The notes below the pieces were generated by a model. It ran no database searches. It was given only the letters and a program-made list of their open reading frames with translations, and was not told the origin of the DNA. Shown one piece after another: positions 1 through 64,000 of a stretch of 64,000 bases of DNA. How positions within the stretch are numbered: position 1 is the first letter of the stretch; each line of letters opens with the position of its first letter. The stretch is taken from contig NC_008347.1 in NCBI RefSeq assembly GCF_000014745.1, forward strand, positions 2,744,001 through 2,808,000, written 5' to 3'. The translations under genes were made by a program, and so were the position numbers. The DNA comes from Maricaulis maris MCS10. Lineage in GTDB: Bacteria > Pseudomonadota > Alphaproteobacteria > Caulobacterales > Maricaulaceae.

Positions 1-521
1 CCCTGGCCTTCTTCATTATGGATTCACTGGGCCTGGACGAAGCCGAGGGACTGCAGATGTCGGCGATCGCCCTCGCCGCCGGTGCCGGTGCCCTGATCGT
101 CGCGCAATTGGTGGTGATCCCCGCCATGAAGGCCAGCGCCCGCGTGTTGATGGCCTGGGGCGCGGTGATCACGATTGCCGGTTTCGGCCTGATGATCATC
201 GCGCCGAACTATGCCGGTATAGTCACTGCCTACATCCTGATCAGCTTTGCCTTCGGCCTGTCGCGCTCGGGCTTTGTCGGCGGCGCCTCGATTGCTGTGA
301 AGCCGGAAGAACAGGGCCGCGTCGCCGGACTGACCACCGCGACGGCCGGTCTCGGCTTCATCATCGGTCCGGTCGGCGGGCTGTTCATGTACAACCAGCT
401 CGGACACCTGGTGCCTTATTATGTCGCCGTCGTGCTGAGCATCATCGCCGCCGCCATCGCCTGGTATCACCCCGGCATCCGCCGCGCGGGCGAGGTGGTT
501 GAGGTCGAGCCGGATCCCTGA
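1..521 (+). CDS. MFS transporter, C-terminal part
   Basis: The reading frame is open from the first bases of the window, so this is the 3' end of a longer gene; an internal ATG at 18 is not taken as the start. About 170 residues are visible, containing four or five hydrophobic helices rich in Gly and Ala, a loop with EEQGRVAG, and a helix with GFIIGPVGG, a pattern typical of the C-terminal half of major facilitator superfamily drug or metabolite transporters. The tail after the last helix is acidic and cytoplasmic-looking. The substrate cannot be told from this half. Family call is fairly safe; role is open. Confidence 0.75.
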   Translation, partial: LAFFIMDSLGLDEAEGLQMSAIALAAGAGALIVAQLVVIPAMKASARVLMAWGAVITIAGFGLMIIAPNYAGIVTAYILISFAFGLSRSGFVGGASIAVKPEEQGRVAGLTTATAGLGFIIGPVGGLFMYNQLGHLVPYYVAVVLSIIAAAIAWYHPGIRRAGEVVEVEPDP

Positions 522-599
522 GCCCAGGGCGCGTCAATACTGCGTTAGTCAAGACTGATTATGACAGGTTGGATACCCGCCGCAGTTCGAGCATCTCAA

Positions 600-2408
600 A
601 TGGCAATCCAACCCATGACCGGATCACAGCTGACCCTGCGCTATATTTTTGCGTTGAGCCTGGTCGCCGTGCTGGCCGGTGCCCTTCTCGCTCTCGCGCA
701 GTTCAGCGCCCATGATGCCGGCAGCGACAGCCAGCTGATCAACGAGGCCGGACGCCAGCGCATGCTCAGCCAGCGCCTCGCCCTGCTGGCAACACAACCG
801 GAAGCCTTTCACGGGGAGGCCGTTACCGAATTTGATCGCGCGCTGAACCTGTTTTCCCGATCCCACGAACGCCTGGTCGTCCGGGCCCGGACACGCCCGA
901 CACTTGCCACCATCTATGATCAAGGCCCCTGGGATGTCGACTGGACCAGTCGTGCCTTCATAGCAGCCGCCCATGCAGCGCGTCAGGATGAGTTCGGACC
1001 CGGAACGGTCAATGCCCTCTTCGTTGCATCACAGAATTTGCTGCCCAGGCTGAATACTGCGACCTATGGCTTCGAACAGGCGGCCCAGGCTCGCGTCGCC
1101 GGTTTCCAGCGCATGGAGTGGATCGCCTTCGGCCTGACCATCCTGACGCTGATCGCCGAAGCCGTCCTCATATTCCGTCCTGCAGCCAATTCGATCGAGC
1201 GAGCGATGAAACGCCTCAAGGACGCACGCGAGGCAGCCGATCGCGCCAATGCGGCCAAGACCGATTTCCTGGCCCAGATGAGCCATGAAATCCGAACACC
1301 GCTCAATGGGGTGCTGGGCATGGCCCGCGGCCTGCGCGACACGCCCCTCGACGAGGGGCAAGTCGAAATGGTTTCCACCATCTGTTCGTCCGGGGATTTG
1401 CTTCTGTCCGTCGTCAATGACGTGCTGGACCTGTCCAAGATCGAAGCCGGCGAGATCGAGCTGGAAACCGTCGACATGTCCCTGGTGCAGATCGTTGACT
1501 GGACCGTTTCGGCTTTCCGCCCGGCTTGCGTCGAGAAACGCATCACGATTGAAAGCTCAATCGATCCAGGCGCCGAGGGCTGGTATCGCGGCGACCCCAC
1601 CCGGGTCCGGCAGATCCTGAGCAACCTGGTCAGCAACGCGATCAAATTTACCCAGATCGGCACAGTTTCGATATCCGTTCGATGCTCAACCAGCCCAGGT
1701 GACGGCACCGACCGCGTGGAAATCTGTGTTGCTGATACCGGTATCGGGGTCCCTGCGCACAAGTTGCAGACCATTTTCCAGGCTTTCTCACAGGCGGACA
1801 GTTCCACCACACGCGCCTACGGCGGCACCGGGCTCGGCCTGCCGATCTGCAGGAAGCTGGCGACCTTGATGGGTGGTGAAATCAGTGTGCGCTCGCGGCC
1901 GGGATGCGGCTCCATTTTCACCGTCGCTCTGCGCATGCCGCGAACTGAAGCTCCGCTGATCGAGATCGCCCAGTCGGCGACCAAACAGTCCGAAACTCCC
2001 TTTACGGTCTTGATCGTGGACGACGTGTCGACCAATCGCCTGGTGCTGCAAACCATGCTGGCAAAGCACAATGTTGACGTCATTCCCGCAGCGAGTGGTC
2101 TGGAAGCCCTCGCCGCAGTGGAGTTGCGGGGTGATATCGACGCGGTCCTTATGGACATCCAGATGCCGGACATGGATGGGGTCGAGGCAACGCGCCGCAT
2201 CCGGGCGCTGGAGGCGGGTTTCGGAAGACCGCCTGTGCCAATCGCGGCGGTCACCGCGAATGTCCTGTCCAATCAGATCGCCGAATACAAGCAGGCCGGC
2301 ATGGACCTCCATCTGGCCAAGCCAATTGATCCGCGTCAGCTCACAACCATGTTGGCGGCAATTCGTGAGCGCCTCGACGGCAATGACCGCATGCGTCAGT
2401 CGGCCTGA
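600..2408 (+). CDS. Hybrid histidine kinase with PilJ/NarX-type sensor domain
   Basis: About 602 residues. An N-terminal membrane helix (about 10-35) is followed by a periplasmic domain with NEAGRQRMLSQR, the signature of the PilJ/NarX-type N-terminal domain, then a second helix (about 175-193), a HisKA domain with the phospho-accepting His about residue 229 in MSHEIRTPLNG, a HATPase domain with DTGIGV and GGTGLGL, and a C-terminal receiver domain with its acceptor Asp about residue 519 in MDIQMPDMDG. It should autophosphorylate and pass phosphate to its own receiver; an external phosphotransferase would be needed downstream and none is next to it. ATGs at 561, 600 and 615 are all possible starts; 600 or 615 places the membrane helix best. 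The 3' end overlaps the converging transglycosylase gene by 13 bases. Confidence 0.88.
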   Translation: MAIQPMTGSQLTLRYIFALSLVAVLAGALLALAQFSAHDAGSDSQLINEAGRQRMLSQRLALLATQPEAFHGEAVTEFDRALNLFSRSHERLVVRARTRPTLATIYDQGPWDVDWTSRAFIAAAHAARQDEFGPGTVNALFVASQNLLPRLNTATYGFEQAAQARVAGFQRMEWIAFGLTILTLIAEAVLIFRPAANSIERAMKRLKDAREAADRANAAKTDFLAQMSHEIRTPLNGVLGMARGLRDTPLDEGQVEMVSTICSSGDLLLSVVNDVLDLSKIEAGEIELETVDMSLVQIVDWTVSAFRPACVEKRITIESSIDPGAEGWYRGDPTRVRQILSNLVSNAIKFTQIGTVSISVRCSTSPGDGTDRVEICVADTGIGVPAHKLQTIFQAFSQADSSTTRAYGGTGLGLPICRKLATLMGGEISVRSRPGCGSIFTVALRMPRTEAPLIEIAQSATKQSETPFTVLIVDDVSTNRLVLQTMLAKHNVDVIPAASGLEALAAVELRGDIDAVLMDIQMPDMDGVEATRRIRALEAGFGRPPVPIAAVTANVLSNQIAEYKQAGMDLHLAKPIDPRQLTTMLAAIRERLDGNDRMRQSA

Positions 2409-3616
2409 TCCGAGCTGCGGCTGGCCAGGACGGCGTCATACATCGCCCGTCCCAGATAGCCGTCGGCCAGATGACCATTCGCCCGCTGGAAATCACGCAG
2501 GGCAGCCCGCGTGTTCGGGCCTGCAAGCCCGTCAGGGGTTCCGCTGTCAAAACCCAGGGCATTGAGCGTCGCCTGGACCTCGCGGGTCTGGCTGCGGGTC
2601 AGTGGCGGGTTGTTTTCCGGCCAGGGACCGACCAGGGCCGGGTCACCAGCAATGCGGTCGGCCAGATGGGCGACCCCGATCGCGTAGGATGTCGAATTGT
2701 TATAGCGCTTGATCACCCGGAAATTGGGGAAGGTGAGAAAGCCCGGCGCCTGGCCACCGGCCGGAAGCTCCAGCCGCGCCGCGCGCATCAGATCGTCTGC
2801 CTGCCATTCGCCACTCGCCGGTCGCAGGCCACGCATGGCCCAGTCACTGACCAGCCGCGACTGGTCGGGATCCCAGGCGGCAAAGTCGAAGCCGACCGGC
2901 ACGCGGACTTCCCGGATCGCCGGCTCACCGTCACGCCATCCGGCGCGCGACAACAGGTTGGCAGCAGAGGCAAGCGCGTCGGCAGGATTGGTCCAGATAT
3001 CACGGCGCCCGTCGCCATCCCAGTCATGGGCCCGCTCCAGATAGGTGGTCGGGATGAATTGCATCTGGCCCATCGCTCCGGCCCAGGAACCGGTGAGCTG
3101 TTGCCGCGTCGCATAGCCCGACTCCAGCATCTCCGCGACGGCGATCAATTGCGCCTCGGCCCAGTCGCGGCGGCGGCCTTCCCAGGCCAGGGTCGCCAGC
3201 GCCTGGACGATGTCGTTATTGCCCGGGATTGCCCCGTAAGAGCTCTCAAGGCCCCAGATCGCGATCAGGATTTCCGCCCGCACACCGAAATGCGCCGCGA
3301 CCGCATCAACGTCATCCCGATTTCCCGCGAATGCATCGCGGCCGTTGCGGATACGCAGATCGGATGCCGCAATATCAAGATAGGACCAGAGCGGCCGCAC
3401 GAATTCCGGCTGGCTGCGATCACGCTCGATGATCCTCATTTCCGGCTGCAACCCGTCCAGCATAGCGGCCGCAGTCGCCTCCTCGGCGCCTGACGCGATC
3501 AAACGCTCACGAAAGCCGCCGCGCCAATCGGCGAAAGACTCGCCTTCGGGCTGGGCTGCAGCATCGGCAGCGATCAGGGAAAAACTGGCGGCGAGCAGAA
3601 GCAGTCGACGGATCAT
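2396..3616 (-). CDS. Lytic murein transglycosylase, MltB family, with peptidoglycan-binding domain
   Basis: 406 residues. A signal peptide (about 1-21) precedes an SLT_2/MltB-type catalytic domain with the expected acid Glu at about residue 124 in WGLESSYG, followed by GAMGQMQFIPTTY and the NPADALASAANLL segment common in this family. Residues about 340-400 form a PG_binding_1 domain (TLNALGFDSG, GPNTRAALRDFQ). It would cut glycan strands of peptidoglycan in the periplasm to leave 1,6-anhydro ends. It is the last gene of an overlapping three-gene unit: its start codon overlaps the stop of the upstream DUF1194 gene by 4 bases, so the three are probably co-translated. Confidence 0.9.
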   Translation of the reverse strand: MIRRLLLLAASFSLIAADAAAQPEGESFADWRGGFRERLIASGAEEATAAAMLDGLQPEMRIIERDRSQPEFVRPLWSYLDIAASDLRIRNGRDAFAGNRDDVDAVAAHFGVRAEILIAIWGLESSYGAIPGNNDIVQALATLAWEGRRRDWAEAQLIAVAEMLESGYATRQQLTGSWAGAMGQMQFIPTTYLERAHDWDGDGRRDIWTNPADALASAANLLSRAGWRDGEPAIREVRVPVGFDFAAWDPDQSRLVSDWAMRGLRPASGEWQADDLMRAARLELPAGGQAPGFLTFPNFRVIKRYNNSTSYAIGVAHLADRIAGDPALVGPWPENNPPLTRSQTREVQATLNALGFDSGTPDGLAGPNTRAALRDFQRANGHLADGYLGRAMYDAVLASRSSDQAD

Positions 3617-4425
3617 CCATTCCTCACGAGCACAGCCGGCTCGAGGACACGGAGAGGGTCGAGCCCGGCAATTTCGATAATAAGCTTGCGCCGCAGCGCG
3701 TCCACGAAATCATCATGCTCATTGCTGGGCGAAATAAAGGCACCCGGCCCGGCAATCACCTGATTTTCGAAATAGGCGCTGACATCAATCGAGACCGACG
3801 GGCGGAACGGGTGCTGACGGCCACCGGCGATCGGCAGGCCGTTGACGGTGACCTGACCGGCCTCTGCACGCTCGCGGGCCACGTTCAGGCTGGGCCCGGC
3901 ATTCTGTGGGCCGTCACCGGAAATATCGATCACCTGGCGCACACCCTCGAAGGCATTGTCTTCCATCAGGGTCAGGGAGGTATCGATGGCGGCACCGATC
4001 GCGGTCCGGCGACCGGAAATGAAGGGGGCGGTGGCAAGGGTCGCGGCAAAGATCTGCGCGTCCTCCTCGGTCTCGATCACCGTCCAGGGCGCGACAATGC
4101 GCTGGAAGTCGGCATCGGCCCATTCCAGGTAAACCACCGCAATGCGACCATAGCCGCCGCTCTGGATGGCCGAGATGATGTCCGGATCGGCGAGCGCCGC
4201 CACATGTCCCTCGCGCTGACGGCGGGCCTCGGCCTCGTCGATCGAGGACGATACGTCGACCGCCAGGACCAATTCCAGATCGACCCGTTCACGGCCGTCC
4301 TCAGTGTATTCATGCGGCCTCGGTTCCGGTGCCCAGGCAGACGGGTCGGCATCTCCCGGCACCGTGCCCGCACCCAGAAGAAGTGCCAGACAAGCAGCGC
4401 CGATAATGGTCCGGGTCCGCTTCAC
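3613..4425 (-). CDS. Secreted DUF1194 protein with von Willebrand factor A fold (second copy)
   Basis: 270 residues with an N-terminal signal sequence (about 1-26). The DUF1194 core begins with LVLAVDVSSSIDE, which contains an intact MIDAS metal-binding DxSxS motif of VWA domains, and continues with ARRQREGHVAAL, GRIAVVYLEWAD and DISGDGPQNAG. It is clearly a paralogue of the next gene upstream, sharing most of these motifs in the same order. Overlaps of 4 bases at both ends place it in the middle of a DUF1194-DUF1194-transglycosylase unit. VWA domains bind protein partners through a metal ion; the function of DUF1194 proteins is not known to me. Confidence 0.85.
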   Translation of the reverse strand: MKRTRTIIGAACLALLLGAGTVPGDADPSAWAPEPRPHEYTEDGRERVDLELVLAVDVSSSIDEAEARRQREGHVAALADPDIISAIQSGGYGRIAVVYLEWADADFQRIVAPWTVIETEEDAQIFAATLATAPFISGRRTAIGAAIDTSLTLMEDNAFEGVRQVIDISGDGPQNAGPSLNVARERAEAGQVTVNGLPIAGGRQHPFRPSVSIDVSAYFENQVIAGPGAFISPSNEHDDFVDALRRKLIIEIAGLDPLRVLEPAVLVRNG

Positions 4426-5198
4426 GGCGCCCGTCCTGTCCGTTGCGCAAGAAAAGGGTCAACTTCGCCGGGAGACGGCAACGCCCCGGCGATCTCGATG
4501 ATCAGCTTGCGCAGGATGGCTTCGCGGAACTCGGCTTCGGTCCGCGCGGGCAGCACAAAGGCTCCCGGCCCGGTGATCACGTTATCGCGAAAATAGTCGT
4601 CCAGATTGACCTCAACAGGACGCACCCACCGGCCGGAGTCGGCAGAAATCACTGGCAGGCCGTTGACGACCACGTGTGCATTGTCGGCCAGGGCTCGGGC
4701 CTGATCCAGCGGCAGGCCCTGGTTCTGCGGTCCATCGCCGGAGATATCGATGATCAGGCGCGGGGCGGTGTAGTCATTGCTTTCTATGCGATTGACCGCG
4801 TCTGCCAAGGCCGCCCCGATAGCCGTATAATGGCCCCGCTCCAGGGGCGCGGCGGCGACCTGGGACGCGAATGCCAGCGCGTCTTCCTCGGAGGCGACCA
4901 CGGTCCAGTCAGCCGCCGCTCGCTGGAAGCCGCTGTCAGCCCATTCAACATAGGTCACCGCGATACGACCCAGGGGCCCGCCCTGGATCGAGCGGATCAC
5001 ATCTTCCGATGCCAGCGCCGCGACATAGCCCTCACGTTGACGCCGGGCCTCTTCTTCATCGACCGAATAAGAGATATCGACCGCGAGGACGAGCTCGACA
5101 TCAACGTCGATCGAACCGGGCTGGACCGCCGATACAGCCGACGCAGCCACGAAAAAGGCCGCCAGAACGGCGGCACCCATTTTACCCAAACCTGTCAT
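4422..5198 (-). CDS. Secreted DUF1194 protein with von Willebrand factor A fold (first copy)
   Basis: 258 residues if translation starts at the ATG ending at 5198, which gives a clean signal peptide (positively charged start, hydrophobic core, Ala-rich cut region near 25); a longer frame from 5234 would bury it. The VWA MIDAS motif reads DISYSVDEEE, followed by ARRQREGYVAAL, GRIAVTYVEWAD and IDISGDGPQNQG, closely matching the downstream paralogue. First gene of the minus-strand three-gene unit; its stop overlaps the next start by 4 bases. No promoter was identified with confidence in the 75 bases before it. Confidence 0.85.
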   Translation of the reverse strand: MTGLGKMGAAVLAAFFVAASAVSAVQPGSIDVDVELVLAVDISYSVDEEEARRQREGYVAALASEDVIRSIQGGPLGRIAVTYVEWADSGFQRAAADWTVVASEEDALAFASQVAAAPLERGHYTAIGAALADAVNRIESNDYTAPRLIIDISGDGPQNQGLPLDQARALADNAHVVVNGLPVISADSGRWVRPVEVNLDDYFRDNVITGPGAFVLPARTEAEFREAILRKLIIEIAGALPSPGEVDPFLAQRTGRAP

Positions 5199-5273
5199 GG
5201 CGCGCACACTATGGAGCGTGCCGGGCAGGAGCAACTTTCGAAGTTGTAAGACGCAGTTGTCAGCGCCCGAGTG

Positions 5274-6446
5274 TTACCCCCAAACCTCATCATAGAGCGC
5301 GATGATCTCGTCTGCGGTCGGTATGCGAGGGTTGTTGCCCGGTGAACCGGAGGCCAGCGCCTGCTCGGCCATCAAGGGACGCAATTGCTGCCAGCGAGCG
5401 GGCTCGATACCGAAGCCGGTCGGCGTGGGGACACCCAATTCCGCGTTCAACCCCCGCAACTCCTCCAGCAGCGCGCCATTGGCAAGCTCGTCACCCGCCC
5501 CCTCACCGACCAGCCCCATTGCCCGTGCGCAATCGGCATAGCGTGTCGGAGCGGCCGGGATCGACCAGGCCGTCACGGCAGGCAGAAGCATGGCGTTGGA
5601 AAGCCCGTGCGGAACGTGAAAGAAAGCCCCGATCGGGCGGCTCATGCCATGAACCAGCGCCACCGAGGCGTTGGAAAAGGCGATGCCGCCGAAACAGGCG
5701 CCGACAAGCAGGGCCTCCCGAGCCGCCGCGTCCTGGCCGTCATGGAAGGCCCGGCGCAGATTGGGCGCGATCAGCCGCATTGCGGCCAGAGCCTGCTGGT
5801 CGGAAAAAGGCGAGGCCTTGCGGCTGACATAGGCCTCGATGGCATGGGTCAGCGCGTCAATGCCCGTATCTGCCGTCACACGCGACGGCAGGGAAAGGGT
5901 CAGGTCCGGGTCCAGAATGGCGGCAACCGGCATGAAGGCGAGGCCCATGCACAGCATTTTCTCGTCATTCTCCGGATCGGTGATCACCGTCACCCGAGTC
6001 GCCTCAGACCCGGTGCCGGCCGTGGTCGGAATGGCGATCACGGGCATACCGGGCTCATCGACAAGGCGCGGCACCTTGTAGTCCCGCATCCGGCCACCAT
6101 GCGGCCCCAGCACGGCCAGCGCCTTGGCCGTGTCGATGGCGCTGCCACCGCCAAGTGCCACCAGACCGTCAAAGGCCTGCCCGTCCAGGCCGGCCCGCAG
6201 GATGGCTTCCGCCGCGACCACCGACGTCTCCGTTGGTTCCGGCTCGGTCTCCGAAAACAGGCCGCAAGGCAGACCCGCCTCCGCCAGGGCAGCGGTCAGT
6301 CGCCCGACATAACCCAGCGACACCATGGTCGGGTCCGTCACGATTAGTGGCCGGGATACGCCGCAACAGGCCAGGAGCTTGCCGATCTCGGCAAGCGAAC
6401 CCGAGCCGGTGCGGATCAGGCGGGGCAGCACCAGGGAATGCGTCAT
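5274..6446 (-). CDS. Iron-containing (group III) alcohol dehydrogenase
   Basis: 390 residues from the ATG ending at 6446; a frame extension to 6467 is possible but would run back to within a base of the upstream stop. The nucleotide-binding signature GGGSAIDTAK, the segment TTAGTGSEATR, TGIDALTHAIEAYVS and the His-bearing segments VHGMSRPIGAFFHVPHG are those of Fe-dependent alcohol dehydrogenases, where Asp and His residues hold the metal. It would interconvert an alcohol or lactaldehyde-like substrate and its aldehyde with NAD(P). It lies 21 bases after a dienelactone-hydrolase-like gene on the same strand, which suggests co-transcription in some small-molecule degradation route; the substrate is unknown. 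Confidence 0.88.
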   Translation of the reverse strand: MTHSLVLPRLIRTGSGSLAEIGKLLACCGVSRPLIVTDPTMVSLGYVGRLTAALAEAGLPCGLFSETEPEPTETSVVAAEAILRAGLDGQAFDGLVALGGGSAIDTAKALAVLGPHGGRMRDYKVPRLVDEPGMPVIAIPTTAGTGSEATRVTVITDPENDEKMLCMGLAFMPVAAILDPDLTLSLPSRVTADTGIDALTHAIEAYVSRKASPFSDQQALAAMRLIAPNLRRAFHDGQDAAAREALLVGACFGGIAFSNASVALVHGMSRPIGAFFHVPHGLSNAMLLPAVTAWSIPAAPTRYADCARAMGLVGEGAGDELANGALLEELRGLNAELGVPTPTGFGIEPARWQQLRPLMAEQALASGSPGNNPRIPTADEIIALYDEVWG

Positions 6447-6467
6447 GACAGCTCCGGCAATTCGCAA

Positions 6468-7352
6468 TCAGCCGATGTGGCGGCTGAACCAGTCGAGGGT
6501 ACGCGACCACGCCAAGGTTGCCGCCGCGTCATCGTATCGGGGCGTCGTGTCATTGTGAAAGCCGTGATTCACGGCCGGGTAGACATGCGCCTCAAAGGTC
6601 TTCCCGCCCGCTTCGAGCGCGGCCTGGTAGCCCGGCCAGCCGGAATTGATGCGGTCATCATTGCCGGCATAGTGAAGCTGCAGGGGCGCTTCGATGGCCG
6701 GCACATCTTCAACAGCCGCCTGTCGGCCGTAATAGGGCACCGAACAGGCCATATCCGGATAGGCCACGGCGAGAGCATTGCAGACGCCGCCGCCATAACA
6801 AAACCCGACAGCACCGACGCGTCCGGTTGAAAGCGGGTGTCCTGCGAGGTGCTCGAAACCGGCGAAGAAGTCTGCCAGCAAGCGCTGCGGGTCGAGCTGA
6901 CGCTGCAGGACGCGACCGTCATCATCATTGCCGGGATACCCGCCAAGCGAAGTCAGGCCGTCTGGCCCCAGCGCCAGATAGCCGGCCTTGGCGCAGCGGC
7001 GGACGACATCCTCGATATAGGGGTTCAGGCCGCGATTCTCGTGCACCACGAGGACGGCGCCGAAGGGCCCCTCACCGCGCGGGCGGGCCATCAGAGCCTC
7101 GGCCTCCCCATGCCCGTCAGGCGACGCATAGCGCACCCGTTCAGAGCGTATGTCCGGATCATCAATCGGCACCTGCAGGGCGAGCGCGTAATCGGGCTGA
7201 AGGGCTTCCAGCAAGGCCGCCGCACTGACACCGGCGAGCGTGAAACGGCCAGCCCGGCGCAGGAAATCGCGCTTGCTCATCTGGCCGTGCACATAACCGT
7301 CGAAGAGGTCGAGAATTCTCGGATCGAAGTCTGCTGCGGTCTTGCGGGTCAT
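6468..7352 (-). CDS. Dienelactone hydrolase family protein
   Basis: 294 residues from the ATG ending at 7352, which has GGGAGGG 7 bases upstream. The N-terminal region KRDFLRRAGRF plus an Ala-rich hydrophobic stretch resembles a Tat-type leader found in this subfamily, so export is likely but lacks a strict twin-arginine motif. The alpha/beta-hydrolase core shows VVHENRGLNPYIEDV, the nucleophile elbow GFCYGGG with Cys as the presumed nucleophile, the acid region YAGNDDRIN and the late His in AVNHGFHN. It would hydrolyse lactone or ester bonds. It is followed on the same strand by the iron alcohol dehydrogenase. Confidence 0.87.
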   Translation of the reverse strand: MTRKTAADFDPRILDLFDGYVHGQMSKRDFLRRAGRFTLAGVSAAALLEALQPDYALALQVPIDDPDIRSERVRYASPDGHGEAEALMARPRGEGPFGAVLVVHENRGLNPYIEDVVRRCAKAGYLALGPDGLTSLGGYPGNDDDGRVLQRQLDPQRLLADFFAGFEHLAGHPLSTGRVGAVGFCYGGGVCNALAVAYPDMACSVPYYGRQAAVEDVPAIEAPLQLHYAGNDDRINSGWPGYQAALEAGGKTFEAHVYPAVNHGFHNDTTPRYDDAAATLAWSRTLDWFSRHIG

Positions 7353-7458
7353 TTCGCGCCCTCCCTTGCCCAAGGGTGAAGACTAGGGCATCCGGCCGGG
7401 GCGGCAATCTGCCGGCGAGGCCGGCTGTATGTCATGCGGAAATCGCGCACCCGACACG

Positions 7459-7487
7459 TTGACAGGCCGTCTGCCGTCCAGTATCTC
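7459..7487 (+). promoter_or_regulatory. Probable housekeeping promoter of rpmJ
   Basis: TTGACA at 7459-7464, a 17-base spacer, then TATCTC at 7482-7487. The -35 box matches the sigma-70 consensus exactly and the spacing is ideal. It ends 42 bases before the rpmJ start codon and points toward it. Confidence 0.6.
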
Positions 7488-7529
7488 CCGCGCTCCGTTG
7501 AATTACGCTTGTAACGCGAAGGCCATACG

Positions 7530-7655
7530 ATGAAAGTCCGCAGCTCGATCAAATCGCTGAAAAACCGCCACCGCGATTGCCAGGTCGTGAAGCGCCGTGG
7601 CCGTGTTTACGTGATCAACAAGACCGACCCGCGCTTCAAAGCGCGCGCCGGCTAG
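7530..7655 (+). CDS. rpmJ: 50S ribosomal protein L36 (YkgO-like, long form)
   Basis: A 41-residue basic protein beginning [20 protein letters not shown] and ending FKARAG. This is the slightly longer L36 form that keeps only one Cys (residue 17) and so lacks the zinc-binding CXXC/CXXH set of classical L36. It joins the large ribosomal subunit near the peptidyl transferase region. It stands alone between a divergent hydrolase gene and a HAD gene, with a well-formed promoter upstream and a hairpin terminator downstream, so it is probably a single-gene transcript. Confidence 0.93.
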
Positions 7656-7716
7656 TCGACGCGTCGGCAGCGCCTGTCCGCAGGCCCGCCCGCTATTCAG
7701 CTTTTAGGCCGCTTGC

Positions 7717-7745
7717 CCCGTGCATCGACAAGGTGCGCGGGTTTT
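7717..7745 (+). terminator. Rho-independent terminator after rpmJ
   Basis: Stem CCCGTGC (7717-7723) pairs with GCGCGGG (7735-7741), one G-U pair included, and is followed by TTTT. It lies between rpmJ and the HAD gene, whose ribosome site GGAGAG follows at once. Confidence 0.6.
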
Positions 7746-7761
7746 GCGTTGGAGAGATGGC

Positions 7762-8376
7762 ATGACGACGAAAGCCGTTCTGTGGGATCTCGGCAATGTC
7801 CTGTTGGACTGGTCGCCCGCCTATCTCTACTCCAAGCTTTTCGCCACTGACGAAGAGTGCCGCCATTTCCTCGACAATGTCTGCACCATGGAATGGCATG
7901 CCGCGCATGACCGCGGCGTATCGATGGCCGACAATCGCGTCGCCCTGATCGAAGCCCACCCGCATCTCGAAGATGCGATCCGTGCCTGGGAGACCGGCTT
8001 CGAGCAGATGCTCAATGGCGCCATCGACGGCACGCCCCAGGCCATGGACGCCCTGGCCGCCAGCGGCATTCCGCAATACGCCCTGACCAACCTGCCGGCC
8101 GAGTGGGTCGAGCCGGTCAAACGGCTCTACCCCCAGATGGCCCACATGCGCGACATCATAGTCTCGGCGCAGGAAGGCGTGATCAAGCCTGATCCGAAAA
8201 TTTACCGTATCGCCGACGCCCGCCTGCCCTTCGCCCCGTCCGAAGTCTTGTTCTTCGATGATCGTGAGGCGAATGTGAGTGCCGCCCGGGCATACGGATT
8301 CGATGCTGAACTGTTCACCGGCAAGGCTGCACTTCATTCGGCTCTGGCGAACCGCGGACTTCTGGTCTCCGCCTGA
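7762..8376 (+). CDS. HAD-superfamily hydrolase (YihX-like phosphatase)
   Basis: 204 residues from the ATG at 7762 with GGAGAG 5 bases upstream. Motif I is WDLGNVLLDW with the nucleophile Asp at residue 9; the second Asp of the usual DxD is replaced by Gly, as in the DLGNVL subgroup to which the glucose-1-phosphatase YihX belongs. Motif III includes KPDPKIY and motif IV is FFDDREANV. A helical cap lies between about residues 15 and 85. It probably removes phosphate from a small sugar phosphate or related metabolite in the cytoplasm; substrate unknown. Confidence 0.85.
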   Translation: MTTKAVLWDLGNVLLDWSPAYLYSKLFATDEECRHFLDNVCTMEWHAAHDRGVSMADNRVALIEAHPHLEDAIRAWETGFEQMLNGAIDGTPQAMDALAASGIPQYALTNLPAEWVEPVKRLYPQMAHMRDIIVSAQEGVIKPDPKIYRIADARLPFAPSEVLFFDDREANVSAARAYGFDAELFTGKAALHSALANRGLLVSA

Positions 8377-8596
8377 CCCTGCCGGCCGCACCGGCCCGCA
8401 CATCCCGAACTTCCCCTTACGTCAACCCGACCTGCGCCGCAGCGCCGCACCAAATGTTGCAGGTGCGCACTATTCATGTGGGCAGGTTTTGAATTACATA
8501 CATACCCAGTCATCGAAAGCGGACAGGCCCGGCGCAAGATCGGGCCCCGTCTTCGTCACCAATACGGTCGAAAAAAGGGCGCGAGGAGAGACAGTC

Positions 8597-9778
8597 ATGG
8601 ATCTGAATTACACCCCCGAGGAAGAGGCCTTCCGCGAAGAAGTCCAAGCCTTTCTCAAGGACAACCTGTCCGAGGAACTGGCCACCAAGGTGCGCAATGG
8701 TCGCGACCTGAACAAGGCCGATCTGGAAGGCTGGCACGCGACCCTGAACAGTCGCGGCTGGCTGGCACCGGGCTGGCCCGTCGAGCATGGCGGCACGACC
8801 TGGGACGCGGTCCACATGCACATCTTCGAAGAAGAGTGTGCCCGCGCCAATGCGCCACGCACCGTTCCCTTCGGCCTCGGCATGCTGGGTCCGGTATTGA
8901 TCAAGTTCGGCACCGAAGAACAAAAGGCCACGATCCTGCCGCGCATCCTGTCGGGCGAGGATTGGTGGTGCCAGGGCTATTCCGAACCGGGTGCCGGTTC
9001 CGACCTGGCCAGTCTGAAGACCCGCGCCATCCGCGATGGCGATGATTACATCATCAATGGCCAGAAAACCTGGACCACGCTCGGTCAGTTCGCTGACAAG
9101 ATCTTCTGCCTGGTGCGCACCTCGACCGAGGGCAAGCGCCAGGAAGGCATTTCCTTTATCCTCGTCGATCTCGACACGCCGGGCATTGAAATGCGGCCGA
9201 TCAAGCTGATCGAAGGCGGGTTTGAGGTGAACGAAGTCTTCTTCACAGATGTCCGCGTGCCCGCCGCCAACATGGTTGGCGAAGAAAACATGGGCTGGAC
9301 CATCGCCAAATACCTGCTGGGCCACGAGCGCACCAATATTGCCGGTGTCGGCGCTTCCAGCGAGGCGCTCAGCCAGCTCAAGGCCCTGGCCCGCAAAGTC
9401 AAACGCAAGGGCAAGCCACTGGCCCAGGATCCGATCTTCGCGGCCAAGATCGCCGAAGTCGAAATTGATCTGGAAGCCATGCGGATGACCAATCTGCGCA
9501 TGCTGTCCGGCGTCGCCGATGCCCAGGGCTCGGTATCGTCGATGTTGAAGATCAAGGGCACGGTGATCCGGCAGGCCATCAATGACCTGTCTCGCCGCGC
9601 GCTGGGCGCCACGGCAGCTCCCTTCCCGTCGGAAGATGTGATCGGCAATTACGCCATCGCACCGGCGGAAGCGGCCTCCAACGCGGCCAACTACTTCAAC
9701 AATCGCAAACTCTCGATCTTTGGCGGATCGAACGAGATCCAGCGCAATATCATCGCCAAAGAAACCTTCGGAGCCTGA
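8597..9778 (+). CDS. Acyl-CoA dehydrogenase family protein (large partner)
   Basis: 393 residues from the ATG at 8597, preceded by AGGAGAG; a longer open frame from 8279 overlaps the HAD gene and is rejected. The start MDLNYTPEEEAFREEV, the FAD-binding segment YSEPGAGSDLASLK, GQKTWTTLGQ, and the end GGSNEIQRNIIAKETFG are standard for acyl-CoA dehydrogenases. It should oxidise an acyl-CoA at the alpha-beta bond with FAD. Two bases separate it from a shorter paralogue; such large/small pairs occur in the pimeloyl-CoA dehydrogenase group and may form a heteromer. Confidence 0.92.
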   Translation: MDLNYTPEEEAFREEVQAFLKDNLSEELATKVRNGRDLNKADLEGWHATLNSRGWLAPGWPVEHGGTTWDAVHMHIFEEECARANAPRTVPFGLGMLGPVLIKFGTEEQKATILPRILSGEDWWCQGYSEPGAGSDLASLKTRAIRDGDDYIINGQKTWTTLGQFADKIFCLVRTSTEGKRQEGISFILVDLDTPGIEMRPIKLIEGGFEVNEVFFTDVRVPAANMVGEENMGWTIAKYLLGHERTNIAGVGASSEALSQLKALARKVKRKGKPLAQDPIFAAKIAEVEIDLEAMRMTNLRMLSGVADAQGSVSSMLKIKGTVIRQAINDLSRRALGATAAPFPSEDVIGNYAIAPAEAASNAANYFNNRKLSIFGGSNEIQRNIIAKETFGA

Positions 9779-9780
9779 TC

Positions 9781-10869
9781 ATGGATTTCACGCCGACTGA
9801 AGACCGCCGCATGATCGGCGATAGCCTGCGTCGCTATCTGGCCGAACAATATCCGATCGAGCACCGCAACAAGGTCGCCTATGAGGGCGTCTTCCACGAC
9901 CCGGCCAAATGGGCCGAGCTGGCCGAGCTGGGCATTCTGGGGGCGCTGGTCACCGAGGATGATGGCGGATTCGGCGGAGCCGGGTTCGACATCACGACCG
10001 TGTTCGAGGAGATGGGCCGGGCAATCTGTGCCGAGCCCATGCTGGGCAATCTCATGGCCCTGCGCCTCTATGCCGCCCTTGGCGAATCCGAACGCGTCGA
10101 GGCGATCATCGCCGGTGCCGAACGCGCTGCTTTCGGCTTCGACGAAAGTGACGCCTATGGCGATCTCGACGAAATCACCACCACCGCAGACGGCGACACG
10201 CTGACCGGCCGCAAGACCGTTGTCTATGGCGGCAATAGTGCTGATTTCCTGCTCATCGCCGCCAAGTCGGCAAGCGGTGCGCTGGGCCTTTACGAGGTCG
10301 CCGCCAGCGATGCGGAAGTCCTGCCCTACGCCATGATTGACGGGGCCGGCGCTGCCGAAATCATTCTCGACAAGGCCAAGGCGCGCTGCCTGGCCGAGGA
10401 TGCCCGCGCGGCGATCGAGGCCGCTCTCGACGCTGGTCGCGTTGCGCTGTGTGCCGAAGCGGTTGGCGCAATGGATGTCCTCAAGGTGATGACCAAGGAC
10501 TACCTCATGCAGCGCCAGCAATTCGGTCGACCGATTGCGCTCTTTCAGGCCCTGCAGCACCGTTTGGTCGATTTCTCTATCGAGATCGAACAAGCCCGGT
10601 CGATCACTATCCATGCAGCGGCCAGGCTGGACTCCGAGGATGCCAAGGCCCGCGCCCTGGCCGTTGCCCAGGCCAAAAACCTGATCGGCCGCGCCAGCAA
10701 GCTGGTCGCCGAGGAAGCCGTGCAGATGCATGGCGGCATCGGCATGACCTGGGAATATGCCGGTTCCCATTATGCCAAACGCCTGATCATGATTGACCAC
10801 CAGTTGGGAGACACCGAGGACCAGCTGCGCACGGCCATGGCCCTGTCGGATATTTCCGAACCGGCCTGA
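9781..10869 (+). CDS. Acyl-CoA dehydrogenase family protein (small partner)
   Basis: 362 residues starting two bases after the previous stop. It has the acyl-CoA dehydrogenase fold, with DGGFGGAGFD, the helix QRQQFGRPIALFQALQH and the C-terminal VQMHGGIGMTWEY, but the FAD-binding middle segment seen in the partner is degenerate. This matches the small members of pimeloyl-CoA-dehydrogenase-like pairs. The two probably work together on one acyl-CoA, perhaps a dicarboxylic or branched one; that is inference from pairing. Confidence 0.88.
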   Translation: MDFTPTEDRRMIGDSLRRYLAEQYPIEHRNKVAYEGVFHDPAKWAELAELGILGALVTEDDGGFGGAGFDITTVFEEMGRAICAEPMLGNLMALRLYAALGESERVEAIIAGAERAAFGFDESDAYGDLDEITTTADGDTLTGRKTVVYGGNSADFLLIAAKSASGALGLYEVAASDAEVLPYAMIDGAGAAEIILDKAKARCLAEDARAAIEAALDAGRVALCAEAVGAMDVLKVMTKDYLMQRQQFGRPIALFQALQHRLVDFSIEIEQARSITIHAAARLDSEDAKARALAVAQAKNLIGRASKLVAEEAVQMHGGIGMTWEYAGSHYAKRLIMIDHQLGDTEDQLRTAMALSDISEPA

Positions 10870-10877
10870 GCGGACAA

Positions 10878-10909
10878 GTGACGGGCCGGCGAAAGGGTCG
10901 GCCCGTCAC
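10878..10909 (+). terminator. Hairpin after the acyl-CoA dehydrogenase pair
   Basis: A perfect 11-base stem (10878-10888 with 10899-10909, GTGACGGGCCG and its complement) with a 10-base loop, 8 bases after the stop. No T run follows, so it may end transcription weakly or protect the 3' end. Confidence 0.5.
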
Positions 10910-10923
10910 CCCCTCCACGCAAA

Positions 10924-10946
10924 CAATTGTCGTAGCGACAGAATTG
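10924..10946. promoter_or_regulatory. Interrupted palindrome upstream of the MASE1 kinase
   Basis: CAATTGTCG (10924-10932) and CGACAGAATTG (10936-10946) form an inverted repeat apart from a 2-base insertion, 60 bases before the kinase start. It could be a regulator site; no regulator is known. Confidence 0.3.
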
Positions 10947-11005
10947 CGCTTCAATCGACGTTCGGGACAGCTCTCCCGGCGTCGATGGGCGGGGTATTAG
11001 CGCGC

Positions 11006-13648
11006 ATGCGTGACCTCAAGGCGAACGCGATCATCCTGATTGCATATTTGCTGGCGGGCATCGGGTCCTTCCTGATGGCCATACCGCCTGGCTTCATTGC
11101 GCCGGTCTGGTTGCCAGGCGCCATCGGCCTCGCCGCCGTCCTGCTGGTCGGATATCGCGCCCTGCCCGCTATTGTCATCGGAGCGATACTGCTCACCCTC
11201 CCGTATGGGCTGTTCGTCCTTGAAGCGGGACCGGTCTCCTCCCTGGCAGGCAGTGCCGGACTGGCGCTCGCGGCGGCCCTGCAGGCTGTAATCGCGAAAC
11301 GCCTCATCCATCCCGGCACGGTCAGTGCGATGTCACTCGAAACCGGGCCGCAACTTGCCCGACTGATTGCCGTCGGCGCGATCTTCGCAAGCCTGTGCGG
11401 AGCTGCCCTGGCATCAGCCTGGCTGACAATCGGCGGCTTCGCGCCACCCGACCTGGACTTCTGGACAGCCTTCGCCAGGAACTGGGCAGGCAATGCCGTC
11501 GGCGCGGCCGCAGTCAGCCCGGTCATCCTCCTATTGTTCGCGAAAGAGCGGGTCAGCCGGCGGCGCAAGCGCAATGTCGCCCTGGTGTTCGCCATTCTCT
11601 CCGTGATCGGCCTCGCGACGTTTGCGACGACGCGTTTCAATGCCATCGAACAACGCCGGGAGGCCTTCGCAACGCTGATCACCGAAGATCACATCGCCTT
11701 GCAGGAGCGGATCAATGGCGCCCGCCGTCGCCTGGAATCGCTACACGCCCTGTTCGCGGCATCGGAAACCGTCACCGACCAGGAATTCGCGACCTATGTC
11801 GCCATCGCCTTCGGGCAGTTCGACAGCGCAACATCTGTCCACTGGCTGGTCACGGAAGACGGCGGGCAACTTTCACAGCATGCCTTGCTGGATCCGCCGG
11901 CAGAATTGGTCGCGACCCAGGCGCGCGCGATCCTCGTCACCTCAGACCGCCGCGTTGTGACAGACCATTATTTCGAAGGCCTGCCCAACCTCGTCGAAAC
12001 GACCCTGCTGACCGGCATGCTGTCAGGCACCCCCCTGTTCGGCGAGGGCGATGAAGCGTGGATCGGTTTGGCCTTGCCCGCCTTCGCCGGCAACACAATT
12101 CCGGCCACGGTGAACGACAGGCGCAGGGATTTTCGCGGCATCGCTGTCGGGACATTCGACATCAGCACGATCATATCCAGAGCCTTCACACACGAAGGTG
12201 ACGATTATAGTTTCCGGGTGAGCGGCATTGGATCCGACGGCGTAGCGCCCTGGAGTTTTGGAACGCTCGACGCTGACAGTCGGCTGACGACATCGCTTCC
12301 CCTGGCCATCGGCGACGAGACCTGGCTGATCGAATTCGCCGCGACTGACAGGTTTCTGGCAGAGAAACAGGACTGGCTGTCCTGGGCGGTGATCGTGATC
12401 GGCCTGATTTTCATCACCATGCTCAATGCACTGGCCCTGATGTCGACAGCCCGGACCGATCTCGTCCAGCGCCTAGTTGACGAGAAGTCCGCGGAAGCCC
12501 TCGCCCTGTCGAACAATCTGTCCCTGGTGCTGGAACACGCGGCTGACGCGATCTTGAGTGTTGATGGCAATGGCCGTGGTGTACTGGTCAATCCGGCTGC
12601 GGCACACATGCTGGGCTATGAGCTGGACGCACTCACCGGCGAAATGATCCACGAACTCATCCATCCGGTCGACCTGCAGGGACGACCGCACAACCGTACC
12701 GAATGCCCGGTCTTCCAGGGAAGCCCAGACCAGTCCCGACATAGCGGCATCGAGCGGTTCCGCCGCAAGGACGGCAGCGATTTCTTCGCCGAATTCTCGA
12801 CGGAAATCATCATTTCGCCCGACGGGACCACTGTCGGCGCTGTTACCATCCTGCGTGACATCACGGCCCGGATGGAGGAGGAGGCCGATCGCGAGCGCTT
12901 CATCGAACAACTGACCCGGGCCAATGAAGAGCTTGAGCGATTTGCCTTCGCGGCCAGCCATGACTTGCAGGAACCCTTGCGCCTGATTTCCAATTTCACC
13001 GGCCTGTTGGCCAGCCGGCATGGCGACAAGCTTGATGAAAGCGGCCTTACCTATTTGCGTCACACGCTCGATGCGACGGCCCGTATGCAGACGCTGATCA
13101 CTGACCTGCTCGCTTATGGCCGACTGAATTCCGATGCTGACGCCATGAATACCGATGTCGACCTCACCGCTCTGGTGTCCAGCACCCTCGACACGCTGGG
13201 ACCGGCTGTTCAAGCGGCGCGGGATCATATCGAGATTGGATCGTTACCGGTCGTTCGGGGCAATCCGGCACGCCTGGGCCAGCTGATGCAAAACCTGATC
13301 GGCAATGCCGTCAAATTCCAGCGGGCCGGCCAACAAGCCGAGGTTCGTATTTCGGCGCGAGATCTGGGAAAGAGCTGGGAGATCGAGGTCGCCGACAACG
13401 GGATCGGCATCAAACCTGACTACCGCGAACAGATTTTCAAACCCTTCAAACGCTTGCATTCACCCGACACCTATCCCGGCAGCGGAATGGGCCTGGCGAT
13501 CTGTCGAAAAATTGTCCAATCCCATGGAGGCATGCTAACGATAGTCGACAATATCCCGACCGGAAGCATCTTCCGTTTCACTCTGCCAAAAGCCCTCCCG
13601 ACAGAGTCGGGCGAGGTCGGAACCCCATCGGAAACAGTAGACCCATGA
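11006..13648 (+). CDS. Membrane histidine kinase, MASE1-CHASE-PAS-HisKA-HATPase
   Basis: About 880 residues from the ATG at 11006; the open frame runs further upstream into the previous gene. Eight or so N-terminal helices (to about 200) look like a MASE1 membrane sensor, beginning NAIILIAYLLAGIG. A periplasmic CHASE-like domain follows (about 215-465), then a helix near 475-495, a PAS domain (about 520-640) with ADAILSVDGNG, a HisKA domain with His652 in ASHDLQEPLRLI, and a HATPase with NLIGNAVKF, ADNGIGI and GSGMGLAI. It perceives an unknown signal at the membrane and phosphorylates the response regulator whose start codon overlaps its stop by 4 bases. Confidence 0.87.
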   Translation: MRDLKANAIILIAYLLAGIGSFLMAIPPGFIAPVWLPGAIGLAAVLLVGYRALPAIVIGAILLTLPYGLFVLEAGPVSSLAGSAGLALAAALQAVIAKRLIHPGTVSAMSLETGPQLARLIAVGAIFASLCGAALASAWLTIGGFAPPDLDFWTAFARNWAGNAVGAAAVSPVILLLFAKERVSRRRKRNVALVFAILSVIGLATFATTRFNAIEQRREAFATLITEDHIALQERINGARRRLESLHALFAASETVTDQEFATYVAIAFGQFDSATSVHWLVTEDGGQLSQHALLDPPAELVATQARAILVTSDRRVVTDHYFEGLPNLVETTLLTGMLSGTPLFGEGDEAWIGLALPAFAGNTIPATVNDRRRDFRGIAVGTFDISTIISRAFTHEGDDYSFRVSGIGSDGVAPWSFGTLDADSRLTTSLPLAIGDETWLIEFAATDRFLAEKQDWLSWAVIVIGLIFITMLNALALMSTARTDLVQRLVDEKSAEALALSNNLSLVLEHAADAILSVDGNGRGVLVNPAAAHMLGYELDALTGEMIHELIHPVDLQGRPHNRTECPVFQGSPDQSRHSGIERFRRKDGSDFFAEFSTEIIISPDGTTVGAVTILRDITARMEEEADRERFIEQLTRANEELERFAFAASHDLQEPLRLISNFTGLLASRHGDKLDESGLTYLRHTLDATARMQTLITDLLAYGRLNSDADAMNTDVDLTALVSSTLDTLGPAVQAARDHIEIGSLPVVRGNPARLGQLMQNLIGNAVKFQRAGQQAEVRISARDLGKSWEIEVADNGIGIKPDYREQIFKPFKRLHSPDTYPGSGMGLAICRKIVQSHGGMLTIVDNIPTGSIFRFTLPKALPTESGEVGTPSETVDP

Positions 13649-14097
13649 ACATGCCCCGACCTGCCAGAATTTTGCTTGTGGAAGACAATTCCGGCGACGA
13701 ATTTCTGGTGCGTGATGCCTTTGAACGCGGACGCGCGCGGCACCAGCTTGAAGTCGTCCGAGACGGCGAGGCGGCTCTGGACCGCTTGCGGGGGCTGGGC
13801 GAACATTCTGAAAAACAGGCACCGGATCTCATCCTGCTGGACCTCAACCTGCCCAAGATTGACGGACGTGATGTCCTGAAATCCGTCAAGACCGACAAGG
13901 CCCTCGCCAGTATTCCGGTGCTCGTCCTGACCACGTCCTCGGCGCAATCGGACGTCACAGGTTGCTATTCGCTGCACGCGAACGCCTATCTGACAAAGCC
14001 GTTCGACGCGCTCGGGTATGAGGAAATCGTCGAGGCGGTCGAAAATTTCTGGTTTGCGACCGCCGTCCTGCCGTCGCAAAATCCAGCGCCACACTGA
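13645..14097 (+). CDS. Single-domain response regulator (Rcp1-like)
   Basis: 150 residues, all one receiver domain: acidic pocket VEDNSGDE, acceptor Asp at about residue 66 in LLDLNLPKIDG, the switch Thr in LVLTTSSA and the Lys in YLTKPF. The N-terminal VEDNxGDxxL pattern is that of the Rcp1 type that pairs with phytochrome-like HisKA kinases. No output domain is present. It starts inside the end of the MASE1 kinase gene, so the pair is almost surely one signalling couple; the next partner in the relay is not evident here. Confidence 0.9.
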   Translation: MNMPRPARILLVEDNSGDEFLVRDAFERGRARHQLEVVRDGEAALDRLRGLGEHSEKQAPDLILLDLNLPKIDGRDVLKSVKTDKALASIPVLVLTTSSAQSDVTGCYSLHANAYLTKPFDALGYEEIVEAVENFWFATAVLPSQNPAPH

Positions 14098-14170
14098 TCA
14101 CGGCTTAATTCTCGTCCACTTTGTGGACCGACCATCTGGACGCGGCCGGGAGGCCGTCTATTGTTCAGGC

Positions 14171-14749
14171 ATGACAGCTTTTCTCTTCTCCGGAATCCTT
14201 CTGCTGGCTGGCGTGCAAGACGCACCGCCTGCCGATGTGCAACTGGCCCCGCAGGTCGAATTCCAGACCCCGGAAGTTCGCCTCGCTGAGCGTCTCGATG
14301 CGCTGGCCAGTGCCGGGCCACGCGAAGCGCCACAGCTGATCGATGAAATCCACGCCCTTTGGGCGCATTCCGGCAGTGATACCGTTTCCCTGTTGATGGA
14401 TCGCGGACGAATTGCGGAACAGGCCGAGAGCGCCGAGATCGCGGCTCGCATGTATGACCATGTCACCCAGCTCGCGCCTGACTTCGCGGAAGGATGGCTC
14501 GCCGCAGGCCGGATGGCAGCCCAGGTCGAGGATTGGGCCTATGCCCTGGAAACGCTGAACACCGCACTGACCCTGGAGCCGCGTCGCTATGACGCCTATC
14601 TGACCATTGCCCGCCTTCTGGAACGGGCCAACGAGCTGGATGCCGCTCTGGAGGCCTATCAGGACGCCCTGGAGATCTTCCCGGCCCACTCCGGCGCCAT
14701 CGAGGCACGGGACCGGTTGCTTGCCCTGCAGGCTGGCCGGGCGCTCTAG
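14171..14749 (+). CDS. Secreted tetratricopeptide-repeat protein
   Basis: 192 residues. A signal peptide (about 1-16) leads to a short linker and then TPR-like helical pairs from about 75 to 185, for example AARMYDHVTQLAPDFAEGWLAAG and ALETLNTALTLEPRRYDAYLTIA read in two segments. TPRs bind partner proteins; this one would do so in the periplasm. It is followed three bases later by an alpha/beta hydrolase gene that starts with GTG, so the two are likely co-transcribed. No specific function is recognised. Confidence 0.75.
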   Translation: MTAFLFSGILLLAGVQDAPPADVQLAPQVEFQTPEVRLAERLDALASAGPREAPQLIDEIHALWAHSGSDTVSLLMDRGRIAEQAESAEIAARMYDHVTQLAPDFAEGWLAAGRMAAQVEDWAYALETLNTALTLEPRRYDAYLTIARLLERANELDAALEAYQDALEIFPAHSGAIEARDRLLALQAGRAL

Positions 14750-14752
14750 CCG

Positions 14753-15745
14753 GTGTCGCCTGTCCTCGCATTTCTCGGCATCGCGGCTATCGGCCTGCTC
14801 GGACTGATCGGATTTGCATTGTGGAGGGCGCGCCAGGCTGTCGCCCGGATAGAGGCCCGCTTTCCACCACGCGCCGAATTCGTCACGGTGGAGGGCAACC
14901 GACTCCATGTGCGCCAGACGGGTCCGGCAAGCGGCCCGGCCGTTCTGGTCCTGCACGGGGCCGCATCGAATCTGGAAGAACCCTTCCTCGCACTTTCGAA
15001 CGCCCTGGCCGACGACCGTGTCATCTGGCTGGACCGTCCGGGACTTGGGTGGAGCGCCCGCCCAGCCGGCGACTGGGACCCGGAACGCGAAGCCCGCCTG
15101 ATCGCCCGACTTCTCGAAACCCTGGAAACAGGGCCTGTTACCGTGATCGGTCACTCCTGGGGCGGCGCAATCACGATGCGCCTCGCGATGGACCACCCGG
15201 ACCATGTGGACGGGATTGTGCTGATAGCGCCGGCCCTGTCCGCCTGGATCGGGGATGCCGCCTGGTTCAATGCCGCCAGCTTCTGGCCGGTTCTCGGCCC
15301 GCTCATCACCCGGCTGGTCGTGCCCCTGTCCGGCGAGCGTCAGGCCAGCAGCGGCGCGGCGAAGGCCTTCCACCCCGAACCCTTGCCCGATGGCTATGTC
15401 GAGGCCTCGGCCCTGCCCCTGCTGCTGCGCCCCGACAACTGGAAGGCCAATTCCCGCGACATGATGCAGGTGAATTACCACCTCGAGGCGCAGGAAGACC
15501 GTTACGAAGACATCACCCAGCCGACCATTGTCCTCGCCGGAAAGGCGGATACGGTCCTTTGGTCGCACCGCCATGGCGGCATGGTGGCAGAGCGGATGCC
15601 GCGCGCCACCATGCGCTGGATATCCGGCGCCGGGCACAATCTGCACCACCATCACCCCGCCGCCGTGCATGACGCCGTAACCGAGGTCCGCCGCCTGGCC
15701 GCACAAGCTTCACCAAATGCCGCAATGACTGGCCCCGCCGCTTGA
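14753..15745 (+). CDS. Membrane-anchored alpha/beta hydrolase
   Basis: 330 residues with a GTG start at 14753 directly after the TPR gene. An N-terminal transmembrane helix (about 3-25) anchors a hydrolase domain with VLVLHGAASN (oxyanion region), WLDRPGLGWS, the nucleophile elbow GHSWGG, VLAGKADTVLW (acid) and a His in GAGHNLHHHHP near the C terminus. It should be an esterase or similar; substrate unknown. A minus-strand open frame covering the same region is a shadow. Confidence 0.85.
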   Translation: MSPVLAFLGIAAIGLLGLIGFALWRARQAVARIEARFPPRAEFVTVEGNRLHVRQTGPASGPAVLVLHGAASNLEEPFLALSNALADDRVIWLDRPGLGWSARPAGDWDPEREARLIARLLETLETGPVTVIGHSWGGAITMRLAMDHPDHVDGIVLIAPALSAWIGDAAWFNAASFWPVLGPLITRLVVPLSGERQASSGAAKAFHPEPLPDGYVEASALPLLLRPDNWKANSRDMMQVNYHLEAQEDRYEDITQPTIVLAGKADTVLWSHRHGGMVAERMPRATMRWISGAGHNLHHHHPAAVHDAVTEVRRLAAQASPNAAMTGPAA

Positions 15746-15800
15746 GGCTGGCCGGGGCTGGAACTAGTCTCCCGCTCCGTCCACCTGAAAGGCTTTCCCC

Positions 15801-16085
15801 ATGGCATTCATCGATCCTGCGAACGAGACCCACAATGACCAGTCCGACGCCATAGGCGGCGCGGCCCGCGAGCAACTGAAAGCCTTCGTGGCCCGCATCG
15901 AACGCCTCGAGGAAGACAAGGCCAACGTCATGGCCGACATGAAGGAAGTCTATGCCGAGGCCAAGTCCTCCGGCTATGACACCAAGATTCTCCGCAAGGT
16001 GATCGCACTGCGCAAGATCGACCGCCATGAGCGTCAGGAAACCGAAGCGCTGCTGGAACTGTATCTCGGCGCCGTCGAGAGCTAG
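15801..16085 (+). CDS. gapR: GapR-type nucleoid protein (DUF2312)
   Basis: 94 residues matching the DUF2312 family: [19 protein letters not shown], then [17 protein letters not shown] and [16 protein letters not shown]. In Caulobacter the DUF2312 protein GapR binds overtwisted, AT-rich DNA ahead of replication and transcription forks and helps topoisomerases. The first half is a long coiled-coil helix used for dimer and tetramer formation, the second half holds the basic DNA-contacting residues. A small gene of unknown function follows after 26 bases. The family call is strong; function is transferred from Caulobacter. Confidence 0.9.
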
Positions 16086-16111
16086 ACTGCCGGCCTCAAC
16101 CGGAGGCTCGC

Positions 16112-16579
16112 TTGGTTCGCAAGATCGACGAGAAGAAGACACGGCGTGCCCTGCGACGGCTCGAAAGAGCCCGCAAGGCCGCTGTCGATTCCGGTGCCGA
16201 CACGCCAGACCTGTCGGAATGGGAGGGCGAGTTTCTCGGCTCCCTGGAAGAACGTCTCGAGAAATTCGGCTCGGCCTTCAATGACCCCGACAAGGGCAAT
16301 ACCGACGATGCCCTGTCGGCCCGCCAGGCCCTGAAACTCCGGGAAATCGAAAAAAAGGCCAAGGGCAAGGCGCGCAAGCCGATGTCCCGTGGCAACGGGT
16401 TCAAGCGCAAGGCCGGCAAGGCAGCACCGCGCAGCCGCGACATCCATGACGACCTCGAAACACCGGGTGAAACGTCCGACACTCCGCCACCTGACACTTC
16501 GCCCCCGACCGCCGCTGCGGAAGCGCGACGCGCCGGTTTCCGGGTGATCGAGGGCGGTGCCGCCGACGGCGAAGATTAG
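16112..16579 (+). CDS. Hypothetical basic protein downstream of gapR
   Basis: 155 residues, with a TTG start at 16112 supported by GGAGG five bases upstream; no ATG or GTG lies near in frame. The N-terminal third is helical and charged (RRALRRLERARKAA), then SEWEGEFLGSLEERLEKFGSAF, a Lys-rich stretch (EIEKKAKGKARKPM) and a low-complexity, Pro- and Thr-rich tail. I do not recognise a family. The Lys/Arg-rich middle could bind nucleic acid, and its place 26 bases after gapR suggests co-transcription with it. Confidence 0.7.
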   Translation: MVRKIDEKKTRRALRRLERARKAAVDSGADTPDLSEWEGEFLGSLEERLEKFGSAFNDPDKGNTDDALSARQALKLREIEKKAKGKARKPMSRGNGFKRKAGKAAPRSRDIHDDLETPGETSDTPPPDTSPPTAAAEARRAGFRVIEGGAADGED

Positions 16580-16658
16580 TAATTCGTTCAGGATTAACCC
16601 GGCTTCCACGCGCGTTCGGCGAGGCCACCGGCTATCGTGTGCATCTTGAGTGAACAGG

Positions 16659-17099
16659 ATGGATACGATGTTCCAGGATGTAGACGCGTTCGATCACGAT
16701 GAGCAGGCCTTGTTCTCGGCCCTCGATACAGCCCTCCAGGACGGGCTCGCCAGCCCGACCGGGCGCAGTGCCTATCATCGCGCCATGGCCGCACTCGACC
16801 AATTGGTCGAGGATCGCGAAGAACGCCTCTATTCACCACTCGCCGCCGATCCACTGACCCGCGACTACATTTCGCGGCTGGACGGGCAGATCCACGGGGT
16901 CTCGGGACGGATCGATATCCTGCGGACCCATATCGAACTCGGTTTGATGTCTGCCAGCGAAAATCACGCGGATCTCGACGCCTCGCTTTTGCGACTGGTC
17001 CGCCAGCTGCGGGCCCGGTTCCGGCGCGAGGCGGTCCTCATTCCCGTCTATGCGGGCTGGCTTGATCGCTCGGCCAACCTGACTGAAGCCGCGCTCTGA
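16659..17099 (+). CDS. Small helical protein, possibly a degenerate hemerythrin-like fold
   Basis: 146 residues from the ATG at 16659; GTG at 16650 and ATG at 16668 are also possible. Predicted all-helical and acidic. Two segments, EDREERLYSPL and RFRREAVLIPVY, resemble the HxxxE..LyP helices of bacterial hemerythrins, but most iron-binding His are absent. It is therefore either a hemerythrin relative that has lost its iron site or an unrelated four-helix protein. A 20-base tandem repeat starts seven bases after its stop codon. Confidence 0.6.
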   Translation: MDTMFQDVDAFDHDEQALFSALDTALQDGLASPTGRSAYHRAMAALDQLVEDREERLYSPLAADPLTRDYISRLDGQIHGVSGRIDILRTHIELGLMSASENHADLDASLLRLVRQLRARFRREAVLIPVYAGWLDRSANLTEAAL

Positions 17100-17105
17100 T
17101 CGGCC

Positions 17106-17165
17106 CGGTCCGGTCTTGACCTGACCGGTCCGGTCTTGACCTGACCGGTCCGGTCTTGACCTGAC
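17106..17165. repeat. Three tandem copies of a 20-base repeat
   Basis: The unit CGGTCCGGTCTTGACCTGAC occurs three times end to end, and part of it flanks both ends. Each junction makes the palindrome GACCGGTC, and each unit can fold as CCGGTC-7-GACCGG. It fills the space between a stop codon at 17099 and the ASCH gene. The 20-base period is close to two helical turns. Confidence 0.85.
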
Positions 17166-17210
17166 CGGTTCCATCGCGCACCAGACCCGGCTTCAGAAAC
17201 GAGGCCGGAC

Positions 17211-17663
17211 ATGACACCCGAACAATCCAGCTACTGGCAGGCATTCTGCGAGGCGACCGGTCATGATCGTCCGCCCGAGGATGTGTTTGCCTTCGGCGAC
17301 AGCCCCGGGCTTGCCGATGAGTTGCTGGCGCTCGTCCTGGCTGACCGCAAGAAGGCGACGGCCTCGCACAGCCGGTGGCATGAACTCGGCGAGGAACCGC
17401 TGCCCAGGCCCGGCGACCTCGCCCTGGTGCTCGACGGCCGCGGTAAACCGGCTTGCATCATCAGGACAAGCCGGGTTGATCGCCATCCCATCAAGGACAC
17501 CACCGAAGAATTTGCCTGGGCTGAGGGCGAAGGGGATCGCAGCCTGTCCTGGTGGATGGACGCCCACATCACCTACTGGACCCGCGAAGCCGCTCGCGAA
17601 GGCTATGCTTTCAACACCGGACAGGACGCCATCTTCCACCGCTTCGACCGCATCTGGCCCTGA
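17211..17663 (+). CDS. ASCH domain protein
   Basis: 150 residues typical of the ASCH/YqfB-like group: N-terminal YWQAFCEATG, a core with DRKKATASHSRWHELGEEPLP read around residues 45-65, PGDLALVLDGRGKPACIIRT, and the late FAWAEGEGDRSLSWW. ASCH domains have a PUA-like beta barrel thought to bind RNA or nucleotides; some members are amidohydrolases acting on acetylated cytidine. It stands alone with a strong terminator after it. Confidence 0.85.
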   Translation: MTPEQSSYWQAFCEATGHDRPPEDVFAFGDSPGLADELLALVLADRKKATASHSRWHELGEEPLPRPGDLALVLDGRGKPACIIRTSRVDRHPIKDTTEEFAWAEGEGDRSLSWWMDAHITYWTREAAREGYAFNTGQDAIFHRFDRIWP

Positions 17664-17746
17664 GGGCCAATTCCGGATCCGGTCATGAAAACGGGCCGAC
17701 ACGCATGGCAGCGCCGGCCCGTTCCGTCCCCCGCCCCGCAGGGCAG

Positions 17747-17775
17747 GCCTCCTCCCGTGGCGGGGAGGCTTTTTT
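17747..17775 (+). terminator. Rho-independent terminator after the ASCH gene
   Basis: GCCTCC (17747-17752) pairs with GGAGGC (17764-17769), extended by CCG/CGG, then six T. It separates the ASCH gene from the converging sigma-54 activator gene. Confidence 0.8.
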
Positions 17776-17782
17776 CGTTTGA

Positions 17783-19246
17783 TCAGCCGGCGGCGCGGAC
17801 GCCGTCCACATCGAGCTCGTATTCACGAACCTTGCGGTAAAGCGTCGAACGGCCGACACCGAGACGGCGTGCCACTTCGCTCATCCGACCGGCATAGGTC
17901 TCGATCGCAAACTCGATCAGGTCGCGTTCGATCTCCTCGAGCGAGCGCAGATGTCCGCCCTCGTCCATGATGTCGACGGGACCCAGATCCTCGGCAGCCG
18001 AACTGTCCCGGGCCGCGACCGAATTGGCGATCTCCGCAAGCGCACCGGTATCGGGCATCTCGCCGATCTGCGGCGTCAGGCCCGAAATCTGCGGGAAATC
18101 CTCCGGCTTCAGATGGTCATCATCTGACAGCACCACGGCACGGAAGACCGCATTCTCGAGCTGACGCACATTGCCCGGCCAGTCATAGGTCGAGAGGAGC
18201 GCATGCGTTTCCGGAGCCGCGTCCTGGATCGACTTGTTCTCCTGGGCATTGAACCGGCCGATGAAATGGCGGACCAGGGCCGGAATGTCATCCTTGCGCG
18301 AGCGCAGGGACGGGACCTCGATCGGAAACACGTTGAGGCGATAGAACAAGTCTTCGCGGAAAGCTCCGGCAGCGACCTGTTCGGCGAGATCACGATTGGT
18401 CGCCGAAATGATGCGGACATTGACCTTCACGGGGCGCTTGCCACCGACCGGGTCGACTTCGCCTTCCTGGAGCGCACGCAGCAGCTTGACCTGCATGTCC
18501 AGTGGCAGTTCGCCGATCTCGTCCAGGAACAGGGTGCCGCCATCGGCCTCCTGGAACTTGCCCATATGCTTGCCGACGGCACCGGTGAAGGCGCCCTTCT
18601 CGTGACCGAACAGGGTCGATTCTACGAGATTTTCCGGGATGGCACCGCAGTTCACGGCAACGAAAGGACCACCGGCGCGCTTGGACGCGGCCATGATCGA
18701 TCCGGCCACCAGCTCCTTGCCGACGCCGCTTTCACCCGTGATCAGGATCGGAATGTCGGATTGGGCGGCGCGCTCACCCAGTCGCACCACCTGACGCATG
18801 GTCGGCGCGCCGGCAATCATGTCGGCAAAGCCCAGCGTGCCTTCGGCCTTGCGGCTGAGACGCTTCACTTCACCCGACAGGTTCTGGACCTTGAGCGCAT
18901 TGCGGATCGACACCGTGATGCGTTCCGGGCTGGCCGGCTTTACAAAGAAATCGACGGCTCCGGCGCGCATTGCGGCCACAACCGTTTCGATTCCACCGCT
19001 GGCCGTCAGGACGATAACCGGGAGGTCCGGCTGTTTGCGCTTCAGCGCTTCCAGCGTTTCCATCCCGTCCATGCCCGGCATGATCAGGTCGAGGAGCATG
19101 ACGTCGATCCCCGGCTCGGCCACGCGATCAAGTGCCGCCTCGCCGCTTTCCGCGGTCTCGGCCCGGTACCCCTGCTTCTCGATCACCGCCTGAAGGAGGC
19201 GGCGTTGCGTCGGATCGTCATCCACGATCAGAACTGATTTCACCAT
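17783..19246 (-). CDS. Sigma-54-dependent response regulator, NtrC family
   Basis: 487 residues (ATG ending at 19246; a GTG three bases upstream is also possible). Receiver domain with Asp53 in [14 protein letters not shown]+ domain with Walker A GESGVGKE (171-178), the sigma-54 contact motif GAFTGA (218-223), and FLDEIGEL; C-terminal Fis-type helix-turn-helix with [14 protein letters not shown]. It should bind enhancer sites and use ATP to open promoters held by RNA polymerase with sigma-54. No cognate kinase is adjacent, so it is an orphan regulator. In stalked bacteria such regulators often control polar structures; that is inference. Confidence 0.93.
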
Positions 19247-19378
19247 CACCCACGCCTTTTCGGTCGCCTTGTTATTCCGCCGGACCTTTTGGCCTCACCA
19301 CCCTTGCGAGCGGGGCGTCTATGCGAACCGTTATGGGACACTTGTCTAAATTTGACGTTTAAGAGACGGCAACGAGCG

Positions 19379-19409
19379 GTTAAGCATAAGGCTCAAGACC
19401 TGCTTAACC
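19379..19409. promoter_or_regulatory. Inverted repeat with a CtrA-like half
   Basis: GTTAAGCA (19379-19386) and TGCTTAAC (19401-19408) form an exact 8-base inverted repeat with a 14-base spacer. Within it TCAA-N7-TTAACC (19393-19409) differs by one base from the CtrA box TTAA-N7-TTAAC. It lies just before the CPBP protease gene and downstream of nothing else, between two divergent genes. Confidence 0.4.
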
Positions 19410-19421
19410 TTCGGAACGGGA

Positions 19422-20273
19422 GTGGCATTCGCCAACGACATGGCTGTCTCGCAAGGATCACAGACCCGCTGGCCATTTGCCCGCCATGACGTCTTCGCCG
19501 GACTGGCGGAACCCCATCGCATGCGCGTGATCCGTTCGCTGCCGGGCATGATTGTCTGGCCGGCTTTGATGTTCGCCCTGATCTATGGTGCGCAGCTGGC
19601 CATCATTATCGGCTGGGCCATGGCCGGTGGACCGGCAACCGGCCTGAGTGAAGGCGGTGCCACATTCCTCGGCATCATCCTTGGCTATGCCGGTCTGGCC
19701 ATTGTCATGTGGGTCTGGATGAAGCGCTACAAGGTGCACAGGCCGGTTTTCAGCATCTTTCCCCTGCGTCTCACCGATTTTGTCGCAGCGGCGCTGACCA
19801 TTGTCTTCATGGTGCTGATCGCCAGCCCGCTTACCCTCAGCTTCCACGAATTCGCCATGAGCAACCCCGACATGACCCTGTCCGGTGGTGCGTCGCGGGA
19901 CGATCTGTCCAATGTGGATGACTTCGCCGGCGCGGGTGCCAGCCTGTGGCTGGTCATCGGCCTGACGCTGATTGCCGCGCCGATCGTCGAGGAGATCCTG
20001 TTTCGCGGCTGGATGCTGCCCATGATGATGGCCCGCGGCGTCCCGCCCATCTTCGCGATCATCATTTCGGCCCTGGCCTTCGGTCTCGTCCACATTACCC
20101 AAGGCCTGTTGGTCATGACCTCGACTTTCTTTCTGGCGCTGGCACTGGGCGCAGCCCGGGTGTGGACCGGCCGTCTGGCGGCACCGATCCTCGGCCATGT
20201 CGCCAATAATGCATGGGCCGTATTCGCCGTTCCCTACCTGATCTCGCTGGCTCCGGCGGCCGGTGGCAATTGA
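19422..20273 (+). CDS. CPBP-family intramembrane metalloprotease
   Basis: 283 residues with a GTG start at 19422 (ATG at 19440 is an alternative). Seven or eight membrane helices; the CPBP/Abi signature is present: EEILFRGW with paired Glu, and later FGLVH with the metal-binding His. Enzymes of this family cut within the membrane and are related to eukaryotic Rce1 prenyl proteases; bacterial substrates are mostly unknown. It is divergent from the sigma-54 activator. Confidence 0.87.
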   Translation: MAFANDMAVSQGSQTRWPFARHDVFAGLAEPHRMRVIRSLPGMIVWPALMFALIYGAQLAIIIGWAMAGGPATGLSEGGATFLGIILGYAGLAIVMWVWMKRYKVHRPVFSIFPLRLTDFVAAALTIVFMVLIASPLTLSFHEFAMSNPDMTLSGGASRDDLSNVDDFAGAGASLWLVIGLTLIAAPIVEEILFRGWMLPMMMARGVPPIFAIIISALAFGLVHITQGLLVMTSTFFLALALGAARVWTGRLAAPILGHVANNAWAVFAVPYLISLAPAAGGN

Positions 20274-20304
20274 CGGCGCCCCGCCCCGGGGCTAGCGCTA
20301 GTTG

Positions 20305-21252
20305 ATGAGCCAAAAAGCCGCGTCCTCCCCCCGCCCGCCTGCCCCGCTTGTCCAGTTCAATGGTGACCGCCCGCCGGCACCGGACTGGTTTGCCAAGGCC
20401 CTCGCCGTGCCCACCGAAACCGGCACCGTATCCGTCGAGAACGCGACCATCTGCTGGAAAGCCTGGGGCACACGCGGGGCGCCCGGGCTGATCCTTGTGC
20501 ATGGCGGTGTCGCCCACAAGGACTGGTGGGACAGTATCGCGCCCTTCCTCGCCGATACTCGCCGTGTCGTCGCACTGGACCTGTCGGGCATGGGCGACAG
20601 CGATCATCGCGACCGCTACCGCATGGAGACCTATGCACTGGAAGTCCTCGCGGCAGGCGAGGCCGGCGGTGCCTTCGAGGCCGGTAAACCTTTTGTGGTT
20701 GGCCATTCCTTCGGCGGTTTTGTGTCGCTCGCGACGGCCATGGAGCATGGCGAACGCCTTGCCGGCATTGCCGTCCTCGACAGCCCGATCCGGCCGAGTG
20801 ACGAACAGCGCCGCTCCTCCCCGCCCTCGCGCGGTGGCATGATCTACAACTCCTTCGAGGCCGCGCTGGCCCGCTTCCGCCTGCTGCCGGAACAGGATTG
20901 CGACAACGCCTTCCTGCTGGACCACATCGCACGGCAGTCGCTGAAACAGATCGCCCGGCCCGACGGCACGCCCGGCTGGACCTGGAAGTTTGACCCGAAA
21001 CTCTGGGACAAGCTGGACTATAACCGCCCGCCACCGGCCGATATTGTCGGCGCGCTGAAGACGCGGATCGCGCTGTTCCGCGGCGCCAATTCACGCCTGG
21101 TGACGGATGAAGTCTGGACTTTCATGCGCGAGACATTCGGGCCGGAGACGACCATGGTCTCGATCCCGCAGGCCGAGCATCACCTGATCCTCGATCAACC
21201 GATCGCGGTCGCCGCGGCGCTGGAAGTGCTGACCGGTCCGGGTTGGGGCTGA
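20305..21252 (+). CDS. Alpha/beta hydrolase
   Basis: 315 residues from the ATG at 20305 (a TTG three bases upstream is in frame). Core motifs: LVHGGVAHKDWW, ALDLSGMGDS, nucleophile elbow GHSFGG, and a late acid/His pair in the segment IPQAEHHLILDQP. Cytoplasmic, no signal peptide. Similar to epoxide-hydrolase or haloperoxidase-like hydrolases; the substrate is unknown. It converges on the small membrane-protein gene at 21283. Confidence 0.85.
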   Translation: MSQKAASSPRPPAPLVQFNGDRPPAPDWFAKALAVPTETGTVSVENATICWKAWGTRGAPGLILVHGGVAHKDWWDSIAPFLADTRRVVALDLSGMGDSDHRDRYRMETYALEVLAAGEAGGAFEAGKPFVVGHSFGGFVSLATAMEHGERLAGIAVLDSPIRPSDEQRRSSPPSRGGMIYNSFEAALARFRLLPEQDCDNAFLLDHIARQSLKQIARPDGTPGWTWKFDPKLWDKLDYNRPPPADIVGALKTRIALFRGANSRLVTDEVWTFMRETFGPETTMVSIPQAEHHLILDQPIAVAAALEVLTGPGWG

Positions 21253-21282
21253 GCCGGCATCCCGACCGACAAGGCTGATGCT

Positions 21283-21540
21283 TCAGCTCTCGGGGTGGCG
21301 CCGGATTTCCCGCGCTACATCGTCAGGCAGCTCGTCCGGCGGCGGCGTGGTCGCCTTGCGAAAGCCGGAGACGATTGCTGCCAATACGACCAGAATGATC
21401 CAGACACCGGCCACTTTCAGCCCGGTCGGCCATAGATGCGCGAATTCCAGAGCGCCGAAATTGAGATATTCCCGCGCAGCAAGGCCGGCAAAGACCATGA
21501 GGGCGATGGCGCCTGACCAAAGGGCGAAGGGGATCCGCAT
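21283..21540 (-). CDS. Small two-helix membrane protein
   Basis: 85 residues with two hydrophobic helices (about 5-22 and 40-58) and a charged C-terminal tail ending RHPES. No family is recognised. It begins 50 bases after the DesR-like regulator stop on the same strand and is probably the last gene of the DesK/DesR-like operon. Confidence 0.65.
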   Translation of the reverse strand: MRIPFALWSGAIALMVFAGLAAREYLNFGALEFAHLWPTGLKVAGVWIILVVLAAIVSGFRKATTPPPDELPDDVAREIRRHPES

Positions 21541-21590
21541 GCGACACTCCGAACTCGTTGCAGCGCAGCCAGTCTAGGACAGGTGGATTC

Positions 21591-22193
21591 CTACAACCAC
21601 CCCTTTTGTCGCGCGATCCGGGCCGCCTCGATCCGGTTTGTCGCGCCCAGCTTGCCGATGGCGCTGTGCAGATAATTGCGCACCGTGCCGCGGGCGAGGC
21701 CGGACGCCTCGGCGATGGCATTGCTGTCGAGACCGGCTTCAGCCAGGCGCAAAAGGCGACGCTCGGCATCGCTGAGCGGATCAGCCTCGTCCCAGGCACG
21801 GGCCGCCAGTTCCGGCGCGATCACCCGCTCGCCGCCAGCAATGCGGCGGATGGCCCCCGCCAGATCGGCTGACGGTCCATCCTTGAGTACAAATCCGGCC
21901 ACTCCCGCCTCCATCGCCCGACGCAGATATCCGGGTCGGTCGAAGGTGGTGACGATCAGGACGCGGGTAGCCATGTCCTCGCGCCGCATCAGCGCCGCCA
22001 GTTCGAGACCGGTCATGTCCGGCATTTCGATATCGGTCAGCAACACATCGGGCTTGTGGCGGCGCACCAGCGCATGGGCCTCACGGCCATCGGCGGCGAG
22101 ACCGACCACCGCGATGTCGCTTTCCAGACCCAAAAGGGTCGCCAGCGCGTCCCGCAACAGCGTCTGGTCTTCCGCGATCACCACCTCAATCAT
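21591..22193 (-). CDS. NarL/LuxR-type response regulator (DesR-like)
   Basis: 200 residues from the ATG ending at 22193; the longer frame upstream overlaps the kinase and is rejected. Receiver with Asp54 in LLTDIEMPDMTG and Lys in FVLKDGPS, then a LuxR-type helix-turn-helix (ERRLLRLAEAGLDSNAIAE followed by ARGTVRNYLHSAIGKLG). Its start overlaps the upstream DesK-like kinase gene by 8 bases. In Bacillus the DesK/DesR pair controls a fatty-acid desaturase in response to membrane fluidity; no desaturase is seen here. Confidence 0.9.
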   Translation of the reverse strand: MIEVVIAEDQTLLRDALATLLGLESDIAVVGLAADGREAHALVRRHKPDVLLTDIEMPDMTGLELAALMRREDMATRVLIVTTFDRPGYLRRAMEAGVAGFVLKDGPSADLAGAIRRIAGGERVIAPELAARAWDEADPLSDAERRLLRLAEAGLDSNAIAEASGLARGTVRNYLHSAIGKLGATNRIEAARIARQKGWL

Positions 22194-23277
22194 GACCACC
22201 TCCCGTCCAGGGCAGGGACGCCTCGAGGCGGGTCCCCGAACCCGACGGGCCGGCCCCGACAGACAGCGTGCCATCCAGGGCAGCCAAACGTGAAGCCAGT
22301 CCCGATAGCCCGCCGCCAGCAGCGTCGGCCCCACCGACGCCGTCATCCACTATTTCAAGACGGGCGTGGTCACCATCACGGCGGAAAGTCAGCGACACCG
22401 ATCCGGCCTCGGCATGCCGCAGGATGTTGGTGACCCCTTCGCGCACCGCCATCGCCAGGGCGGTCGAGGCTTCGGCCGACAGCCCCTCCGTTTCTTCCGC
22501 ACGACCGACGCGCGCAGCGATGCCGGCATCGCGCAGGCGCTGGACAGCGTCAGCAAGGGCATCCGCCAGTGACCGGCCGCGCAAGCCGATCACGGCTTCA
22601 CGGACTTCGGCCATGGCTTCGCGGGAGATGGACTGGATGGCCCGCAATTCCCTCCGCGCCCGATCGCGGTCCTGATCGATGAGTTTCTCGGCAATCTCCG
22701 CCTTCAGCGTGACCACGGACAGGGTGTGCCCGAGCAGGTCATGCAGGTCACGGGCGATCCGTTGACGCTCGGCCTCGGCGGCGACATGGGCGGCTCGCGC
22801 CTGGGTCTGGCTGGCCTGCGCCGCCTGTCTTTCATTGCGCGAGGCTATGACCGAGCCCCCGGTCGCCATCGCGACAAGGCCCAGAAATCCGAGCGTCATC
22901 AGCGGTGTCGGGGCGAACATCATCATGGCTGTGGCGCCGGATGCCGATACCGCCACGAGGGCCAACCAGACCAGCGGCGTGAAACGCAACCGCCCCAGCA
23001 TGGCTCCGGCGAAGACCAGGTAGACGCCGGCCCCCGGGGTCTGCGGCAGGAGAACCAGGCCGAGCAGCACGGCCACCAGGGCGGCGGGGTAGATGGTCCA
23101 GTCCAGCCGCCGCATGGCGAAGATGTAGACCGCGATGAAGCCCGCCATCGCCGCCAGCGAGACCGCCGCCTCGACCGGCTCGGGTGGCGCGTAAAACCAC
23201 CCGAAGAAGAACATGCCCAGATAGAGGAGATGGATCCAGGGCCGGTTCGGCGATGTCAGCTCGCGTAGGGAAATCAC
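22186..23277 (-). CDS. Membrane histidine kinase, HisKA_3 type (DesK-like)
   Basis: 363 residues from the GTG ending at 23277, chosen because GAGGAAGG lies at good distance; a GTG at 23286 would sit on top of that site. Four or five membrane helices (about 15-140), a coiled-coil linker, then a HisKA_3 domain with His179 in RIARDLHDLLGH, and a HATPase with DDGVGG and GLSGLASRL. It should sense a membrane state and control the overlapping response regulator. The gene before it (23292-23876) ends 14 bases upstream. Confidence 0.9.
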   Translation of the reverse strand: MISLRELTSPNRPWIHLLYLGMFFFGWFYAPPEPVEAAVSLAAMAGFIAVYIFAMRRLDWTIYPAALVAVLLGLVLLPQTPGAGVYLVFAGAMLGRLRFTPLVWLALVAVSASGATAMMMFAPTPLMTLGFLGLVAMATGGSVIASRNERQAAQASQTQARAAHVAAEAERQRIARDLHDLLGHTLSVVTLKAEIAEKLIDQDRDRARRELRAIQSISREAMAEVREAVIGLRGRSLADALADAVQRLRDAGIAARVGRAEETEGLSAEASTALAMAVREGVTNILRHAEAGSVSLTFRRDGDHARLEIVDDGVGGADAAGGGLSGLASRLAALDGTLSVGAGPSGSGTRLEASLPWTGGGHD

Positions 23278-23291
23278 GGTCGTCACCTTCC

Positions 23292-23876
23292 TCAGCCCGG
23301 GACCTGGCCCGGCATCGCCAGCATGCGGCGGAAGCGGTTCGATTCCCAAGAAAGCCCGGCAGCCGCCAGAAGGTAAAGTCCGCTGACCACTACCGGGATG
23401 GCGACCAGGCTGATCTCGGGCAGGCCGAAAAAGATCGCCGTCACCGCCGCAACCCGTACGATCGCATGGATCATGCAGACCCGGCTGGCATAGCCCCAGC
23501 CAATGATCGGCCAATGCAGCGCCATGCCGATGGCAAGGGTCAGGGGCGCGGCCTGCGGCGCCGTCCAGATGACAATCATGTGGATTGGCCAGAGCAGGTT
23601 GATGGCGACGATTGCGGCCGTCGTCACACCCGATACCGGCGACTTGGCCTTCATGAAGGGCGATTTGAACACGCCCTGCAAAAGGATGCCGAGCGGGAAG
23701 ATCGCACCGGAGAACATGGCCGCCATGTACGCCCATTGGGTCGGGTCCATATAAAGGCCGGCAATAGCGAGCCCAGCCCAGTAGACGGCGCCTGCAACGG
23801 GCAGCGACACGCCGCCGCCGGCAGCCGCACTATAGCGGCGGCGCTCATTGAGGAATTGCGTTGAAAGATCGGTCAT
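23292..23876 (-). CDS. Polytopic membrane protein of unknown function
   Basis: 194 residues from the ATG ending at 23876, preceded by AAGGAG. Five or six hydrophobic helices cover most of the length, with short charged loops; the start MTDLSTQFLNERRRYSAAAG is cytoplasmic-looking. I do not recognise a family with certainty. It is the first gene of the operon that continues with the DesK-like kinase, so it may be a sensor partner or a target whose expression is tied to the same signal. Confidence 0.7.
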   Translation of the reverse strand: MTDLSTQFLNERRRYSAAAGGGVSLPVAGAVYWAGLAIAGLYMDPTQWAYMAAMFSGAIFPLGILLQGVFKSPFMKAKSPVSGVTTAAIVAINLLWPIHMIVIWTAPQAAPLTLAIGMALHWPIIGWGYASRVCMIHAIVRVAAVTAIFFGLPEISLVAIPVVVSGLYLLAAAGLSWESNRFRRMLAMPGQVPG

Positions 23877-24059
23877 GCCCTGGCTCCTTGCCTGTCTTGT
23901 CTGCCAGCACATTCCCCCGACCCCGACAGCGGCGGCAGTGGCAGGCGTCACCGATCGGACATGACAGGTGTCACCTGCGGCATATGGCGCTGGCATCTTG
24001 GCGGGACATTCAACGCGTGCTATCCGCTCAAAATCCAAATTGACGGAGGCACGCAACCG

Positions 24060-24365
24060 ATGGCGTCTGATTATGTTCGCGGCGAAATGGACATCGCCCA
24101 CCAGAAATCCACGTTTGACGGTTTCATCGCGGTCTCCGTGTGGGGCAGCCTGCTGACCGTCGTCAGCGTGCTCTACCTCACCCTCGCCTTTGCCGTGGGC
24201 ATGGACTGGCTGGTGTCACTGATTGCCACTGCAATTGTCGGCGGCGTGCTCGGCCTGGCGCTCGGCATGAAGACGTCATGGTATGTCACCCTGGGCGGAC
24301 TTTTCGTCTTCGGCCTTGTCTGTGGCGGCCTTGTTCAATTGTTCGGTATGGCTTTCGGCGGCTGA
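24060..24365 (+). CDS. aa3-type cytochrome c oxidase subunit IV-like small membrane protein
   Basis: 101 residues from the ATG at 24060, with GGAGG about 10 bases upstream. The N-terminal GEMDIAHQKSTFDGF is the hallmark of the short bacterial aa3 oxidase subunit IV family; two or three membrane helices follow. In the oxidase this single-helix-type subunit has no known catalytic role. Here no oxidase genes are near; instead it lies 128 bases before the transhydrogenase genes, a position I believe to be recurrent in alphaproteobacteria. Confidence 0.75.
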   Translation: MASDYVRGEMDIAHQKSTFDGFIAVSVWGSLLTVVSVLYLTLAFAVGMDWLVSLIATAIVGGVLGLALGMKTSWYVTLGGLFVFGLVCGGLVQLFGMAFGG

Positions 24366-24493
24366 TTTCCTCGCCGGAACTTCGCACTGCACAATTTTTC
24401 CCGATTTCGGTCTAGAAATTTCCCGGTGGGGTCTTCCCCTTGCGGGAGAATTCGCGCATCCTCGCCGCTTCGAGCCATGAGCGGCGGGACGAA

Positions 24494-25624
24494 ATGCGAA
24501 TTGCCATTCTGAAAGAACGACATGCGGGCGAGACCCGCGTGGCAGCCACCCCTGAAACCGTCAAGAAATTCGTGGCCGCCGGCCATGACGTCGCCATCGA
24601 GAAGGGCGCGGGCCTGACCGCCGCCGTGACCGATGAGGCTTTCGCTGACGCAGGTGCGAAGATCGGCACCGCAGCTGCAACACTGAAGGGCGCCGATGCG
24701 CTGTTCGCTGTGCGCAGCCCCGACGAGGCGACCCTGGCCAAGCTGAAGGGCGTCCTGCTGGTCTCCCATCTCAGCCCGCACGGCAATACCAAGATGGCGG
24801 AAGGCCTGGCCAAGGCCGGTATCGACGCCCTCGCCATGGAATTCGTGCCGCGCATCACCCGGGCCCAGGCCATGGACGCCCTGTCCTCCCAAGCCAATCT
24901 CGCCGGCTATCGCGCCGTGATTGAAAGCGCCGAACTTTATGGCCGCGCTTTCCCGATGATGATGACCGCCGCCGGCACGGTCGCACCCGCGAAGACCTTC
25001 GTGATGGGGGTTGGTGTCGCCGGCCTGCAGGCGATTGCCACCGCGCGCCGCCTCGGCGCCATCGTCACCGCCACCGATGTCCGTCCCGCGGTGAAGGAAC
25101 AGGTCGCGTCCCTGGGCGCGAAATTCGTTGCTGTCGAGGATGACGAGTTCAAGCAGGCCGAGACTGCGGGCGGATATGCCAAGCAGATGTCGCCGGAATA
25201 CCAGGCCAAACAGGCCGAGCTGGTGGCCAGCCATATCGCCAAGCAGGACATTGTCATCACCACCGCCCTCATCCCGGGCCGCCCGGCCCCGACCCTGGTC
25301 TCCAAGGCCATGGTCGAAAGCATGAAGCCGGGCTCGGTGATCATTGACCTCGCCGCCCCCAATGGCGGCAATTGCGAACTGACCAAGGTCGATGAAGTCG
25401 TCGAGCACAAGGGCGTCAAGATCGCCGGCTATGGCAATCTCGCCGGCCGCCTCGCCGCCGACGCCTCGGCGCTCTACGCCAAGAATCTCGCCAATCTCCT
25501 GCCGCTCCTCGTCAATGAGGAAGGCGGCCTCGCCCCGCACTGGGATGATGAAGTCATCCAGGGCATGGCGCTGACCAAGGATGGTGCCGTCGTGCATCCG
25601 ACCCTGACGAAGAAGGAATCCTGA
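24494..25624 (+). CDS. pntAA: NAD(P) transhydrogenase subunit alpha part 1
   Basis: 376 residues from the ATG at 24494. Domain I of proton-translocating transhydrogenase: [36 protein letters not shown], the NAD-binding glycine loop [13 protein letters not shown] and [10 protein letters not shown], and the mobile-loop region. It binds NAD(H) and passes hydride to NADP on PntB, driven by protons. First of three genes separated by two bases each, the split-alpha arrangement common in alphaproteobacteria. Main role: NADPH supply. Confidence 0.96.
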
Positions 25625-25626
25625 TC

Positions 25627-25965
25627 ATGGAAGCCGTTGATCCCGTCATTTTCCGCCTGGCGATTTTCGTGCTGGCGGTCTTCGTGGGCTATTACGTCGT
25701 CTGGTCGGTGACCCCGGCCCTGCACACGCCGCTGATGGCCGTTACCAATGCCATTTCCTCGGTCATCATCGTGGGCGCCCTTCTGGCCGCCACGGCGACC
25801 GCGACCGGTGGTGGTGATGCCGCAGCGACGGCCGAGGCCGCCGGCGGTGCCGGCTTCTCGCGCGGGCTGGGCTTTGTCGCCATCATCCTCGCCAGCGTGA
25901 ACATATTCGGCGGCTTCCTGGTCACCCAGCGCATGCTCGCCATGTACAAGAAGAAGGAGCGCTAG
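25627..25965 (+). CDS. pntAB: NAD(P) transhydrogenase subunit alpha part 2
   Basis: 112 residues with three or four membrane helices ([19 protein letters not shown] read in parts, then [10 protein letters not shown] and the C-terminal [15 protein letters not shown]). This is the membrane segment that in E. coli is fused to PntA but here is a separate protein. It helps to form the proton channel with PntB. Two bases on each side to its neighbours. Confidence 0.95.
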
Positions 25966-25967
25966 GC

Positions 25968-27371
25968 ATGTCCGCGAATCTTGCAGCCCTTCTCTACCTC
26001 GCCTCGGGGATCCTGTTCATCTTCGCGCTGCGGGGCCTGTCCAATCCGGAAACCGCACGCCAGGGCAATTTCTTCGGCATGGCCGGCATGGCGATTGCCA
26101 TTGTCACCACCCTTCTGGCCGTCAATCTGGACGGGGCCTCGATTGCCCTGATCATTGGCGGGGTCATGATCGGTGGCGGGATCGGCGCGATCATCGCCCG
26201 CCGCATCCCGATGACCGCCATGCCGCAGCTGGTCGCCGCCTTCCACTCGCTGGTCGGACTGGCTGCCGTGCTGGTCGCCGCCGCGGCGCTGTTTGCCCCG
26301 GAAGCCTTCCACATTGCCGACGCCATGGGTGGGTTGAAACCGCTCTCCCTGTTCGAGCTGTCGATCGGGTCCGCCATCGGTGCCATCACCTTCTCCGGCT
26401 CGGTGATCGCCTTTGCCAAGCTGAACGGCAACATGTCCGGCGCGCCGATCCTGCTGCCGGCCCGGCACCTGATCAATATCGTCATCGGCGCCTTCATCGT
26501 CGTCATGGTGGCCTTCCTGATGGCGTCGGGCGGCGACGCCAAGACGGCCTTCTGGCTGATCACCCTGGCCGCCTTCATGCTCGGCGTGACCCTGATCATC
26601 CCGATCGGCGGCGCCGACATGCCGGTCGTGGTGTCGATGCTGAACTCCTATTCCGGCTGGGCCGCGGCTGCGCTCGGCTTCACGCTGGAGAACACCGCCC
26701 TGCTGGTCACCGGCGCACTGGTCGGCTCGTCCGGGGCGATCCTGTCCTACATCATGTGCAAGGGCATGAACCGCTCCTTCATCTCGGTCATCCTGGGCGG
26801 GTTTGGCGAGAGCGGTGACGCCGCGGCGGCCGCCGGTCCGCAGGGCAATGCCAAGCAGGGCTCGGCCGAGGACGCCGCCTTCGTGATGAAGAATGCCGGC
26901 AAGGTCATCATCGTGCCGGGCTATGGCATGGCCGTCGCCCAGGCCCAGCATGCGCTGCGCGAGATGGGCGACATGCTCAAAGCCGAGGGCGTCGACGTCG
27001 CCTATGCCATCCACCCGGTCGCCGGACGGATGCCGGGCCACATGAATGTCCTGCTGGCCGAAGCCAATGTCCCCTATGACGAGGTCTTCGAGCTGGAAGA
27101 CATCAATTCCGACTTCTCCAATGCCGACGTGGCCTTCGTGATCGGCGCCAATGACGTCACCAACCCGGCCGCCGAGGATGATCCCGCTTCGCCGATCTAT
27201 GGCATGCCGGTGCTGCAGGTCTGGAAGGCGCGCACCGTCTTCTTCATCAAGCGCTCGCTGGGCTCCGGCTATGCCGGCGTCGAGAACCCGCTCTTCTTCC
27301 GTGACAACACGATGATGCTGCTGGGCGATGCGAAGAAGATGACGGAGAGCATTTTGAAGGCGCTGGACTAG
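25968..27371 (+). CDS. pntB: NAD(P) transhydrogenase subunit beta
   Basis: 467 residues. N-terminal half: eight or nine membrane helices of the proton channel, with MTAMPQLVAAFHSLVGLAA (including the functionally important His) read in this segment. C-terminal half: domain III binding NADP, with VPGYGMAVAQAQH, HPVAGRMPGHMNVLLAEA, and GANDVTNPAA. Complete and in register with the two alpha genes upstream. Confidence 0.96.
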   Translation: MSANLAALLYLASGILFIFALRGLSNPETARQGNFFGMAGMAIAIVTTLLAVNLDGASIALIIGGVMIGGGIGAIIARRIPMTAMPQLVAAFHSLVGLAAVLVAAAALFAPEAFHIADAMGGLKPLSLFELSIGSAIGAITFSGSVIAFAKLNGNMSGAPILLPARHLINIVIGAFIVVMVAFLMASGGDAKTAFWLITLAAFMLGVTLIIPIGGADMPVVVSMLNSYSGWAAAALGFTLENTALLVTGALVGSSGAILSYIMCKGMNRSFISVILGGFGESGDAAAAAGPQGNAKQGSAEDAAFVMKNAGKVIIVPGYGMAVAQAQHALREMGDMLKAEGVDVAYAIHPVAGRMPGHMNVLLAEANVPYDEVFELEDINSDFSNADVAFVIGANDVTNPAAEDDPASPIYGMPVLQVWKARTVFFIKRSLGSGYAGVENPLFFRDNTMMLLGDAKKMTESILKALD

Positions 27372-27383
27372 GGTGGACTACGG

Positions 27384-27827
27384 GTGCTGTCGATATTGAG
27401 ACCGCTTACCGTCGGGGTCGTCACCGCCCTTGCCTTGGTCGCCCTCGCCTTGATCCATGCCTACTGGGCGTTTGGCGGGCTGTGGCCGGCGCAGTCCGAG
27501 CCAGCTCTCGTCAACACGGTGGTCGGTATAACGCATGCCCAGGCCATGCCGCCACGCGATCTGACTCTGGCGGTCGCGGCCGCGCTCCTCGTCGCCAGCG
27601 GTTTCGCTTTCGTCCGCGGCGTCCTTGGCTGGCAGTCGGGGCTTTGGGTCCGCCTGCCCCTTGCCGGGCTGGCCCTGATTTTTGCGGTGCGGGGCATCAT
27701 GGCCTATCTGCCCGGACCGCTGGCGGGCGCGACAGAGCCCTTTGCGCAGCTGAATGCCTATGCGTATTCACCGGGAATCCTGGTCCTGGCGATGGCTTTC
27801 GCCTATCTGGCAGGCAGCCGCCGTTGA
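27384..27827 (+). CDS. DUF3995 membrane protein
   Basis: 147 residues from a GTG at 27384. Four membrane helices, with IHAYWAFGGLWP and the C-terminal FAQLNAYAYSPGILVLA, which match the DUF3995 family. Function unknown. It starts 12 bases after pntB and might be read from the same transcript. Confidence 0.75.
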   Translation: MLSILRPLTVGVVTALALVALALIHAYWAFGGLWPAQSEPALVNTVVGITHAQAMPPRDLTLAVAAALLVASGFAFVRGVLGWQSGLWVRLPLAGLALIFAVRGIMAYLPGPLAGATEPFAQLNAYAYSPGILVLAMAFAYLAGSRR

Positions 27828-27868
27828 CCGCAACGCGGTCAGCTCCTGTTCAGCCTTGCTGAGACAGG

Positions 27869-28174
27869 ATGGCCCCCATGCTGGCCACACTCGCCCTCAC
27901 CGCCGCCGCCCTGTCCGGCCCGGTCGCCGAAGATTGCACTTTCAACGGCATCCCGCTGCACGGTCGTGTCGGGATCGTGGAGAGTTTTCCGGACATACGG
28001 GTGCAGCTTGTTACCAGCTTCCCCGATCTCAAGGTCAAGACCGTCACATCCTTCGCGGATGATTGCGGGGAGTGGGAATTCGTCGACAGCTTCCCGGATT
28101 TCACCATCCAGTTCGTGACCAGCTTCCCGGACATCAAGATCGAATACGTGTCGAGTTTTCCCGGGATGCCGTGA
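27869..28174 (+). CDS. Secreted SFPD-repeat protein
   Basis: 101 residues (ATG 27869; ATG 27878 has better ribosome-site spacing and gives an equally good signal peptide). After the leader, from about residue 33, the protein is made of six 11-residue units of the form xxxV(T/E/D/S)SF(P/A)D, for example IQFVTSFPDIK and VQLVTSFPDLK. Two Cys (residues about 23 and 65) may pair. The regular alternation suggests stacked short beta strands, perhaps a small solenoid or sheet in the periplasm. I know of no function; family name not recalled. Confidence 0.72.
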   Translation: MAPMLATLALTAAALSGPVAEDCTFNGIPLHGRVGIVESFPDIRVQLVTSFPDLKVKTVTSFADDCGEWEFVDSFPDFTIQFVTSFPDIKIEYVSSFPGMP

Positions 28175-28203
28175 GGGGATGGGTCGAGCACTCTCCATTT
28201 ACC

Positions 28204-28313
28204 CGTCATCCCACGGTCGCGGCACCGCCGCGATCCGGGGGACCTCGTCCACCCTGTCGACAGAGACGCAAAGGTCCCCCGGATGCCCGCTTCGCGGTCA
28301 CCGTGGGATGACG
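28204..28313. repeat. 110-base palindromic intergenic element
   Basis: Left arm 28204-28245 and right arm 28272-28313 are inverted copies: 14 outer bases (CGTCATCCCACGGT) and 13 inner bases (ATCCGGGGGACCT) are identical in both arms, while the 15-base middle of each arm differs. A 26-base loop separates them. Ends and inner block look like mobile repeat units (REP/MITE-like). It lies between two converging genes and may also end transcription. Confidence 0.8.
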
Positions 28314-28364
28314 ATGTTGATTGGTTGAGACGTTACATGGGTAAAGGCAAGGTCCCAGCGGCCC

Positions 28365-28985
28365 TCACCGCACCCCCGCCAGCCCGCGATAGATATAGCC
28401 CGCAAATTTCGGCGTGCGCGGCTCGTAATCCGCCTCCAGCCGGTCGATCCGGAAGCCGCCCTCGCCGATCAGGCGGTCCATCGGGCGGGTCAGGTGACAG
28501 CCGCCGCCGGTGATCTTCCAGACCGGTTCCAGTCGCCGCTGCCATTTCACCACGCTTTCGTCCGGCGCCAGGCCATGCTCCATGAAGACAAGGCGTCCGT
28601 CCGGCTTGAGCACGCGCCGCATCTCGGCGAGAGCGGCCTCATAGTCGGGGATTGTGCACAGGGTGAAGGCCAGCAGGACCGTATCGATCGAATGGTCTTC
28701 GACCGGAAGGGCCTCGCCGGGCGCGTCGACCAGCTCGACCGGGATCGACTGGGCATCAATCGCCCGCCGCGCCTTGATCCGCATGCCCTTTGACGGCTCG
28801 ACCCCGATGATCTGGCTGACCCGGCTCGCGTCGTAGTAAGGTAGGTTTGGTCCCGACCCCATACCGACTTCCAGCACCCGGCCACTGGCTTCCGGCACCA
28901 TGATCTTGCGGTGGTTGGCGACCGGTTTGCTGCCGCAGGCACAGGCGATGAGATTGGGCAGGATGCGCTCGCTGTAAAACCCCAT
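28365..28985 (-). CDS. Class I SAM-dependent methyltransferase
   Basis: 206 residues from the ATG ending at 28985 with GGGAGG six bases upstream. Motifs of the Methyltransf_11/UbiE-like fold: VLEVGMGSGPNLPYY (SAM glycine loop), GVEPSKGM (acidic residue for ribose), DTVLLAFTLCTIPD and EMRRVLKPDGRLVFMEHG. The CACGS near the N terminus and a His/Cys-rich GGGCHLTRPMD segment are usual for a phospholipid-methyltransferase-like subgroup. Substrate not determinable. Confidence 0.85.
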   Translation of the reverse strand: MGFYSERILPNLIACACGSKPVANHRKIMVPEASGRVLEVGMGSGPNLPYYDASRVSQIIGVEPSKGMRIKARRAIDAQSIPVELVDAPGEALPVEDHSIDTVLLAFTLCTIPDYEAALAEMRRVLKPDGRLVFMEHGLAPDESVVKWQRRLEPVWKITGGGCHLTRPMDRLIGEGGFRIDRLEADYEPRTPKFAGYIYRGLAGVR

Positions 28986-29108
28986 GCGGGACCTCCCTCG
29001 GACTGGACCCGACACTCACCCCAACACCCGATCCTGTCCATGCACGAAGTTGTCAGACCGTCACGGGCCACATTGACAGTCGCTTGGCCGTGCGCGAAAG
29101 GGCGAGGC

Positions 29109-29663
29109 ATGACCGAGACCGTCCTGCCCTGTTCGCAAGCCCGCCAGATCATCGCCCGCCACGGGCTGCTGCGTCGGCTGGCGGCCTTCACACCGCGCTG
29201 GGTCGGCTCGATCCCGCTCAATATTCACGGACCGGGCGCCGATATCGACATCGCCTGCTGTGCGACGGACGGACTGCCGGCATTCAAGGCTGCGCTGACC
29301 GGATTTGCCGCCGCCTGGCCGGGCGCGACTGTCAGCGACAACCAGCATGCCGGTGAAGCCTCGATCATCGCCAGGCTGGAGATCGAAAGTGTCCCGGTGG
29401 AGATTTTCGGCCGCGAACGCCCGGTCGAGACCCATGAGAGCTATGTCCACTGGCTGGCCGAACACCGCCTGCTCGGTCTCGCGGAGGAAAGGCTGCGTCT
29501 GGATGTGCGCCAGGCCAAAGCGGATGGGTTGAAGACCGAGCAGGCCTTTGCCCGCTGTCTCAGCCTGGGTGGTGACCCCTTTGTCGAACTGCTCAAGCTC
29601 GCCTCACCCGGCGACTCGGCCTTGCGAACCCTGATCAGCCAGGCTGGCTACGCACTGCGCTAA
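29109..29663 (+). CDS. DUF4269 protein (nucleotidyltransferase-like)
   Basis: 184 residues from the ATG at 29109. Contains VGSIPLNIHGPGADIDIACC, i.e. GS followed by a DxD pair as in the nucleotidyltransferase fold, then VEIFGRERPVETHESYVHW and a Lys-rich helix with GLKTEQAFARCL, all characteristic of DUF4269. Enzyme activity unknown. Its stop overlaps the converging 2OG oxygenase gene by 4 bases. Confidence 0.8.
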   Translation: MTETVLPCSQARQIIARHGLLRRLAAFTPRWVGSIPLNIHGPGADIDIACCATDGLPAFKAALTGFAAAWPGATVSDNQHAGEASIIARLEIESVPVEIFGRERPVETHESYVHWLAEHRLLGLAEERLRLDVRQAKADGLKTEQAFARCLSLGGDPFVELLKLASPGDSALRTLISQAGYALR

Positions 29664-30403
29664 CCCGGGCGACTGACCGGTCCGGGATCATCGCCTGTGC
29701 GCAACCATCCGGTCACCGACACGCGGTGAGCCTGCACGCCAGCCGCCACCGGCGTGACCTGGTGCGGTTGCGGAACCTTGAACAGGGACAGTGTATTGCC
29801 GCGCGGGACAAAGCGTCCGGTGACATCACCCAGGGCAGTCTCGAACTGCAGCACACCGCCCCAATCGTCCTGCCAGTCCTCGCTCAGCGTCAGGACGAAG
29901 GCCGCGACCCGGTTCTTGCCCGGATTGCCATCATCATGGGTGGTCAGGAAATGTCCGGCCCGGTACCGCGTCAACTGGGCGTCGGCGAAACTGATCTCCG
30001 GCGCGTTCAGGATTTCCCGCATCGGATCGAGAAAGCCCGGACTGTTGAGCGCTGCGTAAAGGTCTGCCAACACAGGCGCCTCGTCGGTCAGCACACCGCC
30101 ATGCCATTTGTCGTAGAGCGGATAGGTCTCGTAGAGATATTGAAAACCGTCCGCCGCGCCCGCTTTCACGCGGCGGTCAAACTCGATTCTCTGAGCGGCC
30201 GGCATGGCGTCCATCGCCGCGGCATCAAGATCTAGATGTCGGTCGCCGAGGCGGGTGACGAGTGTCCAGCGTGGCACGAATTTGACCGCCTGCAGCACGT
30301 CTGCATGGGCGTTGGCAGCCAGGGCCTGAGGCAGTTGGCAGCGCGTGGACTGCCCCAGCGCCTCATGCGCATCAGCGAGCGATTGTGCGGACAGATCAAA
30401 CAT
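29660..30403 (-). CDS. 2-oxoglutarate and Fe(II)-dependent oxygenase
   Basis: 247 residues. The facial triad is visible: His156 and Asp158 in FLTTHDDGN, distal His214 in PQPHQV, and the 2OG-binding Arg227 in HRVSVTGWL. This matches the prolyl-4-hydroxylase-like PF13640 group. It would hydroxylate a protein or small molecule with O2. The DksA-like gene lies 75 bases upstream on the same strand. Confidence 0.88.
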   Translation of the reverse strand: MFDLSAQSLADAHEALGQSTRCQLPQALAANAHADVLQAVKFVPRWTLVTRLGDRHLDLDAAAMDAMPAAQRIEFDRRVKAGAADGFQYLYETYPLYDKWHGGVLTDEAPVLADLYAALNSPGFLDPMREILNAPEISFADAQLTRYRAGHFLTTHDDGNPGKNRVAAFVLTLSEDWQDDWGGVLQFETALGDVTGRFVPRGNTLSLFKVPQPHQVTPVAAGVQAHRVSVTGWLRTGDDPGPVSRPG

Positions 30404-30478
30404 TCACGGCCTCTCCCTCGCGAGCAGTGTCCCAGAAGGTGGCGCCGGATTGAAGTGACCGATCAGCAATTGCCCGTA

Positions 30479-30802
30479 TCAGGCGCAGCCGGCGCAGCGT
30501 GGAACGGCAGGGTCCAGCGCCAGACGAGCGGGCTCGATGACCTCGCCGCACTCCACGCACCAGCCATAATCATCCTCATCGACCCGGGCCAGCGCCGCTT
30601 CAATGCGGCGGACCTCGACCGTGCGGCGGGCATTGGCCGCCTTGGCCATCTCCTGCACCTGCATCGAATCGAGCCGCGACAGGCGACCCACCGATTGCTG
30701 ATCGAGTTCAACGGGCTTGCGGTCGTCACGCGCGGCATCTGACAGATCAAGCAATTCCTGGCGCAGGGCCATCAGCTTGGTTCGGGCGTCTTCACTGCTC
30801 AT
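30479..30802 (-). CDS. DksA/TraR-family zinc-finger protein
   Basis: 107 residues: an N-terminal helical coiled coil and a C-terminal C4 zinc finger (CVECGEVI, then RCAGC). Shorter than E. coli DksA (151), closer to the short TraR/DksA-like proteins that insert into the RNA polymerase secondary channel. The coiled-coil tip lacks an obvious DxxDxA motif, so full DksA activity is uncertain. Confidence 0.85.
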   Translation of the reverse strand: MSSEDARTKLMALRQELLDLSDAARDDRKPVELDQQSVGRLSRLDSMQVQEMAKAANARRTVEVRRIEAALARVDEDDYGWCVECGEVIEPARLALDPAVPRCAGCA

Positions 30803-30907
30803 GCGTGTTCACCCTTGTGTGCTTTTGCATCCCGGGCAGTATCTGCCTGAACCTGACCGGCGACCAGCCGATTGAACACCAGTCCTGCAGCCAGCGGAGC
30901 CTGAACG

Positions 30908-31405
30908 ATGCGCGACCATTTTCTCCAGCTTGCCGACTACAACGCCTGGGCCAATCGGCGGATCTATGGTGCCGCGCGGGAGGTGGGCGAAGATGCCAGA
31001 AACCGCGACATTGGCGCCTATTTCGGTTCCCTGCAGGGCACGCTGACCCATATCCTCGTCGCTGACCATTTGTGGCTGGCCCGCCTGAGGTCACAGCCCG
31101 CGCCGCACAAGCGGCTGGACGAGACGCCGACAGCGGATTTTGACGCCCTGTGGACAGCGCGGCAGGAGCAGGACGACGCCACACGCGGCTTCATCGCCGG
31201 CCTGACCGATGCGGCGATCGCCGAGAACTTCGATTACAAGGACATGTCCGGCACAGCGCGCACCCTGCCGCGCCGGATCATTCTCACCCACATGTTCAAC
31301 CACGCTACCCATCATCGCGGGCAGGCGCATCACCAGCTGGGCCAGCTGGGCATGGCGGAGCCGCCACCACTGGACCTGCCCTATTTCGCCCTGGATCTAG
31401 TCTGA
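30908..31405 (+). CDS. DinB-family protein
   Basis: 165 residues of the DinB/YfiT four-helix fold: FLQLADYNAWANRRIY at the N terminus, LTHILVADHLWLARL with the first metal His, and LTHMFNHATHHRGQAHHQLG near the end with the remaining His ligands. These metal proteins include thiol-dependent S-transferases; the individual role is unknown. Confidence 0.88.
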   Translation: MRDHFLQLADYNAWANRRIYGAAREVGEDARNRDIGAYFGSLQGTLTHILVADHLWLARLRSQPAPHKRLDETPTADFDALWTARQEQDDATRGFIAGLTDAAIAENFDYKDMSGTARTLPRRIILTHMFNHATHHRGQAHHQLGQLGMAEPPPLDLPYFALDLV

Positions 31406-31446
31406 CTGATCCGGTTTCTTGAAGGGGGGACGCTGAACTGCCCAAT

Positions 31447-31469
31447 GCCGGTGGCCTGTTGCCACCGGC
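31447..31469. other. Perfect 9-base hairpin
   Basis: GCCGGTGGC (31447-31455) and GCCACCGGC (31461-31469) with a 5-base loop, between the DinB gene and the ABC operon. No T run follows, so it may be a weak terminator or a leader hairpin. Confidence 0.45.
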
Positions 31470-31506
31470 CTGACTAGGCTCCGCGGAATATATGATAGGG
31501 GGCATC

Positions 31507-32454
31507 ATGTCCGAGACCATTCTCGAACTTTCCAACGTATCGAAGACCTTCGCCGGCAAGCCTGCAGTGCGCGATGTCAGTTTTGGCGTCCAGCGCGGCA
31601 GGATCACCGGCTTTCTCGGTCCCAATGGCGCCGGAAAGACGACCAGCCTGCGCATGTCGCTGGGCATCCTGACGCCCGACAGCGGCTCGGTCAGCCTGTT
31701 TGGCGGCAAGCCGCGACCGGCGGCTCTGGACAGGGTCGGCTTCCTGCCGGAAGAACGCGGCATTTACCGCAAGATGAAGGTTATCGACGTGATCACCTTC
31801 TTCGCCCGTCTCAAGGGTGTCGGTGCGGCCGAGGCCCGAAAGCGCGGCCTTGCCATGTTGGAGGAGTTTGAGCTCCCCGGTGTCGCCGAAAGCAAGGTGA
31901 AGACCCTGTCCAAGGGCATGGCCCAGAAGGTCCAGATCATTTCGACCCTGGTCCACGAGCCGGAATTCATCATCCTCGATGAACCCTTCTCCGGTCTCGA
32001 CCCGGTCAACCAGAACGCCCTGGAACAGATCGTCCGCCGCCAGGCCGAAGCCGGGCGGACCGTACTGTTCTCGACCCATGTCATGGAGCATGCCGAGCGG
32101 CTGTGTGACCAGATCGTGCTGGTCGCCAAGGGCCGCAAGGTCTTTGACGGCAGCGTCAAGGACGCATTGGGCGAAGTGCCGCGACGGGTGACCGTAGAGG
32201 TCACGTCGGAACACGACCTGTCTCAACTTCTTGCCGGCAAGGGCGAGATTGCCCGCGGCGAACCCGTGGACGGAAATGCCGTCTGGACGGTCGATCTCGC
32301 CAGCGGCACCGACGCCCAGGACGTGCTCAAGGCCTGCGTCGACAGCGGTGTGAAGCTGGCCCGCTTCGAGCCGGTTCGGGCCCATCTGCACGACGCCTTT
32401 GTCCATCTTGTCGGCGCCAGCGCCACTGCCAACGCCGAAACGGAGACCGTGTGA
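31507..32454 (+). CDS. ABC transporter ATP-binding protein (NatA-like)
   Basis: 315 residues from the ATG at 31507, with an AGGGGG ribosome site; an ATG at 31492 is less likely. Walker A GPNGAGKTT, signature LSKGMAQKVQ, Walker B FIILDEPFSGLD and the switch His in STHVMEHAERL. The C-terminal DUF4162-like region is typical of NatA-type exporters. Its stop overlaps the permease start, so the two make one exporter. Confidence 0.93.
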   Translation: MSETILELSNVSKTFAGKPAVRDVSFGVQRGRITGFLGPNGAGKTTSLRMSLGILTPDSGSVSLFGGKPRPAALDRVGFLPEERGIYRKMKVIDVITFFARLKGVGAAEARKRGLAMLEEFELPGVAESKVKTLSKGMAQKVQIISTLVHEPEFIILDEPFSGLDPVNQNALEQIVRRQAEAGRTVLFSTHVMEHAERLCDQIVLVAKGRKVFDGSVKDALGEVPRRVTVEVTSEHDLSQLLAGKGEIARGEPVDGNAVWTVDLASGTDAQDVLKACVDSGVKLARFEPVRAHLHDAFVHLVGASATANAETETV

Positions 32455-33854
32455 TGCGCGCCATCTATCTCATCGCCCGCCGCGAATTCCTCTCCTATGT
32501 CGCCACCTGGGGCTTCTGGCTGTCGCTCGCCTCTGTGCCGATGTTCATGGCGCTGGGCATCGGCATGCCGATCCTGATCGAGAATTCCCAACCCACCCGC
32601 TATTACGTCCTCGTCGACGAGACCGGCGGCACGCTGGAAGCGGCGCTGGAAGCCCAGGCCGAGGCCAGTCGGGCCGAAGCGCTGGAGAGGGCGCGCGAGG
32701 CGGCCCGGGAGATGTTCGGGAACAACCCGCAGATCGAAGCCGCCTTGGCCTCCCAGCCGCAATTTTCTGACGAACGCTATCTGCGGGTCGATGTCGGCGA
32801 GACCGAGCTGGAGGCGCTTCGGCCCTATCTGACCGGCGGCGCCAGCTTTACAGCGGCCGATGGCGAGCACGGCCTGTTCGCTGCCATCTTCCTGCGCCAG
32901 GGCGCGGATGGGGCGATTGAGGTCGATTACTGGAGCACCAACCTCTCGGACAGTAATCTGCGGTCCCAGATACGTAACTCCCTGCGCGGCCATATGCGGA
33001 CCCAGTTTCTCGTCGATGCCGGTGTGAACCCGCAATTGATCGAGACCGCCAATGATCTCTCGCCCACGGTGCGCGAACTCAATGCCGGGCGTACCGGCGA
33101 CACGGCTGAAGTGACCGACGCGGACAAGATCCCGCTGTTCGTGAGCTTGTTCACGGCTCTTGGCCTCTGGGTCATCATCTTCTCGGTGGTCAACATGCTG
33201 CTGAGCGCCATGATCGAGGAGAAGGGCAACAAGATCCTGGAAATGATGCTGGCGTCGACCCGGCATCATGAAATCCTCACCGGCAAGCTGCTTGGCGTGG
33301 CTGCGGTTTCAGCAACCCTGCTGGTTGTCTGGGGCGGGATGGGCCTGCTGGGAACGGTCGGCATGCAACAGGTCGCAGCCTCGGCCGACATGCCGATTGC
33401 GGAAATTCTGGCGGCCGTGCTCAATCCGGGCCTGCTGTTGCCGGCCCTGGGTTATTTCATCATCGGCTATTTGATGTATGGCGCGCTTTTCCTGGCCATC
33501 GGCTCGCTGTGCGAAACGCTACAGGACGCCCAGACCCTGATGACCCCGATGATGCTGATCATGATGGTCCCGATCTTCCTGGTCATGATGGCCTTCGAGT
33601 CCCCGGACTCACCGGTCGTGGCGATTGCCAGCTGGGTGCCGCTGTGGACGCCCTTCATCATGCTGGCGCGCCTGCCGCATGAGGTCGGCATGGTCGAAAT
33701 CCTGGGCACCACGGCCGCAATGTTCGCCTTTGCCGCCTTCGTGATCTGGGGCTCTGGCGTGCTGTTCCGCATGGGTGCGCTCAACCAGGCCAACCAGGAC
33801 ACGGTGAAGGGCTGGTTCAGCCTTGGCGGCAAGAAGAAGCCGGCGGAGGGCTGA
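32454..33854 (+). CDS. ABC-2 type permease (NatB-like)
   Basis: 466 residues, ATG at 32454 overlapping the upstream TGA. One helix at the N terminus (about 20-45), a large extracytoplasmic domain (about 45-225) with an Ala/Glu-rich coiled segment, then five or six helices with ARREFLSY at the start and EEKGNKILEMMLAS in the family-specific loop. NatB-type permeases export Na or small organic compounds; substrate unknown. Confidence 0.9.
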   Translation: MRAIYLIARREFLSYVATWGFWLSLASVPMFMALGIGMPILIENSQPTRYYVLVDETGGTLEAALEAQAEASRAEALERAREAAREMFGNNPQIEAALASQPQFSDERYLRVDVGETELEALRPYLTGGASFTAADGEHGLFAAIFLRQGADGAIEVDYWSTNLSDSNLRSQIRNSLRGHMRTQFLVDAGVNPQLIETANDLSPTVRELNAGRTGDTAEVTDADKIPLFVSLFTALGLWVIIFSVVNMLLSAMIEEKGNKILEMMLASTRHHEILTGKLLGVAAVSATLLVVWGGMGLLGTVGMQQVAASADMPIAEILAAVLNPGLLLPALGYFIIGYLMYGALFLAIGSLCETLQDAQTLMTPMMLIMMVPIFLVMMAFESPDSPVVAIASWVPLWTPFIMLARLPHEVGMVEILGTTAAMFAFAAFVIWGSGVLFRMGALNQANQDTVKGWFSLGGKKKPAEG

Positions 33855-33855
33855 G

Positions 33856-34308
33856 CTAGCGGGCTCCGGGCCCGGGTCGGACGGTAACCGCCCGGGCCTC
33901 GACCGGCTCACCGCACTCGGAACAGCTCAAGACGCTGCGGAAGTCGTGGCCACAGCTGATGTGGGTGTGGACGACCGGCGGGCCATCCGAGCCGGCATAG
34001 TGCCGGTCACCCCAATGCACCAGCGACAGGAGGGCGGGATAGAGATCCCGCCCTTTTGCCGTCAGCCGGTATTCGTGCCGCAGCGGCCGTGTCTGATAGG
34101 CCTGCTTTTCCAGAACACCGTGTTCGACCAGATGCGAGAGACGCTCGGTCAGAACCCGCCGGGCAATTCCCAGGCGGCTCTGGAAATCGTCAAAGCGGCG
34201 CACTTTCAGGAAAGCCTCCCGCAGAACCATCAAGGTCCAGCGATCGCCGATCACCGCCAGGGTGCGGGCCAGTGAACATGTCTCGTCTGACAATTCGTTC
34301 CAGCGCAT
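33856..34308 (-). CDS. HxlR-family transcriptional regulator
   Basis: 150 residues from the ATG ending at 34308. Winged-helix core: CSLARTLAVIGDRWTLMVLR, FDDFQSRLGIARRVLTERL, and EYRLTAKGRDLYPAL. An N-terminal Cys and a C-terminal CGHDF-SVLSCSECG segment give extra Cys residues that may respond to redox state or electrophiles, as in other HxlR proteins. Divergent from the SDR/isomerase pair with a palindrome between them. Confidence 0.9.
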   Translation of the reverse strand: MRWNELSDETCSLARTLAVIGDRWTLMVLREAFLKVRRFDDFQSRLGIARRVLTERLSHLVEHGVLEKQAYQTRPLRHEYRLTAKGRDLYPALLSLVHWGDRHYAGSDGPPVVHTHISCGHDFRSVLSCSECGEPVEARAVTVRPGPGAR

Positions 34309-34327
34309 GCCGATGCTATGCCATTGA

Positions 34328-34350
34328 CTCAGTCTTGTTTCAAGACTTAG
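34328..34350. promoter_or_regulatory. Palindromic operator between hxlR-type gene and SDR
   Basis: AGTCTTG-TTT-CAAGACT (34331-34347) is a perfect 7-3-7 inverted repeat, extended by two more pairs with one mismatch each side to 34328-34350. It sits between the divergent starts at 34308 and 34379 and fits the dyad sites bound by HxlR dimers. Confidence 0.6.
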
Positions 34351-34378
34351 GTGACATGGAACAGGGGTGGAGACCAAG

Positions 34379-35125
34379 ATGGCCACACGGAACGCAAGTT
34401 GCGCGATCATCGGGGCCGGCGACTATATCGGGGCCGCGATCGCCCGGAAGTTCGCCGGCGAGGGCTATACGGTCCATGTCGGGCGGCGAAATGCCGACAG
34501 GCTGGAGCCGCTATGCGCCGAGATCGCCGCAGCCGGTGGGCGCTGCGTGCCTCACCAACTCGACGCCCGCCAGGAAGACAGCGTGAAGGCCTTCCTCGAG
34601 GCCGCCAATGCCGATGCCCCGCTGGAAGTGGTGATTTCCAACCCGGGTGCCAATGTCAATGTCCCGCTCCTGGAAACCACCGACCGCATCTTCACCAAGG
34701 TCTGGGAACTGGCCTGCAAGGCCGGCTTCCTGAGCGGTCGCGAGGCGGCGCGGATCATGCTGGAGAACGGCCGTGGCGGATCGATCTTCTTCACCGGCGC
34801 GACCGCCAGCCTGCGCGGCGGGTCCGGCTATGCTGCCTTTGCCAGCGCCAAGGCCGGCCTGCGCATGATGGCCCAGGCGATGGCGCGCGAGCTGGGTCCG
34901 AAAAACATCCATGTCGCCCATTTGGTGATCGATGCCGGCGTCGATACCGCCTTTGTCCGCGAGCGCATCCGTGAGGCGCATGGCGCCGAGGCAGAGGCCA
35001 ACCTGCCCGAGGGTGCCCTGACCCAACCCGCCTCCATCGCGAACGCCTATTGGGCCCTGCATCAACAGACCCCGGATGCCTGGACATTCGAGATGGACCT
35101 TCGACCCCATGGAGAGACCTGGTGA
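34379..35125 (+). CDS. Short-chain dehydrogenase/reductase
   Basis: 248 residues from the ATG at 34379 (GGAG six bases upstream; a GTG at 34367 is possible). Rossmann segment CAIIGAGDYIGAAIARKF differs from the classic TGxxxGIG but keeps the glycine pattern; NPGANVN, then the active-site region SGYAAFASAKAGL, in which the usual YxxxK tyrosine is replaced by Phe (AFASAK). This suggests altered or absent dehydrogenase activity. Its TGA overlaps the start of the DsbA-fold isomerase. Confidence 0.82.
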   Translation: MATRNASCAIIGAGDYIGAAIARKFAGEGYTVHVGRRNADRLEPLCAEIAAAGGRCVPHQLDARQEDSVKAFLEAANADAPLEVVISNPGANVNVPLLETTDRIFTKVWELACKAGFLSGREAARIMLENGRGGSIFFTGATASLRGGSGYAAFASAKAGLRMMAQAMARELGPKNIHVAHLVIDAGVDTAFVRERIREAHGAEAEANLPEGALTQPASIANAYWALHQQTPDAWTFEMDLRPHGETW

Positions 35126-35727
35126 TGGCCGAAATCGAATACCTGATCGACTTTGCCAGCCCCAACGCCTGGCTGGCCCACAAGGCCCTGCCCGGGCTTC
35201 TGGAGCGGACCGGGGCCACCGTCCGCTACACGCCGGTCCTGCTGGGCGGCCTGTTCAAGCTGACCGGCAACCAGGCACCGATGATTGCCTATGCCGACAT
35301 CCCCAACAAGCTGGCCTATGAGGGCCGTGAATTCGAACGCTTCATCGAGCGGCACGGCATCACCGGCTTCCAGTTCAATCCGCACTTCCCGGTCAACACG
35401 CTCTTGTTGATGCGCATGGCGGTCGCCGCCGAACAGGACGGTGTGCTGCCCGCCTTCATCGAGGCCGGTTTCCATCACATGTGGGAAGACCCGAAAAACA
35501 TGACCGATGCCACGATCATTGCCGATGCACTGGCGGACAGCGGCCTGGATGTCGAAGCACTGCTGGCCGCGGCCGGAACGCCGGACGTCAAATCGAAGCT
35601 GATCGCCAACACGGAGGACGCCGTGGCCCGCGGTGCCTTCGGCATTCCGTCCTTCTTCGTCAAGGGCGAGCTCTATTTCGGCAAGAACACGCTGGACGAG
35701 ATTGAACGCGTCATCGCCGCGCCCTGA
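35125..35727 (+). CDS. 2-hydroxychromene-2-carboxylate isomerase-like DsbA-fold protein
   Basis: 200 residues from the ATG at 35125 overlapping the SDR stop. N-terminal DFASPNAWLAHKAL, where Ser replaces the redox Cys, as in HCCA isomerases of the kappa GST group; then PVLLGGLFKLTGNQAP, FNPHFPVNTLL, and the cis-Pro segment GAFGIPSFFV. It would use glutathione to isomerise an aromatic-derived or other small substrate. Pairing with an SDR and an HxlR regulator suggests an inducible detoxification unit. Confidence 0.87.
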   Translation: MAEIEYLIDFASPNAWLAHKALPGLLERTGATVRYTPVLLGGLFKLTGNQAPMIAYADIPNKLAYEGREFERFIERHGITGFQFNPHFPVNTLLLMRMAVAAEQDGVLPAFIEAGFHHMWEDPKNMTDATIIADALADSGLDVEALLAAAGTPDVKSKLIANTEDAVARGAFGIPSFFVKGELYFGKNTLDEIERVIAAP

Positions 35728-35775
35728 TTTCCGGGCAAGCCGGATCCGGAACTCATCTGAATCCCGGGCAAAAGG

Positions 35776-35807
35776 AAACCGCCGTGCCCGAGCGGACACG
35801 ACGGTTT
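35776..35807 (+). terminator. Hairpin between the isomerase gene and rpsU
   Basis: AAACCGCCGTG pairs with CACGACGGTTT with one C-A mismatch. It lies between converging genes and has A/T at the base of the stem on both strands, so it could serve either gene. Confidence 0.5.
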
Positions 35808-35836
35808 CACTTTACTCGCAATGAGGCCTGGCGACC

Positions 35837-36073
35837 CTAGCGGCGGGTGGTACCACCACGCTTGGCGATAAGCCCTTCGCGCTGCGCCCGCTTGCGGGCC
35901 AGCTTGCGCGCCCGGCGAATGGCTTCAGCCTTCTGGCGAGCCTTTTTCTCCGAGGGCTTCTCGTAATGATTACGACGCTTCATTTCGCGGAAAGTACCTT
36001 CCCGCTGCATCTTCTTTTTCAGCGCACGGAGCGCTTGCTCCACGTTATTGTCGCGCACAACGATCTGTACGAT
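35837..36073 (-). CDS. rpsU: 30S ribosomal protein S21, apparent AUC start
   Basis: 78 residues if started at the ATC codon ending at 36073. The sequence after it, [20 protein letters not shown], aligns with S21 proteins that begin MVQI or MQV. The ATC has GGAGAG at ideal distance. No ATG, GTG or TTG exists at this place; the only other in-frame start is a GTG at 36115, which would add 14 residues not found in S21. The C-terminal third is very basic, as usual in alphaproteobacteria. S21 helps mRNA base pairing with 16S rRNA. The divergent neighbour is a COQ9-family gene, a conserved pairing. Confidence 0.92.
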
Positions 36074-36227
36074 GGCTCTCTCTCCATTAGGTTGGACGCG
36101 AGGGCCATTCCTCACGCCACTAGTTCGCCAGAGGCGGGGCTACTAGCAGGCCTGCGACCACGTGTCCACACTGTCAGCACACACGGGCGAGGTGACGAAG
36201 TCACTGCACTGGTCTAGACAGTTCGAC

Positions 36228-36905
36228 ATGATGGAAGCCGAAACCCTGCCCCGCTCCGTGAAGGATAGCACACGCGACGCGCTTTTAGAGTCGATTCTAC
36301 CGTTGGCGGCCTTTGATGGCTGGACCAATGACAGTTTCGACCAGGCTGTCACCGATTCCGGCATCGATCGGGGTCAGGCCCTGCTGGCCTGCCCGCGTGG
36401 CGCGCTCGATCTGATCGTGCGCTGGTCGCGCCAGCTGGACCTCGCCATTGTCGCCGCTGTCCGCGAGGCCGACATCAAGGCGATGAAGATCCGCGAACGG
36501 GTCCGATTCGGTGTGATGGCTCGGCTGGAAGCCATCGGCCCGCACGAGGAAGCCGCCCGTCGCGCCCGTTCTCGCCTGATGCTGCCGGATGCCGCCAGCG
36601 AGGCGCCGCAACTCCTGTGGGCCACCGCCGACACGATCTGGCGCGCCATCGGCGACACCTCGACCGATGTGAACTTCTACTCCAAGCGCACGATACTGGC
36701 CGGCGTCTATGGGTCGACCCTGTCGAGCTGGCTGAACGAGGCCGATCTGGAAAAGACGGAAGCCCAGGCCTTCCTCGACCGCCGCATCCAGAATGTGATG
36801 GATTTCGAGAAAACCAAGGCCAATATCGCCAAGCTCACCGCCGACCTGCCCGACCTCGCCGGCCTGCTCGGCAAGCTGCGCCACGGGCCGGGCCCGCGGG
36901 TCTGA
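36228..36905 (+). CDS. COQ9-family ubiquinone biosynthesis protein
   Basis: 225 residues from the ATG at 36228; a longer frame from 36162 runs over the promoter. N-terminal helices similar to TetR folds (DALLESILPLAAFDGWTNDSF), GALDLIVRWSRQLD, and DTSTDVNFYSKRTILAGVY, a hallmark of COQ9. COQ9 binds lipids and presents quinone intermediates to the hydroxylase COQ7. The family is known for being divergent from rpsU, as found here. Confidence 0.9.
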   Translation: MMEAETLPRSVKDSTRDALLESILPLAAFDGWTNDSFDQAVTDSGIDRGQALLACPRGALDLIVRWSRQLDLAIVAAVREADIKAMKIRERVRFGVMARLEAIGPHEEAARRARSRLMLPDAASEAPQLLWATADTIWRAIGDTSTDVNFYSKRTILAGVYGSTLSSWLNEADLEKTEAQAFLDRRIQNVMDFEKTKANIAKLTADLPDLAGLLGKLRHGPGPRV

Positions 36906-37049
36906 TCCGAACGGCTGGTTACATACGGCCGCGTCAATACCCATATCCCGATTGCGAGATTTTTCGACGCGCGGCGCCGTGCCACCTTCCGTTGCCCCTC
37001 TTACGGGCGCATCGTCACCGGCATGCACCGTCCTTTACGGGAGACCGAC

Positions 37050-37694
37050 ATGCCGACGACGGACCACATCATCCTTGACCAGCACCGCAAGCCGGAAGGC
37101 CTGGGCGATCACATTGCCTTCGGCTTTGTGAAATTCCTGCGCTTCATCGCCGACACCTTCTTTGCCAAGCGTTATGGGCACCGGGCCGTCGTGCTGGAAA
37201 CCGTCGCCGCCGTGCCCGGAATGGTCGGCGGACTGCTGCAGCACCTCAAGGCGATCCGACGTATCCGCGATGACGAAGGCTGGATCCGCACCCTGCTGGA
37301 CGAGGCGGAGAATGAGCGCATGCACCTGATGACCTTCATCGAAATCGCAAAACCGACCCTGTTCGAGCGGATCGTGATCATGGTCGTGCAGGCGATCTTC
37401 TATAATTGCTATTTCTTCCTCTACCTCTTCGCCCCTCGCACGGCGCACCGCGTGGTCGGCTATTTCGAGGAGGAGGCGGTGATCAGCTACACGCAGTATC
37501 TGGAAGGCATCGACGCGGGCCGCCACGAGAATGTCGCCGCGCCGCAGATCGCCATCGATTACTGGAATCTGCCGGCCAATGCCCGCTTGCGCGAAGTCGT
37601 CATCGCCGTCCGCGCCGACGAGGCCGGGCACCGCGATGTCAATCACGACTTCGCCGACCAGCTCGGCCGCAAGCCGCGCGCCCAGACGGCCTAG
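37050..37694 (+). CDS. aox: Alternative oxidase (diiron ubiquinol oxidase)
   Basis: 214 residues from the ATG at 37050 (GGGAGA upstream). The diiron ligands are all present: Glu50 in [11 protein letters not shown], Glu89 and His92 in NERMHL, a Glu in FEEEAV (140-142), and Glu191/His194 in [12 protein letters not shown]. Hydrophobic amphipathic helices allow it to sit on one face of the membrane. It oxidises ubiquinol with O2 without pumping protons, resistant to cyanide and NO. This enzyme is common in plants and fungi and rarer in bacteria, mostly marine alphaproteobacteria. Overlaps the converging phosphoesterase by 4 bases. Confidence 0.93.
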
Positions 37695-38476
37695 TCGTCA
37701 GCCACATCATCCGCCCAGCGGGGCGAATGGTAATAGGTCTGCTGTGCCGGAACCTGCACGCGCTCGCGTTCAGGCCAGCGCAGGGCGGTCAGGTGGCCAC
37801 CGAAGACGCAGCCGGTATCCACACAGATGACATTGTTACGCTCGCGCACATCCGGCTCGGCGATATGGCCGTGGACGACCGTCGCCTCGCCGGCATAATT
37901 GCGGGCCCAGTCGAGGCGGACCGGCAGGCCATGCGCATCACGCTCACCCGTCACTTCGCCAAACATGGCAAAGGCCCGAACGCGTTTTGAGTCTTCGCCA
38001 TGCATGTCAGCCTGCACGCCAGCATGGGCAACAATCAAACGGCCCTGATCCAGGATGAGGTGATGCGGCAATGTGTCGATGAAGGCGAGCAGTTCACGCC
38101 GGAAGTCCACCGGCTCCGCCTGCACCTGCTCGACGGTTTCCGACAGTCCATGCGTCAGCTTCACATCCCGGCCGGCCAGCCAGCGCCGGAACTTGTCGTC
38201 ATGATTGCCAACCACGCAATGGCCGCGCCCACCTGCCAGCGTCGACATTACGGTGCGCAATACAGCGGGACTGTCCGGGCCGCGATCAACCAGGTCGCCA
38301 AGAAAGACGAGCCGGCGCCCCTTCGGATGGTGCCAGTCATGCACGTCCCGCCGGTCATAGCCCAAGCGTGCGAGAAGGCTCACCAGCTCGTCAAAACAGC
38401 CGTGAATATCGCCGATCAAGTCGAACGGGCCGCTATCATCAATGAAGGCGCGCGGGTCGGGGGGCGTCCGGATCAT
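37691..38476 (-). CDS. Metallophosphoesterase (PPP/ApaH-like)
   Basis: 261 residues. Motifs in order: [20 protein letters not shown], a His in VAHAGV and VHGHIAEP. These are the metal ligands of PPP-type phosphatases such as ApaH and PrpA. It may act on diadenosine tetraphosphate, RNA ends or phosphoproteins. The ApaH-specific C-terminal features are not clear, so I leave it unnamed. Confidence 0.88.
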
Positions 38477-38516
38477 GCAACCAACATAAGGCGCCCGGCG
38501 CGTTTTGGAAGCGGGG

Positions 38517-39596
38517 TCAGAGCGGCGACAACCGGTTCACATGCCCCATCTTTCGGCCATCCCGCGTGGTGCGCTTGCCATAGAGATGGAGGCGGGCCTG
38601 CGGATCGGCGGCGAGTTCGGGCCAGGCATCGGCGTCATGACCGATCAGATTGGTCATCACGCAGGCCGAGTGGGCCGATGGGTCACCCAGCGGCCAACCG
38701 GCGACGGCGCGCATGTGTTGCTCGAACTGGTCGCAGCCACAGCCATCCATGGTCCAGTGGCCGGTATTGTGAACGCGCGGCGCGATCTCGTTGACGATCA
38801 ACTCGCCGCCGCCGAGATCGAACAGCTCGACCGCGAACACGCCGACATGTCCCAGACCATCGCCCAGGGCGCGGGCTATCGCCAGAGCGCGGTCCTGGGT
38901 CGTTCTGTCAATGCCGGGAGCCGGGGCCGTGGTGGTCTTGAGGATGCCATCGCCATGGACATTCTCGGCCAGCGGATAGGCCCGCACTTCGCCGCTCAGC
39001 GAGCGGGCGGCCACGACCGAGAGTTCACGCCGGAACGCCGCCGCGCCCTCGAGGATGGCCGGCTGCTGGCCGATCGCTTCCCAGGCGCTGCGGGCATCGG
39101 CCTCGGTGCGGATCCAGGCCTGACCCTTGCCGTCATAGCCGAAGCGTCGCGTCTTCAGCAGGGCGGGCAGGCCGATATCCTCGATCGCTGCTTCCAGGCC
39201 GTCGATATCGTCGACCTGGGCGAAGGGGACTGTTTTCACGCCCTGCTGATTGATGAAGTGCTTCTCGATGAAACGGTCCTGGGTCAGTTCCAGCGACTTG
39301 GCGCCCGGGCGCAGGGGTGCGGCCGCAGCAGCGATGGCCACGGTTTCGACCGGGACATTCTCGAATTCATAGGTGATGGCGTCACAGCGATTGGCGAAAT
39401 TGGCCACCGCGCCGGCATCATCCCACGGCGCGCAATAACTGCGTGCGGCGACGCGGCTGGCCGGGCAATCTGGCTCGGGATCATAGATGTGGACGTCAAA
39501 GCCGAGCGCGGCACCGGCCGTGGCCAGCATGCGGCCAAGCTGACCGCCGCCGAGAATTCCGATCACACTGCCCGGGGCCAGTGGTGCATCGCTCAT
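38517..39596 (-). CDS. purK: N5-carboxyaminoimidazole ribonucleotide synthase
   Basis: 359 residues beginning with GILGGGQLGRML, typical of PurK, followed by the ATP-grasp domain (KTRRFGYDGKGQA, EELFDLGGGELIVNEIAPRVHNTGHW in parts). It carboxylates AIR with ATP and bicarbonate in purine synthesis. Starts 4 bases after the purE stop; the two form an operon. Confidence 0.96.
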   Translation of the reverse strand: MSDAPLAPGSVIGILGGGQLGRMLATAGAALGFDVHIYDPEPDCPASRVAARSYCAPWDDAGAVANFANRCDAITYEFENVPVETVAIAAAAAPLRPGAKSLELTQDRFIEKHFINQQGVKTVPFAQVDDIDGLEAAIEDIGLPALLKTRRFGYDGKGQAWIRTEADARSAWEAIGQQPAILEGAAAFRRELSVVAARSLSGEVRAYPLAENVHGDGILKTTTAPAPGIDRTTQDRALAIARALGDGLGHVGVFAVELFDLGGGELIVNEIAPRVHNTGHWTMDGCGCDQFEQHMRAVAGWPLGDPSAHSACVMTNLIGHDADAWPELAADPQARLHLYGKRTTRDGRKMGHVNRLSPL

Positions 39597-39600
39597 GATG

Positions 39601-40134
39601 TCAGTCCTCGACCGTCACCGGAACGCTGTCGGTCTGGGCCTGGCGCCAGGCGTCGAGCCGTTCGGCCACGTCGGCATCCATCAGCGACAGGATGGAGGCG
39701 GCCAGAAGTCCGGCATTCTTGGCCCCCGCATCGCCGATGGCCAGCGTGCCAACCGGCACGCCGCCCGGCATCTGGACGATGGAGAGCAGGCTGTCCTGAC
39801 CGTTCAGGGTCTTGGACTTCACCGGAACACCAAGCACGGGCAGGCTGGTCATCGATGCGACCATGCCCGGCAAGTGCGCCGCGCCGCCGGCGCCAGCAAT
39901 CACCACCTTGATTCCACGACCGCGAGCGGCCTTGGAAAATTCGACCAGCCGGTCCGGCGTGCGATGGGCGGATACGACCTGCTTCTCATAGCCGATCCCC
40001 AGATCGTCCAGCACATGGGCAGCCTTCTTCATCGTCGGCCAATCCGAGCGTGAGCCCATGATGATGGCGACATCGACGATGGCTGCGGATGGAGCTGCGG
40101 GAGAATTCGGAGACTGGGGCGAAACTTCGCTCAT
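39601..40134 (-). CDS. purE: N5-carboxyaminoimidazole ribonucleotide mutase
   Basis: 177 residues from the ATG ending at 40134 with AGGAAG upstream. Key motifs: [34 protein letters not shown] and [18 protein letters not shown]. It moves the carboxylate of N5-CAIR to give CAIR. A short N-terminal extension rich in Ser/Pro/Ala precedes the fold. First gene of purEK. Confidence 0.96.
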
Positions 40135-40240
40135 GACGCTTCCTGCGCGGGAAAAGGAAGCGCGCGACCATAGCTCTGCCCGCGTGAAGGTCAAGATGAT
40201 CCCGCGAAACCGGGCCAATCGGGGGCAAATCGGGCCGGGT

Positions 40241-40257
40241 TTGACCGTTTCTTAACC
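40241..40257 (+). promoter_or_regulatory. CtrA-like box upstream of the GGDEF gene
   Basis: TTGA-CCGTTTC-TTAACC differs by one base from the CtrA consensus TTAA-N7-TTAAC. It lies 20-36 bases before the probable start of the GGDEF gene and in the region shared with divergent purEK. Confidence 0.45.
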
Positions 40258-40276
40258 ACACTTGGCGAGCCTGAGC

Positions 40277-41041
40277 GTGAACAGAATCGAATTGGAACGT
40301 GCCATGCGCATCGGACCGACCTCCCCGACCGGGAACATCTCCCGTCCCGGCAAGACCGACAAAGCCCGACCTGGCAGCGAGACACGCGCGAGTGCCGCGC
40401 CGTCGGACGCAGCCTCCATCATGGGCGTGCCGGAAGCCGAGCTGACACCGAATGTCCAACGCGCCCTGCTGTCACTGATGGGCGAAGTCGACCAGCTCCG
40501 CAAGGAAACCGAACGCCTGCGCGGCCGCGTCCGTGAACTGGAATCCCTGGCCGATCACGACGTCATGCTGCCGGTGCTGAACCGCCGCGCCTTCCTGCGC
40601 GAAGTCAGCCGCGCGCTGGCGCTGGCCGAACGCCACAACGCACCGTCCGCCCTGGTCTATTTCGACCTCAACGGCTTCAAGGCGATCAATGACCAGTACG
40701 GTCATGCCGCCGGCGACGCCGCGCTGCACCATGTCTCAAACCTGCTCACGGCCCATATCCGCGAGACCGACGCGGTCGGGCGCCTGGGGGGCGATGAATT
40801 TGCCGTTGTGCTGACGCTAACCGGCCCCGACGGCGCTCAAGTGAAAGCCCAGGAGTTGGCGGACCGGATTTCGACGACACCCTTCGACTATGCCGGACGC
40901 CAACTGACGGTCGGCACGGCCTGGGGCTGTCAGCCCCTTCAGGCTGGCGGCAAGGCCGAGGATGTGATGGCGAGTGCCGACGCGGCGATGTATGCATGCA
41001 AGCAGGCGCAAAGGTCCGACGCCGAGCGCAAACAGGCCTGA
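40277..41041 (+). CDS. Diguanylate cyclase (GGDEF protein)
   Basis: 254 residues from the GTG at 40277; TTG 40262 and ATG 40304 are alternatives. Residues about 5-70 are low complexity and likely disordered; a short coiled coil (LMGEVDQLRKETERLRGRVREL) leads into the GGDEF domain, with FDLNGFKAINDQYGHAAGD and the active-site motif GGDEF intact. It should make cyclic di-GMP from two GTP. The inhibitory I-site RxxD five residues before GGDEF reads RETDAVGR, so it appears present. Soluble. In stalked bacteria such enzymes steer the swimmer-to-stalk change. Confidence 0.9.
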   Translation: MNRIELERAMRIGPTSPTGNISRPGKTDKARPGSETRASAAPSDAASIMGVPEAELTPNVQRALLSLMGEVDQLRKETERLRGRVRELESLADHDVMLPVLNRRAFLREVSRALALAERHNAPSALVYFDLNGFKAINDQYGHAAGDAALHHVSNLLTAHIRETDAVGRLGGDEFAVVLTLTGPDGAQVKAQELADRISTTPFDYAGRQLTVGTAWGCQPLQAGGKAEDVMASADAAMYACKQAQRSDAERKQA

Positions 41042-41067
41042 CGACCTGTTGCCCGGCCGGAGGCCGT

Positions 41068-41280
41068 TCAGGCGATGATGTCGGGTGTCAGCTGGTCTTC
41101 CAGATGCGAGATCGCATCCTTGATCCGCAACTTTTCCTTTTTCAGACGCGCATATTTGAGTTGGTCGATCACCCCGTTTTCGGTCAGCGCGTCAACCTCG
41201 TGATTGAGGGCCACATGCTGCTCGCGCAGACCCTCGATCGTTTCGGTCAGCGTCTGCTGGTCCAGGAATTCTCCGTCCAT
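41068..41280 (-). CDS. DUF465/YdcH-family protein
   Basis: 70 residues, a helical hairpin with LREQHVALNHEVDALTENG and the family signature YARLKKEKLRIKDAI. Small cytoplasmic coiled-coil protein of unknown function. A second DUF465 protein lies at 42147, on the other side of ubiX. Confidence 0.85.
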   Translation of the reverse strand: MDGEFLDQQTLTETIEGLREQHVALNHEVDALTENGVIDQLKYARLKKEKLRIKDAISHLEDQLTPDIIA

Positions 41281-41471
41281 TCCTCAGCCGTCTCTTTCTG
41301 ATCTGGTCCTGTTGTGACCGGGACCCACTCGCGCCGATCATCCGGGCCGAAACCGGTCTGGTGTCGCCTTCCAGGTCCGCGCACAAATCTGCGTGGCGCT
41401 GCGCATAGAGTAGCGGCATTCGCCGGTCAAATAAATTGCCGATCACGCTGCAGGTGCGAATAGCCGCCCCG

Positions 41472-42059
41472 CTAGCGTCGCCCGCCTTCCAGGTCTTCAC
41501 CCCAGCGCCGGGTGCCGTCCCAGTCCAGGTCGAACAGGTCGAGCGCCCGCCCGACCGACTGGTCGACCAGGTCATCGATGGATTTCGGCTTGGCGTAGAA
41601 GGCCGGCAGGGGCGGACAGATGACGGCGCCCATTTCGGTCAACGCCTCCATTGTGCGCAGATGGCCGAGATGAAACGGTGTCTCGCGCACCATCAACACC
41701 AGGCGCCGACGCTCCTTGAGCACCACGTCTGCGGCGCGGGTCAACAAGCTGGAGGTCACGCCGGTGGCGATCTCGGACATGGTCTTCACCGAGCACGGCG
41801 CAATCAGCATGCCGCGCGTGGCGAACGAGCCGGACGCGATCGGGGCGCCGACATCGGGCATCTTGTAGACATGGTCCGCCCGGGCCCGGAAATCCTTGAT
41901 CGAAACGTCTGTTTCATAACCAAGCGTCATTTCGGCCGCTTTCGAGGCGACCAGATGGGACTCGATGCCCAGCGTCTTCAACGCCTCCAGCGCTCGGATC
42001 CCGTAGATGATCCCGGAGGCGCCCGAGACGCCGACAATCATCCGGTCCGGTTTCATCAT
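41472..42059 (-). CDS. ubiX: Flavin prenyltransferase UbiX
   Basis: 195 residues starting at ATG ATG with GAGG seven bases upstream. Motifs: IVGVSGASGIIYGI (FMN phosphate), IAPCSVKTMSEIATG, KERRRLVLMVRETPFHL. It makes the prenylated FMN cofactor needed by UbiD decarboxylases in ubiquinone synthesis. No ubiD is in the window. The 191 bases between it and the downstream DUF465 gene hold nothing I recognise. Confidence 0.95.
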   Translation of the reverse strand: MMKPDRMIVGVSGASGIIYGIRALEALKTLGIESHLVASKAAEMTLGYETDVSIKDFRARADHVYKMPDVGAPIASGSFATRGMLIAPCSVKTMSEIATGVTSSLLTRAADVVLKERRRLVLMVRETPFHLGHLRTMEALTEMGAVICPPLPAFYAKPKSIDDLVDQSVGRALDLFDLDWDGTRRWGEDLEGGRR

Positions 42060-42146
42060 ATCTTATCCTCGAAACGTTTCGTGAGTAGACATAATGCAGG
42101 AACCTGTTTCAATCGAATGTTCCACTTCACAAGAGGAGACGTCTCC

Positions 42147-42335
42147 ATGCCCATCGAAGCCCGCATCCGTGAGCTCGACGCCAAACATACGCGTCTGGAT
42201 ACACAAATCGACGAGGTCAAGAAGCACCCGTCGGCGGATTCCCTGGAACTGGCCCGCCTCAAGAAGCAGAAACTCCGAATCAAGGAACAGATAGAGGATC
42301 TGCGACTATCGGCGCACGTCACACTCACGGGTTAG
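42147..42335 (+). CDS. DUF465/YdcH-family protein, second copy
   Basis: 62 residues from the ATG at 42147 (GAGGAG upstream). Contains LELARLKKQKLRIKEQI, the same signature as the DUF465 protein at 41068, within a helical hairpin. Divergent from ubiX and followed by a strong terminator, so a single-gene unit. Confidence 0.87.
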   Translation: MPIEARIRELDAKHTRLDTQIDEVKKHPSADSLELARLKKQKLRIKEQIEDLRLSAHVTLTG

Positions 42336-42362
42336 CTGGTTACATCATCGCAATCATCATCA

Positions 42363-42387
42363 GGGCGGCTTTCGGGCCGCCCTTTTT
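42363..42387 (+). terminator. Rho-independent terminator after the second DUF465 gene
   Basis: GGGCGGC (42363-42369) and GCCGCCC (42376-42382) with a 6-base loop, then five T. Confidence 0.9.
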
Positions 42388-42453
42388 GCGCGCTACACTA
42401 GGCCCTGCGTTCAATAGGCCCCATATTGAAGACGAGACCTTCTGGAGTTCCCG

Positions 42454-43320
42454 ATGCGTTTATCTGCCTTGCTTGCCGCCAGTCTTCTGCTTCTGCCAGC
42501 CGCACCGGCTTTCGGCCAGGCTCCGTCCAACAGCGAGCCATCTGAATGCGCCGCCGGACGGGCTGCACTTGACCTTGGCAATACCGCAGAGGCGATTGAT
42601 TTCTTCCGCACCTGTCTCGACCGGGCCGAGCTCGACATGAATGCCGAGATCGGCATCTACGCGGCCATGGGAGCGGCACAGCTGTCTGAACAGGACTTCC
42701 AGGCCGCACTCGAGGCCTATAATTTCGCCTTCGCCATCGTTGAAACCAATGGCGGCCGTGTCGTTGAACCCTCCCTGTACCGCAATCGCGGTATCGCCCG
42801 ATCCGAGCTGGGGCAGCTGGATGGCGCGCTCGAGGATCTGCTCCAGGCCGCCGCCGCCGCTCCCGACGACACGCTGACCCATATCAATCTCGGCGTTGTC
42901 TATCAGGCCCTGGGCCACGAAGCCGATGCCGTGGTTGCCTTTGATACAGTGGTCCGCCTTGAGCCGGACTGGATCGGCGCCTGGATCAATCGCGCCGGCG
43001 CCCTGCTGGATGTCGGCATGACCGGTGCTGCCGTCGAGGACGCCCGCCGCGCTGTCGAACTGGCTCCGGAGGACGGTTCGGCCCTGAACATGTTGTGCTG
43101 GACACTGATCCAGGACGGACGCGCCGAAACCGCCCTGCCCCTGTGCGAGATGGCCGTAGCCGCCGAGCCGGACATCGGCGCGATTGTCCATTCGCATGCC
43201 ACCGCGCTGGAAGCTGTGGGCCGGGCCGATGAGGCCCGCTCCCTGTATCGACGTGCCTGGCGCCTGTCCCCGGAAGACCCGGAAATCACCGAAGATTACG
43301 AGCGAACCCACAATCCCTGA
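42454..43320 (+). CDS. Secreted tetratricopeptide-repeat protein
   Basis: 288 residues. Signal peptide (about 1-22, cut after AFGQ region), then TPR units from about 30 to 280, such as ALDLGNTAEAIDFFRTCL, YRNRGIARSELGQLDGALED, and NLGVVYQALGHEADAVVAFD in order. Two Cys in the mature part near each other may form a disulfide. A periplasmic scaffold of unknown partner. Confidence 0.82.
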   Translation: MRLSALLAASLLLLPAAPAFGQAPSNSEPSECAAGRAALDLGNTAEAIDFFRTCLDRAELDMNAEIGIYAAMGAAQLSEQDFQAALEAYNFAFAIVETNGGRVVEPSLYRNRGIARSELGQLDGALEDLLQAAAAAPDDTLTHINLGVVYQALGHEADAVVAFDTVVRLEPDWIGAWINRAGALLDVGMTGAAVEDARRAVELAPEDGSALNMLCWTLIQDGRAETALPLCEMAVAAEPDIGAIVHSHATALEAVGRADEARSLYRRAWRLSPEDPEITEDYERTHNP

Positions 43321-43428
43321 TCCGGCAGCCCCGTGTCGGGGAGGTGGCGATGGATTGCCAGCGCGCTCTGCCTGTGCAAGGTCAGCGAACTTGGAAAACG
43401 CCATTGGCGTTGGCTGTGAGGACTGAAT

Positions 43429-44232
43429 ATGGGTGACCGTGTCGCAATCATCACCGGTGGTGCCAATGGCATCGGCAAGGCCTGTGCCCGTCGCCTGTCC
43501 GAAGATGGCTGCCATGTCGTGATCGCGGATGTGGACGTTTCGGCCGGCCAGGCGCTGGCCGAGGAGCTTGGGGGCGACAAGGGCAAGGCCCTGTTTGTGT
43601 CGTGCAATGTCGCTGACCGCCTTGCGGTCAACAATCTCCTGTCCGAAACCCGCTCGACCTTCGAACGCCTGGATGTGCTGGTCAACAATGCCGGCATTGT
43701 TGCCGGCGGTGACATACTGACCCTGTCGGAATCGGATTTCGACAAGGTGATCGGCGTCAATTTGCGCGGCGCCTTCCTGGTCGCCCGCGAGGCCGCCCGG
43801 CAGATGGTCGACCAGATCGAGGAAGACGGCGAGCGGGCTGAAGATGTGCGCCGTCGCTACGCCATCATCAACATGTCCTCGGTCAATGGCGTCATGGCGA
43901 TCCCCGACCAGCTCGCCTATTGCGCCACCAAGGGTGCGATGAACCAGATGACCAAGTCGATGGCCCTGTCGCTGGCCAAATACGGCATTCGGGTCAACGC
44001 CATCGGTCCGGGCAGCATCAATACCGATGTGCTCAAGGCGGTAAACGACAATCCCGAAGCGATGGACAAGATCATGTCGCGCACGCCGCTGCAGCGGATC
44101 GGTGACCCGGATGAGGTGGCCTCGGTGGCGTCTTTCCTGGCGTCAAGGGATGCCAGCTACATCACCGGCACGACCATCTATGCCGATGGGGGCCGCATGG
44201 CGATGAACTACACGGTGCCAAAAGGCGGCTAG
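43429..44232 (+). CDS. Short-chain dehydrogenase/reductase (FabG-like)
   Basis: 267 residues, classical SDR: IITGGANGIGKAC (cofactor), NNAGIVAGGD, catalytic Ser in INMSSVNGV, YCATKGAM with Tyr and Lys, and RVNAIGPGSINTD. The Asp after the second strand (VIADVDVSAG) favours NAD over NADP. Substrate unknown; similar proteins act as 3-oxoacyl-ACP or sugar dehydrogenases. Confidence 0.9.
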   Translation: MGDRVAIITGGANGIGKACARRLSEDGCHVVIADVDVSAGQALAEELGGDKGKALFVSCNVADRLAVNNLLSETRSTFERLDVLVNNAGIVAGGDILTLSESDFDKVIGVNLRGAFLVAREAARQMVDQIEEDGERAEDVRRRYAIINMSSVNGVMAIPDQLAYCATKGAMNQMTKSMALSLAKYGIRVNAIGPGSINTDVLKAVNDNPEAMDKIMSRTPLQRIGDPDEVASVASFLASRDASYITGTTIYADGGRMAMNYTVPKGG

Positions 44233-44262
44233 ACGCCCCGGGGCCCGACCGGCCGGACACAA

Positions 44263-44296
44263 AAAAGGCCTGGAAACCGCCGGTTCCAGGCCTTTT
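44263..44296. terminator. Bidirectional terminator between SDR and trcR
   Basis: AAAAGGCCTGGAA pairs with TTCCAGGCCTTTT, giving A and T tracts for both strands. It separates the SDR gene from the converging DUF1013 gene. Confidence 0.9.
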
Positions 44297-44319
44297 GTCT
44301 CTATTGGGAATAGCCCGGC

Positions 44320-44988
44320 CTATTCGGCCTTGGGACCCCCAAACAAGGTTTCCAGGTCGATTTCCGCTTCCTCGGCCGGCTTTTCTTCCGACTGGTGCAG
44401 GTCTTCCTGGGCTTTCAGCGTGTCAGTCAGCAGCTCGGGATTTTCTTCCTCGAGTTTGCGGCGACGGGCCGAAGCCTTCTTGACCTGCTCGTCGAGATCG
44501 ATCTGCGTGCACAGGCCCAATGAAACCGGGTCGGTCGGCTTGATGTTGGAGGAGTTCCAGTGGCTGCGCTCGCGCACGGCCTGGATCGTGGTCTTGGTCG
44601 TGCCGATCAGCTTGGAGATCTGGGCATCGGCCAGTTCCGGGTGATTACGGACCAGCCATGCTATCGCGTCCGGACGGTTCTGGCGACGCGACAGCGGCGT
44701 GTAGCGCGGGCCACGTCGTTTGGCCGGCTGGTGCAGCTCGGAATATTTCGGCTTCACAACCGTCATCCGGTATTTGTCGCTGTTCTCGGCTTTCTCGATC
44801 TCTTCACGCGTCAGCTGACCGTTGGAAATCGGGTCGGCGCCGCGGACACCGACGGCAACGTCGCCATCAGCAATGCCCTTCACTTCGAGCGGATGCAGGC
44901 CGCAGAAATCGGCGATCTGGTCGAAGGTCAGCGAGGTGTTGTCGACGAGCCAGACGGCCGTCGCTTTCGGCATCAGGATCTCGGTCAT
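44320..44988 (-). CDS. trcR: TrcR-type cell-cycle regulator (DUF1013)
   Basis: 222 residues from the ATG ending at 44988. The family pattern is complete: MPKATAVWLVDNTSLTFDQIA, FCGLHPLEVKGIADGDVA, helix-turn-helix-like RPDAIAWLVRNHPEL and DAQISKLIGTTKTTIQAVRER, DPVSLGLCTQIDLDEQV, and an acidic tail ending TLFGG. DUF1013 proteins occur almost only in alphaproteobacteria; databases name them cell-cycle transcriptional regulator TrcR. The target genes are not visible here. Confidence 0.9.
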   Translation of the reverse strand: MTEILMPKATAVWLVDNTSLTFDQIADFCGLHPLEVKGIADGDVAVGVRGADPISNGQLTREEIEKAENSDKYRMTVVKPKYSELHQPAKRRGPRYTPLSRRQNRPDAIAWLVRNHPELADAQISKLIGTTKTTIQAVRERSHWNSSNIKPTDPVSLGLCTQIDLDEQVKKASARRRKLEEENPELLTDTLKAQEDLHQSEEKPAEEAEIDLETLFGGPKAE

Positions 44989-45032
44989 GATCTCAGCTCC
45001 CAAGGGAAAAATTTTAAGGGCACAAAAACAAG

Positions 45033-45058
45033 AAAAGCCCGACGCGGCGGCCGGGCTT
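45033..45058 (-). terminator. Terminator after the quinone oxidoreductase gene
   Basis: On the minus strand AAGCCCG and CGGGCTT form a stem around GCCGCCGCG-like loop, followed by a T-rich run (plus strand shows ACAAGAAAAG before the stem). It lies between the qor stop at 45156 and trcR. Confidence 0.7.
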
Positions 45059-45155
45059 GGGCTTCCGACGCTGGAGGCAGGTCTGCACCATCCAGCGATT
45101 TGATGCATTTATAACGCAGACCGGGGCCGCTGCAAAGCCGGGCCGCCTGCACAAT

Positions 45156-46154
45156 TCAGCAAAGCAGAAGTATTTTTCCAGCATGCTCGCCGGAATCGAG
45201 CCGTTCGTGTGCGGAGCGTGCATCGTCGAGGTCAAAGCGGCTGTCGATGAGCGGCCGCATCTTCCCGTCGGCGATCCAGGGCCACACCGTCTGGCGGACG
45301 GCCTGGGCCAGTCGCGCCTTTTCCTCGACCGGACGGGCCCTAAGGGTCGAACCGGTCAGGGTGATCCGCTTGAGCATGACCCGCATCAGATCGACCTCGA
45401 CCCGGCTGCCGGCCAGAAAGGCGATCGAGGCGATCCGCGCGCCGACCCGGGCGCAATTGATGTTCTTCTGGACATAGCCGCCGCCAACCATGTCGAGAAT
45501 GACATCGGCCCCGCCCGCTTCTGTCACCACGGTCTCGAAATCGGTGTCGCGGTAATTGATGGCGATATCGGCGCCAAGCTGACGGCATTGCGCGACCTTC
45601 TCCGGCGTCCCGGCTGTCGCGATCACCCGCGCCCCCGCCGCCTTGGCCAGCTGGATCGCGGTCGAGCCGATTCCGCTTGTGCCGCCATGGACCAGGAGTG
45701 TTTCGTCTCGCGACAAGGCGCCAATCTCGAACACATTGGTCCAGACCGTGAAGACCGTTTCCGGCAGGCCGGCCGCATCTTCCACCGGGACACCTTCGGG
45801 TACCGGCAGGACCGACCCGGCCGGTGCCAAGGAGTACGCCGCATAGCCGCCGCCTGCGACCAGGGCACAGACCGGATCACCCGCCTTGTACCCGGTCACA
45901 CCCTCACCCAGCGCCTCGACATGGCCGGCAACTTCCAGACCCAGCCCCTCCGGTGCACCGGGCGGAGCAGGATAGAAGCCCAAGCGTTCGATCTGGTCGG
46001 GCCGGTTGACCCCGCAGGCCGTGTTTCGGATCAGGATTTCACCGGCAGCGGGCGACGGTATGGGGCGGGCGACAACGTCCAGCACGTCAGGCCCGCCGGG
46101 CTCGCGCGCGATCACGATACGGTTCAGTTCGGGCTTCATCTCAGTCTCGGTCAT
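45156..46154 (-). CDS. NAD(P)H quinone oxidoreductase, PIG3/Qor type
   Basis: 332 residues of the medium-chain dehydrogenase fold without zinc ligands: NRPDQIERLGFYPAPPG (family marker), GYAAYSLAP, VFTVWTNVFEIG, and the cofactor loop VHGGTSGIGSTAIQLAK. It should reduce quinones with NADPH one electron at a time. A divergent DUF1192 gene starts 61 bases away. Confidence 0.9.
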   Translation of the reverse strand: MTETEMKPELNRIVIAREPGGPDVLDVVARPIPSPAAGEILIRNTACGVNRPDQIERLGFYPAPPGAPEGLGLEVAGHVEALGEGVTGYKAGDPVCALVAGGGYAAYSLAPAGSVLPVPEGVPVEDAAGLPETVFTVWTNVFEIGALSRDETLLVHGGTSGIGSTAIQLAKAAGARVIATAGTPEKVAQCRQLGADIAINYRDTDFETVVTEAGGADVILDMVGGGYVQKNINCARVGARIASIAFLAGSRVEVDLMRVMLKRITLTGSTLRARPVEEKARLAQAVRQTVWPWIADGKMRPLIDSRFDLDDARSAHERLDSGEHAGKILLLC

Positions 46155-46215
46155 GGGACTTTGGCCTCCATCGCGCTATTATCTGCCTGCACAAAGCTCA
46201 TGTGGAGGCCAGACC

Positions 46216-46413
46216 ATGTTTCACGACGAGGAAAGCATCGCAAGCCAGCGCGCCAAACAAGGCATCATTCCCGGCGAGGATTTGAGCGCCCTGTCGCTGG
46301 ACGATCTGGCCGAACGGCGCACCGTGCTGGAGGCCGAAATCGCACGGATCGACGAGATCACTGACAAAAAGAAGGCCGGTTTGAATGCGGCCGACGCGGT
46401 GTTTAAGTTTTGA
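46216..46413 (+). CDS. DUF1192 protein
   Basis: 65 residues: LSALSLDDLAERRTVLEAEI and ARIDEITDKK, typical of DUF1192, a small coiled-coil protein restricted to alphaproteobacteria. Function unknown. GGAGG lies 11 bases upstream of the ATG at 46216. Confidence 0.87.
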   Translation: MFHDEESIASQRAKQGIIPGEDLSALSLDDLAERRTVLEAEIARIDEITDKKKAGLNAADAVFKF

Positions 46414-46494
46414 TCAAACTCTTTGGGCACTGTGTGGCCCAAGCCTTGCTACGATTCGCCCATCAATCGTGACCGACGTACAAATGGACCCGCA

Positions 46495-47022
46495 ATGACC
46501 GATAGTCAGACACCGACCCTCTTCCCTGCCGGCGGCGCGCCAGCCGCCCGGGCCCAGGACTTCGCCGCTTCGGAAATGTTCCAGAAGCTGTTTCGCGAAG
46601 GCATGGACATGGTGGAAGAGACGGCCAGCTATCTGGACGGGCCGGGTCGCGATGATTCCAAGTCTCTGGATCGCGCCGGGGCGCTGTCCTACGCGACCGA
46701 GAGCATGAAGCTGACTACCCGCCTGATGCAGGCTGCCTCCTGGCTGCTGGCCCAGCGGGCCGTCGCCGAAGGCGAGATGTCTGCCGAGGCGGCAACGGAT
46801 GGGAAATACCGGCTCACCGCAGACCGTCCGGATGAAAACCTGTGGCCGGACGGCGAAACCCCGCCAGCCGTGCTGGGTGACCTCGTGCGTCGGTCGCGCT
46901 CGCTCTATGCCCGCCTCAAGCGCATTGACGACAATCTCTATGTCGACGGGGTGATCGAAGCGGAAGCCAATCCGGTCGCCGACCAGATGGCCATGCTGCG
47001 CGGCGCCTTCGGCCAGCGCTAG
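46495..47022 (+). CDS. DUF1465 protein
   Basis: 175 residues from the ATG at 46495 (the longer frame from 46423 lacks a ribosome site). All-helical; SEMFQKLFREGMDMVEETASYLDG and TTRLMQAASWLLAQRAVAEGEM are characteristic of DUF1465, followed by LVRRSRSLYARLKRIDDNL. Alphaproteobacterial, function unknown to me. Its stop overlaps the converging XRE regulator by 4 bases. Confidence 0.88.
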   Translation: MTDSQTPTLFPAGGAPAARAQDFAASEMFQKLFREGMDMVEETASYLDGPGRDDSKSLDRAGALSYATESMKLTTRLMQAASWLLAQRAVAEGEMSAEAATDGKYRLTADRPDENLWPDGETPPAVLGDLVRRSRSLYARLKRIDDNLYVDGVIEAEANPVADQMAMLRGAFGQR

Positions 47023-47639
47023 CCTAGGTCTTTCAGGCTGAACAGCTTGTCACGAACGATTTTCAGCGATGAAGTGTGTTCAGACGGATCCTGGTCTGTC
47101 GGGGTCGGGATGCGGACTTCCAACCGCACGATTACTTCACTGTGCGGGACCCGAAAACTCGTCAAGCTGAGCTCGACCGGTCTGATCTTCCCATGGCGGT
47201 GAAGCAGCGTGACGCCCGAGGCGGATTCAACGCGCCCCTCGAACAGTCCCGCTTCAACCAGACGGCCGAGCTGAGCATCCACGTCGGGGCCGAACAGGCC
47301 ATGGATAGGTTTACCGACATCGTCATGGCCCAGGAATTCGGTCAGCTCTGCTGCACTGTCGCTGATCAGATCAAACACCACACCTTCGTCGCGATCGACA
47401 AGCAGCCCGGCGACATTCGGACTGGTGCGTACACTCACCCGCAATGCCTCGATAAAACGTGCGGCCGGCGTCTTCGCGAGCCTCTTGAGGAGCTTTGACT
47501 GTATGTTCGGTGGCGGCTCAGAAACGCCGCGCTCCCACTGACTGACACTGGCTTGGCTAACGCCGAGCTGCAGGGCCAGGGCATCCTGCTTGATATCTTC
47601 GAAGTGCCGCAGTTCCTTGATTTTGTTGACCCAACTCAT
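47019..47639 (-). CDS. XRE helix-turn-helix regulator with PAS-like sensor domain
   Basis: 206 residues from the ATG ending at 47639 (a TTG three bases upstream also possible). An XRE DNA-binding domain occupies residues about 5-60 (DALALQLGVSQASVSQWERG). After a linker, residues about 72-185 resemble a PAS domain (LLVDRDEGVVFDLI, FGPDVDAQL, and strands ending VIVRLEVRIP). It may bind a cofactor or ligand and repress neighbouring genes. It lies 89 bases after the BLUF gene on the same strand; the gap is AT-rich and may hold its own promoter. Confidence 0.8.
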   Translation of the reverse strand: MSWVNKIKELRHFEDIKQDALALQLGVSQASVSQWERGVSEPPPNIQSKLLKRLAKTPAARFIEALRVSVRTSPNVAGLLVDRDEGVVFDLISDSAAELTEFLGHDDVGKPIHGLFGPDVDAQLGRLVEAGLFEGRVESASGVTLLHRHGKIRPVELSLTSFRVPHSEVIVRLEVRIPTPTDQDPSEHTSSLKIVRDKLFSLKDLG

Positions 47640-47728
47640 CAATAATATTCTTACTTAAATTATGGCCTCTGCGATACTTTCTGCCCGTCGGATACCACGA
47701 ACTCCAGCGTTATTTTACTATATTTCCC

Positions 47729-48154
47729 TCATACGGGCTGCAATACATCGCCGGATCGCATCGCGCTGCATATTTGTTCCAGAAAGCCCGCACTGGTGAC
47801 AACTTCCGGTGATCGAAACCAGGGCTGCCAGCGGATATCTCCCGGCAGTCGGCGGACATAAACCTGCCAGGTATCGAACCGCCGCTCATCGATCTCAGCC
47901 ATCCCAGCCAGCACCAGATCACAGTGACGTGGATCACTGGCAATGCGCAAAAAGGTCTCGGTAATCCGCGCTCGAGGGCCCTCGAGTACCTGAATGAACA
48001 TGTCATCGTCGACGACCAGAACGCCTGTGATGCCGCGCGCCGGATTATTGCGCCGGCCAGCCGCGAGAATATCCTCCAGCACTCTCCTGGCTGCCGGATC
48101 CGCCCCGACCTTCCAGGCCCGGCGACTGAAGAAAGTCAAACGGGATAACAGCAT
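47729..48154 (-). CDS. BLUF-domain flavoprotein with Tyr8 replaced by Phe
   Basis: 141 residues, a single BLUF domain and short helical C terminus like PixD (Slr1694). Flavin-pocket residues are kept: Asn37 in RRNNPARGITGV, Gln55 in FIQVLEG, the DPRH segment (74-77) and Trp96 in FDTWQVY. However, the first strand reads LSRLTFFS: the position of the photoactive Tyr (Tyr8 in PixD, Tyr21 in AppA) is Phe8. In studied BLUF proteins this change abolishes the light reaction. The start codon overlaps the stop of the globin-coupled chemoreceptor gene, so the two are one unit. Likely binds FAD; light sensing is doubtful. Confidence 0.87.
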   Translation of the reverse strand: MLLSRLTFFSRRAWKVGADPAARRVLEDILAAGRRNNPARGITGVLVVDDDMFIQVLEGPRARITETFLRIASDPRHCDLVLAGMAEIDERRFDTWQVYVRRLPGDIRWQPWFRSPEVVTSAGFLEQICSAMRSGDVLQPV

Positions 48155-49512
48155 CAGTCAGCTGCGCCCGACCGGGTCGCAGCCAGAAAGCCATCGACCT
48201 GTTCTCGCAAGCGCGTCACGTCGCGCCGGACGGCACTGGCCTCGGAAGTGACGTCCGATGAGACTTCCGAGCACTGGCGCACGCTGATTTCAAGGCGGGC
48301 GGTAGCATCTACCCCGGCACTATTGCCCTTGGTCGCCTCATTGGCGCTGCGGACGATCTCACGGATTGCGCTTGATTGTTCCTCGATCGTCGCATTGATG
48401 CTGACTGACGCTTCGTCAACCGCTCTTATGGTATCCCGCATGCCCGAAATGGCATCACCCGCCGTCCGGGCGCCGTCCTGAACCGCGCTGATCTGCTGGC
48501 TTATACGTTCGGTAGCCTTTGCAGTCTGGTGCGCGAGGGATTTCACCTCGCCGGCCACGACCGCGAACCCGGCACCGGCCTCACCCGCGCGAGCGGCTTC
48601 AATAGTTGCATTGAGCGCGAGGAGATTCGTCTGCTCCGCGATCTCCTGGATCAGCCCCACAATTGTTCCGATTTCCCGGGCAGCCTCGGAAAGGTTCTCC
48701 ATGTCGGCGCTGGCCACACCGACCTGGTCAACAGCCGAGCGGGCCCGCAGGCTTGTCTGATTCACTTGGCCCGATATCTCATCGACCGCGCCGCGCATCT
48801 GCTCGGCCGCAGCCACGACCGTCTGCACATTCTTCAAGGCCGAATCGGCCTCCCTTGCTGTCAGTGTCGCATCTTCCAGTGTGTGATCGACCGATTCAGC
48901 TACGTTGCCAGAGACGACGTCAAGTCGGTCCGATGTCCCTTCAAGATTCTCGAGAATTTCGGCAACACTCGCTTCCAGCCCGTCAGCGATTTCTTGCCTC
49001 GCCTTGCTGGCCCGGATATCGCCCGCTTCCAGATAGGTCGACAGGGCAAGCTCCATGTCCAGGAAGACCGCTCTAATGAGCGCATCGACCTTGGCTGCCG
49101 TGGCCTCAAACTGCTTGGTTCGTGATACCCGGTTCCGTTGGCCGGACTGGATCACGCCTCGCACCAGGGAGGAGGCGATACCGGCATAGCCGGCCACATA
49201 ATAGCGAGGCTCCAGACCAATCTCGAAATGGACCTCGCCAATGCGCCGCACATTATCGAAGTATGCGGTGTCATATTCGCCCGACAGGATGCGCTGCCAG
49301 TGCTTGATCTGGTGTCGCTTCGCATGCGCGCGGTGGTCATCATTGCGAAACAACACATCCACTTCCGGAGCCCGGGACAGGGTGTTGTAGAATACTTCCA
49401 GCGCCTCTTCGAGAACCGGAGGCAACTCGGCCTGCATGGAGCGCAAGCTCTCGCGCGTGACCTCACCAACGCCAAATTCTTGCAGGCGACCGTCCATTGC
49501 TTTGCTAGCCAA
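48154..49512 (-). CDS. Globin-coupled soluble chemoreceptor (HemAT-like)
   Basis: 452 residues from a TTG ending at 49512, which has AAGGGG at good distance; the ATG at 49497 lacks a ribosome site. Residues about 15-170 form a globin-coupled sensor domain with [14 protein letters not shown] and the proximal haem His95 in [17 protein letters not shown]. No membrane helix. The C-terminal signalling hairpin (about 230-430) is a complete MCP domain with tip [21 protein letters not shown]. It should sense O2 (or NO/CO) through haem and signal to a CheA kinase, controlling taxis. No che genes are in the window. Followed without gap by the BLUF gene. Confidence 0.92.
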
Positions 49513-49673
49513 CGCCTATCCCCTTAAGTGAATTTGGAAAGAGATTGTGCCGCGTTAGTTAACGATATCTGAAAATCTCTAAAAACTTGGGTGAAAACAG
49601 AGGCTTATAATATTATAGTAGTAAGATTTCCTACAGATTATCTATTTGACGGCCGGGCCTGCAGGCACAAAAA

Positions 49674-49699
49674 AGCGCGGCACCCGAAGGTACCGCGCT
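49674..49699 (-). terminator. Terminator after rpmE
   Basis: AGCGCGG (49674-49680) and CCGCGCT (49693-49699), extended by ACC/GGT, with an A run before it on the plus strand that becomes a T run for the minus-strand transcript. Confidence 0.8.
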
Positions 49700-49739
49700 C
49701 TCTGTTTGTTTAGCTCCGAAGAGCCCGTCATTGTCAGGC

Positions 49740-49958
49740 TTACGCGAAGCCCTTGAACTTGTCCTTGAAACGCGAAACGCGGCCGCCACGGTCCAGCAGG
49801 TGCTGGTTGCCGCCGGTCCAGGCCGGGTGCGACGTCGGATCGATGTCGAGATTGATCGTATCGCCTTCCTTGCCCCAGGTGGATTTGGTCTGGAAGGTGG
49901 TCCCGTTGGTCATCACGACATTGATGACGTGATAATCGGGATGAAGGTCCTTTTTCAT
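49740..49958 (-). CDS. rpmE: 50S ribosomal protein L31
   Basis: 72 residues from the ATG ending at 49958: [19 protein letters not shown], then [25 protein letters not shown] in parts and the C-terminal [10 protein letters not shown]. This is the alphaproteobacterial L31 without the zinc-binding Cys. It bridges the ribosomal subunits. Single gene with its own terminator. Confidence 0.95.
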
Positions 49959-50123
49959 CGGTCCGGCTCTCTCTTGTCCGCCGCGCCACGGGATTACGTT
50001 GCCCCGCACGCAGCTTATAAACTCAGGAGCGGGGCTAGTACCCGATGATCACCGCCAAGGCAAGCGGGCTCTGGAGTCACGCGCCCGACTCACAATTCGT
50101 GACTTGGGGATGATACCTGGGTG

Positions 50124-50141
50124 TGTATGTTTATACATACA
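50124..50141. promoter_or_regulatory. Palindromic operator upstream of ccdAB
   Basis: TGTATG-TTTATA-CATACA is a perfect 6-6-6 dyad ending 13 bases before the ccdA start. Toxin-antitoxin operons of this type repress themselves at such sites through the CcdA N-terminal domain. Confidence 0.6.
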
Positions 50142-50154
50142 TCGGAGCGCCGAC

Positions 50155-50418
50155 ATGACCGACCGCAAATACCCATCAGCCGAGCGCCGCAAGCGCACCA
50201 ACCTCACCGTCCGCGAGGATGTCATGGCCGAGGCCAAGGCGCTCGGCCTCAACACTTCCCGTGCCGCCGAAGCCGGCATCGAGGCCGCCATCCGCGAGGA
50301 AAAGGGCCGCCGCTGGCTGGAAGAGAATCGCGAGGGGATCAAGGCCTACAACGAGCACTATGAACGCGAAGGGCCGCTGCTACCGCCACCCTGGTGGGCG
50401 CAACCGGCGGACGATTGA
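50155..50418 (+). CDS. ccdA: CcdA-family antitoxin
   Basis: 87 residues. N-terminal ribbon-helix-helix region (RKRTNLTVREDVMAEAKALGL read in parts) for DNA binding, then RRWLEENREGIKAYNEHYE matching the toxin-binding arm of F-plasmid CcdA (RWKAENQEG). The C-terminal tail PPPWWAQPADD is longer than in F CcdA. Directly abuts the toxin gene. Confidence 0.92.
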   Translation: MTDRKYPSAERRKRTNLTVREDVMAEAKALGLNTSRAAEAGIEAAIREEKGRRWLEENREGIKAYNEHYEREGPLLPPPWWAQPADD

Positions 50419-50727
50419 GTGGCCCGCTTCGATGTCCACCCGGTCACGGGCGACAGCGTCTCACTGGTTGTCGATGTCCAGGCAGACATGCTCAACGACC
50501 TGCCAAGCCGGATCGTTGTTCCTTTGATCATGGTCACTCGCCTCGAGCGTCCGATACTGGCGCGGCTTGAACCAATCATCACCGTTGACGGACAACGGCA
50601 TGTCCTGGCAACCGCCGCCCTGGGCGTGATGTCCGCCAGAGCCCTCCAAGCACCCGTCGCAAACGTGGAAGCCCGCCATCGCGACGACATTGTTAGCGCA
50701 CTCGACTTCCTGTTTCAGGGCTATTGA
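50419..50727 (+). CDS. ccdB: CcdB-family toxin
   Basis: 102 residues with a GTG start immediately after the ccdA stop. Fold markers: MARFDVHPV, LVVDVQADMLNDLPSRIVVPL, and the C-terminal helix ALDFLFQGY. F-plasmid CcdB poisons DNA gyrase with its last residues Trp-Gly-Ile; here they are Gln-Gly-Tyr, so gyrase poisoning may be altered or lost. Otherwise complete in length. Confidence 0.9.
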   Translation: MARFDVHPVTGDSVSLVVDVQADMLNDLPSRIVVPLIMVTRLERPILARLEPIITVDGQRHVLATAALGVMSARALQAPVANVEARHRDDIVSALDFLFQGY

Positions 50728-51240
50728 GTGCGGCGGGACAAAGCAATAACGCCTAAGGCAGCGAACGGCGCCCCTCACGACGCTCGGCCCCATCGACCCG
50801 ACGCTGCGCATCGGCCCCCTTCCCCATGAAATGGGGAAGGGAAAAGGGAAGAGCGCCCTCCCGTCAAAGAGTGCGCCCGGGCGCACACCCCGCCATAAAT
50901 CACTTGCCGGGAGTTCGCCGTATCCGGATCTTCAGCTCAAGGGGAAACCCGCGAAGCGGCGGCTGCGCCGCCCTTGACCTGAAGATCCGGATACGGCCCG
51001 CTGGCTGACAAAAGAATTATGGATCACTCCACGCGTTGCGCGAATGGATCCACCTTACAGGTCACGATGCAGGCTGCCTCAGGCCCTCGCCCTTGATGGG
51101 CGAGGTGGATTGCCGCCTTGGCGGCAAGACGGAGTGGGTGACGGGTGGTCGGTGACGGAACGCTGCGCGTCTCACCCCTTCCGGCCCGCCGCTTCGCGTC
51201 GGCCCACCTTCCCATCAAGGGGAAGGACCTAAACCTGGAT
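50728..51240. other. Gene-free stretch packed with palindromic repeats
   Basis: No credible gene. The 513 bases hold several hairpins: CCCTTCCCCAT with its complement (50817-50841), an 81-base palindrome (50917-50997, listed separately), CCTCGCCC/GGGCGAGG (51085-51105), TTGCCGCC/GGCGGCAA (51110-51127) and CCTTCCC/GGGAAGG (51207-51226). The text around the first and last hairpins is similar (GCGCATCGGCCC before one and CGCGTCGGCCC before the other), as expected for copies of one repeat family. Probably remnants of small mobile elements. Confidence 0.75.
50917..50997. repeat. 81-base palindromic element
   Basis: Left arm 50917-50943 and right arm 50971-50997 are inverted copies of 27 bases with a single mismatch (GCCGTATCCGGATCTTCAG is shared). 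The 27-base centre holds a further GGCGGC/GCCGCC hairpin. Structure resembles a MITE or long REP element. Confidence 0.85.
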
Positions 51241-52230
51241 CTACCTCGCAGTCAGCTTCAATTCGATCCGCCTGTTCCGCGCATTTGCCTCCGCGCTGCG
51301 TCCCTCAACCATCGGATAGTGTTCGCCGAAACCGGCCGCTACCAGGCGGTTGGAGGGGACACCGAGATCTTCCATCCAGTTGACCACCGAGATGGCGCGG
51401 GCGGCGGAGAGGTGCCAGTTGGAGGGGTAGGTGGTGCGGATCGGGACCGGGTCGGTGTGGCCATCAATACGGATCACCCATTCCAGGTCGGAGGGGATTT
51501 CGTCGGTCAGCTGGATGATCGCATCGGCGATCGGCCGCAGGCTTTCGCGGCCCTCGTTTGACAGGGCAGCCGATCCGGACGGAAAGAGGACATCCGTTTC
51601 GAACACGAAACGATCGCCGACAATGCGTACACCGGTGCGGTTTCCGAGGATGGCGCGCAGGCGGCCAAAGAAGTCGGAGCGGTAGACGGCCAGCTCGGCG
51701 GCGCGCTCGGCGAGGGCCGCATTGAGGCGTTCGCCGAGATTGATGACCTGGGCCTCGGCTTCCTGGGCGCGCAGCTCGGCAGCGTCCAGGGCGGCATTGA
51801 GGGTCGCGATCTGGTCACGCAGGGCCTGGATCTGCAGGTTGAGCATCATCAGGGCGCGCTGGCTCTCCTCGGAAAGTTCACGCTCAACATCGAGCTCGGC
51901 CTGCAGGGCGGCAGTCTGCGTGCCGGCCATGGCCAGTGCATCGGACAGGGCGTCGCGCTCGGTCTCGAGACCGGAGACGCGCAGTTCGAGCTCGGTATTT
52001 TCCGCCTGGGTCAGGGCGAGCTCATCGGCCAGCTGGGCCAGCTGGGCATTGAGCGCGGCGAGTTGCTCGTCACGTCCGGTGAGCGCGCGCGACAGGGCGA
52101 ACTGCCCGGCGACGAAGATCGACAGCAGGAAGACGATGACCAGCAGCAGCGTGGCCAGGGCATCGACAAAGCCCGGCCAGTGATCGCCATTATCGGCTTC
52201 CTGGAAACGCGCGAAACGCGGCGAGGCCAT
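51241..52230 (-). CDS. MotB/OmpA-like protein with long coiled coil
   Basis: 329 residues. One N-terminal membrane helix (about 24-44) preceded by the segment WPGFVDALATLLL, where the Asp resembles the proton-carrying Asp of MotB/TolR/ZorB. A long coiled coil (about 55-185) follows, then an OmpA-like peptidoglycan-binding domain with RIDGHTDPVPIR, LSAARAISVVNWM and ANARNRRIELKL. It would anchor a motor stator to the cell wall. Three bases separate it from the MotA-like gene. Confidence 0.87.
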   Translation of the reverse strand: MASPRFARFQEADNGDHWPGFVDALATLLLVIVFLLSIFVAGQFALSRALTGRDEQLAALNAQLAQLADELALTQAENTELELRVSGLETERDALSDALAMAGTQTAALQAELDVERELSEESQRALMMLNLQIQALRDQIATLNAALDAAELRAQEAEAQVINLGERLNAALAERAAELAVYRSDFFGRLRAILGNRTGVRIVGDRFVFETDVLFPSGSAALSNEGRESLRPIADAIIQLTDEIPSDLEWVIRIDGHTDPVPIRTTYPSNWHLSAARAISVVNWMEDLGVPSNRLVAAGFGEHYPMVEGRSAEANARNRRIELKLTAR

Positions 52231-52233
52231 GGC

Positions 52234-53226
52234 CTATTCCCCTCCCCGCTCCCGCGATTGCAGGGCCCGGATCAGCACCCGGATATCGTCGCGCAGGGCG
52301 CGCATGGCTTCTTCCTGGGTCGCCCGGCTGTCCTCGGCGAAGCGCTGCAGCGTAGTGTCCATCTGCCGCGAATTGCGTTCCAGCGTGTGCGAGAGCCGAT
52401 CCAGCGTCTCGGCGGTCTGCTGCAGCAGGGCACCGACATAGGCGGTCGAAACCTCGCCATCATCGCCAGTCGTGGGACCGGCTGCGGCAAGGCGCGAGAT
52501 CGAGGACAGCCATTCCTCGATCTCGTTGTAGAAACGGTTCTGCGCCCGGCTGGCCTGCAGGTCGAGAAAGCCGATCACGAGTGACCCGGCCAGTCCGAAG
52601 AGCGAGGAGGCAAAGGCAGTGCCCATACCCTGGATCGGCTCTTCAATGGCCGACATCAACCGCATCACATCGGCTTCACCGCCGGTCGAGCTTTCGGTGA
52701 CGGCACTGACAGCGGAGCCGACAGCACCCACGACATCGAGCAGACCCCAAAAGGTGCCGAGCAGGCCGAGGAAGATCAGCAGGCGGCCAAAGTAACGCGT
52801 GAAGGCGCCCGCCTCGGACATCCGCGCGCCAACCGAGTCGAGCACGGTGCGGACCGAGCCGGCCGACAGCGAGACGCGGCCATCGGCGGACGAGATCATC
52901 GAGGCCATTGGCGCGATCAGGGCGGGCGGCCTGGGCAGGGAGGCGCGATCTTCCGCCGAACGGAAGCGGACCAGCCAGCGGGCGGCCGGGCCGATCCCCA
53001 GCGCCTGGGCGTAAGTGTAGAGCACACCGATCACCAGGACTGTGAGGATGAGCCCATTGATCGCCGGATTGGCCCGGAAGGCTGTTTCCAGCGGTTCGAT
53101 CAGGAAGATGCCCAGCGCCGCCACCACGGCCGTGAACAGCGCCATCCAGATGATGTAGCGCCACGGACCGGTGAAACTCACACTCGGAGCCTCGGACACG
53201 TCACGATCGGAGTTGAGAACGGGCAT
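52234..53226 (-). CDS. MotA/TolQ/ExbB-like proton channel protein
   Basis: 330 residues. Two helices near the N terminus (about 25-45, 57-75), then two more (about 143-165 and 200-222) around GMGTAFASSLFGLAGSLV, which matches the MotA/TolQ/ExbB channel core. A helical C-terminal tail of about 100 residues (TLERNSRQMDTTLQRFAE and similar) extends into the cytoplasm. With the following gene it should form a proton-driven stator of 5:2 type, working on an unknown partner; it is not next to flagellar or tol genes. Confidence 0.87.
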   Translation of the reverse strand: MPVLNSDRDVSEAPSVSFTGPWRYIIWMALFTAVVAALGIFLIEPLETAFRANPAINGLILTVLVIGVLYTYAQALGIGPAARWLVRFRSAEDRASLPRPPALIAPMASMISSADGRVSLSAGSVRTVLDSVGARMSEAGAFTRYFGRLLIFLGLLGTFWGLLDVVGAVGSAVSAVTESSTGGEADVMRLMSAIEEPIQGMGTAFASSLFGLAGSLVIGFLDLQASRAQNRFYNEIEEWLSSISRLAAAGPTTGDDGEVSTAYVGALLQQTAETLDRLSHTLERNSRQMDTTLQRFAEDSRATQEEAMRALRDDIRVLIRALQSRERGGE

Positions 53227-53476
53227 ACGGACCCCTCGTTAAAGCCACCGTCTTTCCTACCCTTCCGATTGGGACAATTTGGAGGCGAGGTCAAAGGGGG
53301 CGCGCGAACTAATCGCGTCTGCACGCCAAAAACCTGACGGGGTGGGCCGCGGTTTATCTCCAATACGGAAACAATAAGTCGCCAATTTGCTGGTTATTCC
53401 CGCGCACCGCCATAGCCACATTCTCCCCAACAGTTGCAGGGCCACAGCGCCCCATAGCCCGATGATGGAGATCGTC

Positions 53477-54085
53477 ATGACCCAACCCGCCCCCCGCCAC
53501 ATCCTGCGTGTCGATGCCAGCATGCGCCGCGAAGGCTCGGTGACCCGCCAACTGGCCGACGCCCTGACCGGGCGCCTGACCGCCAGCCAGCCGAATGCGA
53601 CGCTCACCCGTCGCGACCTCGCCGACAATGCGCCCGCCTTCATCGACGAGAGCTGGATCGGCGCCAATTTCACCCCGGCCGACGCCCGCAATGACGACCA
53701 GCGTGCCACCCTGGCCCGCTCGGACGCCCTGGTCGCCGAACTGCAGGCCGCCGATACGCTGGTGATTGCAACACCGATCTATAATTTCGCGGTTCCGGCG
53801 GCGCTGAAAGCCTGGATCGATCTGATCGCCCGCGCCGGCGTGACCTTCAAATACACCGAAAACGGTCCGGTCGGCCTGCTGACAGGCAAGCGCGCCATTA
53901 TCGTGCTCGCCTCGGGCGGTACCCAGTCCGGCAGCGAGATCGACTTCGCGACGCCCTATCTCAAGCATGTGCTCGGGTTTATCGGCATCCACGACGTGGA
54001 CATCATCGCCGCCGACCAGCTCGGTGCCGGTGCAGATGAAAAACTGGCCGCCGCAAGCGAGGCGATCGAACGTCTGGCGGCGTGA
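53477..54085 (+). CDS. azoR: FMN-dependent NADH azoreductase
   Basis: 202 residues from the ATG at 53477. Flavodoxin-like: ILRVDASMRREGSVTRQL (phosphate loop), TPIYNFAVPAALKAWIDLIARAG, and LASGGTQSG. It reduces quinones and azo dyes with NADH in two-electron steps and protects from quinone stress. Convergent with mddA. Confidence 0.92.
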   Translation: MTQPAPRHILRVDASMRREGSVTRQLADALTGRLTASQPNATLTRRDLADNAPAFIDESWIGANFTPADARNDDQRATLARSDALVAELQAADTLVIATPIYNFAVPAALKAWIDLIARAGVTFKYTENGPVGLLTGKRAIIVLASGGTQSGSEIDFATPYLKHVLGFIGIHDVDIIAADQLGAGADEKLAAASEAIERLAA

Positions 54086-54099
54086 CCCCTCCGGAAAGC

Positions 54100-54858
54100 C
54101 TACTCCCCGGGCTGGCTGGCGGGTTCCCGCCGACGCAGCTTGGGGAGGAAGGCGCCCGCCTCCTTGCGGTATTCCAGATACTCATCGCCGATTTCGGCGA
54201 TCAGGTCCTTCTCCTCGAAGCGATAAACCGCAATGACCATGTAGGCGGTCGTTACGACAGCGAACAATAAATGCCCCACCGTCATCACCGGAGCCGCCCA
54301 GAAGGCGATCATGAAGCCGGTCATCATCGGATGGCGGACCAGGCGATAGAAGAGATGCTTGCGGAACGGCGCGCCCTTGAAGGGCCGTTGGCGCAGATTG
54401 GCGAAGATCTGGCTCAGGCCGAACAGATCGAAATGGCTGATCAGGAAAGTCGAGACCAGCACGATCAGCCAGCCGGCCCAGAACAGCGCCAGGAGGCTAT
54501 AGGTCGCCAGCCCGTCCGGAACCGACCAGATAACCGTCGGCATGGGCTGCCAGAAGGCATAGATCACGGCCAGCACGACGGACGACAGCAAGACGTAGAT
54601 CGTGCGCTCGAGATAGGCCGGAATGAGACGGGTCCAGGCCCGCTTGAAGGCCGGGCGCGCCATCACGCTGTGCTGGACCGCGAACAGGCTCAACAGTGCC
54701 AAATTGACAATGATGGCCATCGCGAGCGGCCCGGCCGCGCCGGAATCAATGGTTTTCGGCACGAGAAGATTGCCGACAAACCCGATCGAATAGAGGAATA
54801 CAACGAAGAAAAACGCGTAGACGGCAATGCCGAATACAAACCCGATAGCCCGGCCCAT
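54100..54858 (-). CDS. mddA: Methanethiol S-methyltransferase
   Basis: 252 residues with five or six membrane helices. Segments ERTIYVLLSS, FWQPMPTVIW, STFLISHFDLFGLSQI, RLVRHPMMTGFMIAFWA and RFEEKDLIAEIG closely follow MddA, a membrane methyltransferase of the NnrU/isoprenylcysteine type, in which the RHP and EE pairs hold SAM. MddA methylates methanethiol to dimethyl sulfide. A more general NnrU-family role cannot be excluded. The 195 bases between it and suhB hold no gene. Confidence 0.82.
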   Translation of the reverse strand: MGRAIGFVFGIAVYAFFFVVFLYSIGFVGNLLVPKTIDSGAAGPLAMAIIVNLALLSLFAVQHSVMARPAFKRAWTRLIPAYLERTIYVLLSSVVLAVIYAFWQPMPTVIWSVPDGLATYSLLALFWAGWLIVLVSTFLISHFDLFGLSQIFANLRQRPFKGAPFRKHLFYRLVRHPMMTGFMIAFWAAPVMTVGHLLFAVVTTAYMVIAVYRFEEKDLIAEIGDEYLEYRKEAGAFLPKLRRREPASQPGE

Positions 54859-55053
54859 GGCGAGCCCCCCTGCCTTGTTGACGCCCGAAACGGCACGTCT
54901 TGATTGCAGGCTAGGCTATATCTCTCAGGAAAGATGCCCCGAAACGCGCGCGATATTATGACTGGAGATAGGGCCAGGTAGAATTAATGCGTCAGGGCGA
55001 GAGCTGCCTCTAGCGACAACGCCACGCGTAAAGCCTGCCTGTCCCCGAATTTG

Positions 55054-55851
55054 CTAAGCCGCAGCCTTCTTCAACCGCTCGACCACCTCGGCCAGCATCG
55101 GCTCGTTGCCGGCGACGATATTGCCGGTTTCCAGCATGTTCTCGGCACCGTCAGCCTCGGCGACGAAACCGCCGGCTTCGCGGACGATCATGATGCCGGC
55201 GGCGATATCCCAGGATTTCAGATTGCGTTCCCAGAACCCGTCATAGCGACCGGCCGCGACCCAGGCGAGGTCGAGCGCGGCAGAGCCCATGCGGCGGATG
55301 CCGGCGCAATGCGGCATGATCTGGTGCAGTTCCTTGAGGAAGCGAGCCTGGCCGGGCTTGCCGATATAGGGCGTGCCGGTGGCAATCACAGCCTCGTCGA
55401 AATGCTTGCGTTCGGCGACGCGGAGGCGGCGGTCGGCCAGCCAGGCACCACGGCCCTTCTCGGCGTGGAACATCTCGTCGGTGGCGGGATTATAGACCAC
55501 GCCGGCAACCAGCTCGCCCTCACGCTCGAGCGCGATCGAGACGGCAAAATGCGGCATGCCATGCAGGAAGTTCAGCGTGCCGTCGAGCGGGTCGACGATC
55601 CAGCGGTGCGAACGGTCGCTACCCTCGACAATGCCGCGCTCCTCCATCAGGAAGCCATAGCCCGGACGGGCCTGGCTCAGACGGTCATAGATGATGTCCT
55701 CGGCCTTGTGGTCAGCCACCGACACGAAATCGGCCGGTCCCTTGCGCGAAACCTGCAGGTGCTCGATGTCGCGAAAATCGCGGTTGAGCGAGCGGCCGGC
55801 GCGCGAAGCGACATCGGTCATGACAGTGAGGAGCGGAGAGAGCGTACCCAT
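55054..55851 (-). CDS. suhB: Inositol-1-monophosphatase
   Basis: 265 residues. Metal and substrate motifs: FLMEERGIVEG (here E-E), WIVDPLDGTLNFLHGMPHFAVSIAL and AALDLAWVAAGRYDGFWE with IAAGIMIVREAGG. It hydrolyses inositol phosphate; SuhB also takes part in rRNA antitermination in E. coli. Begins 4 bases after the efp stop, same strand. Confidence 0.94.
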   Translation of the reverse strand: MGTLSPLLTVMTDVASRAGRSLNRDFRDIEHLQVSRKGPADFVSVADHKAEDIIYDRLSQARPGYGFLMEERGIVEGSDRSHRWIVDPLDGTLNFLHGMPHFAVSIALEREGELVAGVVYNPATDEMFHAEKGRGAWLADRRLRVAERKHFDEAVIATGTPYIGKPGQARFLKELHQIMPHCAGIRRMGSAALDLAWVAAGRYDGFWERNLKSWDIAAGIMIVREAGGFVAEADGAENMLETGNIVAGNEPMLAEVVERLKKAAA

Positions 55852-55855
55852 GGTG

Positions 55856-56422
55856 TCAGTCCGCCCGCTTCACGTAGGAACCATCTTCAGTCGCGACGAT
55901 AATCTTTTCGCCGACGCCGACAAAGGGCGGCACCGAGGAACGCACGCCATTGGACAGGATGGCCGGCTTGTAGGAATTGGCAGCGGTCTGCCCCTTCACC
56001 ACCGGCTCGGTATCGGCCACTTCAAGGGTCACGTGCTGCGGCAGGGAGATGCCGATCGGACGCTCTTCATGCGACTCGACCACCACCGTCATGCCGTCGG
56101 TCAGATAGGAGGCGCGCTCCTCACCGACGAAATCGGTCTGCAGCTCGATCTGCTCATAGGTTTCGGCATCCATGAATGTCAGCATGTCATCGCTGGCGAA
56201 CAGGAAAGTATAGTCCTTCTGCTCGAGACGGACCTTTTCGACCTTGTCAGCAGCGCGGAAACGCTCGTTCAGCTTGCGACCGTCCAGCAGGTTTTTCAGC
56301 TCGACCTGGGCGAAGGCGCCGCCCTTGCCCGGCTTGACGTGGTCCGTCTTGACCGCGACCCACAGCGTGTCCTGGTGCATCAGCACATTGCCGGGGCGGA
56401 TTTCGTTACCGTTGATTTTCAT
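55856..56422 (-). CDS. efp: Elongation factor P
   Basis: 188 residues with the three-domain EF-P fold: [16 protein letters not shown], the loop [10 protein letters not shown] with the Lys at its tip (about residue 34), and the C-terminal TRSY-like [17 protein letters not shown]. It relieves ribosome stalling at proline runs. The Lys-type loop implies modification by EpmA or no modification; no such gene is here. First gene of efp-suhB. Confidence 0.97.
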
Positions 56423-56539
56423 GCTTCACCTGTTGCCGCACTCAAGCGGATGACCTGTCGCGCCGCCGCGCGCGCGCGGCAAAGTGGCGCTCTCCTATCA
56501 GCGGGCATGGCGAACGGCAAGCGGCGCGGCCTTTCCGGC

Positions 56540-57745
56540 TCAGCGCAGCGCCTCGAACTCGGCCCGGATCCGCTGCCGCACATCCGGCGACAGGGCACCT
56601 TCCAGCCCCGCCTCCAGACGCTCCCGGTCGCGGTCATGGACCGGCGCGCCCAGGTGGTCGATCGAGGCCAGAAGGGTCCAGCGATAGGCCATTTCGAGAT
56701 CCTGCGGGACGCCTTCGCCGCGCGCCAGCGTGAAGGCGTAGAGAAACTGGCTCTCGGCATCACCGCCACGGGCCCCACGGGAGAACCAGTGTGCCGCCAT
56801 CTCAATGTCGGTGGCGCCGCCGCGGCCCTGATACATCATCAGACCGTACTGACCCTGGGCCGGCGCATAGCCACTTTCGGCGGCGATCCGCAGCCATTCG
56901 CGCGCGGTTTCGTCGTCCTGCTCGCCGCCCTCCCCATCGGCCCACATCATGCCGGCCTGAAAGGCGGCCTCGGCCAAGCGGTCATTGGCGGCTCGTTCAT
57001 ACCAGACCCTTGCCCCGGCCGCGTCGCGGGGACCGCCCTGTCCGGCATCGAGCAATTGGGCGAGCTGATACATGCCCTCGGCCGAGCCTTGCTGCGCCGC
57101 CCGTCCGGCCCACTCCCGCGCCGTAATCGCATCCTGTGGCACGGGAGAAGCACGCAGATTGATCGCATGCTCGACCATGGCCGGGATATGACCGGCCCGG
57201 GCCGACCGCTCGAACCAGGGCTCGGCCTGTCCGAGCCCCAGCGAGGGGTCGCCGAGGCGGGCCAGCTGACCCAGATTGTAAAGGGCGACCGGATCGTCAC
57301 GATCTGCCGCCCGATTGAACCAGCGCGCGGCGGCCGACAAATCGACCGGTCCACCGGCACCATTGCGGGCCATGATGCCCGACAACAACGCAGCATCGAC
57401 GATCCCGCCCACGGCGGCCGTTTCGGCATAGTTGCGGGCCGAAGCCCAATCCTCACCAACATAGGCGACCTGGGCACGATACCAGGCTTCATCGGCGCCG
57501 CTGACCCCGGCCGGTATTTCGGCGGCATCGGCCGCCAGTCCCTCGATGGCGGCGCTCTGCACGTCTTCGGGAAGCAGAATGAGATCCTGCGGGAAAATCG
57601 GGACCAGCGTCGCACTGGTCACATCCGGCTGCGGCGCGTCTTCCAGCTCGGAGACAGTCTGCGCACCAGCAGGAACAGTTGCGGCAAGGAAAATCCAGAA
57701 ACCGGACAGGGCGGCGATGAGGGGGGCATACAGGCGCTTGATCAT
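56540..57745 (-). CDS. Secreted Sel1-repeat protein
   Basis: 401 residues from the ATG ending at 57745. Signal peptide (about 1-27), then at least seven Sel1-like repeats of about 36 residues, for example AARWFNRAADRDDPVALYNLGQLA and AREWLRIAAESGYAPAQGQYGLMM. Sel1 proteins act as scaffolds or regulators in the envelope. A large open frame on the opposite strand here is a shadow of codon bias. Confidence 0.87.
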   Translation of the reverse strand: MIKRLYAPLIAALSGFWIFLAATVPAGAQTVSELEDAPQPDVTSATLVPIFPQDLILLPEDVQSAAIEGLAADAAEIPAGVSGADEAWYRAQVAYVGEDWASARNYAETAAVGGIVDAALLSGIMARNGAGGPVDLSAAARWFNRAADRDDPVALYNLGQLARLGDPSLGLGQAEPWFERSARAGHIPAMVEHAINLRASPVPQDAITAREWAGRAAQQGSAEGMYQLAQLLDAGQGGPRDAAGARVWYERAANDRLAEAAFQAGMMWADGEGGEQDDETAREWLRIAAESGYAPAQGQYGLMMYQGRGGATDIEMAAHWFSRGARGGDAESQFLYAFTLARGEGVPQDLEMAYRWTLLASIDHLGAPVHDRDRERLEAGLEGALSPDVRQRIRAEFEALR

Positions 57746-57870
57746 GCCTATCCTAGAGCGCGACGAATGCGGCACCGTCAAGGCCGGGCTGCGCAAGCTG
57801 GGTGAATTGTAATCCACTCGCCCCCCGGCATCGACCCACGGCGCGCGCGGCAAGTCGCAGCACGACCAGC

Positions 57871-58488
57871 TCAGGCGTCGCCGGTCAGCGCCGCAAAGGC
57901 CTGCACGGCGGCGGCCGGTCCATCGGCATGCAGCCAGACACCGCCGCACACGGCGAGAAAGTCGGCACCCGCTTCGACCAGCGGTGCCCCATTGTCAGGC
58001 GTGATGCCGCCGATGGCGACGCATGGCAGTTCGAACAGTTCCACCCACCAGGTCAGGAGATCGGTCGTTGCGACATGGTCGGTGGGCTTGGTCTGTGTCG
58101 GATAGAACGCCCCGAAGGCAACATAGTCGGCGCCCGCTTCGCCGGCCACCATGGCCAGGTGACGGCTGGCATGACAGGTAACGCCAATGGTGCGGTCCTT
58201 GCCCATGATGGCGCGGGCATCCTTCACCCGGCCATCGGACTGACCGATATGGACACCGTCGCAGCCCAGCCGGTCGGCCAGTTCCGGACTGTCATTGAGG
58301 ATGGCCGCCACACCGCGCGACTGGGCCACCTTGATCAGCGAGGGCGCCAGTTCGAGCAGCTCGGTCTCTGAATGATCCTTGAGGCGGATCTGCAGGGCCG
58401 AGACCGGACCGGCCTCCAGGGCGCTCTCCAGCGTGGTGACGAAATCGGCAGTGATGCGGGGCGGGGTGATCAGGTAAAGCTGGCTCAT
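57871..58488 (-). CDS. thiE: Thiamine phosphate synthase
   Basis: 205 residues from the ATG ending at 58488. TIM-barrel with LYLITPP, ALQIRLKDHSE, AAILNDSPELADRLGCDGVHIGQ, GVTCHASRHLA, DYVAFGAFYPTQTK and CVAIGGITPDNGAPLVEAGADFLAV in parts. It joins the thiazole and pyrimidine phosphates to make thiamine phosphate. The pyrophosphate-contact Ser (SxH) is a Cys-His here (TCHAS), a common variant. No other thi genes nearby. Confidence 0.93.
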   Translation of the reverse strand: MSQLYLITPPRITADFVTTLESALEAGPVSALQIRLKDHSETELLELAPSLIKVAQSRGVAAILNDSPELADRLGCDGVHIGQSDGRVKDARAIMGKDRTIGVTCHASRHLAMVAGEAGADYVAFGAFYPTQTKPTDHVATTDLLTWWVELFELPCVAIGGITPDNGAPLVEAGADFLAVCGGVWLHADGPAAAVQAFAALTGDA

Positions 58489-58655
58489 GCGCCGTCTTTT
58501 GGCAGGACTGGCCATTTCACACAATGGCGCGGGGTGGCCCGAAGATGAACATCACCCATTCGGGTCATTCATCTTCCTTTCATCCAGATTATACAAGGGT
58601 GTCGCGCAATACGGGTAGGCGTGCTGCCTTCGCGTCTTAAAAAGGGGAATTTCAC

Positions 58656-59120
58656 ATGTCTTTTAAAACCATTCTTGCCGCCGGCATCGCCGCCGCTTCC
58701 TTCGCCGGTCTTGCTGCCGCCCAGGACTGGTCGCTCCAGCCGACCTTCGGCACCGTGAACCTGAACTCGGGCTTCACGCCGGATCCGTACACCGTCGCGA
58801 TCACCGCTGGCGGCACGATCGAAGCGTCCAACCTGTCCTCCTCCTGCCGCGGCATGATCGCCAACGCGCCGGACTTCCGCCTGAACTTCTCGGCCGGTTC
58901 GCTGCCGCTCTATATCAGCGCCTACTCCAGCGCCGACACCACGCTCGTGGTCAACGGCCCGGACGGCTCCTGGTATTGCAATGACGACACCAATGGTCTC
59001 GACCCGGCCCTGGCCTGGGGAAGCCCGGAGTCCGGCCAGTACGACATCTGGATCGGCACCTACGGCACCAATAGCGACCTGGCATCCTCGACCCTGCACA
59101 TCTCCGAGCTGCACGATTAA
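58656..59120 (+). CDS. Secreted two-cysteine domain protein, copy A
   Basis: 154 residues. Signal peptide (about 1-22, cut near AAAQ), then one beta-rich domain with the markers GFTPDPYTVAITAGG, a Cys in SSSCRGMI, DTTLVVNGPDGSWYCNDD with the second Cys, and SGQYDIWIG. The NDD segment and the GxYxIWxG strand recall pre-peptidase C-terminal (PPC) domains, which are secreted beta sandwiches; the match is my inference. Paralogues follow at 59277 and 59871. Confidence 0.8.
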   Translation: MSFKTILAAGIAAASFAGLAAAQDWSLQPTFGTVNLNSGFTPDPYTVAITAGGTIEASNLSSSCRGMIANAPDFRLNFSAGSLPLYISAYSSADTTLVVNGPDGSWYCNDDTNGLDPALAWGSPESGQYDIWIGTYGTNSDLASSTLHISELHD

Positions 59121-59139
59121 AAACTCTGCGAACCCGATC

Positions 59140-59173
59140 GGGGGAGCGGCGCTCGCCAGCGTCACGCTCCCCC
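59140..59173 (+). terminator. Hairpin after copy A
   Basis: GGGGGAGCG (59140-59148) pairs with CGCTCCCCC (59165-59173). No T run follows; a weak or factor-dependent terminator. Confidence 0.5.
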
Positions 59174-59276
59174 GGTTGGCGACTTAGTTTCCAATCCCAT
59201 CATTTGTTTTACCGGTCCCGTCGTGCGCCATGCTGGATGCGCGCACAACTGGCGTGACCCGGACAAGGAGCACCGC

Positions 59277-59711
59277 ATGTTCATCAAAACCGCCGCCACC
59301 GCAATCATCGCAGCAGCCGCCTTCGCCGGCCTCGCCGCGGCCCAGGATTACAGCCTGAGCCCGAATTTCGGAACGACGTCGCTGAGCGCCGGCTTTGCGC
59401 CTGATCCCTATGGCGTCAGCATCGTCGCCGGCGGCAGCGTCAATGCCAGCAATGTCGGTTGCGCCGGCATGATTTCCAACGCCCCCGACGTGCGCCTGCA
59501 ATGGAGCGGCGGCCGGATCACGATCGGCGCCGAATCCGGTTCCGACACGACACTGGTCGTGAATGCACCGGACGGTTCCTGGTATTGCGCTGACGATGTG
59601 AATGGTTTCGACCCGGCGATCGCCCTGTCCGGCTCCGGCCAGTACGACATCTGGGTCGGCGTCTTTGGCGGCGGAACCGCCAATGCGACGCTCTACTTCA
59701 CCGAATTCTGA
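59277..59711 (+). CDS. Secreted two-cysteine domain protein, copy B
   Basis: 144 residues from the ATG at 59277. Same plan as copy A: signal peptide ending AGLAAAQ, GFAPDPYGVSIVAGG, Cys in VGCAGMISNAPD, DTTLVVNAPDGSWYCADD, and SGQYDIWVG. The mature chain is ten residues shorter, from loop deletions. The signal peptides of A and B are almost the same, pointing to recent duplication. Followed by a strong terminator. Confidence 0.82.
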   Translation: MFIKTAATAIIAAAAFAGLAAAQDYSLSPNFGTTSLSAGFAPDPYGVSIVAGGSVNASNVGCAGMISNAPDVRLQWSGGRITIGAESGSDTTLVVNAPDGSWYCADDVNGFDPAIALSGSGQYDIWVGVFGGGTANATLYFTEF

Positions 59712-59735
59712 GCCGGCCTGAGCCGCCGAACGACG

Positions 59736-59766
59736 AACCCCCGGCTTTGCGGCCGGGGGTTTTTTG
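59736..59766 (+). terminator. Rho-independent terminator after copy B
   Basis: AACCCCCGGC (59736-59745) and GCCGGGGGTT (59752-59761) with a 6-base loop, then more T. Confidence 0.92.
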
Positions 59767-59870
59767 TTCAGGACCCCGGCGGATGACAATGCTAGCCTGC
59801 CCGGGGAACGGCCTGCGTTCGCACCGATCAATCCTGATTGTGCGAGCAGCGGCCAGCCAGGGGGATACAC

Positions 59871-60755
59871 ATGCACAGACAGACAATCATGGCAGCCTCA
59901 CTAAGCGTGATGGCGCTGGTTGCGCTCGCCGGACACGCAAGTGCTCAAACGGCCAATGACGATCCGACCTCGGGAATACTCAGCCTGGATCCGGCTCAGG
60001 GACCACAACGTTTCGACATGTCGATCACGGCCGGCGGGGACATTGATGCCGATGATCTGGGGCGGGACTGTGCCGGGGATATCTCCGACGCTCCCAGCTT
60101 GCGACTACGCTACGGATCGGGCGGCGATACGCTGCGGATCATCGCTACTTCCAATACCGACACATCACTCGTCATCCAGACGCCAGCAGGCGATTGGCTG
60201 TGCAATGACGACGCCATGGGCGGGCTGGACCCGATCATCAGCCTGAGCTCACCGGCAGCGGGCGACTACGCCATCTGGGTGGGACGCGTGTCGTCCTTCT
60301 GGGGGAGCGGCGACGCGGAGCCGGTTGAATTGACCCTTCTGGACATCGACGGCGACGCGGCCACTCGCAGATATCTGCCAACGCCTGCCACGCTCGAACT
60401 CTCGGCGGGCTTCCTGCCCTCAGAAATCGGGGTCCACGTCACTGCCAATGGTGCCGTTCGCCCACGGGCCTGGGACTATCGCTGCGGTGCAGCCGCAAGT
60501 GAAACGTCCGCGCTGAACCTGACCTATGACGGAAATGGTGCCGGCCTGACGATCCGGGCAGAGGCGCAGGCCGATGTCACGCTCCTCGTTCGGGCGCCGG
60601 ATGGCAGTTTCGAGTGCAATGACGAGCTGGAATCGGTCGACTTTGTCAGCATCCCATCCGCTGAGACCGGCCAGTATACCATCTGGGTAGGCCCCCAGAC
60701 CGATGAGGCTCGCCGGTCACTGGTCCCCACCCGCCTGATCCTGTCAGAATTCTAG
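59871..60755 (+). CDS. Secreted protein with two copies of the two-cysteine domain, copy C
   Basis: 294 residues from the ATG at 59871 (GGGGG upstream); ATG 59889 is an alternative. After a signal peptide (about 1-26) come two domains: the first with CAGDISDAP, DTSLVIQTPAGDWLCNDD and GDYAIWVG, the second with a Cys in YRCGAAAS, VTLLVRAPDGSFECNDE and GQYTIWVG. Each keeps the two Cys seen in A and B. The second domain has lost one acidic residue of the DD pair. A fusion or internal duplication of the same module. Confidence 0.82.
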   Translation: MHRQTIMAASLSVMALVALAGHASAQTANDDPTSGILSLDPAQGPQRFDMSITAGGDIDADDLGRDCAGDISDAPSLRLRYGSGGDTLRIIATSNTDTSLVIQTPAGDWLCNDDAMGGLDPIISLSSPAAGDYAIWVGRVSSFWGSGDAEPVELTLLDIDGDAATRRYLPTPATLELSAGFLPSEIGVHVTANGAVRPRAWDYRCGAAASETSALNLTYDGNGAGLTIRAEAQADVTLLVRAPDGSFECNDELESVDFVSIPSAETGQYTIWVGPQTDEARRSLVPTRLILSEF

Positions 60756-60814
60756 CCGTCGACGCCCGCTGTTCCGGTTTGGGCAAACGGCTCGATGCTC
60801 GATGCCGCCAAGAA

Positions 60815-60849
60815 AAAGCCCCGGATCGCGCGAGGCGATCCGGGGCTTT
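60815..60849. terminator. Bidirectional terminator between copy C and fba
   Basis: AAAGCCCCGGATCGC (60815-60829) and its exact complement (60835-60849) form a 15-base stem with a 5-base loop, A-rich before and T after. It can serve both converging genes. Confidence 0.92.
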
Positions 60850-60871
60850 CATCCAAAACGGCGAAAACCGC

Positions 60872-61909
60872 CTAGGCCGTCTCTTTTTCCATCGCCGGCT
60901 TGTACTCACCCAGCGAGGCCAGGCCATTCATGCGGGCACGGTGGTTGAAGGCGGCTTGGGCGGCGTCGTAGTTCGATGACTTGCCGGCCCAGACTTTCAG
61001 CGGGGCGGCCTGCAAGGCGCGACCATAGGAGAAGGTCATCGGCCAGGGCAGGTCATAGGCCTCGTTCATGATCGAGAGATGCTCGGTGGCTTCCTCGTCG
61101 GACTGGCCACCTGACAGGAATGCAATGCCGGGCACAGCAGCCGGAACGCAATTGGCCAGACACTGGACCGTCATGTCGGCGACTTCCTCGGCCGAGGCGC
61201 GATCGTCATTGGTGGTGCCGGAGATGATCATGTTCGGCTTCAGGATCGTGCCTTCCAGGACGACGCCCTGATCGAACAGTTCGCGATAGAGGGTCTTCAG
61301 CGTGAACTCGGTGACTTCATAGCAGCGCTCGATCGAGTGATCGCCATCCATGATGACTTCCGGCTCGACGATCGGGACAATATTGGCTTCCTGGCACAGG
61401 GCGGCATAGCGGGCCAGGGCGTGCATATTGGTATTGATGCAATACTGGCTCGGCACGCTGTCATCGCCATTGCCGCCGATATTGACCACGGCGCGCCATT
61501 TGGCGAAGCGGGCACCGAGCTCGTAATAGTCGGCGAGGCGATCGCGCAGGCCGTCGAGCCCTTCGGTGATGGTCTCGCCCTCGGCACCGGCGAGCGGCTT
61601 GGCGCCCATATCGACCTTGATGCCCGGGATCGAGCCGGCATCGGTGATCAGCTTGGTCAGCGCCGTGCCGTCCTTGGCGCTCTGGCGGATGGTTTCGTCA
61701 TAGAGGATGACGCCGGAGATGTGCTTGCTCATGGCCGGTTCGGTGCGGAAGAGCATGTCACGCCAGTCGCGGCGATTGTCCGGCGTGTTGTCGAGGCCGA
61801 TCGAGGCAAAGCGCTTGCCGATCGTGCCGGTCGACTCGTCAGCCGCCAGAAGACCCTTGCCCGGGGCCACCATGGCACAGGCGATTTCGTTGAGTTGATC
61901 GAGATCCAT
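60872..61909 (-). CDS. Class I fructose-bisphosphate aldolase
   Basis: 345 residues. Class I signature: GKGLLAADESTGTIGKRF at the N terminus, IVPIVEPEVIMDG, and the Schiff-base Lys in EGTILKPNMIISG, then FLSGGQSDEEAT. It cleaves fructose-1,6-bisphosphate into the two trioses without metal. Minus strand, downstream of pgk and gap with 177 bases in between, so it probably has its own promoter. Confidence 0.95.
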   Translation of the reverse strand: MDLDQLNEIACAMVAPGKGLLAADESTGTIGKRFASIGLDNTPDNRRDWRDMLFRTEPAMSKHISGVILYDETIRQSAKDGTALTKLITDAGSIPGIKVDMGAKPLAGAEGETITEGLDGLRDRLADYYELGARFAKWRAVVNIGGNGDDSVPSQYCINTNMHALARYAALCQEANIVPIVEPEVIMDGDHSIERCYEVTEFTLKTLYRELFDQGVVLEGTILKPNMIISGTTNDDRASAEEVADMTVQCLANCVPAAVPGIAFLSGGQSDEEATEHLSIMNEAYDLPWPMTFSYGRALQAAPLKVWAGKSSNYDAAQAAFNHRARMNGLASLGEYKPAMEKETA

Positions 61910-62086
61910 CAGGATACCCCCAGCTGTTCAAGCATGTTGCGACAGGCACCCGCCTGCCCGTTCCGATTGTCGCCCTTTTAGCGCGAGGCGACCGAAATTC
62001 CCACCGGTCAGGCGCGGATTTTCGCGCCTTGCCCGACTTTTCATGTTACCGATACCATCCGATATGCGGCAAGTCAGCCCGAGGCG

Positions 62087-63298
62087 TCAAGCGACCAGTT
62101 CGGGCGTCCCCATGACGGCGGCAATGCCGGGCAGCGTCTTGCCTTCCATCCATTCCAGAAAAGCACCGCCGGCGGTTGAAATGAAGGTGAAATCACCGGA
62201 CACGCCGGCCTGGTTAAGCGCCGAGACCGTGTCGCCACCGCCGGCCACGGCGATCAGCTCGCCTTCAACCGCCGCGCGGGCTGCGTATTTCGCCGCCTCG
62301 ACGGTGGCGGCATCAAACGGTGGCGTCTCGAACGCACCCAGCGGACCATTCCAGATCAGGGTCGCCGACCTGTCGATCGCCTGACCGAGCGCAACCACCG
62401 TCGCCGGACCGCAATCGAGGATCATTTCATTGTCCTCAACGTCGGTGACCGCAGCGAGACGGGTCTCCGGGTTCGGCTTGAACTCCTTGGCCAGCACCAC
62501 ATCGGTCGGCAGCATCAGCTTGCAGCCGCTCTCTTCCGCCGCCGCGAAGATGGCGCGAGCGGTATCGACAAGATCGGTCTCGCACAAGCTGGACCCGACC
62601 TTGATTCCTTGCGCGTGCAGCAGGGTGTTGGCCATGCCGCCACCGACGAAGAGCGTGTCGACCTTCTTCACCAGGTTCTGCAGCAGATCGATCTTGGTCG
62701 AGACCTTGGCCCCGCCCACCAGGGCGATGACCGGTCGCTTGGGGCTTTCCAGCGCCGCGACCAGATGATCGATTTCCCGCTGCAGGGCCAGACCGGCATA
62801 GGAGGGCAGGTGATGAGTAATACCCTCGGTCGAGGCATGGGCACGATGGGCCGCCGAGAAAGCGTCATTGACGTAGAGGTCGCCCAGCTCGGCCAGTGCT
62901 GCGGCAAAGCCGGGATCATTGGTCTCTTCACCAGCTGCAAAGCGGGTGTTCTCGATCAGCAAGACTTCGCCGGCTTCCAGGTCCATCGTGGCGGCCACGG
63001 CATCTTCGCCTGACGTGACAGTCGAAAAATAGACCGCGTCGCCGAGCAGATCGGCCAGCGGCTGACAGACCGCTTCCAGCGACATCTCCGGTACGACGGC
63101 GCCCTTGGGTCGGCCGAAATGGGCCAGCAAGACCACTTTCGCGCCCGCCTCGGTGAGGTATTCGATCGTCGGCAGGGCGGCTTCCAGACGCGTCGCGTCG
63201 GTGACCTGCCCGTCCTTCATCGGCACGTTGAAATCAACGCGGACAAGCACGCGCTTGCCAGCGACGTCGGCATCCTGAATGCGGCGGATTTCGGTCAT
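62087..63298 (-). CDS. pgk: Phosphoglycerate kinase
   Basis: 403 residues from the ATG ending at 63298; the longer frame runs into the gap intergenic space. [46 protein letters not shown], and the nucleotide-binding [11 protein letters not shown] near the end. It makes ATP from 1,3-bisphosphoglycerate. Starts 23 bases after gap, in one operon. Confidence 0.97.
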
Positions 63299-63321
63299 GG
63301 CGAAGCCTTTCAATGCTGAAA

Positions 63322-64000
63322 CTAAAGGAATTTGCCCATGGCCACGGTCGTGTCGACCATGCGGCAGGCAAAGCCCCACTCATTGTCATACCAGGTCATG
63401 ACCCGGGCCAGGCGCTCATCGATGACCTTGATCTTGTCGAGGGCGACGATGGAGGAGCGGCTGTCATGATTGTAATCGATCGAGACCAGCGGCAGGCTGT
63501 CATAACCCAGAACGCCCTTCATCGGACCGTCGGCGGCGGCCTTGACCGCTTCAGCGAGCTCTTCCGCCGTGGTGGCACGGCCCGGCGTGAAGACGAGGTC
63601 GATCAACGAGACGTTCGGGGTCGGCACGCGCACGGCGGCACCGTCGAGCTTGCCGACCAGTTCCGGCAGGACCAGGCCGACAGCCTTGGCGGCACCGGTC
63701 GAGGTCGGGACCATCGACATGGCGGCGGCGCGGGCGCGGTGCAGATCCTTGTGATTGCGGTCCAGCGTCGGCTGGTCGCCGGTATAGGCGTGGATCGTGG
63801 TCATGTGACCGCGTTCGATGCCGACGGCGTCATTGAGCACCTTGGCGACCGGGGCCAGGCCATTGGTCGTGCACGAGGCGTTGGAGACGATGATGTCATC
63901 CGCCGTCAGCTGGTCGTGATTGACGCCATAGACGATGGTCTTGTCGGCATTCTTGGCCGGAGCCGAGCAAAGCACCCGTTTGGCGCCCGCCTCGATATGG
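63322..64000 (-). CDS. gap: Glyceraldehyde-3-phosphate dehydrogenase, C-terminal part
   Basis: The frame runs off the window at 64000, so the N-terminal NAD-binding part is missing. About 226 residues are visible: active-site Cys in [47 protein letters not shown] in parts, and WYDNEWGF at the end. It oxidises glyceraldehyde-3-phosphate with phosphate and NAD. Upstream gene of pgk. Confidence 0.97.

Follow-up and report, generated by a model that had tools for sequence, protein, structure and literature searches.

A Maricaulaceae gene cassette of globin chemoreceptor, BLUF protein and XRE-PAS regulator, with loss of the photoactive tyrosine in Maricaulis maris

Three adjacent genes of Maricaulis maris MCS10, encoding a globin-coupled chemoreceptor, a short BLUF protein and an XRE-type regulator with a PAS fold, form a cassette that recurs in several genera of the family Maricaulaceae, and the BLUF protein of this cassette carries a Phe in the place of the photoactive Tyr. 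The change of Tyr8 to Phe is a new point, absent from the sequence-only reading that was followed up here. The cassette may be understood as an O2 receptor combined with a BLUF protein, light-blind in this lineage, that serves as anti-regulator of its XRE-PAS neighbour, an interpretation that is put forward tentatively and to which we give somewhat less than an even chance. The genes (Table 1) lie in a stretch of 64,000 nucleotides that was analysed as a whole (the window), and the genome to which it belongs is a single contig of 3,368,780 bases, labelled G000 in the comparisons.

Table 1 Cassette genes, junctions and flanks in the window
Feature	Position	Strand	Details and basis
Globin-coupled MCP (HemAT type, soluble)	48154..49512	(-)	452 aa; Pfam + PDB match
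Short BLUF protein, Phe at photoactive-Tyr position (residue 8)	47729..48154	(-)	141 aa; Pfam, alignments, model
XRE-type HTH regulator, C-terminal PAS fold	47019..47639	(-)	Pfam HTH_3 + PAS; model
TGATG, MCP stop/BLUF start with one base in common	48152..48156	(-)	Sequence
BLUF-XRE gap, 89 bases	47640..47728	(-)	Alignment of five genomes
MCP upstream region, rpmE to cassette	49513..49739	(-)	Sequence, alignment
Left flank: DUF1465 gene	46423..47022	(+)	Convergent with XRE; the two stop codons overlap in CTAG
Right flank: rpmE (ribosomal protein L31)	49740..50009	(-)	Pfam 2e-24

Proteins and junctions of the cassette

The receptor is a globin-coupled sensor, in which a protoglobin domain (PF11563, 1e-30, 107 bits against a cut-off of 25) is fused to an MCP signalling domain (MCPsignal PF00015, 3e-30, 106 bits, cut-off 34.6). 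In the alignment, three relatives have an ATG at the position of its TTG start codon. In the match to the HemAT structure 1or4 in the PDB (4e-6), His95 aligns as the proximal His, and this residue and Tyr42 are kept in 16 of 16 cassette receptors; haem binding by the receptor is supported at the level of sequence. The protein resembles HemAT and other globin-coupled chemoreceptors in that an N-terminal protoglobin carrying the proximal His is joined to an MCP signalling domain, but differs from them in being encoded together with BLUF and XRE-PAS genes. Judging from the family and the conserved haem-pocket residues, the soluble haem-globin receptor would bind O2 and steer swimming via CheA, and receptor arrays are plausible since the genome contains eight MCP-type matches, the cassette receptor included.

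For the XRE regulator, an ATG start was adopted, one codon after the TTG given by the ORF list. The HTH_3 domain (1e-7, 31.9 bits against a cut-off of 23) was matched in all 33 relatives; the PAS match (PF00989) reaches 23.3 bits, barely above the cut-off of 22.6, and a Pfam PAS-type match is found in few of the same 33 proteins (PAS in one, PAS_9 in two). The AlphaFold2 model (pLDDT 94.1) has a PAS fold at residues ~58-184, for which VIA-align returned mostly PAS/LOV/PYP-type chains with Z up to 11.0 (4hnb, 117 residues aligned, rmsd 2.9), and Foldseek agrees with PAS-type folds for this model. Over the PAS part, the XRE alignment showed no conserved Cys or His. An XRE regulator with a PAS-like domain, which the sequence-only reading had placed after the BLUF gene on the same strand, is thus recovered by profile and by fold.

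Proteins of the XRE-PAS type occur in 53 of the 398 genomes of the order, and 38 of these 53 belong to Maricaulaceae. As far as the accessible part of the source describes them, the Caulobacter XRE regulators RtrA, RtrB and CdxA provide a parallel, in that XRE regulators have radiated in relatives of Maricaulis (PMC10688885). Four XRE-PAS paralogues, three of them in tandem, are clustered elsewhere in the M. maris genome (L121:5049-9102, 420057-424095) next to an M28 peptidase and an MFS gene, and a similar array is present in several Maricaulis genomes. RtrA, RtrB and CdxA are presumably short and without a PAS domain, unlike the XRE-PAS protein of the window.

The one-base overlap of the chemoreceptor and BLUF genes in a TGATG junction, pointed out by the sequence-only reading, is present in the sequence, and the same overlap is found in G062 and G065. 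No terminator-like site was found in the gap between the BLUF and XRE genes. Just upstream of XRE, the alignment contains a weakly and partly conserved block, a possible promoter or operator of its own, because of which the XRE gene may be transcribed on its own. The region upstream of the MCP gene holds the terminator-like hairpin of rpmE and an AT-rich stretch that is conserved in part. A promoter scan yielded three matches against 1.1 expected, which is near chance. An operator shared by the regions upstream of MCP and XRE was also considered; comparison by eye gave an AT-rich likeness only, and the candidate was rejected as evidence.

Conservation in the family and respiratory neighbours

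Each cassette protein was searched against 137 Maricaulaceae genomes and neighbouring matches were then counted, with expected numbers that assume genomes of 3 Mb and random placement. The rows typed for these counts were at least 150 for BLUF, at least 150 for XRE, 70 for the MCP (the 24 weakest listed being left out) and 48 of 52 for cydA, and the counts that involve XRE cover the genomes other than G066, whose XRE was found in the order-wide search. Among the matches listed, a BLUF and a globin MCP lie within 3 kb of each other in 13 of the 30 genomes that have both (13 pairs against 0.27 expected), a BLUF and an XRE in 20 of 40 (23 pairs against 0.53) and an MCP and an XRE in 14 of 29 (17 pairs against 0.32). 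With neighbour pairs this far above chance, the proposal of one sensory group is borne out as a genomic unit, and the check that had been suggested for it, conservation in related genomes, shows order or membership kept across several genera of one family and not in a single strain. The conservation of neighbours may in part reflect shared descent, not function.

Gene-order maps were drawn for 23 loci. The order MCP-BLUF-XRE of the window is found in G062, G065 and G075, and in G067 the cassette is split between two contigs, one ending with BLUF-XRE and the other with the MCP gene. The order XRE-MCP-BLUF is found in G066, G080, G092, G091, G097, G089 and G008, MCP-BLUF with a convergent XRE in G083 and G096, and XRE-MCP at the first locus of G081 and in G095 (at a contig end). 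As XRE may lie upstream of the MCP gene or convergent to BLUF, a single three-gene operon is not a fixed rule. In G084, a 79-codon globin piece (L114:6917-7156) is all that lies between XRE and BLUF and represents a decayed receptor. At 72 loci outside Maricaulaceae, chosen for BLUF proteins with one peptide pattern and in part on short contigs, neither an XRE-PAS protein nor a globin MCP of the cassette type was found near BLUF.

In sister genera, a typical map reads DUF924, acyl-CoA synthetase (divergent), XRE, XRE, MCP, BLUF, cydB, cydA (convergent), cydD and cydC; the XRE gene faces the acyl-CoA synthetase gene, not cyd, and the cytochrome bd genes are usually close by. Of the 23 genomes that have both cydA and the XRE type among the matches listed, 11 have them no more than 8 kb apart (13 pairs against 0.32 expected); for cydA and BLUF at the same distance the count is 7 of 37 genomes (7 pairs against 0.41). 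The oxygen or redox theme proposed for the group is in keeping with the globin receptor and with the cytochrome bd genes that adjoin the cassette in these genera. The cyd link may nevertheless be mere neighbourhood, because cydA has no match in the M. maris genome and the cyd genes lie outside the divergent promoter region of XRE, which is shared with the synthetase; a homologue of the synthetase, 57% identical, is encoded elsewhere in the M. maris genome. Nor is cytochrome bd a universal neighbour of XRE-PAS proteins, since relatives outside the family often face a TonB receptor gene. Four XRE-PAS locus maps outside Maricaulaceae were scanned for neighbour domains and contain a TonB receptor in three cases and an MFS transporter in one. 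At L272, L274 and L275, which belong to other families of the order, the one XRE-PAS relative present faces the gene of a TonB-dependent receptor; for the receptors of L272 and L275 the nearest NCBIfam models, with scores under the cut-off, are those of the vitamin B12 and haem types.

A BLUF protein without the photoactive tyrosine

The second protein of the cassette matches the BLUF family profile (PF04940, 1e-24, 86.6 bits against a cut-off of 25), and its model (pLDDT 88.7) has the BLUF fold, aligning with Slr1694/PixD (2hfo) at Z 18.2 over 125 residues (rmsd 2.3) and with the 'pseudo-Signaling State' structure of PixD Y8F (3mzi) at Z 17.1. Both PixD and the window protein are short, stand-alone BLUF folds, but the column of the photoactive Tyr8 of PixD is occupied by Phe in the window protein, a substitution that was engineered in 3mzi and 8i98 and that removes a residue of the canonical photocycle. 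Across 80 wider BLUF loci, the photoactive Tyr is present in 78 (with one gap and one His), the flavin-bonding Gln in 79 and the flavin-bonding Asn in all 80; the window protein keeps the latter two as Gln55 and Asn37.

Within the Maricaulaceae sample (71 rows, with the window protein entered twice as L001 and L003), Phe8 together with the Gln is found only in G000, G066 and G069, in each case in a cassette BLUF with the gene intact, while the cassette relatives G062, G065, G067 and G075 carry Tyr at this position. In the tree, G000 joins the Tyr8 relatives G062, G065 and G067 in one group (support 94/95), separately from G066 and G069, the branching order of which is not settled. More than one origin of Phe8, or a return to Tyr, is therefore probable on these sequences; with Phe8 in three separate Maricaulis branches, its origin may have been repeated. 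The genome also encodes a second BLUF-type protein (L122:7681-8139, about 2452812-2453099) without Tyr, Asn and Gln (RMVLAAR...FLEVLEG), and eight other Maricaulis genomes encode similar triad-less proteins; together they form a degenerate BLUF family within the genus.

In the accessible parts of the literature, the same Tyr-to-Phe change is reported to lock PixD in the lit signalling state, the AppA variant Y21F/Y56F/W64F is described as photoinactive, retaining its flavin and resembling the light-adapted state (PMC7005313), and Trp-flavin electron transfer is still seen in YnF mutants (PMC10799861). Since the window BLUF is without the photoactive Tyr, a normal blue-light response appears unlikely from the alignment and from what these sources describe (PMC5899715; PMC7005313). 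Its description as a 'light/flavin sensor' is doubtful, and it probably signals without light. The Phe8 protein would still bind flavin but would not go through the photocycle typical of BLUF proteins, and the analogy with PixD Y8F suggests that it may sit in a lit-like state. It is conceivable, although on balance we doubt it, that the analogy extends to a natural lit-locked BLUF, in which a Tyr-to-Phe change fixed in a Maricaulis lineage would have left the XRE-PAS regulator and the O2 chemoreceptor with a flavin partner that is permanently 'on' in place of a light sensor.

Partner of the BLUF protein and alternative explanations

In the proposed mechanism, the XRE-PAS protein would be a local one-component regulator, as suggested by its DNA-binding and PAS folds, and the small BLUF, translated with the receptor, would act on a partner protein, most likely on the neighbouring XRE-PAS as an anti-regulator, in the way BluF acts on BluR. 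In that case O2/redox and gene dosage, rather than light, would determine the output of the cassette. The XRE protein is favoured as the partner by six loci in which BLUF and XRE are present without an intact MCP (G069, G013, G009, G010, G136 and the second locus of G081), because of which the two may be the tighter pair. These loci speak against the alternative that the BLUF acts on the chemoreceptor, binding to the receptor array and biasing swimming, with the XRE as only a neighbour; this alternative is favoured by the TGATG coupling in G000, G062 and G065, by the adjacency of MCP and BLUF in 13 genomes (among the matches listed) and by the known control of motility by BLUF proteins, as described for PixD-PixE phototaxis in the accessible part of PMC5899715, and we regard it as possible but doubtful.

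The anti-regulator interpretation has a precedent in E. coli, where BluF directly antagonises BluR as an anti-repressor and where, as far as the accessible part of the source describes it, the genes of a BLUF protein and an HTH regulator are likewise neighbours (PMC3509220). BluF, however, carries an EAL domain, and its partner is MerR-like, whereas the putative pair of the cassette is a BLUF alone and an XRE-PAS protein, whose genes are neighbours in 20 of the 40 genomes with both (among the matches listed). In AppA-PpsR, a BLUF protein acts on a PAS-containing DNA-binding repressor; AppA has further domains and PpsR is not XRE-type, and, in contrast to that system, no photosynthesis genes are involved in the cassette. 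With HemAT, BluF-BluR and AppA-PpsR as precedents, the gene set is not wholly new. The earlier remark of knowing no described system with this set agrees with the open-access PMC literature, in the accessible parts of which neither the set nor a natural Tyr-less BLUF was found described, and is qualified by BluF-BluR as a partial precedent.

The insertion site of the cassette is relevant to a further explanation, namely that a variable site gathered sensory genes as a matter of genomic convenience, with a decaying BLUF and no joint mechanism. The junction of rpmE and DUF1465, looked at in 19 Maricaulis genomes, is variable: it holds the cassette in four (G000, G062, G065 and G067) and an Mrr-type (restriction) gene in G064, and the L31 gene adjoins DUF1465 without the cassette in G063, G066, G068, G069, G072, G073, G074, G075, G077, G078 and G079. 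In G070 and G071 an MCP match lies close to DUF1465 and L31 was not matched in that stretch, and for G076 DUF1465 is the sole match. Judged by DUF1465, the five nearest relatives (G068, G064, G078, G063 and G077, with 92-95% identity) are without the cassette at that junction. The varied cargo is joined by the low GC content of the cassette (59.0% against 63.4% in the window, among the lowest 0.8% of 2.5-kb windows) and by a raised dN/dS of the BLUF gene, which is 0.20-0.45 for pairs with G000 against 0.08-0.12 among Tyr8 relatives, with dS near saturation, so that decay of the BLUF also fits. However, the same partners are found together far more often than chance predicts, also away from this junction and in other genera, the Asn and Gln of the flavin pocket are kept alongside Phe8, and the gene is intact in three Phe8 lineages, which makes this explanation unlikely. 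That the BLUF is a flavin redox sensor or an unliganded binding module, and not lit-locked, would suit the loss of Tyr from a pocket that is otherwise kept, as well as the oxygen/redox neighbours, and is considered highly improbable.

Under the preferred reading, of an O2 receptor encoded with a BLUF anti-regulator of the XRE-PAS protein, the cassette ties aerotaxis genes to a regulator that lies near high-affinity oxidase genes in sister genera. Tyr-less BLUF mutants are laboratory tools for the lit state, and here the same change is natural. If the BLUF were indeed lit-locked, sensing would be carried by its neighbours. A Phe8 lineage beside Tyr-keeping relatives with the same cassette would make the re-use of a photoreceptor as a constitutive signalling part, and the identity of its binding partner, open to test.

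Follow-up and report, generated by a model that had tools for sequence, protein, structure and literature searches.

A BLUF gene between a globin chemoreceptor and an XRE-PAS regulator

The window analysed here, a stretch of 64,000 nucleotides from Maricaulis maris MCS10 (NC_008347.1, positions 2,744,001 to 2,808,000), contains on its minus strand a gene (47729..48154) coding for a 141-residue protein that is, by homology, a member of the BLUF-domain family (Pfam PF04940: E=1.2e-24, 86.6 bits against a curated cut-off of 25). The AlphaFold model of this protein (mean pLDDT 89.1, pTM 0.86) displays the strand and helix order of BLUF domains, and a Foldseek search initiated with it recovered as the best PDB matches PixD/Slr1694 (2hfn and 2hfo), the Y8F mutant of TePixD (8i98), Tll0078 and the Y8F mutant of PixD (3mzi); the match to PixD (E 6e-10) is in line with the ferredoxin-like fold of the family. 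The profile match and the model together indicate that the protein has a true BLUF fold and is probably a flavin binder. An Rfam search of the region returned zero matches.

The start codon of the BLUF gene shares one base (TGATG) with the stop codon of a gene on the same strand for a soluble haem-globin chemoreceptor (protoglobin-MCP, 48154..49512; Pfam Protoglobin 9e-31, MCPsignal 3e-30). Downstream of BLUF, again on the minus strand, lies a gene for a regulator combining XRE (HTH_3) and PAS domains (47019..47642; Pfam HTH_3 1.4e-7, PAS 6.8e-5), the AlphaFold model of which shows an HTH and a PAS fold, with LOV/PAS structures as the nearest folds in PDB. Three further XRE-PAS-like genes occur in a row outside the window (G000:C1:422154-423915, G000 being the M. 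maris genome), and similar rows are found in most Maricaulis genomes.

Examination of the residues lining the flavin pocket (all codons on the minus strand) bore out the sequence-only reading of this stretch, which had described a BLUF protein whose photoactive Tyr is replaced by Phe in an otherwise well-kept pocket. Codon 8 is TTC (48131..48133) and aligns with Tyr8 of PixD, equivalent to Tyr21 of AppA. The flavin-contacting Asn and Gln and the nearby Trp typical of the family are all retained, namely Asn37 (48044..48046; the flavin-contacting Asn32 of PixD), Gln55 (47990..47992; PixD Gln50) and Trp96 (47867..47869; PixD Trp91), the last being the likely remaining electron donor (PMC10799861); Pro75-Arg76-His77 are likewise present. 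The protein thus departs from the canonical BLUF photoreceptor at two positions: the Tyr of the reactive Tyr-Gln pair is Phe8, and the signal-relay Met of strand beta-5 is Val98 (47861..47863; PixD Met93). A sequencing error at codon 8 is unlikely, because the genome is a single contig of 3,368,780 bp with a completeness of 99.99%, and because TTC also occurs in the assemblies of two other species. The sequence-only reading had been silent on Val98, on the XRE-PAS regulator and on the presence of Tyr8 in the nearest orthologues.

Met93 relays the signal in PixD, and its exchange for Ala (M93A) functionally locks the protein in its signalling state (PMC5899715). Met occupies this position in 210 of 264 aligned BLUF domains, and Val occupies it in all seven members of the Maricaulis clade to which the M. 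maris protein belongs and in most of the wider globin/XRE-linked group, a distribution that takes in proteins with Tyr8. This suggests a changed signal output across the whole globin/XRE-linked clade; the replacement of Met93 by Val alone cannot mean that the domain is locked, because it is common to Tyr8 orthologues that are presumably photoactive.

Distribution and origin of Phe8

To place Phe8 in context, we aligned 264 distinct BLUF domains; the set covers the GTDB family in full, samples of the order and the phylum, and the yield of one genome-contig scan. In this sample, which is partial and biased to strong matches, position 8 is Tyr in 254 domains, Phe in three, His in one, Met or Leu in five, and a gap in one. 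One of the Met calls (L195) probably reflects a misplaced N-terminus; the remaining domains with Met or Leu are copies of a degenerate paralogue in Maricaulis. Phe8 is therefore rare but not unique, its carriers being M. maris (G000), M. salignorans DSM 16077 (G066) and the metagenome-assembled genome (MAG) HXMU1422-2 (G069), all three with TTC at codon 8 and with the Asn, Gln and Trp intact. All of them fall within the one seven-member Maricaulis clade, a concentration with a probability of about 1e-5 were the cases independent, though the phylogeny reduces them to about two events. Both plasmid BLUFs that we examined have Tyr8.

A search of the literature, with subscription papers mostly outside its coverage, found no report of a natural BLUF devoid of the Tyr. 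The pattern of Losi (2014) proves only in part that Phe8 was overlooked, since two of the three Phe8 proteins still match it by virtue of another Tyr. Nor does Tyr9 provide a general substitute: G066 has FY at positions 8 and 9, but YY occurs in Tyr8 orthologues and M. maris has FF.

The nearest orthologues (M. parjimensis, M. alexandrii and the MAG IN27; 55-62% identity) have Tyr8, as does every outgroup. Approximately unbiased (AU) tests on two genes reject a single origin of Phe8: with site 8 masked, the BLUF tree rejects the three Phe8 proteins as one clade (p-AU 0.0055), and the neighbouring globin-MCP gene rejects a clade of G000 and G066 (p-AU 4e-6). One loss common to G069 and G066 is compatible with the BLUF data (p 0.325); the long branches of the BLUF tree leave its finer branching order unsure. 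As Tyr is found in all outgroups and a single Phe8 clade is rejected, at least two changes from Tyr to Phe are the simplest and most likely history; alternatively, Tyr may have been lost and then regained.

A second BLUF-fold protein is encoded outside the window (G000:C1:2452683-2453117, minus strand; loci L083 and L304-L321) and is present in 18 of 19 Maricaulis genomes. In this paralogue Tyr is replaced by Leu, Met or Ile, the flavin-contacting Asn by Ser or Cys, and Gln mostly by Glu or by others; Trp is present in all 17 aligned copies. These substitutions suggest that this genus-wide pseudo-BLUF probably cannot bind flavin normally.

Gene neighborhood and constraint

The combination of globin-MCP, BLUF and XRE genes is a recurrent module across Maricaulaceae. 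The globin-MCP gene adjoins BLUF in the Tyr8 genomes G065, G062, G075, G080, G092, G008, G089 and G097; Tyr8 orthologues that are equally close to it include those of M. parjimensis, M. alexandrii, the MAG BWSM_11 and Marinicauda salina. Phe8 and Tyr8 genomes both retain the proximal-His motif of the globin. An XRE-type HTH gene lies near most BLUFs of the clade, the match in distant members possibly resting on the HTH alone. The BLUF loci that we sampled outside the clade have neither a globin-MCP nor an XRE-type gene next to them. In the Phe8 MAG HXMU1422-2 (L087 / L066), BLUF is followed by the XRE-PAS gene and there is no globin-MCP beside it; a search of that entire genome found no orthologue of the chemoreceptor, the best matches covering mainly the MCP signalling part. 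Synteny thus rules out a correlation of Phe8 with the globin: the link is older than Phe8 and does not follow its distribution, since Tyr8 orthologues are linked too and G069 does without the globin-MCP. The argument of the sequence-only reading, which took the close association with a haem-globin chemoreceptor as a sign of a redox role, therefore fails, although such a role is possible on other grounds, given that Trp96 is kept and that Tyr-less BLUFs can photoreduce.

Comparison of the M. maris gene with its Tyr8 orthologues gave NG86 dN/dS values of about 0.26-0.46, with dS near saturation, and changes at third codon positions dominate the divergence, which suggests that the reading frame is still constrained. 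The constraint is weaker than that seen among the Tyr8 trio; the neighbouring genes also diverge more across the same split. In length the M. maris protein falls short of its Tyr8 orthologues by about 12 residues. Just past its TGA and upstream of the XRE-PAS gene lies a 22-nt block, TAGTAAAATAACGCTGGAGTTC (47699..47720, minus strand), which four Maricaulis share almost letter for letter although the DNA around it has diverged. In three Tyr8 orthologues this block lies inside the BLUF reading frame, with two silent changes in one of them. It is possibly a candidate operator or promoter of the XRE-PAS gene, or else the lost C-terminal tail of BLUF.

Possible signalling by a BLUF domain with Phe8

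Starting from a pocket that lacks the canonical Tyr and is otherwise kept, we infer that the M. maris protein is probably no longer an ordinary light switch. Our preferred reading, which we put at about even odds (roughly 0.5), is that it binds flavin in a BLUF fold but, with the canonical Tyr-Gln switch gone, regulates its operon partners uncoupled from light, either constitutively or as tuned by the redox state of the flavin. With Phe at position 8 the side chain of Gln would no longer be held by the Tyr hydroxyl, and the normal red-shifted photocycle would therefore be unable to form. The domain would most likely be fixed in one conformation resembling a pseudo-signalling state, and its output would go to the globin chemoreceptor, the adjacent XRE-PAS regulator or both, partners that gene order only points to. 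Studies on engineered proteins agree with the statement of the sequence-only reading that changing Tyr to Phe abolishes the normal photocycle: the published mutants are photoinactive 'in every case' (PMC9486806), AppA Y21F being not photoactivatable, with its Gln freed (PMC10799861). The evidence on what the substitution does instead is mixed, with a pseudo-lit structure suggested by one PDB title (3MZI, where PixD Y8F is called a 'pseudo-Signaling State') and photoreduction reported in others. The locked state of PixD M93A, at the site that is Val98 here, points in the direction of the preferred reading, with the reservation given above.

Photoreduction underlies the main rival to this reading, which we consider about half as probable. 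Here the domain would still sense light, with Trp96 passing an electron to the excited FAD and Gln55 relaying a proton, and the signal would be a long-lived neutral semiquinone (or hydroquinone) that oxygen resets; light and oxygen would thus be sensed together, much as in natural Cys-less LOV proteins. All three Phe8 proteins retain both residues. In Tyr-to-Phe mutants of three BLUFs (AppA, PixD and OaPAC) Gln is freed and charge separation occurs from Trp, which gives the flavin an electron and, in some cases, protons too (PMC10799861); photoreduction yields FADH- in OaPAC Y6F and the semiquinone in bPAC Y7F (PMC9486806); and removal of the Tyr is reported to permit efficient photoreduction to a neutral semiquinone, through which a cyclase is regulated, its polarity being inverted (PMC4682037). 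Against this, no natural example is known, the radical pair recombines fast in some mutants, and the sequence offers no added donor specific to Phe8. The full form of this scheme, in which the combined reading of light and oxygen is passed on to the globin chemoreceptor, the XRE-PAS regulator or both, making the protein a BLUF counterpart of Cys-less LOV, is a little less probable again.

It is rather doubtful that light sensing simply no longer matters and that the gene is drifting, with Phe8 as an early loss. The shorter protein, which ends just before the conserved block, the absence of the orthologue from many Maricaulis genomes and the erosion of Tyr, Asn and mostly Gln in the paralogue would fit such decay, but the intact Asn, Gln and Trp of all three Phe8 proteins, an open reading frame with dN/dS below 0.5 and the loss of Tyr in separate lineages with the frame still open argue against it. 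The sequence-only reading's own proposal of a purely redox or gas-linked flavin sensor serving the globin chemoreceptor, to which the one-base overlap and the kept proximal His lend some support, is the least probable, as Tyr8 orthologues have the same linkage and one Phe8 genome has no globin-MCP.

The preferred reading of a light-uncoupled regulator may be set beside several known systems. The M. maris protein resembles PixD/Slr1694 and Tll0078 in its fold, its short single-domain architecture, its Asn, Gln and Trp and its RNNPAxGITG and LEG motifs, and differs from them in having Phe8 for Tyr8 and Val for Met93; unlike PixD, it is linked to a globin-MCP and an XRE regulator rather than to PixE. 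It shares the substitution, its site and the kept Gln/Trp pocket with the engineered mutants PixD Y8F (3MZI), TePixD Y8F (8I98), AppA Y21F, OaPAC Y6F and bPAC Y7F, but the Phe8 of Maricaulis is natural and recurrent and occurs among other partners. The encoding of a BLUF protein together with a PAS/HTH transcription regulator and, more loosely, the conjunction of haem and oxygen sensing are reminiscent of AppA-PpsR, a BLUF antirepressor and a PAS-HTH repressor; however, the Maricaulis proteins are small and separate, their HTH is of the XRE type and N-terminal, and they are candidate interaction partners by gene adjacency. Natural Cys-less LOV proteins (PMC4682037) likewise combine a flavin photoreceptor fold and a kept flavin pocket with the loss in nature of the signature photochemical residue, although the Maricaulis protein is a BLUF and semiquinone signalling is here a proposal.

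A natural BLUF with Phe8 parallels the accounts of Cys-less and Gln-less LOV, and raises the question of whether BLUF domains signal without the photoactive Tyr, and whether what remains is redox, scaffold or light. The Phe8 proteins can be set against Tyr8 sister orthologues from M. parjimensis and M. alexandrii, both of them cultured species, which amounts to a natural Tyr/Phe experiment. Outside Maricaulis, a BLUF from a Rhodobacteraceae MAG (L115, match at 6001-6207) has His at the Tyr site (ALYQVLHVSQ) and keeps the Gln and Trp.
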